From: Bacteroidota bacterium
GTDB lineage: Bacteria; Bacteroidota; Bacteroidia; Chitinophagales; Chitinophagaceae
Reading direction: 5' to 3'
Assembly: GCA_013289175.1 (NCBI GenBank)
Contig: JABDAN010000018.1
Span: forward strand, 1-43,404
Length of the DNA: 43,404 bases
Shown one piece after another: positions 1 through 43,404 of the stretch. Positions within the stretch are counted from its first letter, which is position 1, and every line of letters begins with the position of its first letter. The notes beneath the pieces are model-generated. The model searched no databases. It was not told the DNA's origin and saw only the letters and a list, made by a program, of their open reading frames with translations. A program made the position numbers and the translations under genes.

Positions 1-381
1 ATCGGCTCTTTGCCGGAAATAGTCTTCTTCTGCCTGCTTGGCTTGCAGTTGCTGATATTCCTCGTAGGTATAGGCTGTCGGCGTCCGGTAGTATTTGTTG
101 CCGATTTTTTCTACCAGGTAATAGAGATTGGTCTTCGGGTCGTATTCAATGGAGTCATGGAGGTTGGAGGGGTTTTTCAGGTTGAACGCACTCGGATTGA
201 AGCTACTGAGCTGGTCGCCGCGCCGGTCATGGATGGGGAAATGGAGGCTATCGGCAAATACGGGGTGTTTGGTTGTATCGGGGGCATTTTGCGCAAGGAC
301 GCCAAACGGTACCAAAAAAGTAACCGTTACGGCAGCGATCCATACCGTTGTAGTGATAATCTGAAGCAGATGCCTGGTCAA
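1..381 (-). CDS. sprA: SprA-type cell-surface/T9SS translocon protein, N-terminal fragment
   Basis: The N-terminal 127 codons of a leftward gene run off the left edge. The first ~30 residues form a signal peptide (charged start, hydrophobic core, ending in VLAQ). Further on, residues resembling YDPKTNLYYLVEKIGNKYYR followed by a TYEEYQQ segment are the typical start of SprA, the very large outer-membrane protein that forms the type IX secretion translocon and is needed for gliding in Bacteroidota. Linkage to ruvA is common for sprA in this phylum. An in-frame TGA lies just upstream, so the only start that keeps the whole signal peptide is TTG at 381, preceded closely by GAGGAAG. The family identity is recognised from sequence similarity recalled from memory; the rest of the ~2,400-residue protein is outside the window. 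Confidence 0.82.
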   Translation of the reverse strand, partial: MTRHLLQIITTTVWIAAVTVTFLVPFGVLAQNAPDTTKHPVFADSLHFPIHDRRGDQLSSFNPSAFNLKNPSNLHDSIEYDPKTNLYYLVEKIGNKYYRTPTAYTYEEYQQLQAKQAEEDYFRQRAD

Positions 382-422
382 ACTTCCTCAAAAATTAGTT
401 AGGTAGAGATCCCTACGATAGG

Positions 423-1007
423 CTAAAGGATTTTTAAAGCTTGCTTTATGATGTCTTCGACTTTGTGCTGAACCGGGGCATCCTGCGCAAGCTTTTTCAA
501 AGCCTGTTCTGCCACCTGCCGGGCAATACCTAGAGACACCAGAGCATTCAACGCATCATGCTCCAATGTATTGTTTATCAATGGGGAAATATTTGAACCA
601 GAGAATTTTTTTCCGATTTTATCTTTGAGTTCCAGGATGATCCTTTCGGCCGATTTTTTCCCGATGCCTTTAATGGCTTCCAACTGCTTGGTCTGGCCCT
701 GCAGGATCGCCTGGGCCAGTTCTTCGGGTTTTAAGGCCGAGAGCATCATCCGGGCGGTGGAAGCACCCACCCCCGAGACGCTGAGTAGTTGGATAAACAT
801 CTCTTTTTCATCCTTTTCAAAGAATCCGTACAGGACCTCATCCTCCGCTTTTACCTGGTGGTAGATCTGTAAAACTCCTTTTTCCAGGGCCTGAATCTGG
901 GAAAATGTATGGAGGCTGATCTGAACTTCATAGCCCACGCCCTGCACATCTATATGGATGAGTGCCGGCGTTTTATATATAAATTCCCCGCGGAGAAAAG
1001 TTATCAT
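423..1007 (-). CDS. ruvA: Holliday junction branch migration protein RuvA
   Basis: 194 residues, full length for RuvA. The N-terminal OB-fold domain (about 1-63) starts MITFLRGEF. The middle domain carries two helix-hairpin-helix motifs, LLSVSGVGASTARMML (about 97-112) and IKGIGKKSAERI (about 113-126), which bind the four-way junction. The C-terminal domain III (about 150-194) contacts RuvB. A RuvA tetramer recognises the Holliday junction and loads RuvB helicase rings. The gene lies 41 bases upstream of the sprA fragment on the same strand and is divergent from fabH with a 63-base gap. No ruvB or ruvC is adjacent, which is usual in Bacteroidota. The identification is secure. Confidence 0.96.
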   Translation of the reverse strand: MITFLRGEFIYKTPALIHIDVQGVGYEVQISLHTFSQIQALEKGVLQIYHQVKAEDEVLYGFFEKDEKEMFIQLLSVSGVGASTARMMLSALKPEELAQAILQGQTKQLEAIKGIGKKSAERIILELKDKIGKKFSGSNISPLINNTLEHDALNALVSLGIARQVAEQALKKLAQDAPVQHKVEDIIKQALKIL

Positions 1008-1070
1008 GAGCGCGAAAATAGTATTTTTAAACGGCGTAAATATTTTATAAAAACCAACGATCTTTGTTCA

Positions 1071-2063
1071 ATGACCCAAAAGATCTCCGCCGCCATTACG
1101 GCTGTAGGCGGCTATGTTCCCGATGACATTCTTTCCAATAGTGATCTGGAGCAAATGGTGGATACCAACGATGAATGGATACGTACCCGGACGGGCATCT
1201 CCGAAAGAAGAATTCTCAAAGGCCTCCACAAGGGAACTTCTGACCTTTGCATACCGGCTATCCTTCAGATTTGTGAAAAAAGGGGCATTCTGCCCTCGGA
1301 AATCGATTGCATCATCGTGGGAACGGTCACTCCGGATATGTTTTTCCCCTCCACCGCAAACCTGGTATGTGAAAAAGTAGGCGCAGTCAACGCCTGGGGT
1401 TTTGACCTGCTGGCTGCCTGCAGCGGATTTTTGTATAGCCTGACCACCGGCGCTTCTCTGATTGAGAGTGGGCGCTACCAAAAAGTCATCGTAGTGGGTG
1501 CCGATAAAATGAGCTCCATTGTGGATTACAGCGACCGGAGCACCTGTATCATTTTCGGAGATGGCGCAGGAGCCGTCTTGCTTGAACCCAACCAGGAAGG
1601 ATTCGGTGTGTTGGACAGTATTTTGAAAAGTGACGGAAGTGGCAAAACCCACTTGCATATGAAGTCCGGCGGATCCCTTCGGCCCGCCAGCATCGAAACC
1701 GTTGCCCGCAAAGAACATTTTATTTATCAGGAAGGGCAGCCGGTCTATAAATTTGCCGTCACCCGGATGGCAGATGTGAGTGAAGAACTCCTGAAAAGAA
1801 ATCATTTGACCGGCGACGATATTGCCTATCTCGTGCCTCATCAGGCCAACAAAAGGATCATCGACGCTACTGCCAGCCGGATCGGATTGTCAGAAGAAAA
1901 AGTCATGGTCAATATTCAGCGCTATGGAAATACCACTGCCGGCACCATACCCCTTTGTCTGTCCGATTGGGAATCCCAACTGAAAAAAGGAGACCTTCTC
2001 GTACTGGCTGCTTTTGGAGGCGGGTTTACCTGGGGGGCGACCCTGGTTCGCTGGGGTTTCTAA
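1071..2063 (+). CDS. fabH: 3-oxoacyl-[ACP] synthase III (KAS III, FabH)
   Basis: 330 residues, the normal FabH length. It condenses an acyl-CoA starter with malonyl-ACP to begin type II fatty acid synthesis. The Cys-His-Asn active site is complete: Cys117 in LLAACSGFLY, His257 in VPHQANKRI and Asn287 in RYGNTTAGT. The NDEWIRTRTGI segment near residue 33 is typical of the family. The frame is open upstream to 909, but that stretch overlaps ruvA and has no family similarity, so ATG 1071 (MTQKIS) is the start. A GATCTTTG sequence at 1059-1066 resembles the Bacteroidota -7 box with one mismatch and would give an almost leaderless mRNA. No plsX or acpP is adjacent, unlike many FabH loci. Confidence 0.96.
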   Translation: MTQKISAAITAVGGYVPDDILSNSDLEQMVDTNDEWIRTRTGISERRILKGLHKGTSDLCIPAILQICEKRGILPSEIDCIIVGTVTPDMFFPSTANLVCEKVGAVNAWGFDLLAACSGFLYSLTTGASLIESGRYQKVIVVGADKMSSIVDYSDRSTCIIFGDGAGAVLLEPNQEGFGVLDSILKSDGSGKTHLHMKSGGSLRPASIETVARKEHFIYQEGQPVYKFAVTRMADVSEELLKRNHLTGDDIAYLVPHQANKRIIDATASRIGLSEEKVMVNIQRYGNTTAGTIPLCLSDWESQLKKGDLLVLAAFGGGFTWGATLVRWGF

Positions 2064-2135
2064 AGATGTTTTAAAACGGTCAACCGGGATAGGAAAAGTG
2101 CATACACCCCACCCTCATTTCTTATTGTTTTCAGC

Positions 2136-2600
2136 ATGAAAAATATGATCAGAAAGGCGACCCTCGAGGATTGTCCCCGGATGATGGAGTTAATCCGGGA
2201 GCTGGCTGCTTTTGAAAAAGCTCCGGATGAAGTAACCGTAACCCTGGATCATTTTCAGGAAACCGGATTTGGAAAAAATCCGGTATGGCAAGCACTGGTA
2301 GCACTCGATGAATTTGGAAAAATAATCGGACTGAGTCTTTGGTATATGCGTTATTCCACCTGGAAAGGACTTCGACTTTATCTGGAAGATCTCATCGTAA
2401 CAGAACAATACCGGGGAAAAGGCATCGGGAAAAAATTGTTTGATCAAACAGTGGAAGAAGCCAAACACCTAGGAGTCACTGGGATGATGTGGCAGGTACT
2501 TGACTGGAATGAACCTGCGATCCAGTTTTATAAAAAATACGGAGCTACCCTGGACGGCCAGTGGTTAAACTGTGCTCTACCTATCAAATTGGAAGCATAA
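2136..2600 (+). CDS. GNAT-family N-acetyltransferase (diamine/thialysine acetyltransferase-like)
   Basis: 154 residues with the GNAT fold. Strand beta4 leads into the acetyl-CoA loop RGKGIGKKL (about 93-101), and the C-terminal part DWNEPAIQFYKKYGA (about 123-137) is typical. The overall pattern, with an early RELAAFEKAPDEV segment and YLEDLIV before the cofactor loop, resembles the spermidine/spermine or thialysine N-acetyltransferase branch rather than ribosomal-protein acetylases, so a small amine is the likely acceptor. ATG 2136 is used; an in-frame ATG at 2145 would remove three residues. It lies 72 bases after fabH on the same strand and is convergent with fabD 24 bases later. The substrate cannot be fixed from sequence. 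Confidence 0.85.
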   Translation: MKNMIRKATLEDCPRMMELIRELAAFEKAPDEVTVTLDHFQETGFGKNPVWQALVALDEFGKIIGLSLWYMRYSTWKGLRLYLEDLIVTEQYRGKGIGKKLFDQTVEEAKHLGVTGMMWQVLDWNEPAIQFYKKYGATLDGQWLNCALPIKLEA

Positions 2601-2624
2601 AATCGAGTTCAAAACAACCTGGAT

Positions 2625-3515
2625 TTATTCGACACCTGCGGTTGCGACCGTCTTGTCGATTTTTCCCATGAGACCCTGCAATACTTTGCCTGGCCCGATC
2701 TCCGTAAAATGGTTGGCCCCGTCTCCAATCATGGCCATGACGGATTGCGTCCACCGCACTGGACCGGTGAGTTGGTCTATGAGATTTTTTTTGATTTCTT
2801 CTTTATCCATCACCGCCTTGGCGACGATATTCTGGTATACCGGACAGGATGGATTGTAAAATGTAGTCTTTTCTATGGCTGCTTTCAGTTCCTCTCTTGC
2901 CGGTTCCATCAGGGGAGAATGAAAAGCTCCGCCGACAGAAAGGATGACAGCCCGCCGTGCGCCAGCCGCTTTCATTCTTTCACAACCCAATTCAATTCCT
3001 TTCAGGGAACCGCTGATGACTACCTGTCCCGGACAATTGTAATTGGCAGGGACCAGTACTTCACCGGTCTGTGATTCTATTTCTTTGCAAATCGATTCCA
3101 CCTGGCCCTCATCCAACGCCAGCACCGCGGCCATCGTACCTGGATTGGAGATACAGGCTTTTTGCATGGCCGAAGACCGGATAATCACCAGGCGCATGCC
3201 ATCTTCAAAAGACAAGGCGCTGTTTGCTACCAGGGCGGAAAATTCCCCCAGCGAATGACCGGCAACCATTTCAGGCCGGGCATTGTCTACCGTTTTGAAT
3301 GCAATTACCGAATGCAGAAAAATCGCGGGCTGGGTAACGTTGGTTTGTTTCAGGTCGGCTTCGGATCCGTTGAACATGATGTCTGAGAGACGGAATCCCG
3401 CAATTTCATTTCCCTGTTCAAAGAGTTTTTTTGCAAAAGCACTTTTTTCATAGTGGTTCATTCCCATACCCGGAAACTGAGAACCCTGTCCAGGAAAAAT
3501 ATACGCATGCTTCAT
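2625..3515 (-). CDS. fabD: Malonyl-CoA:ACP transacylase (FabD)
   Basis: 296 residues. It moves malonyl from CoA to acyl carrier protein, supplying the extender for fatty acid synthesis. The opening YIFPGQGSQFPGMG, the nucleophile Ser88 in GHSLGEFSAL and the partner His199 in GGAFHSPLM are all present. ATG 3515 is chosen because the family begins at KHAYIFPGQG; the frame is open 12 codons further but those residues look random. The gene follows folE on the same strand after 69 bases. fabH of the same pathway is only about 560 bases away on the opposite strand. Confidence 0.95.
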   Translation of the reverse strand: MKHAYIFPGQGSQFPGMGMNHYEKSAFAKKLFEQGNEIAGFRLSDIMFNGSEADLKQTNVTQPAIFLHSVIAFKTVDNARPEMVAGHSLGEFSALVANSALSFEDGMRLVIIRSSAMQKACISNPGTMAAVLALDEGQVESICKEIESQTGEVLVPANYNCPGQVVISGSLKGIELGCERMKAAGARRAVILSVGGAFHSPLMEPAREELKAAIEKTTFYNPSCPVYQNIVAKAVMDKEEIKKNLIDQLTGPVRWTQSVMAMIGDGANHFTEIGPGKVLQGLMGKIDKTVATAGVE

Positions 3516-3584
3516 ATCCGAGGTAGAGGTTAAAAAACAAATTTGCCACAAACGACCGACTCAACAAAGAAAATCTTTTTGTTC

Positions 3585-4181
3585 CTAGCTCAGATCCGAA
3601 GAAATCAGCTTGATGAATTCGGTCCGGGTTTCATTTTTCTCAAACTGACCATAAAAGGCGGAGGTTGTTGTTACGGAATTCTGCTTCTGCACACCGCGCA
3701 TCATCATGCACAGATGGGAGGCTTCGATGACCACGGCTGCACCCAGTGGTTGAAGGGAGTCCCGGATGGCATGCAAAATCTGGGTTGTCAGTCGCTCCTG
3801 TACCTGCAACCTGCGTGCATATACGTCGACTACCCGGGCTACTTTGCTCAGGCCGGTAATCCAGCCGTTGGGTATATAGGCCACATGGGCCTTCCCGAAA
3901 AAAGGCAACATATGATGTTCGCACAGACTGTATACCTCAATATCTTTCACGATGATCATTTCGCTCATCGGCTCATGAAATTTTGCGGAATCCAGTATCG
4001 CATGTGCATCCAGTTCATAACCCTGGGTGAGAAACTGTATGGCTTTGGCTACCCGTTCGGGTGTTTTATCCAATCCTTCGCGCGTCGGGTCCTCTCCAAG
4101 GTGGGTTAGAATATTTTTATAACTCACAATGAGGGAGGCGGTTGTTTTCTCGTCGTATTGTTCAATTTTTTTATAAGCCAT
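3585..4181 (-). CDS. folE: GTP cyclohydrolase I (FolE)
   Basis: 198 residues of the homodecameric type I enzyme that turns GTP into 7,8-dihydroneopterin triphosphate, the first step to folate, tetrahydropterins and queuosine. Zinc ligands are visible as Cys87 and His90 in [10 protein letters not shown] and Cys158 in ASHLCMM. The family signatures [14 protein letters not shown] (about 31-44) and [20 protein letters not shown] are intact. It is downstream of two PTPS/QueD-type genes on the same strand, which use its product, so the three probably form one pathway unit. The 119 bases between the last PTPS stop and this start hold no other convincing gene. Confidence 0.96.
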
Positions 4182-4300
4182 TGTTCATTCTTTTGCCAGT
4201 TGATGGGCCCGAGGCCTGTATGAGGGATCGAAATATTTTTATCGTCCATTTTTTCTCCCGAAGGATGCTTCTTCACCGCAATCGCCCTAGCCCACACCCA

Positions 4301-4714
4301 TCAGGCTGGATATTCCACAAAATTCCGATCGGTCTCATAGAGACGAACCGAAAGATCCAGCGAAGGATCCAGCTGTGCTCGCAAAATATCATAAATAACC
4401 AGTACGATGTTCTCCGCTGTCGGGTTTAGAGAAGCAAATTCCTTCGTATCCAGATTGAGATTTTTATGATCGAACCGGTCGAGTACCTGGGCACGGATAA
4501 GGGAAGACAAGACAGAAAGATTGATTACATAACCAGTTTTCGGATCCGGGGTACCGGTTACTTTCACAATCAGTTCGTAATTGTGCCCGTGATAATGAGG
4601 GTTTGAACATTTTCCAAACTGCTCGAGGTTTTGTTCATCCGTCCATCCGGGCACATACAACCGATGGGCTGCATTGAAATGTTCTTTCCTGAAAATAGCG
4701 ACTTTTCTTTCCAT
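4301..4714 (-). CDS. 6-pyruvoyl-tetrahydropterin synthase / QueD family protein, copy 1
   Basis: 137 residues. Zinc ligands His17 (FNAAHRL), His42 and His44 (HYHGHNYEL) are present, as are the catalytic Cys36 (FGKCSNP), the Asp82-His83 pair (FDHKNLN), Glu101 (PTAENI) and the pterin-anchoring Glu127 (YETDRN). The family acts on dihydroneopterin triphosphate and makes either 6-pyruvoyl-tetrahydropterin or, in QueD, 6-carboxy-tetrahydropterin for queuosine. The segment CSNPHYHGHNYE is close to the animal PTPS form. It starts 6 bases after copy 2 ends, so the two are almost certainly cotranscribed and arose by tandem duplication. Which product each makes cannot be told from sequence alone. Confidence 0.88.
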   Translation of the reverse strand: MERKVAIFRKEHFNAAHRLYVPGWTDEQNLEQFGKCSNPHYHGHNYELIVKVTGTPDPKTGYVINLSVLSSLIRAQVLDRFDHKNLNLDTKEFASLNPTAENIVLVIYDILRAQLDPSLDLSVRLYETDRNFVEYPA

Positions 4715-4720
4715 AATAGT

Positions 4721-5128
4721 CTATCCGAAATATTCAACAAAAATCCGCGGGGTTTCATAGAGTTTAACCGAATGCAGCTGTACACCCGGTGGAAGCTGGC
4801 CTTCCAACTGTTTCCAAATACCGATGGCCAAATTTTCAGTGGAACACATTTGTCCTTCAAGAAATTCTACTTCCACATTGAGGTTCTTGTGATCCAGTTT
4901 TTCTGTAACCCGTTCCTTGATCAGATTGCTCAGTTTTTTCACGTCCATTAAAAATCCCGTTTCCTTGTTCGGCTTCCCCTTGATGGTCACATAGAGTTCA
5001 TAATTGTGCCCATGCCAGTTTTCGTTCGCACAGGCTCCAAAGACTGCTTCGTTTTGTTCCCGGCTCCAGGTTGGATTGAATAGTTTGTGGGCCGCATTAA
5101 AATGTTCTAACCGGGTGAGAAAGACCAT
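4721..5128 (-). CDS. 6-pyruvoyl-tetrahydropterin synthase / QueD family protein, copy 2
   Basis: 135 residues, first gene of the leftward set copy 2 - copy 1 - folE. All active-site residues are kept: His14 (FNAAHKL), Cys33 (FGACANE), His39 and His41 (WHGHNYELYV), Asp79-His80 (LDHKNLN), Glu98 (CSTENLA) and Glu125 (YETPRI). CSTENLA resembles the animal PTPS sequence at this place. It differs from its neighbour in the zinc-loop region (ANENWHGHNYE against SNPHYHGHNYE). A TACCTTTG promoter box lies 18 bases upstream. One copy may serve queuosine and the other a tetrahydropterin cofactor, which is inference. Confidence 0.88.
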   Translation of the reverse strand: MVFLTRLEHFNAAHKLFNPTWSREQNEAVFGACANENWHGHNYELYVTIKGKPNKETGFLMDVKKLSNLIKERVTEKLDHKNLNVEVEFLEGQMCSTENLAIGIWKQLEGQLPPGVQLHSVKLYETPRIFVEYFG

Positions 5129-5145
5129 CCAAATAAAAATTTTTG

Positions 5146-5153
5146 CAAAGGTA
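5146..5153 (-). promoter_or_regulatory. Bacteroidota -7 promoter box upstream of the PTPS/folE genes
   Basis: Read leftward, the bases are TACCTTTG, a perfect match to the Bacteroidota TAnnTTTG -7 element. It would place the transcription start near 5140, giving a leader of roughly 12 bases before the ATG at 5128. No clear TTG -33 element is found 19-21 bases upstream, so this is a moderate call. Confidence 0.5.
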
Positions 5154-5193
5154 ATGGTTCGGTCGGATTGGGCGGGTTTCCGGATATTTGCAC

Positions 5194-5868
5194 ATGCTCC
5201 TGCTTCTGATGTCGGCCACAGAATTTGAAATCAGCGAAACCATTGACTGGCTTGCCCATCGTTCCTTACCCCATAACGCATCAAATCCTGAATTGTTGAT
5301 CAGTGGTATGGGCCAGTTAGAGGCCGCCTACGGGTTAGGAAAAAAAATTCATGAACAGCGGCCCAACCTGGTCATCCAAGCGGGGATCGGGGGAGCTGTT
5401 TGGCCGCAGGATATGGGAAAGACATTTGCGATCCGCTCTGAAGTGCTGGCCGATCTGGGTGCACAGGAAAAAGAAGGGTTCCGCAGTCTTTTTGACCTCG
5501 GACTGGACAAAGCAGACCGCTTTCCATTCCGGAATGCCAAACTGATCAATCCTTATCTACATTTGCTGGAATGGTCCGGCCTGCCGTTCAGGGAAGGAAT
5601 CACCGTCAATGAAATCAAATCGAATGAATACGAGGGATCTCAACGAAATCAGGCGCCGTTTGTTGAGAGTATGGAAGGTGCCGCCCTACACTATGTTTGT
5701 CTGATGGAAAAAATTCCTTTTCTTCAACTCCGATCGGTTTCCAATCTAGTGGGAGACCGGGATAAAAGCCGATGGAAAATAAAAGAAGCCAGGAAGAGTC
5801 TGCATCAATCGCTGGTATTGCTGATTCAAAAAATAGAAAAAGCTGATGAAACTCTCTTTAGGATTTAG
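5194..5868 (+). CDS. mqnB: Futalosine hydrolase (MqnB)
   Basis: 224 residues of the nucleoside phosphorylase/MTAN-like fold. It removes hypoxanthine from futalosine in the alternative menaquinone pathway. Family features are the glycine-rich GMGQLEAAYGLG segment (about 40), IQAGIGGAVWP (about 65), and VESMEGAALHYVCL near residue 158 whose Glu binds the ribose. The context decides the assignment: mqnD starts inside its last codons with a 23-base overlap, implying translational coupling. ATG 5194 is preferred over the in-frame TTG two codons earlier. The gene is divergent from the PTPS operon. MTAN or another nucleosidase is the alternative, made unlikely by the mqnD linkage. Confidence 0.9.
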   Translation: MLLLLMSATEFEISETIDWLAHRSLPHNASNPELLISGMGQLEAAYGLGKKIHEQRPNLVIQAGIGGAVWPQDMGKTFAIRSEVLADLGAQEKEGFRSLFDLGLDKADRFPFRNAKLINPYLHLLEWSGLPFREGITVNEIKSNEYEGSQRNQAPFVESMEGAALHYVCLMEKIPFLQLRSVSNLVGDRDKSRWKIKEARKSLHQSLVLLIQKIEKADETLFRI

Positions 5869-6646
5869 CCCCTGTCCCAATGATACTTTTATCTTTGACG
5901 CCCTTGTCAATAAAAAAATAGATACCGGAAACTTTGAATTCGAGGTGGTACTCGAAGACGTCCAAACCCTGAACCGTTGGGCGCTGGAAGGGAAACTGGA
6001 CCTGAGTAAAATCAGTTATGGAGTTTGGCCCTTGCTTCAAAAAAATTATTCCCTCTTGGATGCCGGCGGAGCCCTGGGAAAGGGCGTTGGTCCCCTGCTG
6101 ATTTCCAAGGATCAGATCCTGCTCAAAGATATTCATCAGTTGACCGTCGCCATTCCCGGGGAACATACAACCGCCCACCTGTTGTTCACCATGGCTTTTC
6201 CACAGGTGAAGAAAAAAAAGTTTATGGTCTTTTCACAGATTGAATCTGCTGTCCTGTCGGGTGAAGTGGATTTTGGTGTCATCATTCACGAAAACCGTTT
6301 CACCTATATGCAAAGGGGTCTGGTAAAACAGATGGATTTAGGAGAATACTGGGAACAAAAAACCGGATCTCCGATTCCGCTGGGAGGCATCGTGATGCGA
6401 CATCATTTTTCCGTTGCCGATCGGGCGGAGATCGACCGGTTGATCCGGGACAGCGTGGCTTATGCCGAAGCATACTATCCCGATCTTTCAGACTATGTGG
6501 TCCGCCATTCCCAGGAAATGCAGAAATCCGTCATGCGCCAGCACATTGATCTATATGTAAATCAGTTTAGCTTATCCTTGGGAGAACAAGGTCGTCATGC
6601 GGTGAAAATACTCCTGGAGATATACGAAGAAATGCACAAAACATAA
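5846..6646 (+). CDS. mqnD: 1,4-dihydroxy-6-naphthoate synthase (MqnD)
   Basis: 266 residues of the periplasmic-binding-protein-like MqnA/MqnD fold. It converts cyclic de-hypoxanthine futalosine to 1,4-dihydroxy-6-naphthoate. The family signature LSLGFSPCPNDTFIFDAL opens the protein, followed by the typical VLEDVQTLNRWAL and KISYGVWPLL, with a conserved LGGIVMRHHF near residue 178. It overlaps mqnB by 23 bases. With mqnB it marks use of the futalosine route rather than the MenFDHCEB route. It is convergent with the photolyase gene, only 8 bases away. Confidence 0.94.
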   Translation: MKLSLGFSPCPNDTFIFDALVNKKIDTGNFEFEVVLEDVQTLNRWALEGKLDLSKISYGVWPLLQKNYSLLDAGGALGKGVGPLLISKDQILLKDIHQLTVAIPGEHTTAHLLFTMAFPQVKKKKFMVFSQIESAVLSGEVDFGVIIHENRFTYMQRGLVKQMDLGEYWEQKTGSPIPLGGIVMRHHFSVADRAEIDRLIRDSVAYAEAYYPDLSDYVVRHSQEMQKSVMRQHIDLYVNQFSLSLGEQGRHAVKILLEIYEEMHKT

Positions 6647-6654
6647 AACCCTCT

Positions 6655-7974
6655 TCACCGGTCTTTCCAAACCGCCTCCTTATAGACCCGGATGGCGCGC
6701 GCTCGAGCGAAACCGTGCTCGACAATGGGCGGAGGATAATTCAGTTCCTGAAATTCGGGCACCCACCTGGTGATATAAGAACAGTCCGGATCAAACTTTT
6801 CCCTCTGAAGCGTAGGATTAAAAATCCTAAAATATGGAGCCGCGTCGCATCCACAACCTGCGGCCCACTGCCAGCCTCCATTGTTGGAAGCGAAGTCGAA
6901 ATCCAATAGTTTTTCCGCAAAATAGGCTTCTCCCCATCGCCAGTCAATGAGCAAATGCTTCGATAAAAAACTGGCCGTTACCATTCGTACCCGGTTGTGC
7001 ATATATCCAGTCTCATTCAGCTGCCTCATTCCAGCATCTACCAGGGGATACCCGGTTTTTCCCTGGCACCAGGCGGTAAACTCACGTTCATTGTTTCTCC
7101 AAGAAATCTTTTCATAGGACTCCTTGAAAGCATGGCCCTCGCCCAGTTTTGGAAAATGCCAGAGAATCATTTGATAAAATTCTCTCCAGATGAGTTCCTC
7201 CAGGAAGGCCGGATTGAATCTGCTGGCTGTTTTCACCAGTTTGCGGACGGAAATCGTCCCGAAACGCAGGTGAATGCCGAGGTGTGAGGTCGCGTCCTTA
7301 CCTGGAAAATCTCTTACTTCTGCATATCGTTTGATCAAGCTTTCCTGGATTTCGGCAGAGGGGAAACGATGACCAGAAAATGTAAACCCTATATCCATGG
7401 GGTCAGGTAAAGGAGATCGATCCCGGATAAGGAAATTTGAAAAATATTTATCCGTCGGAAAAGACTGAAGAAAATAACTGTCTTCTTGCAATTTCGTTTT
7501 CCATGCACGGCTATAGGGAGTAAACACCGTGTAGGGACCACCGTCCTTCTTTAAGATTTCCTCTTTCGAAAAAATAACCTGATCCTTATAAACTTTCAAT
7601 CCTGCACCCCATGTTTGAAGCATTTCTTCAATTTCCCGATCCCTTTGTCGGGCTGTGGGTTCATAATCTTCATTGATAAAAACCTCTCCAATCTGATATT
7701 TCTTTAAGAGGCCGGCGAAAATTTCTTTGGGATATCCGTAGTAAACATCCAAGGCAGTATTTAGGCCATGCAGTATTTCAGCTATTGACCGAACTTTTTC
7801 AAATATGAATTCTACCCTCGCATCTGATTTATCATCCAACAGGTCCAGGATCGTTCGGTCAAATATGAAAACGGGCAGTATGGGTAGCGATGATTTCAGC
7901 GCGTGATACAAAGCAGCGTTGTCATCCAGTCGCAGATCCCGTCGAAACCAGAAAATGTTCACCGAAGTTTTCAT
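6655..7974 (-). CDS. phr: Deoxyribodipyrimidine photolyase, class I
   Basis: 439 residues. The N-terminal alpha/beta antenna domain (about 1-130) starts with the classic IFWFRRDLRLDDN. The C-terminal helical FAD domain (about 200-430) contains WREFYQMILW with Glu265, the position of the lesion-contacting Glu of class I CPD photolyases, and NNGGWQW with PYFRIFNP (about 364-387). Tryptophans at 345, 347, 368 and 370 could serve the photoreduction chain. The segment just before PYFRIFNP reads AAGCGCDAA, with two Cys where Ser/Thr are more usual. Repair of UV-induced cyclobutane dimers is expected; a cryptochrome role cannot be excluded. The start codon overlaps the end of the aminotransferase gene by 4 bases. 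Confidence 0.93.
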   Translation of the reverse strand: MKTSVNIFWFRRDLRLDDNAALYHALKSSLPILPVFIFDRTILDLLDDKSDARVEFIFEKVRSIAEILHGLNTALDVYYGYPKEIFAGLLKKYQIGEVFINEDYEPTARQRDREIEEMLQTWGAGLKVYKDQVIFSKEEILKKDGGPYTVFTPYSRAWKTKLQEDSYFLQSFPTDKYFSNFLIRDRSPLPDPMDIGFTFSGHRFPSAEIQESLIKRYAEVRDFPGKDATSHLGIHLRFGTISVRKLVKTASRFNPAFLEELIWREFYQMILWHFPKLGEGHAFKESYEKISWRNNEREFTAWCQGKTGYPLVDAGMRQLNETGYMHNRVRMVTASFLSKHLLIDWRWGEAYFAEKLLDFDFASNNGGWQWAAGCGCDAAPYFRIFNPTLQREKFDPDCSYITRWVPEFQELNYPPPIVEHGFARARAIRVYKEAVWKDR

Positions 7975-8816
7975 TCCGGAATCGCTTTCATGAGTCGAGC
8001 AATCCGGTTGGTCAAGTCGCGGGTGTAATAGGTATTGTCAATACAAATAACCGACCGGATACCCCGGATGGCATTGGTCAGAAAAATTTCTTCCATTTCA
8101 AAAATCATGTCCCGGGTAATGATGGTCTCTTCCACCTGAAAACCCAGTCCCGGCAGGGCTTCCAGCAATTCCCGTCTCTTGGTACCCTCTACACAGCCCT
8201 GAGATAAAGACGGAGTAAAAAGAATTCCTTTCTGAACCATAAAAAGATTGCTCGTGCTGGCTTCGCAGACATTTCCACGGCTGTTGAACAAGAGTGCGTC
8301 GTCAAAACCTTTTTCTCTGGCATACTGGAGGGACAATAGGTTTAAAAGATAGTTGTTAGTTTTTAGGTTGCTGAGTATGCCGGGATATTTTTTCTCCCCT
8401 TCAAATATGGTCAGGCGCAGGGGAGCCGGATTGAATTCAGGAAAATCGGTGGATTCGATCAGGTACTGCGGTCTGTTCTTCAAAGGAAGTAATCCAGAAC
8501 CGTCTTCCCTGAAAACATTTAACCGTACCCGGGCTTTGAGACGGGGTGCATTCAGTTCACAAAGGTTTCTTATTTCCTGCGTTATAAATTCCCGGGAAAA
8601 TCCCGCAGTGCCCAGCTCGAATTTTAAAACGGCCAATCCTTTGAACAGACGGTCCAGGTGGAATCCGAGATTGTAAATTTCTGTGCCAGTCCAAAACATC
8701 GTCTCAAAAAGACCATCGCCATACCGGAGGCTTCTGTTGGTGATGGCTGCCACCGGCGTTTTGGGATCAATTAATTTTCCATCGAAATTGATAAGCCCCT
8801 TCAAAAGATTCAACAT
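7971..8816 (-). CDS. Aminotransferase class IV (PabC/IlvE/Dat-like PLP enzyme)
   Basis: 281 residues of the fold-type IV PLP family. The PLP lysine is Lys152 in SNLKTNNYLLN, with the cofactor-binding Glu185 in GNVCEASTSNLF. The N-terminal NRSLRYGDGLFETM (about 27-40) is typical of 4-amino-4-deoxychorismate lyase, D-amino acid and branched-chain aminotransferases, which cannot be separated reliably by eye; PabC-like is my first guess. ATG 8816 (MLNLLKG) is used, although the frame runs open to 8945 with unrelated residues. A TACCTTCG promoter-like box at 8822-8829 fits this start. It overlaps the photolyase start by 4 bases, so the two are cotranscribed. Confidence 0.85.
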   Translation of the reverse strand: MLNLLKGLINFDGKLIDPKTPVAAITNRSLRYGDGLFETMFWTGTEIYNLGFHLDRLFKGLAVLKFELGTAGFSREFITQEIRNLCELNAPRLKARVRLNVFREDGSGLLPLKNRPQYLIESTDFPEFNPAPLRLTIFEGEKKYPGILSNLKTNNYLLNLLSLQYAREKGFDDALLFNSRGNVCEASTSNLFMVQKGILFTPSLSQGCVEGTKRRELLEALPGLGFQVEETIITRDMIFEMEEIFLTNAIRGIRSVICIDNTYYTRDLTNRIARLMKAIPE

Positions 8817-9033
8817 GGTTTCGAAGGTAATGGATTTGATCTTTTTTAAATCCCGCTTAACGAAGCCCATCCGCTTTGAGAATCCATCTTTTTGGAAGCG
8901 GACATCCGGCGTATCGAAAACGTGCAGTATACCCGTGATACCCAATGCTATCTGCTTGACTAATAAGGAGATAATAATATGGCATGATGACTGAAGATAA
9001 CTAAGTAAGCAGTCCGTTTATAAGCCCAACACT

Positions 9034-11403
9034 ATGATCAGAAACTATCTAAAAACCGCCTTGCGCAATCTTTGGAACAACAAAGGATTTTCCGCCATCA
9101 ATATATCAGGACTCGCCTTGGGTATGACCTGCAGTCTATTGATCCTGCTTTGGGTCAGGGACGAGCGGGGGATAGATGCTTTTCATAAGAACGGCCAAAA
9201 CCTTTATTTTATCTATGAACGCAACCACCTGGGTGGGAAAATTGAAACCTGGTATTGGACCCAGGGACCGCTGGCGGAGGAACTGAAAAAAGAAATTCCC
9301 GAAATAAAAAATGCTTCCCCTTTTTCCTGGCCTACGGTGAATACATTTTCTGTGGGGGATAAAATATTAAAACAAGACGGGTACAGCGCCGGCGCAGATT
9401 TTTTTAGCATGTTCAGCTATCCGTTGCTGGAAGGTCGGGCATCCAGTGCACTCCGTACACCCAACAGTATTGCCATATCCAGAAAAATGGCGGATGATTT
9501 TTTTGGAAGCCCTGCGGCGGCAATCGGCAAAACGATCCGGTACGAAAACAAAAAAGATTTCACTGTTCAGGCTGTTTTCGAAGATATGTCTTCCCGTGTA
9601 GCGGATAAATGCAATTATATTATCAGCTGGTCGGCTTATCTAGAGGACAATGGCTGGGCTAAGGACTGGGAAAGTGTTGATCCCAGGACCATCATCGAGT
9701 TGCGTTCCGATGCAAATCCCCTCCAGGTTGAAGCGCGCATAAAATTTATGCTCGATAAATTCAACACGGAGTTAAAAGGCAGCAACCGGATCGAACTGGG
9801 TCTGCAAAGGTTCGACCAGCGTTACCTATATTCCGAATTCAAAAACGGCTATCCGGTGGAAGGCCGCATTCAGTACGTGCGACTTTTTAGTCTGGTGGCT
9901 ATTTTTATATTGATCATCGCCTGTATCAACTTCATGAACCTCACGACGGCCCGTTCCGTAAAACGGGCCCGGGAGATCGGCGTAAGAAAAGTTATGGGGG
10001 CGCTGCGGATCCTGCTTATCAAACAATTTATGGGAGAAGCCATTTTGATGGCAGCCATTTCGATGGGCCTGGCATTGATTCTGACCCGGCTTGCGTTGCC
10101 GGCCTTCAATCAATTGACCGCTAAGGAAATCGTATTGCCCATTTCTCAACCGAAGTTTTGTTTGGGAATAGCCGTTTTGACTTTATTAACGGGCATCTTC
10201 TCTGGCAGTTATCCCGCTTTGTTTTTATCTGCCTTTAATCCCATTCAGGTTTTAAAAGGAACGATGAAATCAGGACCCCGGGGAACTTTTTTCCGCAAAG
10301 GCTTGGTTGTATTTCAGTTTACCCTCTCTATTGTATTGATCATTTCCACGATCCTGATTTCCCGACAGATTTATTTTCTTCAAACCGCCAGTTCGGGATA
10401 CAATCGTGAAAACCTTTTATACATACCCATCGAAGGAACCCTTCTTGAAAAACTGGATGTCTTCAAAACAGAAGCCCTGAAACTGCCTGGTGTTAAGAAT
10501 ATTACGGAGCTGACAGAAGCTCCCACCGAAATGAACAATGGTACTCTTTCGATCGGATGGGAAGGAAAGGATCCCCAGGAACACATTCGGTTTATCCATG
10601 ATGCCATCGGTCCGGATTTCATGAAAACCATGGATCTTACCATGGTAGCGGGTAGATCATTTCCATCCGAAGGCCCCTATGATTCTCTGGGCATAATCGT
10701 CAATGAAACCGCCGCGGCCATAATGGGATATAAAAATCCCATTGGAAAACCCGTATTCAATGGAAGTTATCGGCACACCATTGTCGGAGTAGTAAAAGAT
10801 TTTCATTTTAAATCCCTGCACGATCCGATTGAACCCTTGATATTGTTTATGGGAAAAGGAGACTACTACGCATCCATCATCATTCGCACTGCGGCGGGTC
10901 AGGCAAAACCGGCCCTGAAGGGCCTAGAAAAACTTTGTAAAACACTCAATCCCGCTTTTCCCTTCACTTATAAGTTTTCTGATGAAGAATATGAAAAGCT
11001 CTATAAAAGTGATCAGGTGACCGGCCGACTTTCCGTACTGTTTGCCGGACTGGCAGTCGCCATTTCCTGTTTGGGATTGCTCGGGCTTTCCATTTTCACG
11101 GCTACACAAAGAGCCAAAGAAATCGGGGTCCGCAAAGTATTGGGGGCGAGCGTAAGGACTCTCTTTGTCTTATTGTCCAAGGAATTCCTGATCCTGGTCG
11201 GCCTTTCATTTCTGATTGCGGCGCCGCTCGGATGGTGGGCCATGGATCATTGGCTACAGAATTTCGCTTATCACACCCCCATTCCCTGGTGGGTACTGGG
11301 CCTTGCCGGGTTGTTGGCCTTTTTAATCGCGCTGGCAACCGTTTGCGTTCAGACCCTGCACAGCGCAAACGCCAATCCGGTAAGAAGTTTAAGATCCGAA
11401 TAA
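9034..11403 (+). CDS. FtsX/MacB-family ABC transporter permease, tandem copy 1
   Basis: 789 residues with the double MacB layout common in Bacteroidota. TM1 (about 21-40, after NYLKTALRNLWNNKGFS) is followed by a periplasmic MacB core domain (about 45-275), then TM segments near 282-302, 329-352, 374-398 and 421-444. A second periplasmic domain (about 445-660) precedes three C-terminal TMs. Two copies of the FtsX signature AREIGVRKVMGA / AKEIGVRKVLGA follow TM2 and TM6. Such permeases form mechanotransmission complexes with an ATPase and move lipoproteins, peptides or drugs, or signal across the membrane. No ATPase gene is nearby. Copies 2 and 3 follow after 79 and 58 bases. Confidence 0.9.
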   Translation: MIRNYLKTALRNLWNNKGFSAINISGLALGMTCSLLILLWVRDERGIDAFHKNGQNLYFIYERNHLGGKIETWYWTQGPLAEELKKEIPEIKNASPFSWPTVNTFSVGDKILKQDGYSAGADFFSMFSYPLLEGRASSALRTPNSIAISRKMADDFFGSPAAAIGKTIRYENKKDFTVQAVFEDMSSRVADKCNYIISWSAYLEDNGWAKDWESVDPRTIIELRSDANPLQVEARIKFMLDKFNTELKGSNRIELGLQRFDQRYLYSEFKNGYPVEGRIQYVRLFSLVAIFILIIACINFMNLTTARSVKRAREIGVRKVMGALRILLIKQFMGEAILMAAISMGLALILTRLALPAFNQLTAKEIVLPISQPKFCLGIAVLTLLTGIFSGSYPALFLSAFNPIQVLKGTMKSGPRGTFFRKGLVVFQFTLSIVLIISTILISRQIYFLQTASSGYNRENLLYIPIEGTLLEKLDVFKTEALKLPGVKNITELTEAPTEMNNGTLSIGWEGKDPQEHIRFIHDAIGPDFMKTMDLTMVAGRSFPSEGPYDSLGIIVNETAAAIMGYKNPIGKPVFNGSYRHTIVGVVKDFHFKSLHDPIEPLILFMGKGDYYASIIIRTAAGQAKPALKGLEKLCKTLNPAFPFTYKFSDEEYEKLYKSDQVTGRLSVLFAGLAVAISCLGLLGLSIFTATQRAKEIGVRKVLGASVRTLFVLLSKEFLILVGLSFLIAAPLGWWAMDHWLQNFAYHTPIPWWVLGLAGLLAFLIALATVCVQTLHSANANPVRSLRSE

Positions 11404-11482
11404 TGGTCATATAGCCATCGAAAAAAAATATATGGAACTGTAAAAGAAGCAATCATTCTTTGAACGAGAAAAAATCAAACCC

Positions 11483-13942
11483 ATGATCAGAAGTTATTTT
11501 AAAACGGCCTGGAGAAACCTGATAAACAATAAAACGGATTCATCCATCAACATCATTGGTTTATCCATCGGGATGGCGGCCTGTCTGTTGATCCTGGAAT
11601 TTGTGAACTATGAATTGAGTTTTGACCGGTTCAATAAAAATGCAGCGGATATCTATCGGGTTACCAATGACCGGTATCAGCAGGGAAAACTCGTACAACA
11701 CGGAACCATCACCTATTCCGCAGTCGGGCCTGCCATGAAAGCCGATTTTCCGGAAGTGATCAACAATACCCGAGTGGAACCCATGGGAAATCAAATCCTC
11801 ACACTCAATGACAAAAAGTTTGAAGCCCAAAATACCCTGGCCGTTGACAACGAATTTCTTTCTATGTTTTCTTATCCGCTGTTGGCCGGCAATCCCAAAA
11901 CAGCCCTGCTGGAGCCCACGGACATCATCTTAACCGAATCGCTGGCCCGAAAAATTTTTTCGGTTCAAAACGATAATTTTTCCTCTCTGATCGGAAGAAC
12001 AATTCAAATCGCCAGAGACTCGATGCCCTATAAGATTACCGGCATTTGCCAGGATATTCCGGAAAACTCCCACCTGAAATTTGACATGTTGTATTCCTAT
12101 ACGACACTCTATGACGGCCCCAATGTCTACGGGCCGGCAAAATATGATTTTACGGATTCTGATTTCTGGCACTATATCCAACTCAGTCATGGCGCCGATT
12201 ATAAGGCCCTGGAAAAAAAACTGGCGGCTTTTAGTCAGCGTCATTTTCAGGGAAATAAAATTTCCGGAAATGATGAAAAGTTTTTGTTGCAACCGCTATT
12301 GGAAGCTCATTTGTATTCCGGATATGAGTATGAAATTGGTATCACCGGCAGCGCTTCAGCCGTTTGGGGCATGCTGATTATTGCTACCCTGATCATCCTG
12401 ATCGCCTGGGTCAATTATATTAACCTGACCACAGCCCGTTCTATGAACCGCGCCAAAGAAGTTGGGATCCGCAAGGTCTCCGGTGCGACCCGACCCCAGC
12501 TTATCCGGCAGTTTTTAACTGAATCCCTGCTGATGAATGCGGTCGCCCTGACGATCGCTTTATTTCTGATCCTGGCGGTTCAGTCCAGTTTTAATCGGCT
12601 GGTCGAAAGAAATCTTTCCCTTTCCGATCTTTTTACCCAACCCAGCCATGGCCTTGAAATTCGGTGGATTATTGTAGCGGGTCTGATTTCCGGAATCCTG
12701 ATTTCAGGATTTTATCCTGCCTTTGTCCTTTCTTCTTTCAAGCCCATCCAGGTTCTGAAAGGAAAATATAGCCAGTCTGGCAGGGGCGTTTTGCTCAGGA
12801 AATTATTGGTGACCACCCAATTTGCAGCCACAGTCACCCTGATCATAGGTTCTTTTATCGTATACAAACAGATAAATTTTGTAAACAACCAGAATCTGGG
12901 TGTGGACTTATCGCAAGTGGCCATTATCAAGCCGCCCATGCTGACAACATTTGATTCCAGTTTTGTTTTACACGAGAATATCTTCAGAAAAGAACTCAGC
13001 CAGCTGCCGGGTGTCCTGGACGCCGCCACATCCAGCAGGGTAGCTGGAATGGAAACACCCAGGGCTTTTAATGCCTACCGGGTCGATCAGCATACCGATC
13101 TGAAACTGACCATCCGGAATTTTGGAGTCGATGACGGTTTTTTCAAACTCTATGGCATTCCCATCGTAGCCGGAAGAAATTTTTCCTACTCTGACTACAA
13201 TGCCGACTTCCACAAATTGCAGCATATCGTGATCACTGAATCTGCAGTAAAATCCTTTGAATTTTCTTCTAGCGAAGATGCCCTGGGAAAACGCATTCAT
13301 GTTTTTGGTACCGATTGGACAATTATTGGAATCGCTAGGGACTTCCACCAGAAGTCTTTGCATTTCCCCATGGAACCCATTATGTTTTTTCCGACCCTGG
13401 GCACTTATAACCTGATTTCGGTAAAACTAAATACCAAAAATATCGCCGCTACCATGGACGATATCAAAAAGAAATACAATTCCTTTTTCCCCGGGAATTT
13501 ATTTGACTATTATTTTCTGGATGATCAGTTTAATGCACTCTACAAAAGTGATTTGTTATTCGGAAAAGTATTTGCCTTGTTTGCCGCTTTCGCCATTTTT
13601 ATCGCTTGTTTGGGTTTACTGGGACTTTCTCTTTTCACCACCGCACAACGAGCCAAGGAAATCGGCGTTCGAAAGGTTTTGGGCGCTTCCGTTTCAAATA
13701 TTTTCCTGTTGTTATCAAAAGACTTTGTCCGGCTGATATTTATTTCTTTTCTGGTCGCCTCTCCCCTGGCCTGGTATGTGATGCACGGCTGGCTCCAGGG
13801 TTTCGCCTACCGGATCCCGATCAGTTGGTGGATTTTCCCGGCCGCAGGACTGCTGGCTATTGTGATCGCCCTGAGTACGGTTGGTTTTCAAACGATGAAA
13901 GCGGCTTCGGTTAACCCGGTGAAGAGCCTGCGAAGTGAATAG
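11483..13942 (+). CDS. FtsX/MacB-family ABC transporter permease, tandem copy 2
   Basis: 819 residues, same architecture as its neighbours: TM1 after SYFKTAWRNLINNK, periplasmic MacB core domain, TM2-5 (about 290-450), second periplasmic domain, and three C-terminal TMs. FtsX signatures AKEVGIRKVSGA and AKEIGVRKVLGA follow TM2 and TM6, and the protein ends VNPVKSLRSE. It is the longest of the three; the extra length lies in the periplasmic domains, where the copies also diverge most, so the cargo or partner probably differs while the membrane engine is conserved. Function beyond the family is unknown. Confidence 0.9.
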   Translation: MIRSYFKTAWRNLINNKTDSSINIIGLSIGMAACLLILEFVNYELSFDRFNKNAADIYRVTNDRYQQGKLVQHGTITYSAVGPAMKADFPEVINNTRVEPMGNQILTLNDKKFEAQNTLAVDNEFLSMFSYPLLAGNPKTALLEPTDIILTESLARKIFSVQNDNFSSLIGRTIQIARDSMPYKITGICQDIPENSHLKFDMLYSYTTLYDGPNVYGPAKYDFTDSDFWHYIQLSHGADYKALEKKLAAFSQRHFQGNKISGNDEKFLLQPLLEAHLYSGYEYEIGITGSASAVWGMLIIATLIILIAWVNYINLTTARSMNRAKEVGIRKVSGATRPQLIRQFLTESLLMNAVALTIALFLILAVQSSFNRLVERNLSLSDLFTQPSHGLEIRWIIVAGLISGILISGFYPAFVLSSFKPIQVLKGKYSQSGRGVLLRKLLVTTQFAATVTLIIGSFIVYKQINFVNNQNLGVDLSQVAIIKPPMLTTFDSSFVLHENIFRKELSQLPGVLDAATSSRVAGMETPRAFNAYRVDQHTDLKLTIRNFGVDDGFFKLYGIPIVAGRNFSYSDYNADFHKLQHIVITESAVKSFEFSSSEDALGKRIHVFGTDWTIIGIARDFHQKSLHFPMEPIMFFPTLGTYNLISVKLNTKNIAATMDDIKKKYNSFFPGNLFDYYFLDDQFNALYKSDLLFGKVFALFAAFAIFIACLGLLGLSLFTTAQRAKEIGVRKVLGASVSNIFLLLSKDFVRLIFISFLVASPLAWYVMHGWLQGFAYRIPISWWIFPAAGLLAIVIALSTVGFQTMKAASVNPVKSLRSE

Positions 13943-14000
13943 CCGAATTTTCAAATGACTTAAATGGTGTAAAGTAGTTCCACCGGAAAAAAATAAATGC

Positions 14001-16385
14001 ATGATCAAAAATTATTTTAAGACTGCCTGGCGCAATCTCATAAAAAATAAAGTGCTTGCTTCGATCAACATCGTCGGCCTTTCCGTAGGTATGGCTGTTG
14101 CCATGATCATCGGCCTATGGATTTGGGACGAGCTTTCTTATAACCAGGAAAATCCGAATTATGACCGGATCGCCCAGGTCATGCAGCACAATAAGGTTAA
14201 CAACGATATTCTCACCGGGCAATCCATGCCCATGCCCCTGGGAGCCGCCTTGCGCGAAACGAACGGAAGTGATTTTAAATACGTGTTGATGTCTTCCTGG
14301 CCAGAAACGCATTTTTTGTCCTACGGCGATAAAAAGATCACCCGGGCAGGAAATTTCTTCGAACCCCAGGCTCCGGAAATGTTGAATCTCCAGATGATCC
14401 GGGGCACCCGGGCGGGGTTAAGAGAGACTTTTTCCATCATGATTTCTGCGACCGCTGCCAAAGCTTTGTTTGGACAGGCCGATCCCATGGGTCAAGTGAT
14501 CCGCATGGACGATAAATTCAATGCCAAGATTACGGGTGTTTACAGCGACCTGCCCCGCAATTCCAGTTTTGCTGATATGTCCTTCATTGCTCCCTGGGAT
14601 TTAAAACTATATAAGGACAGCTGGATGACCAAAATGAACGATCCGTGGGGAAATAATTCCTTTCAGGTTTTTGTTCAGATTGCTGACCATGCCAGTATGT
14701 ATTCGGTCTCCGATAAAATAAAAGATGTCAAACTGCACAATGTTCAAAAGCCGGAGTTGCGATATCATCCGCAACTTTTTTTGCAACCCATGGCTAAATG
14801 GCATTTGTATGAAGAATTTAAAAACGGAAATAACATCGGGGGACGCATCCAATATGTAAAACTTTTCGCCATCATTGGAATATTTGTGCTCTTGCTTGCC
14901 TGTATCAATTTTATGAACCTGAGCACCTCCCGTTCTCAAAAAAGAGCAAAGGAAGTAGGGATCCGAAAGGCAGTCGGTTCGCTTCGACCCCAGCTCATCA
15001 GTCAGTTTTACATGGAATCCGTCCTGGTAGCGGTGATGGCCTTCGTTTTTGCATTGATCCTGGTTACCCTATTGCTGCCCACATTTAATTTGGTTGCTGA
15101 TAAGGATATGAAGATCCCCTGGAACGCACCCGTCTTTTGGACAGCCTGTACAGGCTTTACCCTATTCACAGGTTTGATTGCAGGCAGTTACCCCGCCCTG
15201 TATTTGTCTTCTTTCCATCCCGTAAAAGTGTTGAAGGGGAGTTTTCAGGCGGGCCGATTTGCTGCCCTTCCCAGAAGAATATTGGTCGTGGTTCAATTCA
15301 CGGTCTCTGTGGTGTTGATCATCGGAACGCTGGTCGTGTTCCGCCAGATTCAGTTTGCCAAAAACAGGCCCCTCGGATATAACCGGGACGGACTGGTGAT
15401 GGTTCCGTTGCTCACGCCCAATATCCACGCTCATTTTGACGCCATCCGGACCGATCTAACGACATCCGGCGCCATCATCCAAATGGCAGAAGCCGGCAGT
15501 CCAACTACCGCCATCTGGTCAACCAATGGTGGCTTCAACTGGAAGGGAAAGGACCCGAACCAGGGAGTGGATATTCCCAATACCAATGTCACGTATGAAT
15601 ACGGCAAAACCGTCGGATGGCAGTTTTTGGAGGGGCGGGATTTTTCCAAATCTTTCGCTTCGGATACCGCTGCTTTTGTTCTGAATGAATCGGCTGTAAA
15701 ATTTATCGGATTTAAAAATCCGGTAGGAGAAACCATTACCTGGGAAGGACAACCCTTTAGGGTGATCGGTGTGATCAAAGACATGATCATCGAGTCTCCC
15801 TACCAAAAGGTGCGACCCACTTTTTTTCATATTGACCCAAGCCCGGAGTCCTATGCCTTACTAAAATTGAATCCTGCATCCAGTGCTGCCGCCTCCATGG
15901 AAAAAATCAAGAAGACATTTTCCGCCTATAGTCCTACGGAACCATTCGGTTTTCAATTTGCCGATGAAGAGTATGCAAAAAAATTTGGTAACGAAGAAAG
16001 AATCGGCAGACTCGCGGGTTTTTTTGCTGCCCTGGCGATCTTCATCAGCTGCCTGGGTCTTTTTGGTATGGCTTCTTTTATGGCCGAACAGCGGATAAAA
16101 GAAATTGGAGTACGCAAAGTACTGGGCGCTTCGGTTTCCAACCTCTGGGCTTTGCTTTCCAAGGATTTTCTAGCCCTGGTCGTGATATCTTTGCTGATCG
16201 CCGTGCCGCTTTCCTTTTTCTTCATGGGTAACTGGCTTTCCCACTATGCCTATCATTCTTCTTTGAGCTGGTGGATATTTGCAGCTGCCTGCGCAGGTGC
16301 GCTGCTGATCACACTGGCTACGGTAAGTTATCAGGCCATCCGGGCTGCGATGGCCAATCCGGTGAAGAGTCTCAAGACGGAATGA
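14001..16385 (+). CDS. FtsX/MacB-family ABC transporter permease, tandem copy 3
   Basis: 794 residues, third member of the tandem set. It begins NYFKTAWRNLIKNK, has the same eight-TM, two-periplasmic-domain plan, carries AKEVGIRKAVGS and IKEIGVRKVLGA after TM2 and TM6, and ends ANPVKSLKTE. Same-strand spacing of 58 bases suggests cotranscription with copies 1 and 2. The ATPase must come from elsewhere in the genome. The amidohydrolase gene follows after 75 bases and might be in the same transcript; a functional link is not shown by the sequence. Confidence 0.9.
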   Translation: MIKNYFKTAWRNLIKNKVLASINIVGLSVGMAVAMIIGLWIWDELSYNQENPNYDRIAQVMQHNKVNNDILTGQSMPMPLGAALRETNGSDFKYVLMSSWPETHFLSYGDKKITRAGNFFEPQAPEMLNLQMIRGTRAGLRETFSIMISATAAKALFGQADPMGQVIRMDDKFNAKITGVYSDLPRNSSFADMSFIAPWDLKLYKDSWMTKMNDPWGNNSFQVFVQIADHASMYSVSDKIKDVKLHNVQKPELRYHPQLFLQPMAKWHLYEEFKNGNNIGGRIQYVKLFAIIGIFVLLLACINFMNLSTSRSQKRAKEVGIRKAVGSLRPQLISQFYMESVLVAVMAFVFALILVTLLLPTFNLVADKDMKIPWNAPVFWTACTGFTLFTGLIAGSYPALYLSSFHPVKVLKGSFQAGRFAALPRRILVVVQFTVSVVLIIGTLVVFRQIQFAKNRPLGYNRDGLVMVPLLTPNIHAHFDAIRTDLTTSGAIIQMAEAGSPTTAIWSTNGGFNWKGKDPNQGVDIPNTNVTYEYGKTVGWQFLEGRDFSKSFASDTAAFVLNESAVKFIGFKNPVGETITWEGQPFRVIGVIKDMIIESPYQKVRPTFFHIDPSPESYALLKLNPASSAAASMEKIKKTFSAYSPTEPFGFQFADEEYAKKFGNEERIGRLAGFFAALAIFISCLGLFGMASFMAEQRIKEIGVRKVLGASVSNLWALLSKDFLALVVISLLIAVPLSFFFMGNWLSHYAYHSSLSWWIFAAACAGALLITLATVSYQAIRAAMANPVKSLKTE

Positions 16386-16460
16386 TCTGGACGAAGGCAG
16401 GCGCCTGTATCACTTATATGAGCGGCGAGTCCCCGGAAGAAATCTGCCTTATATTGTAGA

Positions 16461-17600
16461 ATGAAAATTCTTTCCTGCGCATTTTTGCTACTGGTTGCCG
16501 GTTTTTCTGCCTGCGCTCAGCAGCCGTCGATGAATATGGAATCCTACCATCCAAAATCCACCCTGGTTGTTCCTGAACATCTCATAAAAAAAGCAAAATA
16601 TCCTTTTGTCGATATCCACAATCATCAGTGGGATATGCCGAACCAGGACTTAAAAGCCCTGTTGGCGGATATGGACCAGCTCAATATGGTAGCCATGGTC
16701 AATCTCAGCGGACGGGGCGGGGATATTTTTCACGATGACTACGGAGGGGACCGGTTTAATGAAGGTGGTCTGGCCCATCTGAATGGGGCTTTACTGAATG
16801 CAAAAAACAACGGCCATGGTCGTTTGCTGATCTTTACCAACATTGACTTTGGTGGTATTGACAATCCGAACTGGACCCAACACGCGGTGGCCCAACTCGA
16901 AAACGATGTGAAGAATGGAGCGGCAGGACTGAAAATATATAAGGACTTGGGACTGGAGGTAAAAGACAAAAACGGAAAACGACTCCGGGTGGATGATCCA
17001 AGACTGGATCCGATCTGGGAGAAATGCGGCGAATTGAAAATACCGGTTCTGATTCATACTGGCGAACCCAGTCCATTTTTTGATAAAATGGATGAAAACA
17101 ATGAGCGGTGGTTGGAATTAAAACTTCATCCCGATCGCGCCAGACCTTCCCCGCAATATCCCAGCTGGAAAGAAGTAATGAGTGAACAACACCATATCTT
17201 TTCAAAACACCGCAATACTACTTTTATCGCTGCGCATTTTGGATGGCTGGCCAATAACCTAGCCGCTCTTGGAGCCATGCTGGACACCCTACCCAATGTA
17301 CAAATTGAATTTGCGGCCGTCATGGAGGAAATCGGCCGGGAACCCATTACGGCAAGGAAATTTTTCATCCAATACCAGGACAGGATCCTCTTCGGAAAAG
17401 ATACCTGGTCGGTGGAGGAATATGGTTTTTATTTCCGGATGTTGGAAACCAGTGATGAATATTTCCCCCCGCTGAGAAAATATCATGCTTTCTGGAGCAT
17501 GTATGGACTCGGGTTGCCGGATGAGGTCTTAAAGAAGATTTATTTTAAAAACGCGCTCCGGATGTTTCCCCAGCTGGATAAGTCAAGGTTTCCCAGTTAA
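16461..17600 (+). CDS. Amidohydrolase (amidohydrolase_2-like TIM barrel), probable lipoprotein
   Basis: 379 residues. The N-terminus is a signal peptide with Cys18 in GFSACAQQ, a plausible though not ideal lipobox. The mature part shows the metal-dependent hydrolase pattern: His53-x-His55 in DIHNHQWDMP, a possible ligand Lys in AAGLKIYKDLG (about 155), His in VLIHTGEPSP (about 200), His in FIAAHFGWLA (about 257) and an Asp in ILFGKDTW (about 310). This resembles amidohydrolase family 2 enzymes, which decarboxylate or hydrolyse small ring and acid substrates; the substrate is unknown. Its location would be the periplasm or outer membrane. It is convergent with response regulator RR1, 43 bases away. 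Confidence 0.82.
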   Translation: MKILSCAFLLLVAGFSACAQQPSMNMESYHPKSTLVVPEHLIKKAKYPFVDIHNHQWDMPNQDLKALLADMDQLNMVAMVNLSGRGGDIFHDDYGGDRFNEGGLAHLNGALLNAKNNGHGRLLIFTNIDFGGIDNPNWTQHAVAQLENDVKNGAAGLKIYKDLGLEVKDKNGKRLRVDDPRLDPIWEKCGELKIPVLIHTGEPSPFFDKMDENNERWLELKLHPDRARPSPQYPSWKEVMSEQHHIFSKHRNTTFIAAHFGWLANNLAALGAMLDTLPNVQIEFAAVMEEIGREPITARKFFIQYQDRILFGKDTWSVEEYGFYFRMLETSDEYFPPLRKYHAFWSMYGLGLPDEVLKKIYFKNALRMFPQLDKSRFPS

Positions 17601-17643
17601 CGCCGTGGCAATGGTGTAAAACCAGCAGGTTATAGTGATCCTT

Positions 17644-18315
17644 TTAAGGTTGGGCGATGATACCATTTTTAACAGCATACATGACCAGGCCTGCCATCGA
17701 CTTGGCTCCGGTCTTGGTTTTGAGCTTATCGCGGATGGCTTCCACCGTACGAGGGCTGATATCCACCAGGTCTGCAATTTCCTTGGTCGTTTTCTCTTCG
17801 CACATCATTTTCAGGATGGTGGTCTCTTTTTCGGTCAGATTGGCCTCCTGGGGAATATTGGGTTCTATCCTTTTGGTACGAAGACCAGTTAAAAGTGCCT
17901 TGTTGGTGAGTTCATTAAAATAAAACTCCTGTTCGTAACAGGTTTTGATGGCATTATAGATGTTCTCAGAATCAGTGTTTTTAGTCAGGTAAGAGTTGGC
18001 CCCGATCTCCATCAGCTTGGAAATCATGGAATGATCGTTGTGCATGGAAAGGATGATCACTTTGACATGGGGATACATTTTGCGTATTTCCGGCAGGGTG
18101 GCGATCCCGTCCATAATGGGCATCTGGATATCCAGGAGAATTACGTCCGGTTCCATGTGTTTTAACAGGTTGAGCAGCTGCATGCCGTTGTCGGCTTCAG
18201 CGATGAGTTCAACATCCTTTTTAATGGAAAGTGCGGTTTTTACGCCGGCCCGGAACAGGGCGTGGTCGTCGGCGATGATCACTTTTATGGTTCCGTTCAG
18301 TTCTGGCTTTTTCAT
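17644..18315 (-). CDS. NarL/FixJ-family response regulator RR1 (orphan, divergent from the small RNA)
   Basis: 223 residues. The receiver domain (about 9-130) has acidic residues in IADDHALF, the phosphoacceptor Asp62 in LLDIQMPIMDG, and Lys in SYLTKNTD. A LuxR-type helix-turn-helix follows (about 155-220) with the recognition stretch SPRTVEAIRDKL. No kinase is on the same strand; the nearest, HK1, is about 1 kb away on the other strand, so RR1 is an orphan or shares HK1. It is clearly paralogous to RR2: both end in a GAK-(S/T)-(M/I)-AGL-(V/I)-MY pattern and share YLTK and EIxxAI segments. Both lie divergent from homologous small-RNA elements, so control of those RNAs is a reasonable inference. 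Confidence 0.93.
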   Translation of the reverse strand: MKKPELNGTIKVIIADDHALFRAGVKTALSIKKDVELIAEADNGMQLLNLLKHMEPDVILLDIQMPIMDGIATLPEIRKMYPHVKVIILSMHNDHSMISKLMEIGANSYLTKNTDSENIYNAIKTCYEQEFYFNELTNKALLTGLRTKRIEPNIPQEANLTEKETTILKMMCEEKTTKEIADLVDISPRTVEAIRDKLKTKTGAKSMAGLVMYAVKNGIIAQP

Positions 18316-18395
18316 ACGGTGAATTTAGGGGTTTGCCATGGGCATACCGACACTCAAAATGATAATTATTGGCGACAGTTACTATAGGGAAACTA

Positions 18396-18413
18396 CGAAA
18401 TTAATAGATTTCG
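18396..18413. promoter_or_regulatory. 18-bp dyad, possible operator upstream of RR1
   Basis: CGAAAT-TAATAG-ATTTCG is a perfect 6-bp inverted repeat around a 6-base centre, about 80 bases upstream of the RR1 start. Its size suits a dimeric LuxR-type regulator. No matching dyad was found upstream of RR2, so this is a weak call. Confidence 0.3.
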
Positions 18414-18437
18414 GATTATACGCAGAACCAAATTTTA

Positions 18438-18473
18438 CGTGGTTAAACTACGCCTTAGTGTAGGAGAACCACG
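18438..18473. repeat. Two-tier inverted repeat between RR1 and the small RNA
   Basis: The outer arms CGTGGTT (18438-18444) and AACCACG (18467-18473) enclose inner arms CTAC (18448-18451) and GTAG (18460-18463), making a nested dyad about 36 bases long. It has no U-tract on either side and could be an operator or a hairpin in an RR1 leader. Its counterpart is not seen next to RR2. Confidence 0.35.
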
Positions 18474-18519
18474 CGATACCGCTAGCAAAGCTACGAGGGT
18501 TGCCGTAAAAGCCGAACTG

Positions 18520-18542
18520 TTAAAAACGGGGAAACCTGCTCT
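18520..18542 (+). promoter_or_regulatory. Conserved box 1 upstream of small RNA A promoter
   Basis: The box starts TTAAAAACGGGG and ends TGCTCT. It lies directly upstream of the -33 region. Box 2 (23065-23087) sits at exactly the same distance from its promoter: the first base is 45 bases before the -7 box in both, with no gaps in between. An activator site for the adjacent NarL-type regulator is the natural reading. Confidence 0.55.
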
Positions 18543-18572
18543 TGAAGGGCTTCAGGGAAGATTATACATTTG
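18542..18572 (+). promoter_or_regulatory. Bacteroidota promoter of small RNA A
   Basis: TTG at 18542-18544, a spacer of exactly 20 bases, then TACATTTG at 18565-18572 match the Bacteroidota primary-sigma consensus TTG-N19-21-TAnnTTTG at every fixed position. The start of transcription is predicted at about 18577, the first base of the long closing stem of the RNA. Confidence 0.7.
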
Positions 18573-18576
18573 GTAT

Positions 18577-18703
18577 AAGTTGATTGACGGGAATAAGCAC
18601 CTTAGAAATCCAATATCCAGAGAATTACCGTCCATAAAGAGTTTCCAATATCCACCGAAAGCCACGCGAAGTCCAATGTCAATCAACTTATTTTTCTTTT
18701 TTT
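18577..18703 (+). ncRNA. Predicted small RNA A, paired ends with UCCA-rich interior
   Basis: The predicted RNA is about 127 nt. The 5' end (ATAAGTTGATTGAC, 18575-18588) is a perfect 14-bp inverted repeat with 18678-18691. U-rich tails follow at 18691-18695 and 18697-18703, as in an intrinsic terminator. The interior holds TCCAATATCCA twice, CGTCCA, and GTCCA near the 3' arm, mostly predicted unpaired. A homologous copy, RNA B, lies at 23124-23244. Between the copies the stem shows two compensatory pair changes (C-G to T-A, T-A to A-T) and one T-A to G-U change, which supports RNA pairing. There is no coding potential conserved between copies. It does not look like 6S RNA, tmRNA, RNase P or SRP RNA, and I do not recognise a named family. 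Confidence 0.65.
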
Positions 18704-18835
18704 CCAGACTGTCCGTTTTCCTCCATATACCTTGTTCCGCCAAGACCTGGTTTACAGAAAGAAAGACGGCCTATGAAAGACCATCCAACCTTATCCAATC
18801 CTTCTGAAGCCCATTGCTGGGTCATTATGTTACTG

Positions 18836-18881
18836 CCTGCTTTTTTGTAGATGCGAGTCTCCAGAAAAGCAGGTTTTTTTT
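18836..18881 (+). terminator. Strong rho-independent terminator downstream of small RNA A
   Basis: The arms 18836-18847 and 18862-18873 (core CCTGCTTTT / AAAAGCAGG, 12 pairs including one wobble) are followed by eight T at 18874-18881. It ends a rightward transcript although no rightward gene precedes it, so it terminates either read-through from small RNA A or a second RNA between 18704 and 18873. Confidence 0.75.
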
Positions 18882-18917
18882 GTGGGATAAAACCCACAGC
18901 TAACGCTCTTTGAAGAG
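18881..18917 (+). repeat. Two short hairpins directly after the terminator
   Basis: TGTGGG-ATAAAA-CCCACA (18881-18898) is a 6-bp perfect hairpin starting in the terminator's last T. CTCTT-TG-AAGAG (18906-18917) is a second one eight bases later. Neither has its own U-tract. Their role is unknown. Confidence 0.4.
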
Positions 18918-19301
18918 TATGGTCCGGTCCAACAGATAATAGATTTAGCAGCTGCAGTGGTTTCACTTTAACATTTATTTAAATTTTACCGCCTCTTCAC
19001 ACGCACTTCATACATTGACTGAGATTTAAATGCTTTTAATTTAAAATCCTTAATTTTTTGTTTGGGGGACTTTTCATTCCCAACATTGACCATCTTTGTT
19101 GTGCGAATATTTCCAGCGCATCGCAAAATATTAACCTAAACCACAAACCCATCATGTTACCGCTAAATTCTCCTCTTTTTACCTATTCTCTCTCCCCTAT
19201 CAGGTCAAGATCATAGTATAAATGATGTTTTTGAACCAACTCCGTTCTTTTGACCGATGATACGGGCCTATCCAACACCTCTAATATTTTAAACGTTCCA
19301 A
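18918..19301. other. Non-coding stretch before histidine kinase HK1
   Basis: This is about 380 AT-rich bases with no convincing gene on either strand. A CATCTTTG sequence near 19091-19098 is a partial match to the -7 promoter box and could drive HK1, but the -33 spacing is poor. Short open frames overlapping 18552-18966 on the minus strand lack family similarity and are not conserved in the homologous region near 23.2 kb. Confidence 0.4.
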
Positions 19302-20087
19302 ATGCAACATTCCGGTTACGCAATTTTGTTTTTAGTATTGATGTCCATTTTTGTGTTGACCATGGTGGGTTTTATCATTACCATCCTTTTTTTCGTTCAA
19401 AAAAAGCAAAAGGGATTTACCGACGACCTGATGACCATCAAGGCTAACTATGACAGGGAGTTATACAAGGCTCAATTAGAAATCCAGGAACAGACCTTCC
19501 AGGATATTGCCCGGGAAATTCACGACAATGTGGGGCAGGTCTTGTCCTTAGCCAAACTGGGCCTTAGTACCCTAGATCTGGATAGAAAAGATGATGCAAA
19601 GGAAAGTATCTCAGAAATCACCGATATCTTAGAAAAAGCCCTCGAAGACCTGAGACATATGTCCCGGTCACTGAATGCCGATATCATCCGGAAAGGTGGC
19701 CTTAAAAATTCAATAGACAAACAGGTGGGATTTTTACAAAGAGGTGGCAAGTTCAACATTCAATACCAGGTTACAGGAGAATCCATATTTCTTCATGAAA
19801 CCAAGGAAATCATCTTATTCAGGATCTTACAAGAAGCCGTCAACAATATTTTACGTCATTCCTCAGCCACCGAAATACTCATAAATCTTTCATACCAAAA
19901 AGACTTCCTAACCCTTCAAATCGAGGACAATGGAAAAGGATTTAGTATGGATGACCAAATCTTAAACACCGGACAAATCAACGGCATTTATAATATGCAA
20001 CACCGGGCCAAATTGATTAAAGCCGATTTAAAGATCGATAGTGAGGTCAGTAAAGGCACCAGAATTACCGTAAAGACTCCATATTAA
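19302..20087 (+). CDS. Histidine kinase HK1, NarX/DesK (HisKA_3) type
   Basis: 261 residues. One membrane segment (about 8-31) is followed by a coiled-coil linker rich in Lys/Glu (about 34-65). The dimerisation/phosphoacceptor domain carries His74 in AREIHDNVGQVL, and the ATPase domain (about 150-261) has the N box EAVNNILRHS, the G1 box EDNGKGF and KGTRITVKTPY at the end. There is no extracellular sensing domain, so the signal must come from the membrane, the cytoplasm or a partner protein; the multi-pass proteins encoded downstream are candidates. RR3 follows after 16 bases and is the likely cognate partner. Confidence 0.92.
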   Translation: MQHSGYAILFLVLMSIFVLTMVGFIITILFFVQKKQKGFTDDLMTIKANYDRELYKAQLEIQEQTFQDIAREIHDNVGQVLSLAKLGLSTLDLDRKDDAKESISEITDILEKALEDLRHMSRSLNADIIRKGGLKNSIDKQVGFLQRGGKFNIQYQVTGESIFLHETKEIILFRILQEAVNNILRHSSATEILINLSYQKDFLTLQIEDNGKGFSMDDQILNTGQINGIYNMQHRAKLIKADLKIDSEVSKGTRITVKTPY

Positions 20088-20103
20088 ATTCCGATCTTTA
20101 GAA

Positions 20104-20751
20104 ATGACTGATAGCCTGGTAAAAATTGGCTTGGTTGATGATCATATTCCATTCAGAAGCGCCTTGGCCAGCGCTATCCAGGCATTTGGAGGTTTTTCTA
20201 TTTCCCTGCAAGCCGCGAATGGAAGGGATTTTATTGAAAAGTTAGATGCCTTCAATAAGCCATCCATAATTATACTCGACCTGAGTATGCCGGAAATGGA
20301 CGGCCACGCAACCTTACGCTGGCTTAACAAAAATCATCCGGAGATAAGGATTCTCATCCTGACCATGCACGATGCTGAATCAATCCTTCCTTTCCCAAGT
20401 TCTGAAGTCAGCGGTTTCTTAAAAAAGGATATTTCTCCGTTTGATTTGAAACAAACATTGCAGAGACTGGTAATCAGCGGGTCTTCTCTCCCGGCATCCG
20501 ATACTGATCGCAAAAAGAAGACGAAACAAAATCCGGGTCCCGAAAAAATAATACTTAATGAAAATGAAATCTTGTTTTTGAAATGTGCGTCCACCGACAT
20601 GACTTTTGAGGAAATCGCCCAAAAAATGCAGAAAAGTGTCCATGTTGTCGATCAATACAAGAATTCGTTGTTCTTAAAGCTTCATGTGAAAAGTCGCGTA
20701 GGTTTGGCAAGGTATGCGATCAAAAATGGCATTGCCAGAATTGAACTTTGA
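20104..20751 (+). CDS. NarL/FixJ-family response regulator RR3, divergent output helix
   Basis: 215 residues. The receiver domain has VDDHIPF, phosphoacceptor Asp59 in IIILDLSMPEMDG, Thr in ILTMHD and Lys in GFLKKDIS. A basic linker (KKKTKQ, about 137-142) leads into a C-terminal LuxR-like HTH. In the recognition helix the usual SPRTVExIRxxL of its three relatives in this window is replaced by SVHVVDQYKNSLF, so its DNA target should differ. It follows HK1 in the same operon, and the 7TM-1 coding frame overlaps its end. Confidence 0.9.
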   Translation: MTDSLVKIGLVDDHIPFRSALASAIQAFGGFSISLQAANGRDFIEKLDAFNKPSIIILDLSMPEMDGHATLRWLNKNHPEIRILILTMHDAESILPFPSSEVSGFLKKDISPFDLKQTLQRLVISGSSLPASDTDRKKKTKQNPGPEKIILNENEILFLKCASTDMTFEEIAQKMQKSVHVVDQYKNSLFLKLHVKSRVGLARYAIKNGIARIEL

Positions 20752-21493
20752 TCATCATTTTATTATCAAACAACGTCTTAGAATTATCAAGTTGTTACTC
20801 ATTGAAATATCGGAATCTATTTCTGTTCTGTTTTTGGCTTTCACATTGATTATCGCCCTCAAGCATCGAGACAATAATCTAAAACTCATTACCATTTACA
20901 TCGTTGTCACAATTATTTATAGTCTTACAGATGTTTGGGCATGTATATTTACTCCCACCAATTATAAATTTTTATCGGTATTATATAATTCATATGACAT
21001 CTTAGAATTCACAATAATTAATTCCTTTATTTTTTCAAGATTGAGGTCTACCACCTTACGAATAGTATCTGTACTATGTTTTTTATTCTATTTTTTGATG
21101 TGTTACATTGATTTTTCACACTTTCATTTTTCAAATTTTACTCCGATCATGGCAGGAATTGGATATATATTTATTGCCATCCCCAGCTTGCTGCTTATAT
21201 TCGAGGTTTTGAAATCAGATCTAAAAACTGATTTACGCTCTAACCCTGATTTTCTGATTGGATCAGGGTGCCTTTTTTACTATAGCTTATGTATTCCAAT
21301 AAGCTTTTTTCTAGGAAATGCTTTTTTCGCCAACAACATATTGGATATAGCTCCATACTTGGTATGTTTAACTTACTTTTTTTACGCATTCCTGATTTAT
21401 ACATTCATTAGAGCTTATTTATCTCCTCCAGCTAAATATTCGCTTGAAATGTTATTTAAAACGGAACGATTTATTGTAAATAGTCTGAATTAA
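20726..21493 (+). CDS. Multi-pass membrane protein of unknown function, 7TM-1
   Basis: About 256 residues with some seven hydrophobic segments and short loops; no known domain recognised. Landmarks are KHRDNNLKLITIYIVV after TM1, LYNSYDILEFTIINSF near residue 95, and IAIPSLLLIFEVLKS followed by DLRSNP near 170. The next gene (7TM-2) shares all of these and is a clear paralogue. The ATG at 20726 overlaps RR3; a TTG at 20792, which aligns better with the start of 7TM-2, may be the real start. The gene is visibly more AT-rich than the housekeeping genes. Being in a kinase/regulator operon, it may be a membrane sensor for HK1, which is inference. Confidence 0.75.
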   Translation: MALPELNFDHHFIIKQRLRIIKLLLIEISESISVLFLAFTLIIALKHRDNNLKLITIYIVVTIIYSLTDVWACIFTPTNYKFLSVLYNSYDILEFTIINSFIFSRLRSTTLRIVSVLCFLFYFLMCYIDFSHFHFSNFTPIMAGIGYIFIAIPSLLLIFEVLKSDLKTDLRSNPDFLIGSGCLFYYSLCIPISFFLGNAFFANNILDIAPYLVCLTYFFYAFLIYTFIRAYLSPPAKYSLEMLFKTERFIVNSLN

Positions 21494-21521
21494 AATTGCG
21501 TTCGTCCTTGACTGGTTAAAA

Positions 21522-22193
21522 ATGCAGCGAATTATCACATACATAGCAGAAACATTCTTAGTTTCTATTCTTGTCTATGCATTGGTGGTTGCTTATAAAC
21601 ATCGTAAAAAAAATAGTTTAACTCTGATAACTATTTATATCATTGTCTCAATTATTTTTTATTCACTAGATATTTTGATTTCTATATTTGATTACGGTGC
21701 CGACGCTTTTTTTGCAGCTATGTACAATTCATATGGTTTATTCGAATTGTGTATAATTAATACTTTTCTCTTTCTAAAAATAAAATCTAAAAGTTTCCAA
21801 TTTGCAGTCATTTTAGGTAGCTGCATTTATTTTTCGATGTGCGCCATTGCATGGTTTATAAATTTTCATGCCTTTTTAAAGTTTACTCCATTCCTGCCGG
21901 GAATTGAATCTATTTTTATAGCCATTCCAAGCCTATTACTCATATTTGAAATCTTGAAATCGGGTTTAGCAGAAGATTTGCGTTCAAATCCAGTTTTTTT
22001 GATCTCTTCTGGATTGTTATTTTATCACAGCTTATGTGTCCCTATAATGTTTTTTCTTGGATATACACAATTGATCAATAAGATACCAGACTACTATCAG
22101 TATATGATAGATATCACGTTCATTTTTTACGCGGTTTTCATTTTTACTGTTGTGAAAGCTTATTTAGGGCAGTCTCTCCGAACAATGTATTGA
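21522..22193 (+). CDS. Multi-pass membrane protein of unknown function, 7TM-2
   Basis: 223 residues, about seven hydrophobic segments. It is a tandem paralogue of 7TM-1: KHRKKNSLTLITIYIIV, MYNSYGLFELCIINTF and IAIPSLLLIFEILKS with DLRSNP line up without gaps in the conserved parts, while the loops differ. It lies 28 bases after 7TM-1 and closes the HK1-RR3-7TM-1-7TM-2 operon. The charged DLRSNP loop and the Tyr/Phe-Glu motif are the most likely functional positions. No catalytic motif is visible. It is convergent with RR2. Confidence 0.75.
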   Translation: MQRIITYIAETFLVSILVYALVVAYKHRKKNSLTLITIYIIVSIIFYSLDILISIFDYGADAFFAAMYNSYGLFELCIINTFLFLKIKSKSFQFAVILGSCIYFSMCAIAWFINFHAFLKFTPFLPGIESIFIAIPSLLLIFEILKSGLAEDLRSNPVFLISSGLLFYHSLCVPIMFFLGYTQLINKIPDYYQYMIDITFIFYAVFIFTVVKAYLGQSLRTMY

Positions 22194-22280
22194 GTAAAGT
22201 TTATACCTGCGCAATTTATTTGCTGTCCATTTTTGGAAGGGAGTAATATCAAAACTCGGAAAACGAGAATCAAGCAGTTA

Positions 22281-22940
22281 TCAATCAATTAATTTATTGC
22301 GCATACCATACATGATCAAGCCTGCGATGGTTTTTGCACCCACTTTTGTTTTCATATTCTGGCGAATGGTTTCTATGGTGCGTGGGCTCAAAAAAACTTC
22401 CTTGGATATCTCTTCGGTGGTTTTATCCTGGGCCAATAATTTTAATATTTTCACTTCTTTCTCCGAAAATTTGATGGGGTCGGGATAAAACTGACGAACC
22501 TGGCGTTTGGTTTGGAGTTTAGAAAGTACTGCCTTGTTCACTAGGTCATTGAAATAAAAATCGTCATTCATACAGGCCAGAATGGCCTGATAGATTTCCT
22601 CCGGGTCTGTGGTTTTGGTAAGATAGGCGTTGGCACCCATTTCCATCATCTTGGAAATCATTTCCTGGTCATCATACATCGTTAGTACGATGATTTTTAC
22701 CTCTTCATATTCCTTCCTTAGAATTCCGATTGCATTGATGCCGTCTACTTCCGGCATCCGGATATCCATGAGCAGCACATCCGGTTTTTTTAATTGCATT
22801 TTATGCACCAGGTCTCTCCCATCTTCGGCTTCCCAGATGATTTTCAAATAATCCTTATCCTTCAATGCCATCTTAATTCCGTCCCTGAAAATTTTATGGT
22901 CGTCAGCTATTGCTACTTTAATTACTAATTCCAGGCTCAT
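22281..22940 (-). CDS. NarL/FixJ-family response regulator RR2 (orphan, divergent from the small RNA)
   Basis: 219 residues. The receiver domain shows IADDHKIF, phosphoacceptor Asp59 in LLMDIRMPEVDG, Thr in VLTMYDD and Lys in AYLTKTTD. The LuxR-type HTH includes SPRTIETIRQNM near residue 183. It is closest to RR1 among the regulators here. No kinase shares its strand; HK1 and HK2 are the nearest on either side. Its upstream region contains small RNA B, starting about 185 bases away on the other strand, matching the RR1-RNA A arrangement. Confidence 0.93.
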   Translation of the reverse strand: MSLELVIKVAIADDHKIFRDGIKMALKDKDYLKIIWEAEDGRDLVHKMQLKKPDVLLMDIRMPEVDGINAIGILRKEYEEVKIIVLTMYDDQEMISKMMEMGANAYLTKTTDPEEIYQAILACMNDDFYFNDLVNKAVLSKLQTKRQVRQFYPDPIKFSEKEVKILKLLAQDKTTEEISKEVFLSPRTIETIRQNMKTKVGAKTIAGLIMYGMRNKLID

Positions 22941-23064
22941 AAGGGATTGGTTGTAAAATTGTTACTATGCTTTATATTATTTGATTATGATGATTAATTG
23001 TAATATCTCTAAATGCATAGGAAAAGATAGAAATTATACGATGGATAAGGTAAATACTGAATAA

Positions 23065-23087
23065 TTAAAAACGAGAACTATTGCTCT
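23065..23087 (+). promoter_or_regulatory. Conserved box 2 upstream of small RNA B promoter
   Basis: The box starts TTAAAAACGAGAACTATTGC and matches box 3 (reverse strand, 23307-23329) at 17 of 20 positions, and box 1 closely. Its spacing to the -7 element equals that of box 1. Proposed regulator-binding site; inference from conservation. Confidence 0.55.
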
Positions 23088-23117
23088 GGTTTAAAGATTT
23101 TGTTAAACGTACATTCG
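23087..23117 (+). promoter_or_regulatory. Promoter of small RNA B
   Basis: TACATTCG at 23110-23117 is the -7 box (five of six fixed positions). The -33 position at the usual 20-base spacing reads TGG, so the -33 box is weak, consistent with dependence on an activator at box 2. Predicted start is about 23124. Confidence 0.5.
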
Positions 23118-23123
23118 AAATAG

Positions 23124-23244
23124 AAAGTTGATTGATAACGATTGCGTCAAACCATCCAATGTCCAAACTTACCGTCCAGTAAGACCTTCCAAATCCTTGA
23201 AAAACTATACAGTCCGGTATCAGTCAACTTTTTTCAAATTTTTT
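23124..23244 (+). ncRNA. Predicted small RNA B, paralogue of small RNA A
   Basis: The predicted RNA is about 121 nt. The arms 23124-23137 and 23218-23231 pair over 14 bp with one G-U. U-tracts follow at 23229-23234 and 23239-23244. Interior blocks shared with RNA A, in the same order, are ATCCAATGTCCA, TTACCGTCCA, TTCCAA and AGTCC. Here CTTAC-CGTCCA-GTAAG (23168-23183) makes a 5-bp hairpin presenting the conserved CGTCCA in its loop; in RNA A the same hairpin is reduced to TTA/TAA. Similarity continues about 60 bases upstream through the promoter and box, and past the U-tract to a shared CAGAC. Confidence 0.63.
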
Positions 23245-23475
23245 CTCAGACAAAACGCAGAAATACTTGATTAATTGCGGTTTCCGCAGTACCCTGTTAA
23301 TTAATTCACGCAAAAGTCCCCGTTTTTAAGATCCATCACTACCATCTAAGGGTTTCTACTTATCCACATACTACCTTCTAATTGGGGATAACCTTTTGAA
23401 ACTCACTCCATCTTCCTCATATATCTAAAAAACCGACCGTAAAAATACGATGCGGTTACCGGAACATTACGTTAC
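23245..23475. other. Non-coding stretch after small RNA B, with inverted box 3
   Basis: There is no convincing gene. It contains a short hairpin TGCGG-TTT-CCGCA near 23277-23290 and, at 23307-23329 on the reverse strand, a third copy of the TTAAAAACGGGG box. No promoter of the same type follows box 3 at the equivalent distance on that strand. Confidence 0.4.
23307..23329 (-). promoter_or_regulatory. Conserved box 3, inverted copy
   Basis: Read leftward from 23329, the sequence begins TTAAAAACGGGGACTTTTGC. The first 12 bases are identical to box 1, and 17 of 20 match box 2. It lies between small RNA B and the operon starting at 23636, so it may let the same regulator act on both. Confidence 0.5.
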
Positions 23476-23505
23476 TTGGGTTAGAAAATTTTCTTAGTAC
23501 ATTTA
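23476..23505 (+). promoter_or_regulatory. Promoter of the 23.6-26.3 kb operon
   Basis: TTG at 23476-23478, a 19-base spacer and TACATTTA at 23498-23505 (five of six fixed positions of TAnnTTTG) predict a start near 23511 and a leader of about 125 bases before the ATG at 23636. Confidence 0.5.
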
Positions 23506-23635
23506 CCAAAAGCCTCTACTGGTCTGAATCTCAAGCAATTTAAGGGTTTTTCATTGGGTTTCTAGGCGTTGTTGAATCTTTTTTTTAGGGCTTAATTACG
23601 TGCGAATAGAAGCAAAAAACATTAAAACTCTGATT

Positions 23636-24022
23636 ATGAACCAAGAACTAATTACGAAAGAACCGATGATATCCCAAGAAATCGGAGAAGAGATCTCTCT
23701 GGAACAAGCAGCCAAAATGGTTAAAAACCATCATGATAAGATGGGAGCTGAAGCGTCTCACGCTTTTTCAATTTCTAAAGAAGAGATTGCGATGATTTTA
23801 AACCAACCTGGTTGCGTGGGTATTACCTTCAAAGAAGCAATTAATGATGAAGGTGTCAAAACATTGGTTTATGGCGGTGTTGATTTTAAGGGAAATGGCA
23901 TCCTGGAAATAGTTACTGTAGATGAAATGGGCAAATTGGACTTTGAGCAAGGCAAAATAGGAATAATTAAAGCAACTGGAGGTTCCAATGTACTTCCTAC
24001 AAAATCCTGGTTTCAATTTTAA
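23636..24022 (+). CDS. Small protein of unknown function preceding a membrane sensor and kinase
   Basis: 128 residues from ATG 23636 (MNQELITKEP). An in-frame GTG at 23600 would add 12 residues but is less likely. It has no signal peptide or membrane segment. It has an acidic helical N-terminus (EEISLEQAAKMVKNHHDK), then ISKEEIAMILNQPGC and a mixed alpha/beta end with GGVDFKGNGILEI. No known domain is recognised. The gene opens the operon containing 7TM-3, HK2 and RR4. A cytoplasmic regulator or small ligand-binding protein is possible but unsupported by any motif. Confidence 0.7.
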   Translation: MNQELITKEPMISQEIGEEISLEQAAKMVKNHHDKMGAEASHAFSISKEEIAMILNQPGCVGITFKEAINDEGVKTLVYGGVDFKGNGILEIVTVDEMGKLDFEQGKIGIIKATGGSNVLPTKSWFQF

Positions 24023-24049
24023 TTTAATACGAATTAGGCGCACAACTAC

Positions 24050-24080
24050 TTGTAAATCTGCACTTAACTCTCTATATTTG
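24050..24080 (+). promoter_or_regulatory. Promoter of 7TM-3/HK2/RR4
   Basis: TTG at 24050-24052, a 20-base spacer and TATATTTG at 24073-24080 match the Bacteroidota promoter at all fixed positions. The predicted start near 24086 leaves about 12 bases before the GTG at 24098, supporting that start codon and separate transcription from the preceding small gene. Confidence 0.65.
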
Positions 24081-24097
24081 AGAATATCCAAAATTAG

Positions 24098-24763
24098 GTG
24101 CTAGAATATATTCGAGTACTTTCATCGATTTTTCCCATTGTTTTTTTTGTGATTTTCTGTAGAAGAAAAGCACCAAAAGAATTATGGGTTTTTTTTATTT
24201 ATTGCTGTGTCTCATTTGCAACAGACTTTTTAATAGAAACCGGGGTATCGAGACATGTTTTCGTGATTTGGGATATTTATGGCCTTTTCGAGGTTATCAT
24301 GATGTCTTATTTCTTTTATTTGATCATCCATCAAAGAGGATTTAGGATTTTAGCCGTTTTACTCCTTTTTTTATATTTAGTTTTTTTCCTTATAAATTTC
24401 AAGATGGATAATGACCATTACAACGCGACCATGCCCGTTGTTGGGCTTATCTTTATTTTGTTTTTGTGCTTGTGTTATTTGTCCAGTGTTTTAAAACCCT
24501 CATCAGATGAATTAAATATTTTGAAACCGGCATTTCTAATTGTTATCGCCTTTATCATAAGTATTTCTTGTACCTTATTTTTGAATATCATTGCAAACCG
24601 ATTTACCCTAAAAGAGATGGAAAAGTATTGGAGCCTGAGCAATTATACCGGCATTTTGGATAATCTCATTTTTTCCTGGGCCTTTTTACTTTTTTATCTT
24701 CAACAAAAATCAAAACCCCCTGAAAACCAAATTGTTGATTATACCAGCCCAAGCGACCGGTAA
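24098..24763 (+). CDS. Multi-pass membrane protein of unknown function, 7TM-3
   Basis: 221 residues from a GTG start fixed by the promoter just upstream. About seven hydrophobic segments. More distant from 7TM-1 and 7TM-2, but the motif WDIYGLFEVIMMSYFF (about 65-80) matches their YNSYGLFELCIINTF at the same place, and the order of segments is the same. It ends in a short polar tail. HK2 follows after 28 bases. The repeated genetic pairing of this family with a short HisKA_3 kinase and a NarL regulator suggests that it senses a signal for the kinase; no biochemical role can be read from the sequence. Confidence 0.72.
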   Translation: MLEYIRVLSSIFPIVFFVIFCRRKAPKELWVFFIYCCVSFATDFLIETGVSRHVFVIWDIYGLFEVIMMSYFFYLIIHQRGFRILAVLLLFLYLVFFLINFKMDNDHYNATMPVVGLIFILFLCLCYLSSVLKPSSDELNILKPAFLIVIAFIISISCTLFLNIIANRFTLKEMEKYWSLSNYTGILDNLIFSWAFLLFYLQQKSKPPENQIVDYTSPSDR

Positions 24764-24791
24764 TTATCACTCAAAACCCTGACCCTCTAAA

Positions 24792-25640
24792 ATGGTACTA
24801 CTGCAAATTCCAACCTCGGACAATTATATCTCGACGGTCCTTTTTTTTGGTACCATCGGTATGCTTGCCCTGACGATCGGCCTGATCGTTTTCATTAGTT
24901 TCCACCAGAGAAAGGTTATCCGATATCAGCAGCAGCTTCAGCGTATGGAGCAGGACCAGCAAAAAACCTTATTGAACGCCTCCATCCGTCTTCAGGAAGA
25001 AGAACGCCAGCGCATTGCAGCAGACCTGCACGATGATGCTGGACCCCTGCTCGCGACCGCCCGCCTCTATTTGAATGAAAACTTTGTGAACCTGGATAAG
25101 CAGACCCAGCTTCAGAGTATCTACAACGCCAAACAAATCATCGACGATACCATTCAGCTGATTCGCAATATCTCCCACAGCCTGATGCCCCCTACCCTGA
25201 AAAATTTTGGTCTGGAATCGGCCGTCAATGACCTGTTCCAAAAAATCAGCGGATCCGGCAGTATGAATGCCAGTTCCCGCTTTCACGATTACCGGGAAAG
25301 GCTGAAAGCGGAAAACGAACTGATCATCTTTCGGATCATCCAGGAACTGATCAACAATATCCTCAAACACAGCAATGCCAGTTTTATCCACCTCACCCAG
25401 AATACCAGCGGTCAGCGGTTTTTTATCCGTATGCACCACGACGGACGAGGTCTGACACAGACGGATTTTGAAAAATTGGGTAAGAGCAATGTTGGACTGG
25501 GACTGAAAAATATTCAAAGCCGCTTAAAAGTGCTCCAAGGCAAGATCTACTTTGAAAAAGATATGTCACAAACCTATTATAAGGTGACCATTGAGCTGAA
25601 CCGGGAAGATGATCTGAAGCCAGCCAACGGAAGCAATTAA
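24792..25640 (+). CDS. Histidine kinase HK2, NarX/DesK (HisKA_3) type
   Basis: 282 residues. One membrane segment (about 15-37), a glutamine-rich coiled coil (about 44-72), the phosphoacceptor His80 in AADLHDDAGPLL, then an ATPase domain with IQELINNILKHS and HHDGRGL, then NVGLGLKNIQSRL (about 235-247). No extracellular sensor domain. HK2 is less AT-rich than the neighbouring 7TM genes. RR4 begins 33 bases after its stop and is the expected partner. Confidence 0.92.
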   Translation: MVLLQIPTSDNYISTVLFFGTIGMLALTIGLIVFISFHQRKVIRYQQQLQRMEQDQQKTLLNASIRLQEEERQRIAADLHDDAGPLLATARLYLNENFVNLDKQTQLQSIYNAKQIIDDTIQLIRNISHSLMPPTLKNFGLESAVNDLFQKISGSGSMNASSRFHDYRERLKAENELIIFRIIQELINNILKHSNASFIHLTQNTSGQRFFIRMHHDGRGLTQTDFEKLGKSNVGLGLKNIQSRLKVLQGKIYFEKDMSQTYYKVTIELNREDDLKPANGSN

Positions 25641-25673
25641 TGCTTATTTTAGTTGTCAGAAGATACAATACCT

Positions 25674-26324
25674 ATGGGATTTATCAAAGTTGCGATTGCC
25701 GATGATCATAAAATCTTTCGAAAGGGAGTCATCCTTTCCCTTCGAGCCTACAGCAATATCAAATTTGTACAGGAAGCAGAAAATGGCCAGGAGCTATTAG
25801 ATGGCCTGGCGGTGTCCCAACCCGATGTCATCCTGATGGACCTGCGTATGCCCCTAAAAGACGGCATTGAGACTACCAAGATGATCGCCAAACTCTATCC
25901 ACAGATCCATATCATCGCCCTGACTATGTATGAAGATGAGCGTTTTGTGAGCCATATGATGGAAATTGGGGCCAATGGCTATTTACTTAAAAGTGCCGAT
26001 CCCTCCGAGATTAAAAGGGCTATCATGGAAGTATCTTCCAAAGGGTACTATCTCAACAACTTCGTTAACCGCATCCTGCTGAAGAAATCCCATGCCCGTA
26101 CTAAAGTTATTCCCAACTTAAATACCGAAGTGACCCTAAGCGACCGGGAGCGGGAGGTGGTCAAATACATTTGTATGGAGTTTACCGCCCAGGAAATTGC
26201 GCAAAAGTTGGAAGTGAGTCCTCGCACGGTGGAAGCCATTAAAGACCGGCTGATGGAAAGATTCGGTGCCAAGAACACCGCTGGCCTGGTCTTTTTCGCC
26301 GTAAAGAATAACTTGATTGACTAG
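25674..26324 (+). CDS. NarL/FixJ-family response regulator RR4
   Basis: 216 residues from ATG 25674 (MGFIKVAIADDH); an in-frame TTG at 25653 would add seven residues. The receiver domain has IADDHKIF, phosphoacceptor Asp56 in ILMDLRMPLKDG, Thr in ALTMYED and Lys in YLLKSADP. The HTH includes SPRTVEAIKDRLM and ends in GAKNTAGLVFFAVKNNLID, nearly the same as the end of RR1 and RR2. It is the last gene of the 7TM-3-HK2-RR4 set. Confidence 0.93.
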   Translation: MGFIKVAIADDHKIFRKGVILSLRAYSNIKFVQEAENGQELLDGLAVSQPDVILMDLRMPLKDGIETTKMIAKLYPQIHIIALTMYEDERFVSHMMEIGANGYLLKSADPSEIKRAIMEVSSKGYYLNNFVNRILLKKSHARTKVIPNLNTEVTLSDREREVVKYICMEFTAQEIAQKLEVSPRTVEAIKDRLMERFGAKNTAGLVFFAVKNNLID

Positions 26325-26380
26325 TGCCGCTGTCACGGGCGAATCCAAGGAAAATATTTCTTAGATCAAAATAACCGCTT

Positions 26381-27154
26381 ATGCAGGCACTTTTTAAATC
26401 CGGTCGGTATTTTTTTGCTATAGCCATCATCGCTTTTGGAACCATTCAATATATTACAGGCGACTTTATGAGCGGTTTTCTTCACGTCAAAGAAACCTTT
26501 CCATCACGGGTGTTTTTTTTATACTTTATCAGCACCCTTTTTGTTTTCTCGGGTTTGGCTATGTTGTTTGATAAAACAATTCTGGGAGGTGCTCGCATTG
26601 TTTTCTTCCTTTTTGTTGTGCTGTTTTTCTATCCTCATCTTTTTACATTGATTTCAGATATAAAAAACGGAGGGGAATGGACTGTGCTTGGAGAAACCCT
26701 AGCCATGATCAGCGGTTCATTGATTCTAATTGGTCTTTTTATAAACAATTCGCCTCAACAAGACCCGGTTCTCCGTTTCCTGAAAAACAAAATTTCAACC
26801 GGTCGATGCCTTTTCGCGGCATCACTCATCATTTTTGCCGTCCTGCATTTCATTTATGCCGATTATATTGCCACACTGATTTCTGCCTGGATTCCATGGA
26901 AGTTATTCTGGGCCTATTTTGTCGGTGTTGCTTTTCTCCTGTCCGCCTTGAGTATTCTACTTTGCATCAAAACTCCGCTGGCTTGTAGCCTCCTGGGATT
27001 CATGTTTTTGTTTTGGGTTTTCTTCCTTCATCTTCCCCGGGTGGCGGGAAGCCCCCACAAGGAATCCGAATGGACCAGCCTGTTTGTGGCGTTCGCATTC
27101 TCCGGTATTTTTTTTATTATCGCCGGTCTGCCCCCCAAAAAAGTCAAGGTTTAA
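26381..27154 (+). CDS. DoxX-like integral membrane protein with two repeated halves
   Basis: 257 residues, about eight hydrophobic segments in two similar halves. Each half begins with a Phe/Ala-rich helix (FFAIAIIAFGTIQYI near 11 and LFAASLIIFAVLHFI near 143), continues with YFISTLFVFSGLAML / YFVGVAFLLSALSIL, and has a Glu-Trp (GEWTVLGE / SEWTSLFVA) before the last helix. This pattern resembles DoxX/DoxD-type membrane proteins, often found singly in oxidoreductase loci; fused doubles are known in Bacteroidota. The substrate is unknown. It follows RR4 after 56 bases on the same strand. Confidence 0.7.
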   Translation: MQALFKSGRYFFAIAIIAFGTIQYITGDFMSGFLHVKETFPSRVFFLYFISTLFVFSGLAMLFDKTILGGARIVFFLFVVLFFYPHLFTLISDIKNGGEWTVLGETLAMISGSLILIGLFINNSPQQDPVLRFLKNKISTGRCLFAASLIIFAVLHFIYADYIATLISAWIPWKLFWAYFVGVAFLLSALSILLCIKTPLACSLLGFMFLFWVFFLHLPRVAGSPHKESEWTSLFVAFAFSGIFFIIAGLPPKKVKV

Positions 27155-27162
27155 TAACTCAT

Positions 27163-27801
27163 TTACTCATTGAACAAAAAAGGAGCTTGCCGAATATACG
27201 TTTCATCCAAAAGCTGATTTACTAAAAAGGTAGCCAGGCTAGCAGCACTGATCTTTTCCCCTGGACAATCGGCGAGGCTTAGTTTTATTTCTTTTTTTTC
27301 TTCCGTCAGTTCAATTAACGGAAGTCTCACCAGTGTCCAGTCCAGGTTGGACCCTTGCAGAAGTTCCCATTCCCGTTGTTTATCTATTGTGGTATCCGGA
27401 TAGTTTAGTTTCATCCATTCGGTAGCCGCTGCGGTATACCCTTTTTTTAAATCGAGCGGTGTGTCGACAGAAATTCCAGTCGTCAGAATATACCTGCTGA
27501 TTTTAAGAAAATGCAAAGCATCAATGACATTCCGGGTTGCATCACTGAAAATGGGAGCTTCTCCTTTAGGTTGCCCAAGTGTGCTGATAACTGCCTGCGC
27601 GCCATCCAGGAGCTCCTGTACAGCCTTGGGGTCTCTCGCGTCTCCCCGTATGAGTTTGAGTTGCGAACTTTCAATGGACGATTGGGAACCATTGCGCAAA
27701 AGCATTCGAATGAAAAAACCGCGACTCAATAAATGACGAACAAGATATTTTCCGGATTTACCGGTACCGCCGATCACGGCGATGGATGAATGGAATGACA
27801 T
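27163..27801 (-). CDS. NAD(P)-binding Rossmann protein (NmrA/atypical SDR family)
   Basis: 212 residues. The dinucleotide-binding motif GGTGKSG is at 11-17, a basic residue at the end of beta2 (MLLRNGS, about 34-40) suggests NADP preference, and GDARDPKAV (about 54-62) is typical of NmrA-like atypical short-chain dehydrogenases. ALHFLKISRYILTTGIS and TLVRLPLIEL complete the fold. The Tyr-x3-Lys catalytic pair of classical SDRs is not obvious, so it may be a redox sensor or an NAD(P)H-dependent reductase of unknown substrate. Convergent with the DoxX-like gene, 8 bases apart. Confidence 0.8.
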   Translation of the reverse strand: MSFHSSIAVIGGTGKSGKYLVRHLLSRGFFIRMLLRNGSQSSIESSQLKLIRGDARDPKAVQELLDGAQAVISTLGQPKGEAPIFSDATRNVIDALHFLKISRYILTTGISVDTPLDLKKGYTAAATEWMKLNYPDTTIDKQREWELLQGSNLDWTLVRLPLIELTEEKKEIKLSLADCPGEKISAASLATFLVNQLLDETYIRQAPFLFNE

Positions 27802-27967
27802 AATTCTTTATAAAAAAAAGTGAAAGGAAAATATTTGAGGAATACTAGGGGAATTTGTAAATAAGTCATCCCCGGCTAAAAGCCCTGTGAACAAACAAAT
27901 CCTGATATTTTATAAAGAGAGAATGATATGTGCAAGATAAGATTTTAATGCTAAAACCAACCGGGGG

Positions 27968-28624
27968 TCAGATTTGCATTTCAGGCACTGCATGGGGGAT
28001 GACCAGTTTCCCCAGAGTCTTTGAACGAATTTCCTCCACTGAAATACCAGGAGCTCGTTCCACAAGTAAAAATCCCTTTGGAGTAATATCCATTACGGCC
28101 AGCTCGGTTACGATGCGTTTTACGCACCGAACGCCGGTAAGAGGCAGTGTACAATTTGGCAGCAATTTGGATTCTCCTTTCGGATTGGTATGCTGCATGG
28201 CCACGATGATATTTTTGGCACTCGCTACTAAATCCATGGCACCTCCCATTCCTTTTACCATTTTCCCCGGAATTTTCCAGTTGGCAATATCCCCGTTTTC
28301 AGATACTTCCATAGCGCCCAGCACCGTCAGGTCTACTTTTCCTGCCCGGATCATGCCAAAGCTTTCTGCACTGTCGAAAAACGCTCCGCCTGGAAGGATG
28401 GTGACCGTTTCTTTGCCCGCATTGATCAGGTCCGGATCCAGGGCCGATTCGGCGGGATAAGGTCCCATGCCGAGCATGCCATTCTCCGACTGAATCATGA
28501 TCATCATGCTGTCAGGAATATAATTGGCCACGAGCGTCGGAATGCCAATGCCCAGATTGACATACATGCTGTCTCTTAATTCCTGAGCGATCCTTTTAGC
28601 AATTCCGAACTTATCCAGTGCCAT
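27968..28624 (-). CDS. scoB: 3-oxoacid CoA-transferase, subunit B
   Basis: 218 residues. It holds the catalytic Glu47 in [14 protein letters not shown], the residue that forms the CoA thioester intermediate, plus the family motifs [12 protein letters not shown] (about 23-34), [15 protein letters not shown] and GGAMDLV. With subunit A it moves CoA between succinyl-CoA or a similar donor and acetoacetate or other 3-oxoacids. ATG 28624 is preferred over a TTG two codons earlier; either way it is tightly linked to the preceding gene, whose stop is at 28627. Subunit A lies on the far side of that gene, an unusual split. Confidence 0.92.
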
Positions 28625-28626
28625 AT

Positions 28627-29361
28627 TCAAATATTTGCTGGAACATATAATTTTAGATCTTCCAACTGGTTCAATAGAAGCTCTGCCATTAAGGGATTGA
28701 TTTCACCCATAACCTCGCTATTCTTTCGAAGAATTGCAAAAGCATCCTCATAAGCCCCTCTTCCCTCTCCCAGGTCGATGACCACGTTCTCTTCTCCATT
28801 ACTCTTATCATCTGCATAGTCACGGATATCGTCCAAAATCAAATAGCTGGGCAGCAGGGCATACCAATATCGAAGAGCTTGTCGCAATTGCAATACATTT
28901 AGTGGCAAATCGCATAACACATATAAAAAAGTATCAGCTCGGTTTAAGGCTGGATAATTTGTGCCGAAAACATCTTGCGACATGCGAACAACCTGATCCT
29001 GATATTTGGTCAGGGATTCATAAAACGGCTTGTTGTGGACACGGTCTTTCAGCAAATCACGAATCAACTTTTGCTCTTCTTCTTTACTGATATCATTTGT
29101 TTCCTGAAGGTGAGAAAAATGCATGATCTGCTCCATGAAAAAAATATGTGCTTCATTTAAAAGTACTTCCAAGGGAATCCCGATTCGGTGCAGAATATCG
29201 TAATAAACAGGTATAAACAAATAGCCATTTCCGAAACTGACATACAAAAGCCTTTTTTTCCAATAGTTATTGTTCTCCGGGGGCTTGCGGTCGACAAAAA
29301 ACCGACCAATCGTTTTATTCACACCCATTTGGGTTTCCAATTGACCAACAGACATGAACAT
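28627..29361 (-). CDS. Unknown helical protein with an aspartate-rich motif, between the CoA-transferase subunits
   Basis: 244 residues, predicted almost entirely helical, with no signal peptide. The segment [13 protein letters not shown] (about 173-185) resembles the second aspartate-rich metal-diphosphate motif of polyprenyl synthases and other all-alpha terpenoid enzymes, and is preceded by [11 protein letters not shown]. The first DDxxD motif is absent: the corresponding region reads [17 protein letters not shown] with a Glu/His pattern. It may be a degenerate or non-catalytic member of that fold, or unrelated. Its stop lies 2 bases before the scoB ATG and its start 78 bases after scoA, so it sits inside the operon. 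Function unknown. Confidence 0.7.
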
Positions 29362-29439
29362 GAATCGAAATATTTATAGGTTGCTAAAAGTTGTAAATCG
29401 GTTTGAAACTTATGGAGATCAAGTTTTACCCCAAAATGA

Positions 29440-30144
29440 TCATCCATGCGGTTTTAAAGACACCGTCTTCTTTTCAATTCTTTTTTCATAGCGATCCCCT
29501 TGGAAAATCCGGTGAACATAAATGCTGGCGACATGGATCTGATCGGGATCGAGCATCCCAGGTTCAACGAGTTCCTCCACCTCTGCGATGGTGATATCAC
29601 CGGCCTTGGCCATCGAGGTTGAAAAATTGCGGGTTGTTTTTCTAAAAACTAAATTTCCCAACCGGTCGCCTTTCCAGGCTTTTACGATTGCAAAATCCGC
29701 ATGAAGGGCGTGTTCCAGCAAATGCATCTTCCGGCCAAACTCCCGGGTTTCTTTCCCCACCGCAATTTCTGTCCCGTACCCGGCTGGTGTATAAAAAGCA
29801 GGAATACCCATCGCCGCCATTTGAATCCTGGTAGCCAGGGTCCCTTGGGGGACCAGGTCCACTTCGAGTTCGCCTTGCAAGAGTTGTCGTTCAAATTCAG
29901 CGTTTTCTCCCACATAGGAACTGATCATCTTTTTAATCTGCCTGGTTTTTAAAAGAAATCCCAGGCCAAAATCGTCCACCCCCGCATTGTTGGAAATGCA
30001 GGTCAGGTTTTTTGCGCCTGTTTTCACCAGGGCGGCAATACTGTTTTCCGGAATTCCGCAGAGTCCGAAGCCGCCCAGCATGATCACCGCGCCATCCCCA
30101 ATATCCCGGACGGCATCCAGCGCGTTGTCATAGACTTTATTCAT
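29440..30144 (-). CDS. scoA: 3-oxoacid CoA-transferase, subunit A
   Basis: 234 residues. The family signature MLGGFGLCGIPENSI (about 18-32) binds CoA, followed by NNAGVDDFGLGFLL and MISSYVGENAEFE, all typical of SCOT alpha subunits, and by GTEIAVGKE and KAWKGDRLGNLVFRKT later. It is the first gene of a leftward operon with the unknown 244-residue protein and scoB. Likely role: activation of acetoacetate or another 3-oxoacid in fatty acid, ketone or amino acid breakdown. Confidence 0.92.
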   Translation of the reverse strand: MNKVYDNALDAVRDIGDGAVIMLGGFGLCGIPENSIAALVKTGAKNLTCISNNAGVDDFGLGFLLKTRQIKKMISSYVGENAEFERQLLQGELEVDLVPQGTLATRIQMAAMGIPAFYTPAGYGTEIAVGKETREFGRKMHLLEHALHADFAIVKAWKGDRLGNLVFRKTTRNFSTSMAKAGDITIAEVEELVEPGMLDPDQIHVASIYVHRIFQGDRYEKRIEKKTVSLKPHG

Positions 30145-30170
30145 CCCATGAAGTTAGGAAATGAATGGAC

Positions 30171-30554
30171 TCAATTCACAGGGCGAATGGTTGGTTTCAC
30201 CAGTGGTTTTGGACGATATAAATCCTTTTGTTGCCGGTTGGCATAGGCGGAAAGGCTATCGAAAATTTTTTTATTCAGATCGGGCCTGGATTCATAAAAA
30301 AGCAGACTGTGTTTAAATGCTTCCCTTGTGATATGATGTATCTGGAAGACTTTTTCCAGCAACTCCTGATTGGCTCTGGCCTTGTCTTTTAACAGCGAAT
30401 CCTTCTCAAGATACTGGACAGAATACTGGGAGGCCAGGATCAAGTCCTTCATGACAACCTGCATAGAATCCGAAGGAAGCACATCGCTTGGAATAGCCGT
30501 TCGGTTGCTGCAGGAACACATCAGAACCAAAATAATTACGGCAACCAGGCGCAT
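30171..30554 (-). CDS. DUF4296 lipoprotein
   Basis: 127 residues. The signal peptide ends in a lipobox near LMCSCSNRT, with Cys at about 15 as the lipidation site. The mature part starts with IPSDVLPSDSMQVVMKDL, the hallmark of DUF4296, a family limited to Bacteroidota with no assigned function. It is mostly helical and ends in a Pro-rich tail. Its start and the stop of the upstream porD-like gene share a base, so translation is coupled. Anchored in the inner or outer membrane; a role in envelope maintenance is guessed only from neighbours. Confidence 0.85.
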   Translation of the reverse strand: MRLVAVIILVLMCSCSNRTAIPSDVLPSDSMQVVMKDLILASQYSVQYLEKDSLLKDKARANQELLEKVFQIHHITREAFKHSLLFYESRPDLNKKIFDSLSAYANRQQKDLYRPKPLVKPTIRPVN

Positions 30555-31480
30555 TACTGGAGATTTTGTTTATACTGGCTCAGATTGGAAACATCGATCC
30601 GGGAAAGGATCTCCAGGGCTCGGCTTTTTTCATCCGGAGTGCCCCTTTTAAAAACATTTCCAATCTCCGTGCCCTTCCCCTGAAAGAAAAATTGAAGGAA
30701 CATAATATCGGGAAACTGATTGTAGATGCTGTTAAATATAATTAGGGAATTCATGGCTGCTACCCTTGCGTCTGCTTCGTGGTCAAACATCTGGTCCATC
30801 CCTTGGCGGTAATAGCCGTACATGGCATCGTGAATGGGATTGTATTTGGGATTGGTTAGGTTTTCGACCAACCAGTAGCGGTTCCTGAGTCCGTCAAATG
30901 GTTTCCACCCGTTGAGTGCGCTGTTTTCAGGAGCGTTGTTAACGATATTCTGTGCCTTTTGGAAGTAAAGATCCCCACCCCGCAATCCATAGGAATCGAA
31001 ATTGAGCCCGAGAATGATGTAAGCGTAATAGGCGATCACGGCCGTCAGGTTGGCGGTGAGTGGATCAGTACCGCCTACGCGGTTTTCATTAAAATCCATA
31101 TCCTGATACTGCACATATTTAAAAGTGAACTGATCATCCAAATAATTAATCAGGGCACTTTGGTAGGAGGTATTGTAAATCGGTCGGGCTGACTGAATGG
31201 TCAGGGTAGCTGTGTAGGTGTTGTTGTCCGTTGATCCGCTGAGATTCACCAAAAAGCTGCACTGGATTTTCTCATTCTGATTAAAAGTCACATTGGTCCA
31301 CTTACGACCGTTCAAAAAATTGTATAACGCAGATTGAAGGGTGGTAAAAATCTGCCTGTCAATGCTGGTAGGCAATCGGTTAGACAGTACCGTTACATTG
31401 GCCTGAAATTCCTGGCTTTGTGCTTTTTGAAAGTGAAGGAATACAATCGTAAAAAGGATCAGGATTTTGGAGCGCATCAC
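30554..31480 (-). CDS. porD: DUF4835 / PorD-like protein, associated with type IX secretion
   Basis: 308 residues with a cleavable signal peptide (about 1-22, ending QSQ). The mature start QEFQANVTVLSNRLPTSIDR, then FNQNEKIQC and a TLTIQSARPIYNTSYQS strand region, is characteristic of DUF4835. I recall this family being annotated as the T9SS accessory protein PorD, though the symbol is less certain than the family. A secreted, probably outer-membrane-associated protein. It overlaps the end of coaBC by 4 bases and is followed by the DUF4296 gene; this order is frequent in the phylum. sprA at the left end belongs to the same secretion system. Confidence 0.8.
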   Translation of the reverse strand: MMRSKILILFTIVFLHFQKAQSQEFQANVTVLSNRLPTSIDRQIFTTLQSALYNFLNGRKWTNVTFNQNEKIQCSFLVNLSGSTDNNTYTATLTIQSARPIYNTSYQSALINYLDDQFTFKYVQYQDMDFNENRVGGTDPLTANLTAVIAYYAYIILGLNFDSYGLRGGDLYFQKAQNIVNNAPENSALNGWKPFDGLRNRYWLVENLTNPKYNPIHDAMYGYYRQGMDQMFDHEADARVAAMNSLIIFNSIYNQFPDIMFLQFFFQGKGTEIGNVFKRGTPDEKSRALEILSRIDVSNLSQYKQNLQ

Positions 31481-32667
31481 AGAAGTTTTATTATCCGGTC
31501 TACGATATCGCGGGCAACCGCCTGTTTGGACTTTCGTCCAAAAGGGATTTCCAAACCGCTTTTTTCAAAAATGGTCACCTGGTTGGTGTCGTATCCGAAT
31601 CCTGCGCCGGCATCATTTAAAGAATTCAGAACGATCATATCGGCGTTTTTTGAAGTTAGTTTTTTTCTGGCGTGAGCAACCTCATCAGTATTTTCCAGAG
31701 CAAACCCTACGAGCACCTGGTCTGGTCTCTTTTTGTCCCCTAAAGCCTGAAGAATATCTTTTGTCCTGGACAACTCCAGGGTAAACGTTTCGGAATTCTT
31801 TTTTATTTTTTCAGTGGAAAAAGATACCGGGGTATAATCTGCCACGGCGGCGGACATGACGGCGACTTGAGTAGATGGAAATATTTTCAGGCAGGCTTGA
31901 TACATTTCTTCCGCCGATTGTACCCGGGTGACCCGGATGCGGGGATCATGGACTTCTTGTGAACTGGGACCCAGGACCAGCTCTACTTCCGCTCCCCGTT
32001 CAGCGAACTCGAGAGCCAGAGCGATGCCCATTTTACCGGTAGACTGGTTTCCGATATAACGAACCGGATCAAAGGGCTCATGGGTGGGTCCGGCCGTTAC
32101 CAAGGCTCTTTTCCCTTTTAGTTCGGTGCTAAAAAAAAAATTCACATCCAAAAAGGAAATGATTTGTTCTGGTTCGGCCATCCGGCCCTCCCCATATAGT
32201 CCGCTGGCCAGTTCTCCTTTTTCCACCGGAATGATCCGGTTTCCAAATCCCTTAAGCTTCTCCAAATTGAACTTCGTAGAAGGATGAAGCCACATATCCT
32301 CATCCATGGCAGGAGCGACCACTACCGGACAGGCCGCCGAAAGATAGGTGGCCAGTAGCAGGTTATCGCAAAGACCATTGGCCATTTTAGCTAGGGTATT
32401 GCAGCTCAAGGGGGCAATCACCATCAGGTCAGCCCATCTTCCCAGCGCTACATGATTAATCCAGTTGTCCTCCCGGAACAAATCGCTGAGTACTTCGTTT
32501 TTGGAAATGGTTGAAAGAGATAGGGGCGTCACAAAATCCTTGGCAGAAGGGGTCATCACCACTTTTACTTCGGCGCCAGCTTTGATGAGCAGCCTGGTAA
32601 GAAGGATGGACTTGTAAGCAGCAATGCTGCCTGAGACCCCCAGGAGTATTTTCTTACCTTCTACCAT
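31477..32667 (-). CDS. coaBC: Bifunctional phosphopantothenoylcysteine decarboxylase / phosphopantothenate-cysteine ligase
   Basis: 396 residues. The N-terminal flavoprotein domain CoaC (about 1-180) has GVSGSIAAYKS, His72 in NWINHVALGRWAD and PAMDEDMW where many homologues have PAMNxxMW. The C-terminal ligase domain CoaB (about 187-396) starts GKRALVTAGPTHEPFDPVR and carries STGKMGIALA. Together they turn 4'-phosphopantothenate into 4'-phosphopantetheine for CoA. One oddity: the substrate-clamp segment LASGLYGEGRM has Ser155 at the place of the catalytic Cys158 of the E. coli enzyme. It overlaps porD by 4 bases and follows rpoZ closely. Confidence 0.94.
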   Translation of the reverse strand: MVEGKKILLGVSGSIAAYKSILLTRLLIKAGAEVKVVMTPSAKDFVTPLSLSTISKNEVLSDLFREDNWINHVALGRWADLMVIAPLSCNTLAKMANGLCDNLLLATYLSAACPVVVAPAMDEDMWLHPSTKFNLEKLKGFGNRIIPVEKGELASGLYGEGRMAEPEQIISFLDVNFFFSTELKGKRALVTAGPTHEPFDPVRYIGNQSTGKMGIALALEFAERGAEVELVLGPSSQEVHDPRIRVTRVQSAEEMYQACLKIFPSTQVAVMSAAVADYTPVSFSTEKIKKNSETFTLELSRTKDILQALGDKKRPDQVLVGFALENTDEVAHARKKLTSKNADMIVLNSLNDAGAGFGYDTNQVTIFEKSGLEIPFGRKSKQAVARDIVDRIIKLL

Positions 32668-32680
32668 AAGTTAGATTGAT

Positions 32681-33022
32681 CTAGCTGAAAAGATCGTCCT
32701 CGTTCTTGCGGTAATAGATCTTGTCTTCCATGAATTCCTGCGTGGCGAGCAATGCAGCGTTGGGCATTCTTTCATAGGCTTTGGAAATTTCAATCTGTTC
32801 CTTGTTTTCGTGAATTTCTTCCAGGCTATCCGTATGCGTAGCAAACTCTTCCAGCTTGCTGTGAAGTTCTTCCTTCATAGTAATGCTGATCTGGTTGGCC
32901 CTTTTGGCGATGATGGCGATGGATTCATACAGATTGCCTGTCTTGTTTTTAAGATCCGTTAGGTTCTTCGTTTCAGCCACATTGGCAATATGGGTACTGA
33001 CCTGTCTTCTTGGTTTGCTCAT
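32681..33022 (-). CDS. rpoZ: RNA polymerase omega subunit, Bacteroidota type
   Basis: 113 residues. It contains the RpoZ/RPB6 core: LTDLKNKTGNLYESIAIIAK with RANQIS (about 20-48), then a long charged middle and AYERMPNAALLATQEFMEDKI near 80-100. Bacteroidota omega proteins have this longer, acidic form. It stabilises the beta-prime subunit and helps assemble RNA polymerase. Position between bamD (3 bases) and coaBC (13 bases) is the usual arrangement in this phylum and supports the call. Confidence 0.88.
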   Translation of the reverse strand: MSKPRRQVSTHIANVAETKNLTDLKNKTGNLYESIAIIAKRANQISITMKEELHSKLEEFATHTDSLEEIHENKEQIEISKAYERMPNAALLATQEFMEDKIYYRKNEDDLFS

Positions 33023-33025
33023 TAT

Positions 33026-33877
33026 TTAACTGTTTAATTTAGCTAACGCTTTGAGGGAATTGTTGGCGAGATCCTGATAGGACTGCACTTCTTTTTTTAG
33101 TTTACTGTCGGGAAACCGGTCATTGAAATCGTTTACATCGGTCAGCACCTGTTCCAGTCTTGCTTTCTTCTTTTCTTCCAGGCTCTGAATGGCGTATAGA
33201 TATTCGGATTTTATGACATAGAGCTTATACTCGTCGCTGAACTGAGAATCCGGATAGGCATTCATCAGCAGGTTAAAGGTTAAAGCAGCTGCTTTCAGAT
33301 AAGCCGGATTGGTTTCACGAAGGTTGTAGTAGAGTTTTGCATTCTCAAAATCCTTTTCTTCCAGTTTCGCCCGGCATTTTTCAATGATTTCGGTAGCTTC
33401 CTTTACCTTATCGGAGTTGGGATGCTGGGCAATAAAGGCCTGCATGAAGCCCATGGCCTTGGTCGTATTGGTCTGATCCAATTGATACTTGGGGGATTGC
33501 TTATAAAAACAAAATGCCCGCATATAATCCATCTCATCCGCTTTCGGACTGTTGGGAAAGGCTTCTACAAAACCTTTAAAAAGGTTTTCGGCGTTGATAT
33601 AATCCTTCAGATAAAATGCACAATAAGCATATTTGTACCAGATGTCTTCAAAATGTTCTGACCCCTTCATGACCCGGTACAAATCATCATAGAGCATCTG
33701 AGCATGGTTATAGTCCTTGTTCAGGTAGTATTTTTCTGCCATCTGCAGTTTAAAGGTATAATCCGTGCTCTTCAGGATTTTATTGAAATTAGTGGGCTGA
33801 CCCTTGTCCGAGGCCTTAAAATAAGAGCAGGACGCCAGTACGGCCATCAGGGTAAATGAGAGGAAAAATTGTTTCAT
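33026..33877 (-). CDS. bamD: Outer-membrane assembly lipoprotein BamD
   Basis: 283 residues. The lipoprotein signal ends LASCSYFK (Cys17). Tetratricopeptide-like repeats follow: MAEKYYLNKDYNHAQMLYDDL (about 46), YCAFYLKDYINAENLFKGF (about 85), then FPNSPKADEMDYMRAF and FPDSKLKKEV near the end. BamD is the essential lipoprotein partner of BamA in inserting beta-barrel proteins. A TAATTTCG promoter-like box at 33886-33893 would start transcription only a few bases before the ATG. It leads the leftward bamD-rpoZ-coaBC-porD-DUF4296 cluster. Confidence 0.92.
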   Translation of the reverse strand: MKQFFLSFTLMAVLASCSYFKASDKGQPTNFNKILKSTDYTFKLQMAEKYYLNKDYNHAQMLYDDLYRVMKGSEHFEDIWYKYAYCAFYLKDYINAENLFKGFVEAFPNSPKADEMDYMRAFCFYKQSPKYQLDQTNTTKAMGFMQAFIAQHPNSDKVKEATEIIEKCRAKLEEKDFENAKLYYNLRETNPAYLKAAALTFNLLMNAYPDSQFSDEYKLYVIKSEYLYAIQSLEEKKKARLEQVLTDVNDFNDRFPDSKLKKEVQSYQDLANNSLKALAKLNS

Positions 33878-33973
33878 GAAGCCTGCGAAATTACAGTTTT
33901 TAGGTAAGAAACGAAAATAGGCGGTTTTTACGCCGTTTCATGGCCCATTTTGTTAAAATAAATGCATTATAAT

Positions 33974-34016
33974 AGCGAAGCCCCGTCCCGGATATTCACC
34001 GAAACGGGGCTTTGCT
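33974..34016 (-). terminator. Hairpin terminator after the OmpA-family gene
   Basis: A 13-base arm (33974-33986, containing GAAGCCCCGT) pairs with 34004-34016 (ACGGGGCTTTGCT) with one imperfect position. It lies 12 bases beyond the stop of the OmpA-family gene and is followed leftward by AT-rich sequence, though without a long U-tract. It separates that gene from bamD. Confidence 0.65.
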
Positions 34017-34027
34017 TCTTTCATAGT

Positions 34028-35728
34028 TTATTTCTTTCTGAGGTTCGGGTGTGGAGCAGGAACCGTGTTGGGTCCTTCTTCTCCCGTTCCATCTTTGACA
34101 TCAATGGTGTTTTCGTCTCCGCCGGTTTGTCCATATCGGAAGATGAACCGATCAGAGCTAACTCCTTCCTTCTCAACTAGGTATTTGATTACTTCGTTTA
34201 CACGATCCCAGCTAAGCTGCTGAGCGGATTTGCTGGATTCACCATAACCGATGACAGCGACTTTGCAGCCTGGGTTATTTCTCATTTTTTCAGCAATGGT
34301 AGAAGCCAGGGCTTTGCCGTCTTTGCTTAACGTCACAGACCTGCCTTTGAATACGATGCTGGGAAGGTCTCCGATAAAGCAACGGGTTTTACCGCCGGTT
34401 CCAATCGCCCCTGAATCCAGTCGGGCGTTGAGTTCCTTACAACAAGCCGGATCAGGACATTTACCCACCCCGTCCGCATCAACAGGTTGACACTGAGTAG
34501 GTGTAATGAGTTCCTTGTCCTTACAATCGGGAACACCATCCCCATCGGTATCGCGGCTTACCCCGTGGGTATCAACCGGACAGCCGGCGGGAGTATTGGG
34601 TTCATGATCAAATTGATCGGTCACACCGTCACCATCCGCATCATCCAAGATGGGTTTGGGCAGCTTCATATGACGGGGAGCGTTGATTTCGCTGTAAGCA
34701 TAATCCAATGGGTTGATCCACCAAAGGGGTTGAACGGCTGGTTTACCAATCGTAAGGTTATAGTTCAGGCCAAGGGATAGAAAATTGTAAGAATCATAAT
34801 CGCGGGTCATAGCATGGGAGTTGATATCCCCTGTTTCCTGCCATTCCTGCCCATCGAGTAGATCTGATTTAGTGATGGAAACCTTGTCTTCAATGGCAAT
34901 ATTGAATTTATCAGACAATTTGATTTCGATACCGGCACCCATCACCAACACCGGCCGGAAGGGCGTCCCGCCGAAAATGGTGGGCTGAGAGGGATCCCGC
35001 TGGGCTTCCGTTTCATAGGTATTGTCCATCATATTTTTCAGGGTAGTCTTGATGGCTTTGCGGTTGCCATAAGTAAATCCGCTGGCGCCGTATTGAGCTA
35101 CCACGGAATTAAAGTCATAAGGCGCTCCGTTGGCGTTGTCGTTGGTAAGATTGTAGAACGTGCTATAAGTCATCAACCCGAAACCACCCAGGACATAAAT
35201 GGCAATATTTGATTTTGCCCGGTGAAAACGAATGTTGTTGAGCGTGGCGATTCCTTCAAAAGCCAACTCCTGAATGGTTGATTTGTAGTTGTAAAATACC
35301 GCATCGTGGGCTGCGGCACTGTAATACTGACTGATTTGGGGGTTGGCTGCATAACCGGTGTAAGACGGTTGCCAGTTCAATCCCTTCATGGTCATATAAT
35401 CATACTCCAGGCGTAGGGAGAAAGTATAACCCAAGGCTTTTCTTGCATGAAGACCAAATCCAAAAGTGGGCAATTGTGAACGTACATCCCCTGAAATCGT
35501 TGAAAGACCACCCTTAACACCCAACTCCCATTGATTGCGGGGAAGAGCGGGAAAAGGGTAAGCATTATTTAAAAATTCATTGTGTTGTGGAATTCTCTTG
35601 GCAGGTATCAGTGATGAATCCCGGATATCGTAACTGTATGCACTCTCTGTCGTATTGTCCTGTGCGAAACTTTGTGAAAGAAAAGCCAATAAAAAACCAG
35701 CTAGTACCACGTACTTTTTTCCTATCAT
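34028..35728 (-). CDS. OmpA-family outer-membrane protein with TSP3-like calcium repeats
   Basis: 566 residues. The signal peptide MIGKKYVVLAGFLLAFLSQ ends at FAQ. An N-terminal beta-barrel-like region (about 60-330) is followed by Asp-rich repeats DADGDGVTDQFD and DTDGDGVPDCKD (about 363-410), typical calcium-binding thrombospondin type 3 repeats, with paired Cys. A C-terminal OmpA/MotB peptidoglycan-binding domain (about 440-545) includes NPGCKVAVIGYGE and SWDRVNEVIKYL. It links the outer membrane to the cell wall. ATG 35728 is used; 18 upstream in-frame codons fall in the promoter region. It is driven by a consensus promoter and ends at a hairpin, so it is monocistronic. Confidence 0.9.
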   Translation of the reverse strand: MIGKKYVVLAGFLLAFLSQSFAQDNTTESAYSYDIRDSSLIPAKRIPQHNEFLNNAYPFPALPRNQWELGVKGGLSTISGDVRSQLPTFGFGLHARKALGYTFSLRLEYDYMTMKGLNWQPSYTGYAANPQISQYYSAAAHDAVFYNYKSTIQELAFEGIATLNNIRFHRAKSNIAIYVLGGFGLMTYSTFYNLTNDNANGAPYDFNSVVAQYGASGFTYGNRKAIKTTLKNMMDNTYETEAQRDPSQPTIFGGTPFRPVLVMGAGIEIKLSDKFNIAIEDKVSITKSDLLDGQEWQETGDINSHAMTRDYDSYNFLSLGLNYNLTIGKPAVQPLWWINPLDYAYSEINAPRHMKLPKPILDDADGDGVTDQFDHEPNTPAGCPVDTHGVSRDTDGDGVPDCKDKELITPTQCQPVDADGVGKCPDPACCKELNARLDSGAIGTGGKTRCFIGDLPSIVFKGRSVTLSKDGKALASTIAEKMRNNPGCKVAVIGYGESSKSAQQLSWDRVNEVIKYLVEKEGVSSDRFIFRYGQTGGDENTIDVKDGTGEEGPNTVPAPHPNLRKK

Positions 35729-35779
35729 AAACTGAAGTTTGTATATAATGACTTGGTTAAAAACAATATCACACTTTAG

Positions 35780-35810
35780 CAAAAATATAAGTTAACCCTT
35801 AAATGGCAAA
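35780..35810 (-). promoter_or_regulatory. Promoter of the OmpA-family gene
   Basis: Read leftward: TTTG (35810-35807), 19 bases, TATTTTTG (35787-35780). Every fixed position of the Bacteroidota consensus TTTG-N19-TAnnTTTG matches. Predicted start is near 35774, giving a leader of about 45 bases. Confidence 0.75.
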
Positions 35811-35930
35811 TTTTTTATGTCAAAAGAAACTGGAAACCACAGAATTGTAGAGAATAATACCAGTTCTTCCACACGTATTCCGAGTATTTATATCCGCCGA
35901 AGGATAAAGTAGTAAATTGGCCGTCATTTT

Positions 35931-36895
35931 ATGAAATTAGCCCAATCATTGCTTCGGGATGAATTGATTGTTTTTGAAGATAAATTTCGGGAAGCGGTCA
36001 AATCCCAGACACCTTTGCTGGACCGGATCATGCGCTTTATTGTCAACCGAAAGGGTAAGCAGCTTCGCCCGATGTTTGTGTTTTTGTCCGCTCGACTCTG
36101 TGGCCCGGTGAATGAATCTACCTACCGGGCGGCATCCTTGGTTGAACTTTTGCATACGGCCACCCTCGTCCACGATGATGTGGTCGATGAGTCCCTGGAA
36201 AGAAGAGGTTTTTTTTTCTACCTACGCTTTGTGGAAAAAACAAAATATCTGTTTTGGTGGGGGACTACTTGCTGGCCAAGGGGTTACTCCTGTCTTTGGA
36301 CCACAACGATTTCAGGATTCTGCAACTCCTTTCGGGGGCGGTTCGCAAGATGAGTGAGGGCGAGTTGCTTCAGATCGAAAAAGCGCGAACCCTGAACCTG
36401 GAGGAATCGGTTTATTTTGAGATCATCCGAAACAAAACAGCTTCGCTATTGGCATCCTCCTGTGCCGCGGGCGTTTTTTCAACCAGCGCAGATGAAGCCA
36501 TCACCGAAAAACTCAGCCGGTTTGGAGAATCTGTCGGGATCGCCTTTCAGATCAAAGACGACTTATTTGACTACGGCGATGAGAAAACGGGAAAACCCTC
36601 GGGAAACGATCTGAAGGAAAAAAAACTGACCCTTCCCCTCATCTACACTTTGAATACCGTTTCAAAATCTCTTCGCCGGGAATTGATATATATCATCAAG
36701 AATCAAAACCGGGATCCTGAAAAGATCCGCTATGTCATTGGACAGGTGGTTGAAGCCGGCGGTATCCGGTATGCTACAGAAAAAATGAATGCCTACCGGG
36801 ATGAGGCTTTGAAGATACTTTATGAATTTGAGGACAGCAAAGTACGTGCTGCGCTGGAAGAACTGGTGCGGTTTACAACAGACAGAAAATTTTAA
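35931..36895 (+). pseudogene. ispB: Polyprenyl diphosphate synthase broken by two homopolymer frameshifts
   Basis: Joined, the pieces give about 320 residues of a trans-polyprenyl (octaprenyl/heptaprenyl-type) synthase. The first aspartate-rich motif HDDVVDESLERRG is in the first frame, VGDYLLAKG and the second motif QIKDDLFDYGDE in another. The frame is lost at a run of nine T (36209-36217) and again at a run of six A (36235-36240); removing one T and one A restores one continuous frame with LWKNKISVLVGDY intact. The enzyme makes the isoprenoid tail of menaquinone, normally essential. Two indels within 30 bases, both in homopolymers, fit assembly or sequencing errors as well as true decay. 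The gene is divergent from the OmpA gene. Confidence 0.85.
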
Positions 36896-36994
36896 TCCGC
36901 AGCACCATCGGTCGACCGGTGCTCCGAGGATGCCTGTTTGATGGCAGATTTCCAACACCCCAAAAACCGACCAACAACCCGCCAATCTTCGACG

Positions 36995-38698
36995 ATGATC
37001 AAACGGTGGAAACTGACAGAAACCAACGAACAAAAAGTGCAGGCCCTTGCAGCCGAACTCAAGGTCCATCCCTTGGTGAGCCGCATCCTGAACGGACGGG
37101 GTATAGAAACTTTTGAAGAAGCCAGGAAATATTTTCGTCCTGATCTTTCCCAGTTGCACGATCCCTGGCTGATGAAAGACATGCAACAGGCGGTCGACCG
37201 CATTCTAAGCGCCGTCCACAGAAAAGAAAAAATCCTGGTTTTCGGAGACTACGATGTGGATGGTACCAGCTCGGTTGCGATGATGTACCAAATGCTGCAT
37301 ACAATCCATGATCCAACCCATATCGATTTTTATATCCCTCACCGGCACCGGGAAGGTTATGGAATATCCAGGACCGGCATTGACTTTGCAATCGAGCAGG
37401 GGTTCGGTTTAATTATTTCAGTGGATTGCGGAATCAAATCCATTGACTTGGTCGGATATGCAAAAGATCACGGCATTGATTTTATTGTTTGTGATCACCA
37501 CCTGCCGGATAACCAACTGCCTCCGGCGGTGGCCATTCTCAATCCCAAACAACCAGGTTGCCTTTATCCCTATAAAGAACTCTGCGGATGCGGTGTCGCA
37601 TACAAACTCGTTACAGCAGTCTGCAGGACCCTTGGGCTTGCGGATGAAAACTTCCTGGTTTATCTGGACCTGGTAGCCATCGCCATCGGCGCGGACGTGG
37701 TCCCGATGACGGGTGAAAACCGCGCCCTTTGTTTTCTCGGATTGAAAAAAATCAATGAAAATCCAAATCATGGGATTGCGGCCCTGATGAGTCTGAGTGG
37801 CATTCAAGCTCCTGTATCGATCCGGTCCCTGGTATTTACCATCGCCCCCAGGGTGAATGCAGCAGGAAGAATGGACGACGCCAGGAAGGCCGTGCAGATG
37901 TTTGTCGCTCAAACCTACCAGGAAGCACTCTTATATGCTCATTTACTCCACGCCGATAATGCTGATCGCCGGGAAACAGATTCCAATATTACCGAAGAAG
38001 CCCTTGCCCTCATTGAAGGAAATGAAACCTTGCGAAACCGGAAATCAACTGTTTTGTATCAATCACACTGGCACAAGGGCGTGGTGGGCATTGTTGCCTC
38101 CCGCCTGATCGAAAAATATTATCGTCCCACCATCGTATTGACACAAAGCGGTGAATTGGCAAGCGGAAGTGCCCGCAGTGTGCCGGGATTTAATTTGTAC
38201 GAAGCCCTGCATGCCTGCCGCGAATACCTGTTGGGATACGGAGGCCATTTTGCAGCAGCCGGTATGACCCTGAATCCTGAGAATCTGGAAAATTTCAGCA
38301 GAAAGTTTGAAGAAGTGGTCTCCCAAACCATTGATCCGCGTTTTCTGATTCCGGAACTGCAAGTAGATGCCATTGCCCGGTTTACAGACCTTGATTTTCA
38401 GCTTTTCCGGATCATCGAACAGATGGAACCCTTCGGTCCGGAAAACAGCAAACCGGTCTTGGTTTCAAAGGGGGTAAAGAATACAGGATATTCAAAACTA
38501 TTAAAGGAAAAACATCTCCGGTTGTTTTTGCAGCAGGACGAGGTGATTATCTCAGCCATCGGTTTTAACATGGCAGACAAGTGGCCCCTCCTGGAGTCAG
38601 GTCAGCTCCTGGATATTGCCTATAACCTGGAAGTCAATGAATGGAACGGCGAAAAAAATCTGCAACTAAAAATGGTGGATATCAAAGTTCATGCGTAA
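36995..38698 (+). CDS. recJ: Single-strand-specific exonuclease RecJ
   Basis: 567 residues. DHH-family phosphoesterase motifs: GDYDVDGTSS (about 84-93) and CDHHLP (about 166-171) supply metal ligands, with SVDCGIKS between. The DHHA1 part has GYGGHFAAAGMTL (about 400-412), followed by an OB-fold region (about 440-560). It degrades single-stranded DNA 5' to 3' in recombination, mismatch and base excision repair. ATG 36995 (MIKRWKL) is chosen; the frame is open to 36938 with residues lacking family likeness. It lies 99 bases downstream of the polyprenyl synthase on the same strand. Confidence 0.95.
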   Translation: MIKRWKLTETNEQKVQALAAELKVHPLVSRILNGRGIETFEEARKYFRPDLSQLHDPWLMKDMQQAVDRILSAVHRKEKILVFGDYDVDGTSSVAMMYQMLHTIHDPTHIDFYIPHRHREGYGISRTGIDFAIEQGFGLIISVDCGIKSIDLVGYAKDHGIDFIVCDHHLPDNQLPPAVAILNPKQPGCLYPYKELCGCGVAYKLVTAVCRTLGLADENFLVYLDLVAIAIGADVVPMTGENRALCFLGLKKINENPNHGIAALMSLSGIQAPVSIRSLVFTIAPRVNAAGRMDDARKAVQMFVAQTYQEALLYAHLLHADNADRRETDSNITEEALALIEGNETLRNRKSTVLYQSHWHKGVVGIVASRLIEKYYRPTIVLTQSGELASGSARSVPGFNLYEALHACREYLLGYGGHFAAAGMTLNPENLENFSRKFEEVVSQTIDPRFLIPELQVDAIARFTDLDFQLFRIIEQMEPFGPENSKPVLVSKGVKNTGYSKLLKEKHLRLFLQQDEVIISAIGFNMADKWPLLESGQLLDIAYNLEVNEWNGEKNLQLKMVDIKVHA

Positions 38699-38854
38699 AT
38701 CCTCCGGACTCCCTTTGGTATTCACTGATCGATTGAACACATTGCCATCAATCCCCATCCTTTTGTCGATACACACTATGGATTGCAATGCATGTTTTGA
38801 ATCCCCGGAAAGGGGGCTCTTAAAATCAGGTATGGAACCCTAATCCCCCCATTG

Positions 38855-40702
38855 TTACGCCTCGATGATCAGGGAACTTTTTTTATTTTCAATCAGGTCC
38901 ACACTGCGCTGAATAAAATTGGTGAGCTCCACCCCTTTTAAAAGTCCCTGGCTGAGCAGGGCGAGGTCGGCCAGATTGTGTATGAGTTTTTGCTGCTTAT
39001 CCTGATCGGTTTCTCCCAGCAGATTGGGATAGATGGGATGATTGCCATTCACCGTCAGGGTGACTTCATCTGGCATGTTCGCGTAAAAAGCGCCCATACC
39101 GCCATTGAGTGAAGCCATGTCTTTCATGCGCCGCATAAATTCTGGCCGGGTAGCGACCACAGGCATCGCATCCGCACTCAGCCCTTTTACTTCAACGGTG
39201 ACATGCAGGGAAGGAATATTAACTGCAAACAACGATTTTAATTTTTCAACATCGTCCTTGCCGAGAACGGTTTCCCGGTCATCCTGTTTATCAATTAGGT
39301 TGTCCACCACTTCGCTGTCTACCCGGGTAAAATGAACATTTTCCCATTTCATTTCCATCTGGTTGATAAATCCTGCATCTACGATGGTTTCCAGTTTTAC
39401 GACCCGGTATCCTTTTTCGCGGGCTGCCCGGATATAACTATCCTGTTGAACCGGATTGCTGGAGTAGATGATCACCAGCTTGCCATCTTTATTTTTCTGT
39501 AAGGCCTCTGTGGCTACAGTATATTCTTCCAATGTATAAAACCGGGAGCCATCGGTGTCTTCCATGATGTGGAACTTGTTGGCTTTTTCCAGAAATTTAT
39601 CGTCGGTCATCATGCCGTATTTGACAAACAGTCCGAGGCTTTCCCATTTCTCCTCATATTCCTTTCTTTCCTTGGTGAAAATTTCCTCGAGTTTGTCGGC
39701 AACTTTCTTGGTGATGTGGTTATTGATTTTCTTAACATTGGGATCACCCTGCAAATAACTGCGGCTCACATTTAAAGGAATATCGGGACTATCGATGACA
39801 CCCTGCAGCAACATCAGAAATTCGGGAACAATGTCTTTTACCTCATCGGTCACAAAGACCTGGTTGCTGTACAATTGTATTTTGTCTTTCTGAATTTCAT
39901 AACTCTGTTTGATTTTGGGGAAATACAGGATCCCGGTGAGGTTGAAGGGATAATCCACGTTCAGGTGAATCCAGAACAAGGGGGCTTCGTTGAAGGGATA
40001 TAGTTCTTTATAGAAATCCTGATAATCCTGGGGCGTGAGTTCGCTGGGTTTTCTCATCCAGGCTGGACGGGTGTTGTTGATTTGTTTTTCTTCAAAAAAG
40101 ACGGGGATGGGCAGAAAACGACAAAATTTTTCCAGAATGTGGCGGATCCGGGTCTCATCCAGAAATTCAGCAGAATCCTCCGAAATATGCAACACAACGT
40201 CTGTACCCCTTTGCGTTTTCTGCGTTTCTTCCAGGGTAAACTCGGGACTGCCGTCGCATACCCATTTTACGGCCGGACTGTCCTCTTTATAAGACTTGGA
40301 AATGACTTCCACCTGGCTGCTGACCATAAAGGCAGAATAAAATCCCAGGCCGAACTTGCCGATAATGGCATTTTCGTTCTGCCCCTTGTATTTATTGACA
40401 AACTCTTCGGCACCCGAAAGGGCTACCTGATTGAGGTATTTATCCACTTCTTCACCCGTCATACCGATACCCTGGTCTGAAACGGTAATGGTTTTGGCTT
40501 CCTTATCCAGTTTTACCTGAATGGCCAACTCCCCGATTTCGCCCTTGGCTTCTCCAATCGACGAAAGGGTCTTGATTTTTTGTGACGCATCTACAGCGTT
40601 GCTAATCAACTCTCTAAGAAATATTTCATGGTCACTGTATAAAAATTTCTTGATAATCGGGAAGATGTTCTCTGTTTGTACCCGGATGCTTCCTTTTTGC
40701 AT
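38855..40702 (-). CDS. htpG: Chaperone protein HtpG (bacterial Hsp90)
   Basis: 615 residues. The N-terminal GHKL ATPase domain has FLRELISNAVDAS (about 29-41), SDQGIGMTGEE and GKFGLGFYSAFMVS (about 116-129). The middle domain includes YFPKIKQSYE and VFVTDEVKDIVPEFL, followed by GVIDSPDIPLNVSR with the catalytic-loop Arg, and a C-terminal dimerisation domain with RRMKDMASLNG and GETDQDKQQKLIHNLADLALL. NAVDAS has Val where Ser or Leu is more common. ATG 40702 (MQKGSIRVQTE) matches the family start; the frame is open 13 codons more. Monocistronic; divergent from rpsF. Confidence 0.96.
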   Translation of the reverse strand: MQKGSIRVQTENIFPIIKKFLYSDHEIFLRELISNAVDASQKIKTLSSIGEAKGEIGELAIQVKLDKEAKTITVSDQGIGMTGEEVDKYLNQVALSGAEEFVNKYKGQNENAIIGKFGLGFYSAFMVSSQVEVISKSYKEDSPAVKWVCDGSPEFTLEETQKTQRGTDVVLHISEDSAEFLDETRIRHILEKFCRFLPIPVFFEEKQINNTRPAWMRKPSELTPQDYQDFYKELYPFNEAPLFWIHLNVDYPFNLTGILYFPKIKQSYEIQKDKIQLYSNQVFVTDEVKDIVPEFLMLLQGVIDSPDIPLNVSRSYLQGDPNVKKINNHITKKVADKLEEIFTKERKEYEEKWESLGLFVKYGMMTDDKFLEKANKFHIMEDTDGSRFYTLEEYTVATEALQKNKDGKLVIIYSSNPVQQDSYIRAAREKGYRVVKLETIVDAGFINQMEMKWENVHFTRVDSEVVDNLIDKQDDRETVLGKDDVEKLKSLFAVNIPSLHVTVEVKGLSADAMPVVATRPEFMRRMKDMASLNGGMGAFYANMPDEVTLTVNGNHPIYPNLLGETDQDKQQKLIHNLADLALLSQGLLKGVELTNFIQRSVDLIENKKSSLIIEA

Positions 40703-40851
40703 GTTCGCTGTTTTACGCTTGCCACTCAAACGCAGTGCCATTTGCCCGCTTGCTGACAGGATGACTGTCCGGGGACCGGTCCCGTCCCCGGGGTCCTAAA
40801 ATCAGGGGACTTGGGAAGGGGGATGGCTTGAAGGACACCGGAAATCCTTTC

Positions 40852-40879
40852 ACTATTTGGTCAAAAAGCACTACTTTCG
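40852..40879 (+). promoter_or_regulatory. Possible promoter of rpsF-rpsR-rplI
   Basis: TACTTTCG at 40872-40879 matches TAnnTTTG at five of six fixed positions. A -33 TTTC-like sequence at the usual distance is weak. The start would be near 40885, about 30 bases before the rpsF ATG. The same TAnnTTCG variant is seen before small RNA B, bamD and the class IV aminotransferase. Confidence 0.45.
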
Positions 40880-40915
40880 CAGCCCAATTAATTTTTTTAA
40901 AACAAAATCAGGGAA

Positions 40916-41269
40916 ATGAACAATTATGAATTGATGGTGATTTTTACCCCTGTGCTGTCTGAGGAGGACTATAAAGCCGCCCAGAACAAATTCACGGCCT
41001 TCGTTAAAGAAAACGGTGGCAAAGTGATGCACGACAATCCCTGGGGTCTGAAATCACTGGCGTACCCCATCCAGAAAAAAACCACTGGTTTATACTGGGT
41101 AATGGAATACAGTGCGCCATCCGACTTCAATGAGAAACTGAAAATTCAGATTCTCCGCGACGAAACCGTGTTACGTTTCATGGCGACCAAACTCGATAAA
41201 TACGCCGTCGAGTACAATGCCAGAAAGAGAAGTGGTGTACCTACAGGAACAGAAAAAGCGGAGGCATAA
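40916..41269 (+). CDS. rpsF: 30S ribosomal protein S6
   Basis: 117 residues. The start [19 protein letters not shown] and the segment [25 protein letters not shown] are diagnostic of bS6, a ferredoxin-like protein that binds 16S rRNA together with S18 in the platform of the small subunit. [17 protein letters not shown] follows, and the C-terminus is a short Glu/Lys tail. It is the first gene of the S6-S18-L9 operon; the usual ssb gene between S6 and S18 is absent, as in many Bacteroidota. rpsR starts 3 bases after the stop. Confidence 0.96.
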
Positions 41270-41271
41270 TC

Positions 41272-41538
41272 ATGGCAAAGACCAACGAGATCAAATATCT
41301 GACCGCAATCAAGACCCAGCAAAGGGCTAAAAAATTCTGCCGTTTCAAAAAATATCACATTCGTTATGTGGATTATAAAGACGGTGAATTCCTGAAAAAA
41401 TTTCTGAACGAACAAGGTAAAATGTTGCCGCGCCGCATCACAGGTAATTCCCTGAAATACCAGCGTAAAGTGGCCGATGCCATCAAGAAAGCCAGACAGA
41501 TGGCCATTCTGCCTTACGTAACAGATTTATTTAAGTAA
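41272..41538 (+). CDS. rpsR: 30S ribosomal protein S18
   Basis: 88 residues, full length for bS18. It contains [16 protein letters not shown] (about 23-38), then [19 protein letters not shown]-like residues, and [18 protein letters not shown] near the end, the characteristic rRNA-binding core. It forms a heterodimer with S6 in the small-subunit platform. It sits between rpsF and rplI (34 bases to the latter), all rightward, and ends at the hairpin after rplI. Confidence 0.96.
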
Positions 41539-41572
41539 TACCCTCGGTTTTGCCGAGATCAAATAAGTAATA

Positions 41573-42019
41573 ATGGAAATCATTTTGATTCAGGACGTGG
41601 ATAACTTAGGCGCCGCCCATGAAAAGGTGAACGTTAAAAACGGGTATGCACGCAACTTCCTGATTCCGCAAAAAAAGGCAATTGAAGCCAGTCCTTCCAA
41701 CCTCAAACAGCTGGATGAGAAAATCAAGCAGCAGAAAAAGAAGGAAGAAAAACTGCTGGCCGAAGTCAACAAAGTCATCGAAGTGCTCAAAGCTTCTCCG
41801 TTGAAAATTGGTGCCAAAACCGGTACCAGTGGGAAGATTTTTGGAAGCGTGACTTCTGTACAACTGGCACGGGCCATCCGCGACCAGAAGGGATATGAAA
41901 TCGACCGTCGCCGGATCCACATTCTTTCAGAAGTGAAGGAACTGGGATCCTTTAAGGCCAAAGTAGATTTTGGTCATGGCAACGAAACCGAAGTTGATTT
42001 TGAGGTAACGGCCGAATAA
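41573..42019 (+). CDS. rplI: 50S ribosomal protein L9
   Basis: 148 residues. The N-terminal rRNA-binding domain MEIILIQDVDNLGAAHEKVNV with VKNGYARNFLIPQKKA (about 21-36) is followed by the long exposed connecting helix (about 41-75) rich in Lys/Glu/Gln and the C-terminal domain with GKIFGSVTSVQLARAI. Lateral L1-stalk-base protein that affects frame maintenance. Last gene of the S6-S18-L9 operon; a strong terminator starts 20 bases after its stop. Confidence 0.97.
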   Translation: MEIILIQDVDNLGAAHEKVNVKNGYARNFLIPQKKAIEASPSNLKQLDEKIKQQKKKEEKLLAEVNKVIEVLKASPLKIGAKTGTSGKIFGSVTSVQLARAIRDQKGYEIDRRRIHILSEVKELGSFKAKVDFGHGNETEVDFEVTAE

Positions 42020-42038
42020 ACCCGGTTTGTCTATATTG

Positions 42039-42071
42039 AACCTCTCCAGCCCCGGCAGGAGAGGTTTTTTT
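42039..42071 (+). terminator. Rho-independent terminator of the S6-S18-L9 operon
   Basis: Arms AACCTCTCC (42039-42047) and GGAGAGGTT (42058-42066) pair perfectly over 9 bp with a 10-base loop and run into seven T ending at 42071. Confidence 0.88.
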
Positions 42072-42249
42072 GTTTTCCGGGCCCTCGGATCAGGCCCACA
42101 AAATTTTGGAAGTTATAAAAATTCCTATCTTTACAATTGCCCTGTTATTCTAGTTATAAGCTGTGCTGGTGCGTTCCTTCAGGTAGTAACTCAGTTCATT
42201 GTAGCTACGATATGCAGCGTCGTTTTAATCATTTTTTAATTTTTGCACA
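42072..42249 (+). promoter_or_regulatory. Promoter and long leader of the RRM gene
   Basis: TATCTTTA at 42126-42133 (five of six fixed positions of the -7 box) and a TTTTG at 42104-42108 give a likely start near 42139. That leaves a 5' leader of about 110 bases, long for this genome, ending in the A/T-rich stretch CATTTTTTAATTTTTGCACA just before the ATG. Long leaders before RNA-binding cold-shock-type genes often carry temperature-responsive or autoregulatory structure; none is proven here. Confidence 0.45.
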
Positions 42250-42624
42250 ATGAACATTTATGTAGGCAACCTCTCCTGGCAGATGACCGATGAGGATCTA
42301 AGAAACCTTTTTGAGCAACACGGAGCAGTGGGTTCCGCAAAAATCGTTAAGGACAAAGTTTCAAACCGCAGCAAGGGTTTTGGTTTTGTCGAAATGGAAA
42401 ATGATGCAGAAGCACAGGCCGCCATAACGGCATTGTATGATTCTGAGGTGATGGGCCGTAAAATCATCGTAAACGAATCCCAACCCAAACAACAGGGAAG
42501 CGGCGGTGGCGGCTTCAAGAAAAGAAGTTTTGGCGGTGGTGGAAGCGGCGGTGGCGGAGGCTACAAGAAAGGAGGCTTTAACCGTGGAAGCAGCGGTGGC
42601 GGTGGTTTTGACAGAGACTATTAA
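42250..42624 (+). CDS. Glycine-rich RNA-binding protein with one RRM
   Basis: 124 residues. An RRM fold (about 1-78) with RNP2 IYVGNL (3-8) and RNP1 KGFGFVEM (42-49) is followed by a Gly/Lys/Arg/Phe-rich tail of about 45 residues made of GGGG and KKRSFGGG-like units. It resembles cyanobacterial and Bacteroidota cold-induced RNA chaperones and plant glycine-rich RRM proteins. It should bind single-stranded RNA in the cytoplasm and may act as a post-transcriptional regulator, a role of interest because Bacteroidota generally lack Hfq. It has its own promoter with a long leader and its own terminator. Confidence 0.92.
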   Translation: MNIYVGNLSWQMTDEDLRNLFEQHGAVGSAKIVKDKVSNRSKGFGFVEMENDAEAQAAITALYDSEVMGRKIIVNESQPKQQGSGGGGFKKRSFGGGGSGGGGGYKKGGFNRGSSGGGGFDRDY

Positions 42625-42646
42625 TCTCATTTTATATCAGATTTTT

Positions 42647-42680
42647 AATCCTTTCGCTTTTGGGCGAGAGGATTTTTTTT
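42647..42680 (+). terminator. Rho-independent terminator after the RRM gene
   Basis: Arms AATCCTTTCGC (42647-42657) and GCGAGAGGATT (42664-42674) pair over 11 bp with one G-U and a 6-base loop, followed by T up to 42680. Confidence 0.9.
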
Positions 42681-42703
42681 AACAACCGGTCAAGGAAGTA
42701 TCG

Positions 42704-43404
42704 ATGTATCCGTTCATGTCCCGATTCGCCGTATATCTTTTTTTGCTCGGCCTGATCTGGGTGACGGAGGCCTGCAAGCAAAAGCCTTCGCCCCCGGCCA
42801 TCGTCACAAAGGATTCCGCCAGACCCAAAGACATTTCTATCCGGGGCGGTTTCAGTGACCAGCAGCTGCTCCGTACCGACAGTGGACAAATCAGCCGGTG
42901 GATGAAGGAATTCCCCGCACTGGCTGGCTACACTTCCGATATCCAGCAGTTTTATACTTACCGCAATCACCGCTACGCCTGGTTTGACAAGCAGGGCCTG
43001 ATCGAACAGGCCAGTCACCTCAATAACCAGTTGGACAATTTATCGCAGGATGGCATACAGACGCCGTTTCCATATCTCTCAAAGCTGGACAGCCTGGTGA
43101 ACGACCCCATCGGCAACCCTGGCGACCAGGAGAAGCTGGAGGTTTTTTTAACGGCCGCGTATTTTTTTTATGCAGATAAGGTATGGAGAGGGATTTCCGA
43201 CCAAGACCTGAACCGCCTAGCCTGGTTTCTTCCGAGAAAAAAAATCAGTCTCCCCTATATTCTGGATTCGATCATGAAGGACAGTGCAGCAAAACTATTC
43301 TCCAACCGTTTCAGCACCGGTCAATACTATGCCTTAAAAAAAGTCCTGGCCCAGTACCGGCACTTGGATAGCACGGAATCCTGGTCCCTCATTCGCTCTG
43401 GCGC
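42704..43404 (+). CDS. L,D-transpeptidase (YcbB/LdtD-like), N-terminal fragment
   Basis: The first 233 codons of a rightward gene run off the right edge. The N-terminus is a membrane or lipoprotein signal (Cys24 in VTEACKQKP, a poor lipobox). The following region is the scaffold domain of YcbB-type murein L,D-transpeptidases: FYTYRNHRYAWFDKQGL (about 89-105), LSQDGIQTPFPYL (about 117), then a helical part with FLTAAYFFYADKVWRG. The catalytic Cys domain with its SxGC motif is beyond the window. It would cross-link peptidoglycan 3-3 or attach proteins in the periplasm. ATG 42704 is chosen; an in-frame ATG at 42716 would shorten the signal by four residues. Confidence 0.78.
   Translation, partial: MYPFMSRFAVYLFLLGLIWVTEACKQKPSPPAIVTKDSARPKDISIRGGFSDQQLLRTDSGQISRWMKEFPALAGYTSDIQQFYTYRNHRYAWFDKQGLIEQASHLNNQLDNLSQDGIQTPFPYLSKLDSLVNDPIGNPGDQEKLEVFLTAAYFFYADKVWRGISDQDLNRLAWFLPRKKISLPYILDSIMKDSAAKLFSNRFSTGQYYALKKVLAQYRHLDSTESWSLIRSG

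Follow-up and report, generated by a model that had tools for sequence, protein, structure and literature searches.

The window, as we call the whole 43,404-nucleotide stretch of Chitinophagaceae DNA analyzed here, carries two look-alike elements, A and B, each divergent from a gene for a NarL-type response regulator (regulators A and B; Table 1). Both elements were found again where the original prediction had placed them, and their alignment bears out the predicted shared order of interior blocks with a stem at both ends. The common promoter also stands, with −7 boxes plus an upstream box starting at 18520 (A) and 23065 (B), and these promoters are of the Bacteroidota type by its consensus. 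A 122-amino-acid ORF with a GTG start (18439 to 18807, plus strand) spans A, and no ORF of at least 80 amino acids spans B among the ORFs listed. We rejected an antisense reading of A and B: the promoter boxes and U-tract lie on the plus strand, and sites for the partner RNA described below (sX) are rare on the opposite strand. A third copy occurs in the window's own genome (G000:C42:12557-12678; E = 1.2e-6).

The predicted U-tract is present after the 3′ stem arm, but it is not necessarily the end of the RNA, as sX-complementary sites run on downstream. Downstream of A lies a terminator-like stem followed by T8 (18835 to 18881), missing from our terminator list, which allowed loops of 3 to 8 only. 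This stem is a possible true 3′ end of A, which would give an RNA of ∼305 nt.

TABLE 1 Features of the two elements and their surroundings
Feature	Position	Strand	Basis or detail
Response regulator A (NarL type; gene divergent from A)	17644..18315	−	Start regions of relatives match sX seed in register
Promoter dyad of A, GGGGAAACCTGCTCTTG, abutting −33 TTG	18528..18544	+	Pattern match
−7 box of A, TACATTTG	18565..18572	+	Sequence
Candidate decoy RNA A, conserved part	18577..18705	+	Alignment, family searches
Stem arms of A	18577-18589 and 18677-18689	+	U-tract after 3′ arm
sX-seed site 1 of A	18604..18630	+	−26.2 kcal/mol
sX-seed site 2 of A	18643..18664	+	−21.9 kcal/mol
Weaker sX-seed site of A, overlapping 3′ stem arm	18667..18681	+	−16.4 kcal/mol
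Further sX-complementary sites, 3′ of A U-tract	18760..18819	+	−22.0, −16.4 kcal/mol (two 40-nt windows)
Terminator-like stem then T8, downstream of A	18835..18881	+	Fold; inverted repeat I23
Response regulator B (NarL type; gene divergent from B), candidate activator	22281..22940	−	Co-occurrence
Promoter dyad of B, degenerate, GAGAACTATTGCTCTGG	23073..23089	+	By eye
−7 box of B, TACATTCG	23110..23117	+	Sequence
Candidate decoy RNA B, conserved part	23125..23246	+	Alignment, family searches
Stem arms of B	23125-23137 and 23218-23230	+	Alignment
sX-seed site of B	23151..23165	+	−16.6 to −18.3 kcal/mol
Main sX-seed site of B	23186..23207	+	−20.6 kcal/mol
Downstream site of B, also pairing with sX linker	23318..23344	+	−18.9 to −22.1 kcal/mol

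A family of large RNAs with a common promoter and closing stem

A and B are members of a real RNA family. Homologs elsewhere, named in the original prediction as the test of such a family, exist: of 394 genomes from the family to which the window belongs, 146 match, a class-wide search matched 4 of 395 genomes, all within that same family, and named records place the matches in Chitinophagaceae (among 80 titles of at least 120 stretches). Flavisolibacter ginsengisoli and Cnuella takakiae are among the species with a match to the pattern of the large RNA. A few of the matches listed fall outside Chitinophagaceae (L138, L177, and L208); the first two fail the motif test, and L208 is not among the matches with a T-rich tail. 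Genomes hold several copies, some in tandem, and among 124 copies (two of them, L130 and L133, doubtful) 69 are divergent from a response regulator and 27 follow a cystathionine beta-synthase-like gene. The analyses below draw on 226 unique sequences, of which 6 failed the −7 or two-TCC test; element B was restored by hand, giving 221. Left out were the antisense of B, the nonmembers L138, L141, and L177, and the probable member L254, and removal of similar sequences reduced the 221 to a set of 189. The expectation that no known Rfam family would be found also held, with 0 matches in the window at the gathering threshold and, for six loci of the large RNA at E ≤ 1, two unrelated subthreshold matches, both away from the RNAs. 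In the literature listings consulted, including passages of PMC11697453 and PMC2864571, we found both the large RNA and sX unnamed, which is not proof of absence.

Family members have in common a promoter dyad, GRGCA-N4-TGCTC, that abuts the −33 TTG; in 217 of 220 members, the best match to it begins 49 to 52 nt 5′ of the stem. By a loose test, 224 of the 226 unique sequences have TTTG or TTTA no more than 16 nt upstream. Exact matches to the full promoter number 18 in 78 genomes, with 0 for a reversed-pattern control, and downstream of these lie 16 family-like RNAs, one remnant, and one stretch with nothing recognizable. This specificity in relatives belongs to the full promoter, not to the dyad by itself in the window's own genome. 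There the dyads are degenerate. The dyad as mark of a wide regulon was rejected: when up to one mismatch is allowed, that genome has 6 matches to the dyad and 7 to its reversed form.

Of the 42 genomes with the large RNA, 40 have an ortholog of regulator B, as do 4 of the 75 without it (Fisher, 3e-24, a value which, like that for sX below, overstates independence because the genomes are related). Orthology was defined as E ≤ 1e-78, a cutoff set afterwards at a gap in the list (44 genomes, one with a fragment); the next matches (1.9e-70 to 5.2e-61, ∼50% identity) were assigned as regulator A-like, and these are the only regulator matches in G069 and G185, the two genomes with the large RNA that lack the ortholog. 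One of the four reverse exceptions, G155, has next to regulator B a diverged large RNA that shows the dyad, the sites, and a −7 box and whose stem differs in sequence, and in the other three (G158, G188, and G200) no clear copy adjoins regulator B. Co-occurrence, neighborhood, and dyad geometry, the last by comparison with NarL/LuxR proteins, together make regulator B the most likely protein to bind the dyad.

The closing stem, predicted to have 14 bp, has 13 by our count. Between A and B there is one compensatory pair change, not the two predicted: both partners differ in pair 12 (C-G to U-A), one partner differs in pair 13 (G-U to A-U), and pair 8 is A-U against G-U. The stem itself is upheld by covariation of pair 12 across relatives (147 U-A and 22 C-G among 189, with 0 of 500 shuffles as high) and by its replacement in G155, where a different sequence in the same place pairs its first 13 nt at −10.6 kcal/mol, which 0 of 50 shuffled arms match; a by-eye reading of stem loss in this genome is thereby ruled out. 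Seven of the 13 pairs are invariant in 60 sequences. Compared with shuffled sequences, A folds barely better (z = −1.15) and B better (z = −3.09). The 5′ stem arm can also form a local hairpin of at least 8 bp in 114 of 221 RNAs against 6 of 221 in a shuffled control, a count of contiguous stems that replaced the minimum free energy of the first 50 nt, which was too permissive (185 of 221). G-U pairs occur in the long stem of 86 of 97 RNAs with the local hairpin and 30 of 76 others, and RNAs with this alternative suggest a two-state molecule.

A second small RNA complementary to the repeated motif

A search of the window's own genome for the complement of the UCC motif gave 25 matches (4 of them the large RNAs) against 11 for the control and led to sX, a second unannotated RNA gene of ∼60 nt with a nearly invariant 24-nt seed, a hairpin, and a U-tract. 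A count of UCC-motif targets within the collected loci was discarded, the matches being mostly the RNAs themselves. sX was located in 74 of the 117 genomes searched, with none in the control; its seed is exact in all but 26 of the matches listed, and its hairpin covaries, with 15 double-change cells and 0 of 500 shuffles reaching this. The window's own genome has three copies, elsewhere than A and B. Six sX loci searched against Rfam at E ≤ 5 gave eight matches, all subthreshold (E = 0.69 to 3.2); with neither RNA matched above threshold, Rfam-based genome annotation would miss both. Within the set of 117, all 42 genomes with the large RNA carry sX, as do 32 of the 75 without it (Fisher, 1e-11, again among related genomes), at 4.0 and 1.6 copies, respectively. 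In those 32 genomes, either sX is independent of the large RNA or diverged copies of the latter were missed.

Sites in the large RNA generally read UCCAAUAUCC-N(1-3)-GAAAAACC, which is complementary to the sX 5′ seed, with half-site spacing enriched at 1 to 3 nt. Over 189 loops, the best duplex with the seed averages −21.9 kcal/mol, against −13.1 for shuffled loops and −12.1 for shuffled seeds, although part of this pairing arises by construction, because sX was discovered via a 10-nt complement of the motif; the 5′ part of the seed, which was not used in finding sX, pairs better than the shuffle mean in 177 of 189. The excess over chance is strand specific, as expected of a small-RNA sponge: in 119 RNAs, strong sites average 4.71 in +0 to +450, 0.37 in −450 to 0, and 0.19 antisense, and each RNA has 1 to 12 of them (mean, 4.7). 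The A/B class also has an ACCGUCC motif that sX does not account for.

Matches of sX to mRNAs weakly support targeting. At −20 kcal/mol the seed pairs with 7 of 963 start regions against 2 inside the same ORFs (shuffled-seed mean, 0.55), while the counts are 15 against 13 at −18 and 28 against 23 at −17. An in-register test at start codons gave 8 against 2.9 for the control at the top cutoff (4 of 200 shuffles) and 121 against 118 at a cutoff of 15, so that the excess over control is confined to the top cutoff. Start regions of regulator A relatives match the seed in register, the window's own weakly (−15.1 kcal/mol).

A probable multisite decoy and its alternatives

Because their repeated motif complements sX, A and B most likely soak up this RNA, and we consider it probable that they are copies of a multisite sX decoy with a link to a NarL-type regulator. 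The original idea of a sponge within an unnamed small-RNA family fits, but the best-supported partner is sX rather than a protein or, in the first place, an mRNA. Each decoy would present several single-stranded sites to the sX 5′ seed, and once transcribed it would bind several sX molecules per transcript and keep them off other targets. The stem would bring the 5′ end together with sequence preceding the first U-tract; its probable role is to keep the loop open, to shield the 5′ end, or to serve as an initial, leaky terminator. Sites extend past it to about +300 to +400. Regulator B would most likely act at the dyad, at an estimated −42, and sX may repress mRNAs at their start codons, that of regulator A included. 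Joined into a two-RNA circuit, a NarL-type regulator would drive the decoy, which would absorb start-codon-blocking sX and so free envelope and regulator A mRNAs in a feedback loop, a scheme we put forward tentatively and as a whole rather doubt.

Complementarity is symmetric, and the roles may be reversed, with sX serving as an anti-RNA to inactivate the large RNA and the latter being the effector, for instance through pairing with mRNAs or binding of a protein; this would leave room for the unexplained ACCGUCC motif and the highly conserved stem sequence. We think it unlikely given that sX occurs in 74 of the 117 genomes and the large RNA in 42, each with sX, and that the large RNA varies and repeats a short unit whereas the sX seed is nearly constant, a contrast that would follow were sX the regulator under constraint and the large RNA a collection of sites for it. 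Appreciably less probable still is a protein sponge of the CsrB/RsmZ type, in which the UCC repeats would sequester an RNA-binding protein and a NarL-type regulator would be in control. GacA controls RsmX/Y/Z, NarL-type regulators adjoin the A/B class, and the loops of the family repeat the motif, with a mean of five UCC each; these loops are, however, poor in the multiple GGA motifs of such sponges (0.6 GGA against 5.1 UCC per loop in 221 loops; 11% G in 207), and the sX seed accounts for the repeat. The closing stem and large internal bubble recall 6S RNA, but a divergent 6S is very improbable given several copies of the large RNA per genome and no Rfam 6S match in the window at gathering or in six loci at E ≤ 1. 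Rfam 15 contains the 6S models, and 6S-flavo is RF01685 (PMC2864571). A mobile or MITE-like repeat, suggested by inverted ends and by multiple, sometimes tandem copies in many genomes, is just as improbable, as the copies have diverged in sequence yet keep promoter and order at recurring neighborhoods and the stem pattern has no exact match in viral contigs.

Comparison with known RNA sponges

To our knowledge, RNA regulation in Bacteroidota is poorly understood beyond the gut genera. If the decoy reading of A and B is true, they represent a bacterial multisite RNA sponge that is a stand-alone, multicopy gene and has a regulator of its own, and in the partner small RNA 24 nucleotides stay nearly constant through a bacterial family. 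Bacterial sponges such as chbBC for ChiX and SroC for GcvB offer one or a few sites and originate in mRNAs, tRNA spacers, or prophages; the large RNA likewise has target-mimicking sites that would titrate a small RNA, but it is a dedicated multicopy gene with its own promoter dyad and regulator partner. CsrB and RsmXYZ under GacA similarly combine a repeated motif with a nearby NarL-type regulator, but the motif here is UCC rather than GGA and the proposed partner is an RNA. The large RNA is an array of imperfect sites mismatched in the middle, as are plant target mimics and microRNA sponges, but it is bacterial and its array, of up to a dozen sites, is natural. Within the same phylum, the multicopy FopS/GibS small-RNA family of Bacteroides thetaiotaomicron acts on target mRNA translation, with GibS binding translation-initiation regions; FopS is antagonized by the protein RbpB, and no decoy RNA is named in the available portion of that account (PMC11697453). 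By description rather than by sequence, it is FopS/GibS that sX, as proposed here, resembles (PMC11697453, same portion).

Spread and gene surroundings of the A/B family

Elements A and B belong to a homologous RNA family present in relatives, which bears out the original prediction that the pair is something real. Our alignment recovers the shared interior blocks and U-tract described for them and gives an outer stem of 13 pairs. Two compensatory changes and one G-U had been counted between the copies; one double change and the G-U hold, but the third difference is a one-sided change, so the two-copy support is thinner than had been stated. The window contains no Rfam match at the gathering threshold, the literature that we searched holds no earlier name for the RNA, and its stem pattern has no exact match in viral contigs.

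A covariance model built from A and B identified a third copy in their own genome and matched 56 of 148 genomes at E<=1, own genome counted. A second model, built from 60 members, gave matches at E<=0.01 in 146 of the 394 genomes from the window's family, in 39 of 101 genera and with up to 9 copies per genome. In a class-wide draw it matched only 4 of 395 genomes, all 4 within that same family. A scan of named genomes returned at least 120 matching stretches, and of the 80 titles listed, most of those giving a family or genus belong to Chitinophagaceae. Among the matches listed, the Chitinophagaceae lineage was checked for Ferruginibacter, Flavisolibacter, Cnuella and Ginsengibacter; Flavitalea, Terrimonas, Paraflavitalea and Pinibacter we take to belong there as well. 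Some copies stand in tandem, three at locus L074 (∼0.9-1.1 kb apart) and three each at L173 and L234 (∼410-450 nt apart).

Both regulator genes divergent from A and B lie within a cluster that also holds two HisKA_3 kinases and two more regulators. Among 124 model matches, 69 have a divergently oriented response regulator gene (protein cluster c1) as neighbour, and 27 lie downstream, in the same orientation, of a cystathionine beta-synthase-like gene. A small protein of ∼120-150 amino acids (cluster c6; window 23600-24022, + strand) recurs downstream of B-type RNAs and has no Pfam match at E<=0.001.

Coordinates of the elements, the divergent regulator genes and the sX copies of the same genome (G000)
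Feature	Position	Strand	Remarks
Element A	18577-18705	+	conserved part; aligned with B
Element B	23125-23246	+	conserved part; aligned with A
NarL-type response regulator A	17644-18315	-	divergent from A; Pfam Response_reg and GerE
NarL-type response regulator B	22281-22940	-	divergent from B; Pfam Response_reg and GerE
sX copy	G000:C11:60061-60127	+	own genome, outside window
sX copy	G000:C62:2573-2637	-	own genome, outside window
sX copy	G000:C69:12577-12642	+	own genome, outside window

Promoter and fold

In 217 of 220 members, the best match to a dyad, GRGCA-N4-TGCTC, followed by TTG begins 49-52 nt upstream of the stem, and TAnnTTTG lies downstream of this dyad-TTG. Across 78 genomes there are 18 instances of the full pattern and none of its reverse; by eye 16 of these matches precede a family-like RNA, including three divergent RNAs (L274, L275 and L279) missed by the first model. 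At locus L266 a deletion remnant of the RNA follows the full promoter, and at L269 no recognisable RNA does. L275 and L279 form a divergent subtype that retains the promoter and UCC/GAAA units with an altered stem.

Outer-stem pair 12 covaries among 189 nonredundant members (147 UA and 22 CG, reached in 0 of 500 shuffles), and 7 of the 13 pairs are invariant across 60 sequences. A local 5' hairpin of at least 8 bp, formed by the same 5' arm as the long stem, is found in 114 of 221 members (control, 6 of 221), and its own pair 13 covaries (0 of 500 shuffles). G-U at long-stem pair 8 occurs in 86 of 97 members with the local hairpin versus 30 of 76 without it. Since the sequences are related by descent, this association hints at two alternative folds but does not prove them.

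A second RNA, sX, and its predicted pairing

The loops of the A/B family are poor in G (11%) and carry a mean of five UCC, with a spacing peak at 7. The complement GGAYATTGGA has 25 matches in the window's own genome (control, 11), three of which are copies of one intergenic element, sX (L301, L314 and L315). It looks like a small RNA gene: GGUUUUUCAUAGGAUAUUGGAUUU comes first, then a short A-rich linker, next a GC-rich hairpin and last a U-tract. Alongside the A/B RNAs it makes up a second, separate family of unannotated RNAs. With up to 3 mismatches allowed, its 24-nt seed turns up in 74 of 117 genomes of the family (0 in the control); among the seed matches listed, all are exact except 26. 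The hairpin covaries, with 98.3% of cells paired and 15 double-change cells (0 of 500 shuffles). Of 40 aligned copies, picked for exact seeds, 30 have a -7-like box within 18 nt upstream, 24 of them also TTG at -33. Five of the 40 promoters (L334, L335, L342, L346 and L357, assigned by eye) contain an ATACC-N6-9-GGTAT dyad, which suggests that some copies are separately controlled. Class-wide, the sX model matched 13 of 395 genomes, eight in the window's own family and five weakly outside it (E, 1.5e-4 to 9.2e-4); no Rfam family matches sX above threshold, and viral contigs gave no exact match to it. Window positions 23545-23587 (+), upstream of the 23600 open reading frame, match the sX model weakly (16 bits; E, 0.75), share the first ten seed bases, have a T-tract, and are perhaps an sX relic.

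Over 189 loops the best predicted seed-loop duplex has a mean of -21.9 kcal/mol; the mean is -13.1 when the loops are shuffled and -12.1 when the seeds are. This duplex outdoes its own shuffle in 186 loops; the two best sites are -26.2 and -21.9 kcal/mol in A and -20.6 and -18.0 kcal/mol in B. Because sX was found through a 10-nt complement, we ran the comparison again on the 5' part of the seed, unused in that search, which beat the mean of shuffles in 177 of 189 loops (short 3' part, 115). GAAA lies 1, 2 and 3 nt after [AG]UCC in 52, 36 and 52 cases (shuffles, 5 to 6). Across 119 RNAs, sites per 450 nt number 4.71, compared with 0.37 upstream and 0.19 antisense. Sense-strand sites begin at the RNA start and reach ∼+300 beside regulators and ∼+400 where the synthase gene precedes the RNA; upstream and on the other strand they stay at background levels, apart from an other-strand bump at regulator A starts. 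The region past the U-tract, which is independent of the sX discovery, alone gives -19.6 versus -14.1 kcal/mol shuffled (better in 101 of 122). Such sites imply that the transcript probably often reads past its first U-tract; a terminator-like stem downstream of A ends at 18881.

Co-occurrence and possible targets

In 117 genomes, counted with no correction for shared ancestry, the A/B model matches 42, all with sX; sX is also in 32 of the 75 others, and sX copies average 4.0 in genomes with the A/B RNA versus 1.6. A regulator B orthologue is present in 44 genomes, all with sX and 40 with an A/B match; two A/B genomes lack the orthologue. Genome G155, which has regulator B and was counted as lacking the A/B RNA, has a diverged element adjoining that gene (E, 0.008). 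This element carries the dyad, a -7 box, sX sites ranging from -16 to -23 kcal/mol and, at +286, a hairpin ahead of a T run. Its first 13 nt pair best near +143 (-10.6 kcal/mol, reached by 0 of 50 shuffled arms), and a stem kept with different sequence supports the stem itself. In genome G148, which carries sX but gives no A/B match at E<=0.01, there is a compact element whose sites, at -22 to -24 kcal/mol, are followed by a terminator-like hairpin. Given these two elements, 42 is a lower bound. Beside regulator B in genomes G158, G188 and G200, the other three with the orthologue but no A/B match, we found no clear A/B RNA; G158 has two sX sites of about -16.5 kcal/mol there, G188 and G200 none.

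The sX seed complement, UUUUAAAAUCCAAUAUCCUAUGAAAAACC, resembles a reading-frame start. Of 963 start regions, taken from the window and 60 own-genome stretches of 20 kb, 7 reach -20 kcal/mol or below with sX versus 2 inside the same reading frames (20 shuffled seeds: mean, 0.55; at most 2); at -17 kcal/mol the counts are 28 and 23, the excess almost gone. Several of the best matches are, from their N termini, predicted exported proteins or lipoproteins. An AUG-in-register test exceeds controls only at the highest cutoff (8 versus 2.9; 4/200). The fit is better for regulator A genes: in-register scores average 23.6 for 37 of their start regions versus 11.7 for 19 of regulator B, and in the own genome 179 AUGAAA starts average 10.5 and all 967 starts 6.1; regulator A of the window gives a duplex of only -15.1 kcal/mol. 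That sX blocks start codons is likely but not established. Near position 2844 of locus L324 (G188), the leader of a frame starting MKVLAIASAGGHWIQL has a long sX-complement match (-23.0 kcal/mol), making this frame a candidate mRNA target.

The A/B family is best read as a multi-site decoy that has a NarL-type regulator tied to it and targets a small RNA of almost invariant sequence; if true, the multi-site RNA would act as a sponge for sX. On paper, the proposed decoy resembles an sRNA sponge in its mode of action.
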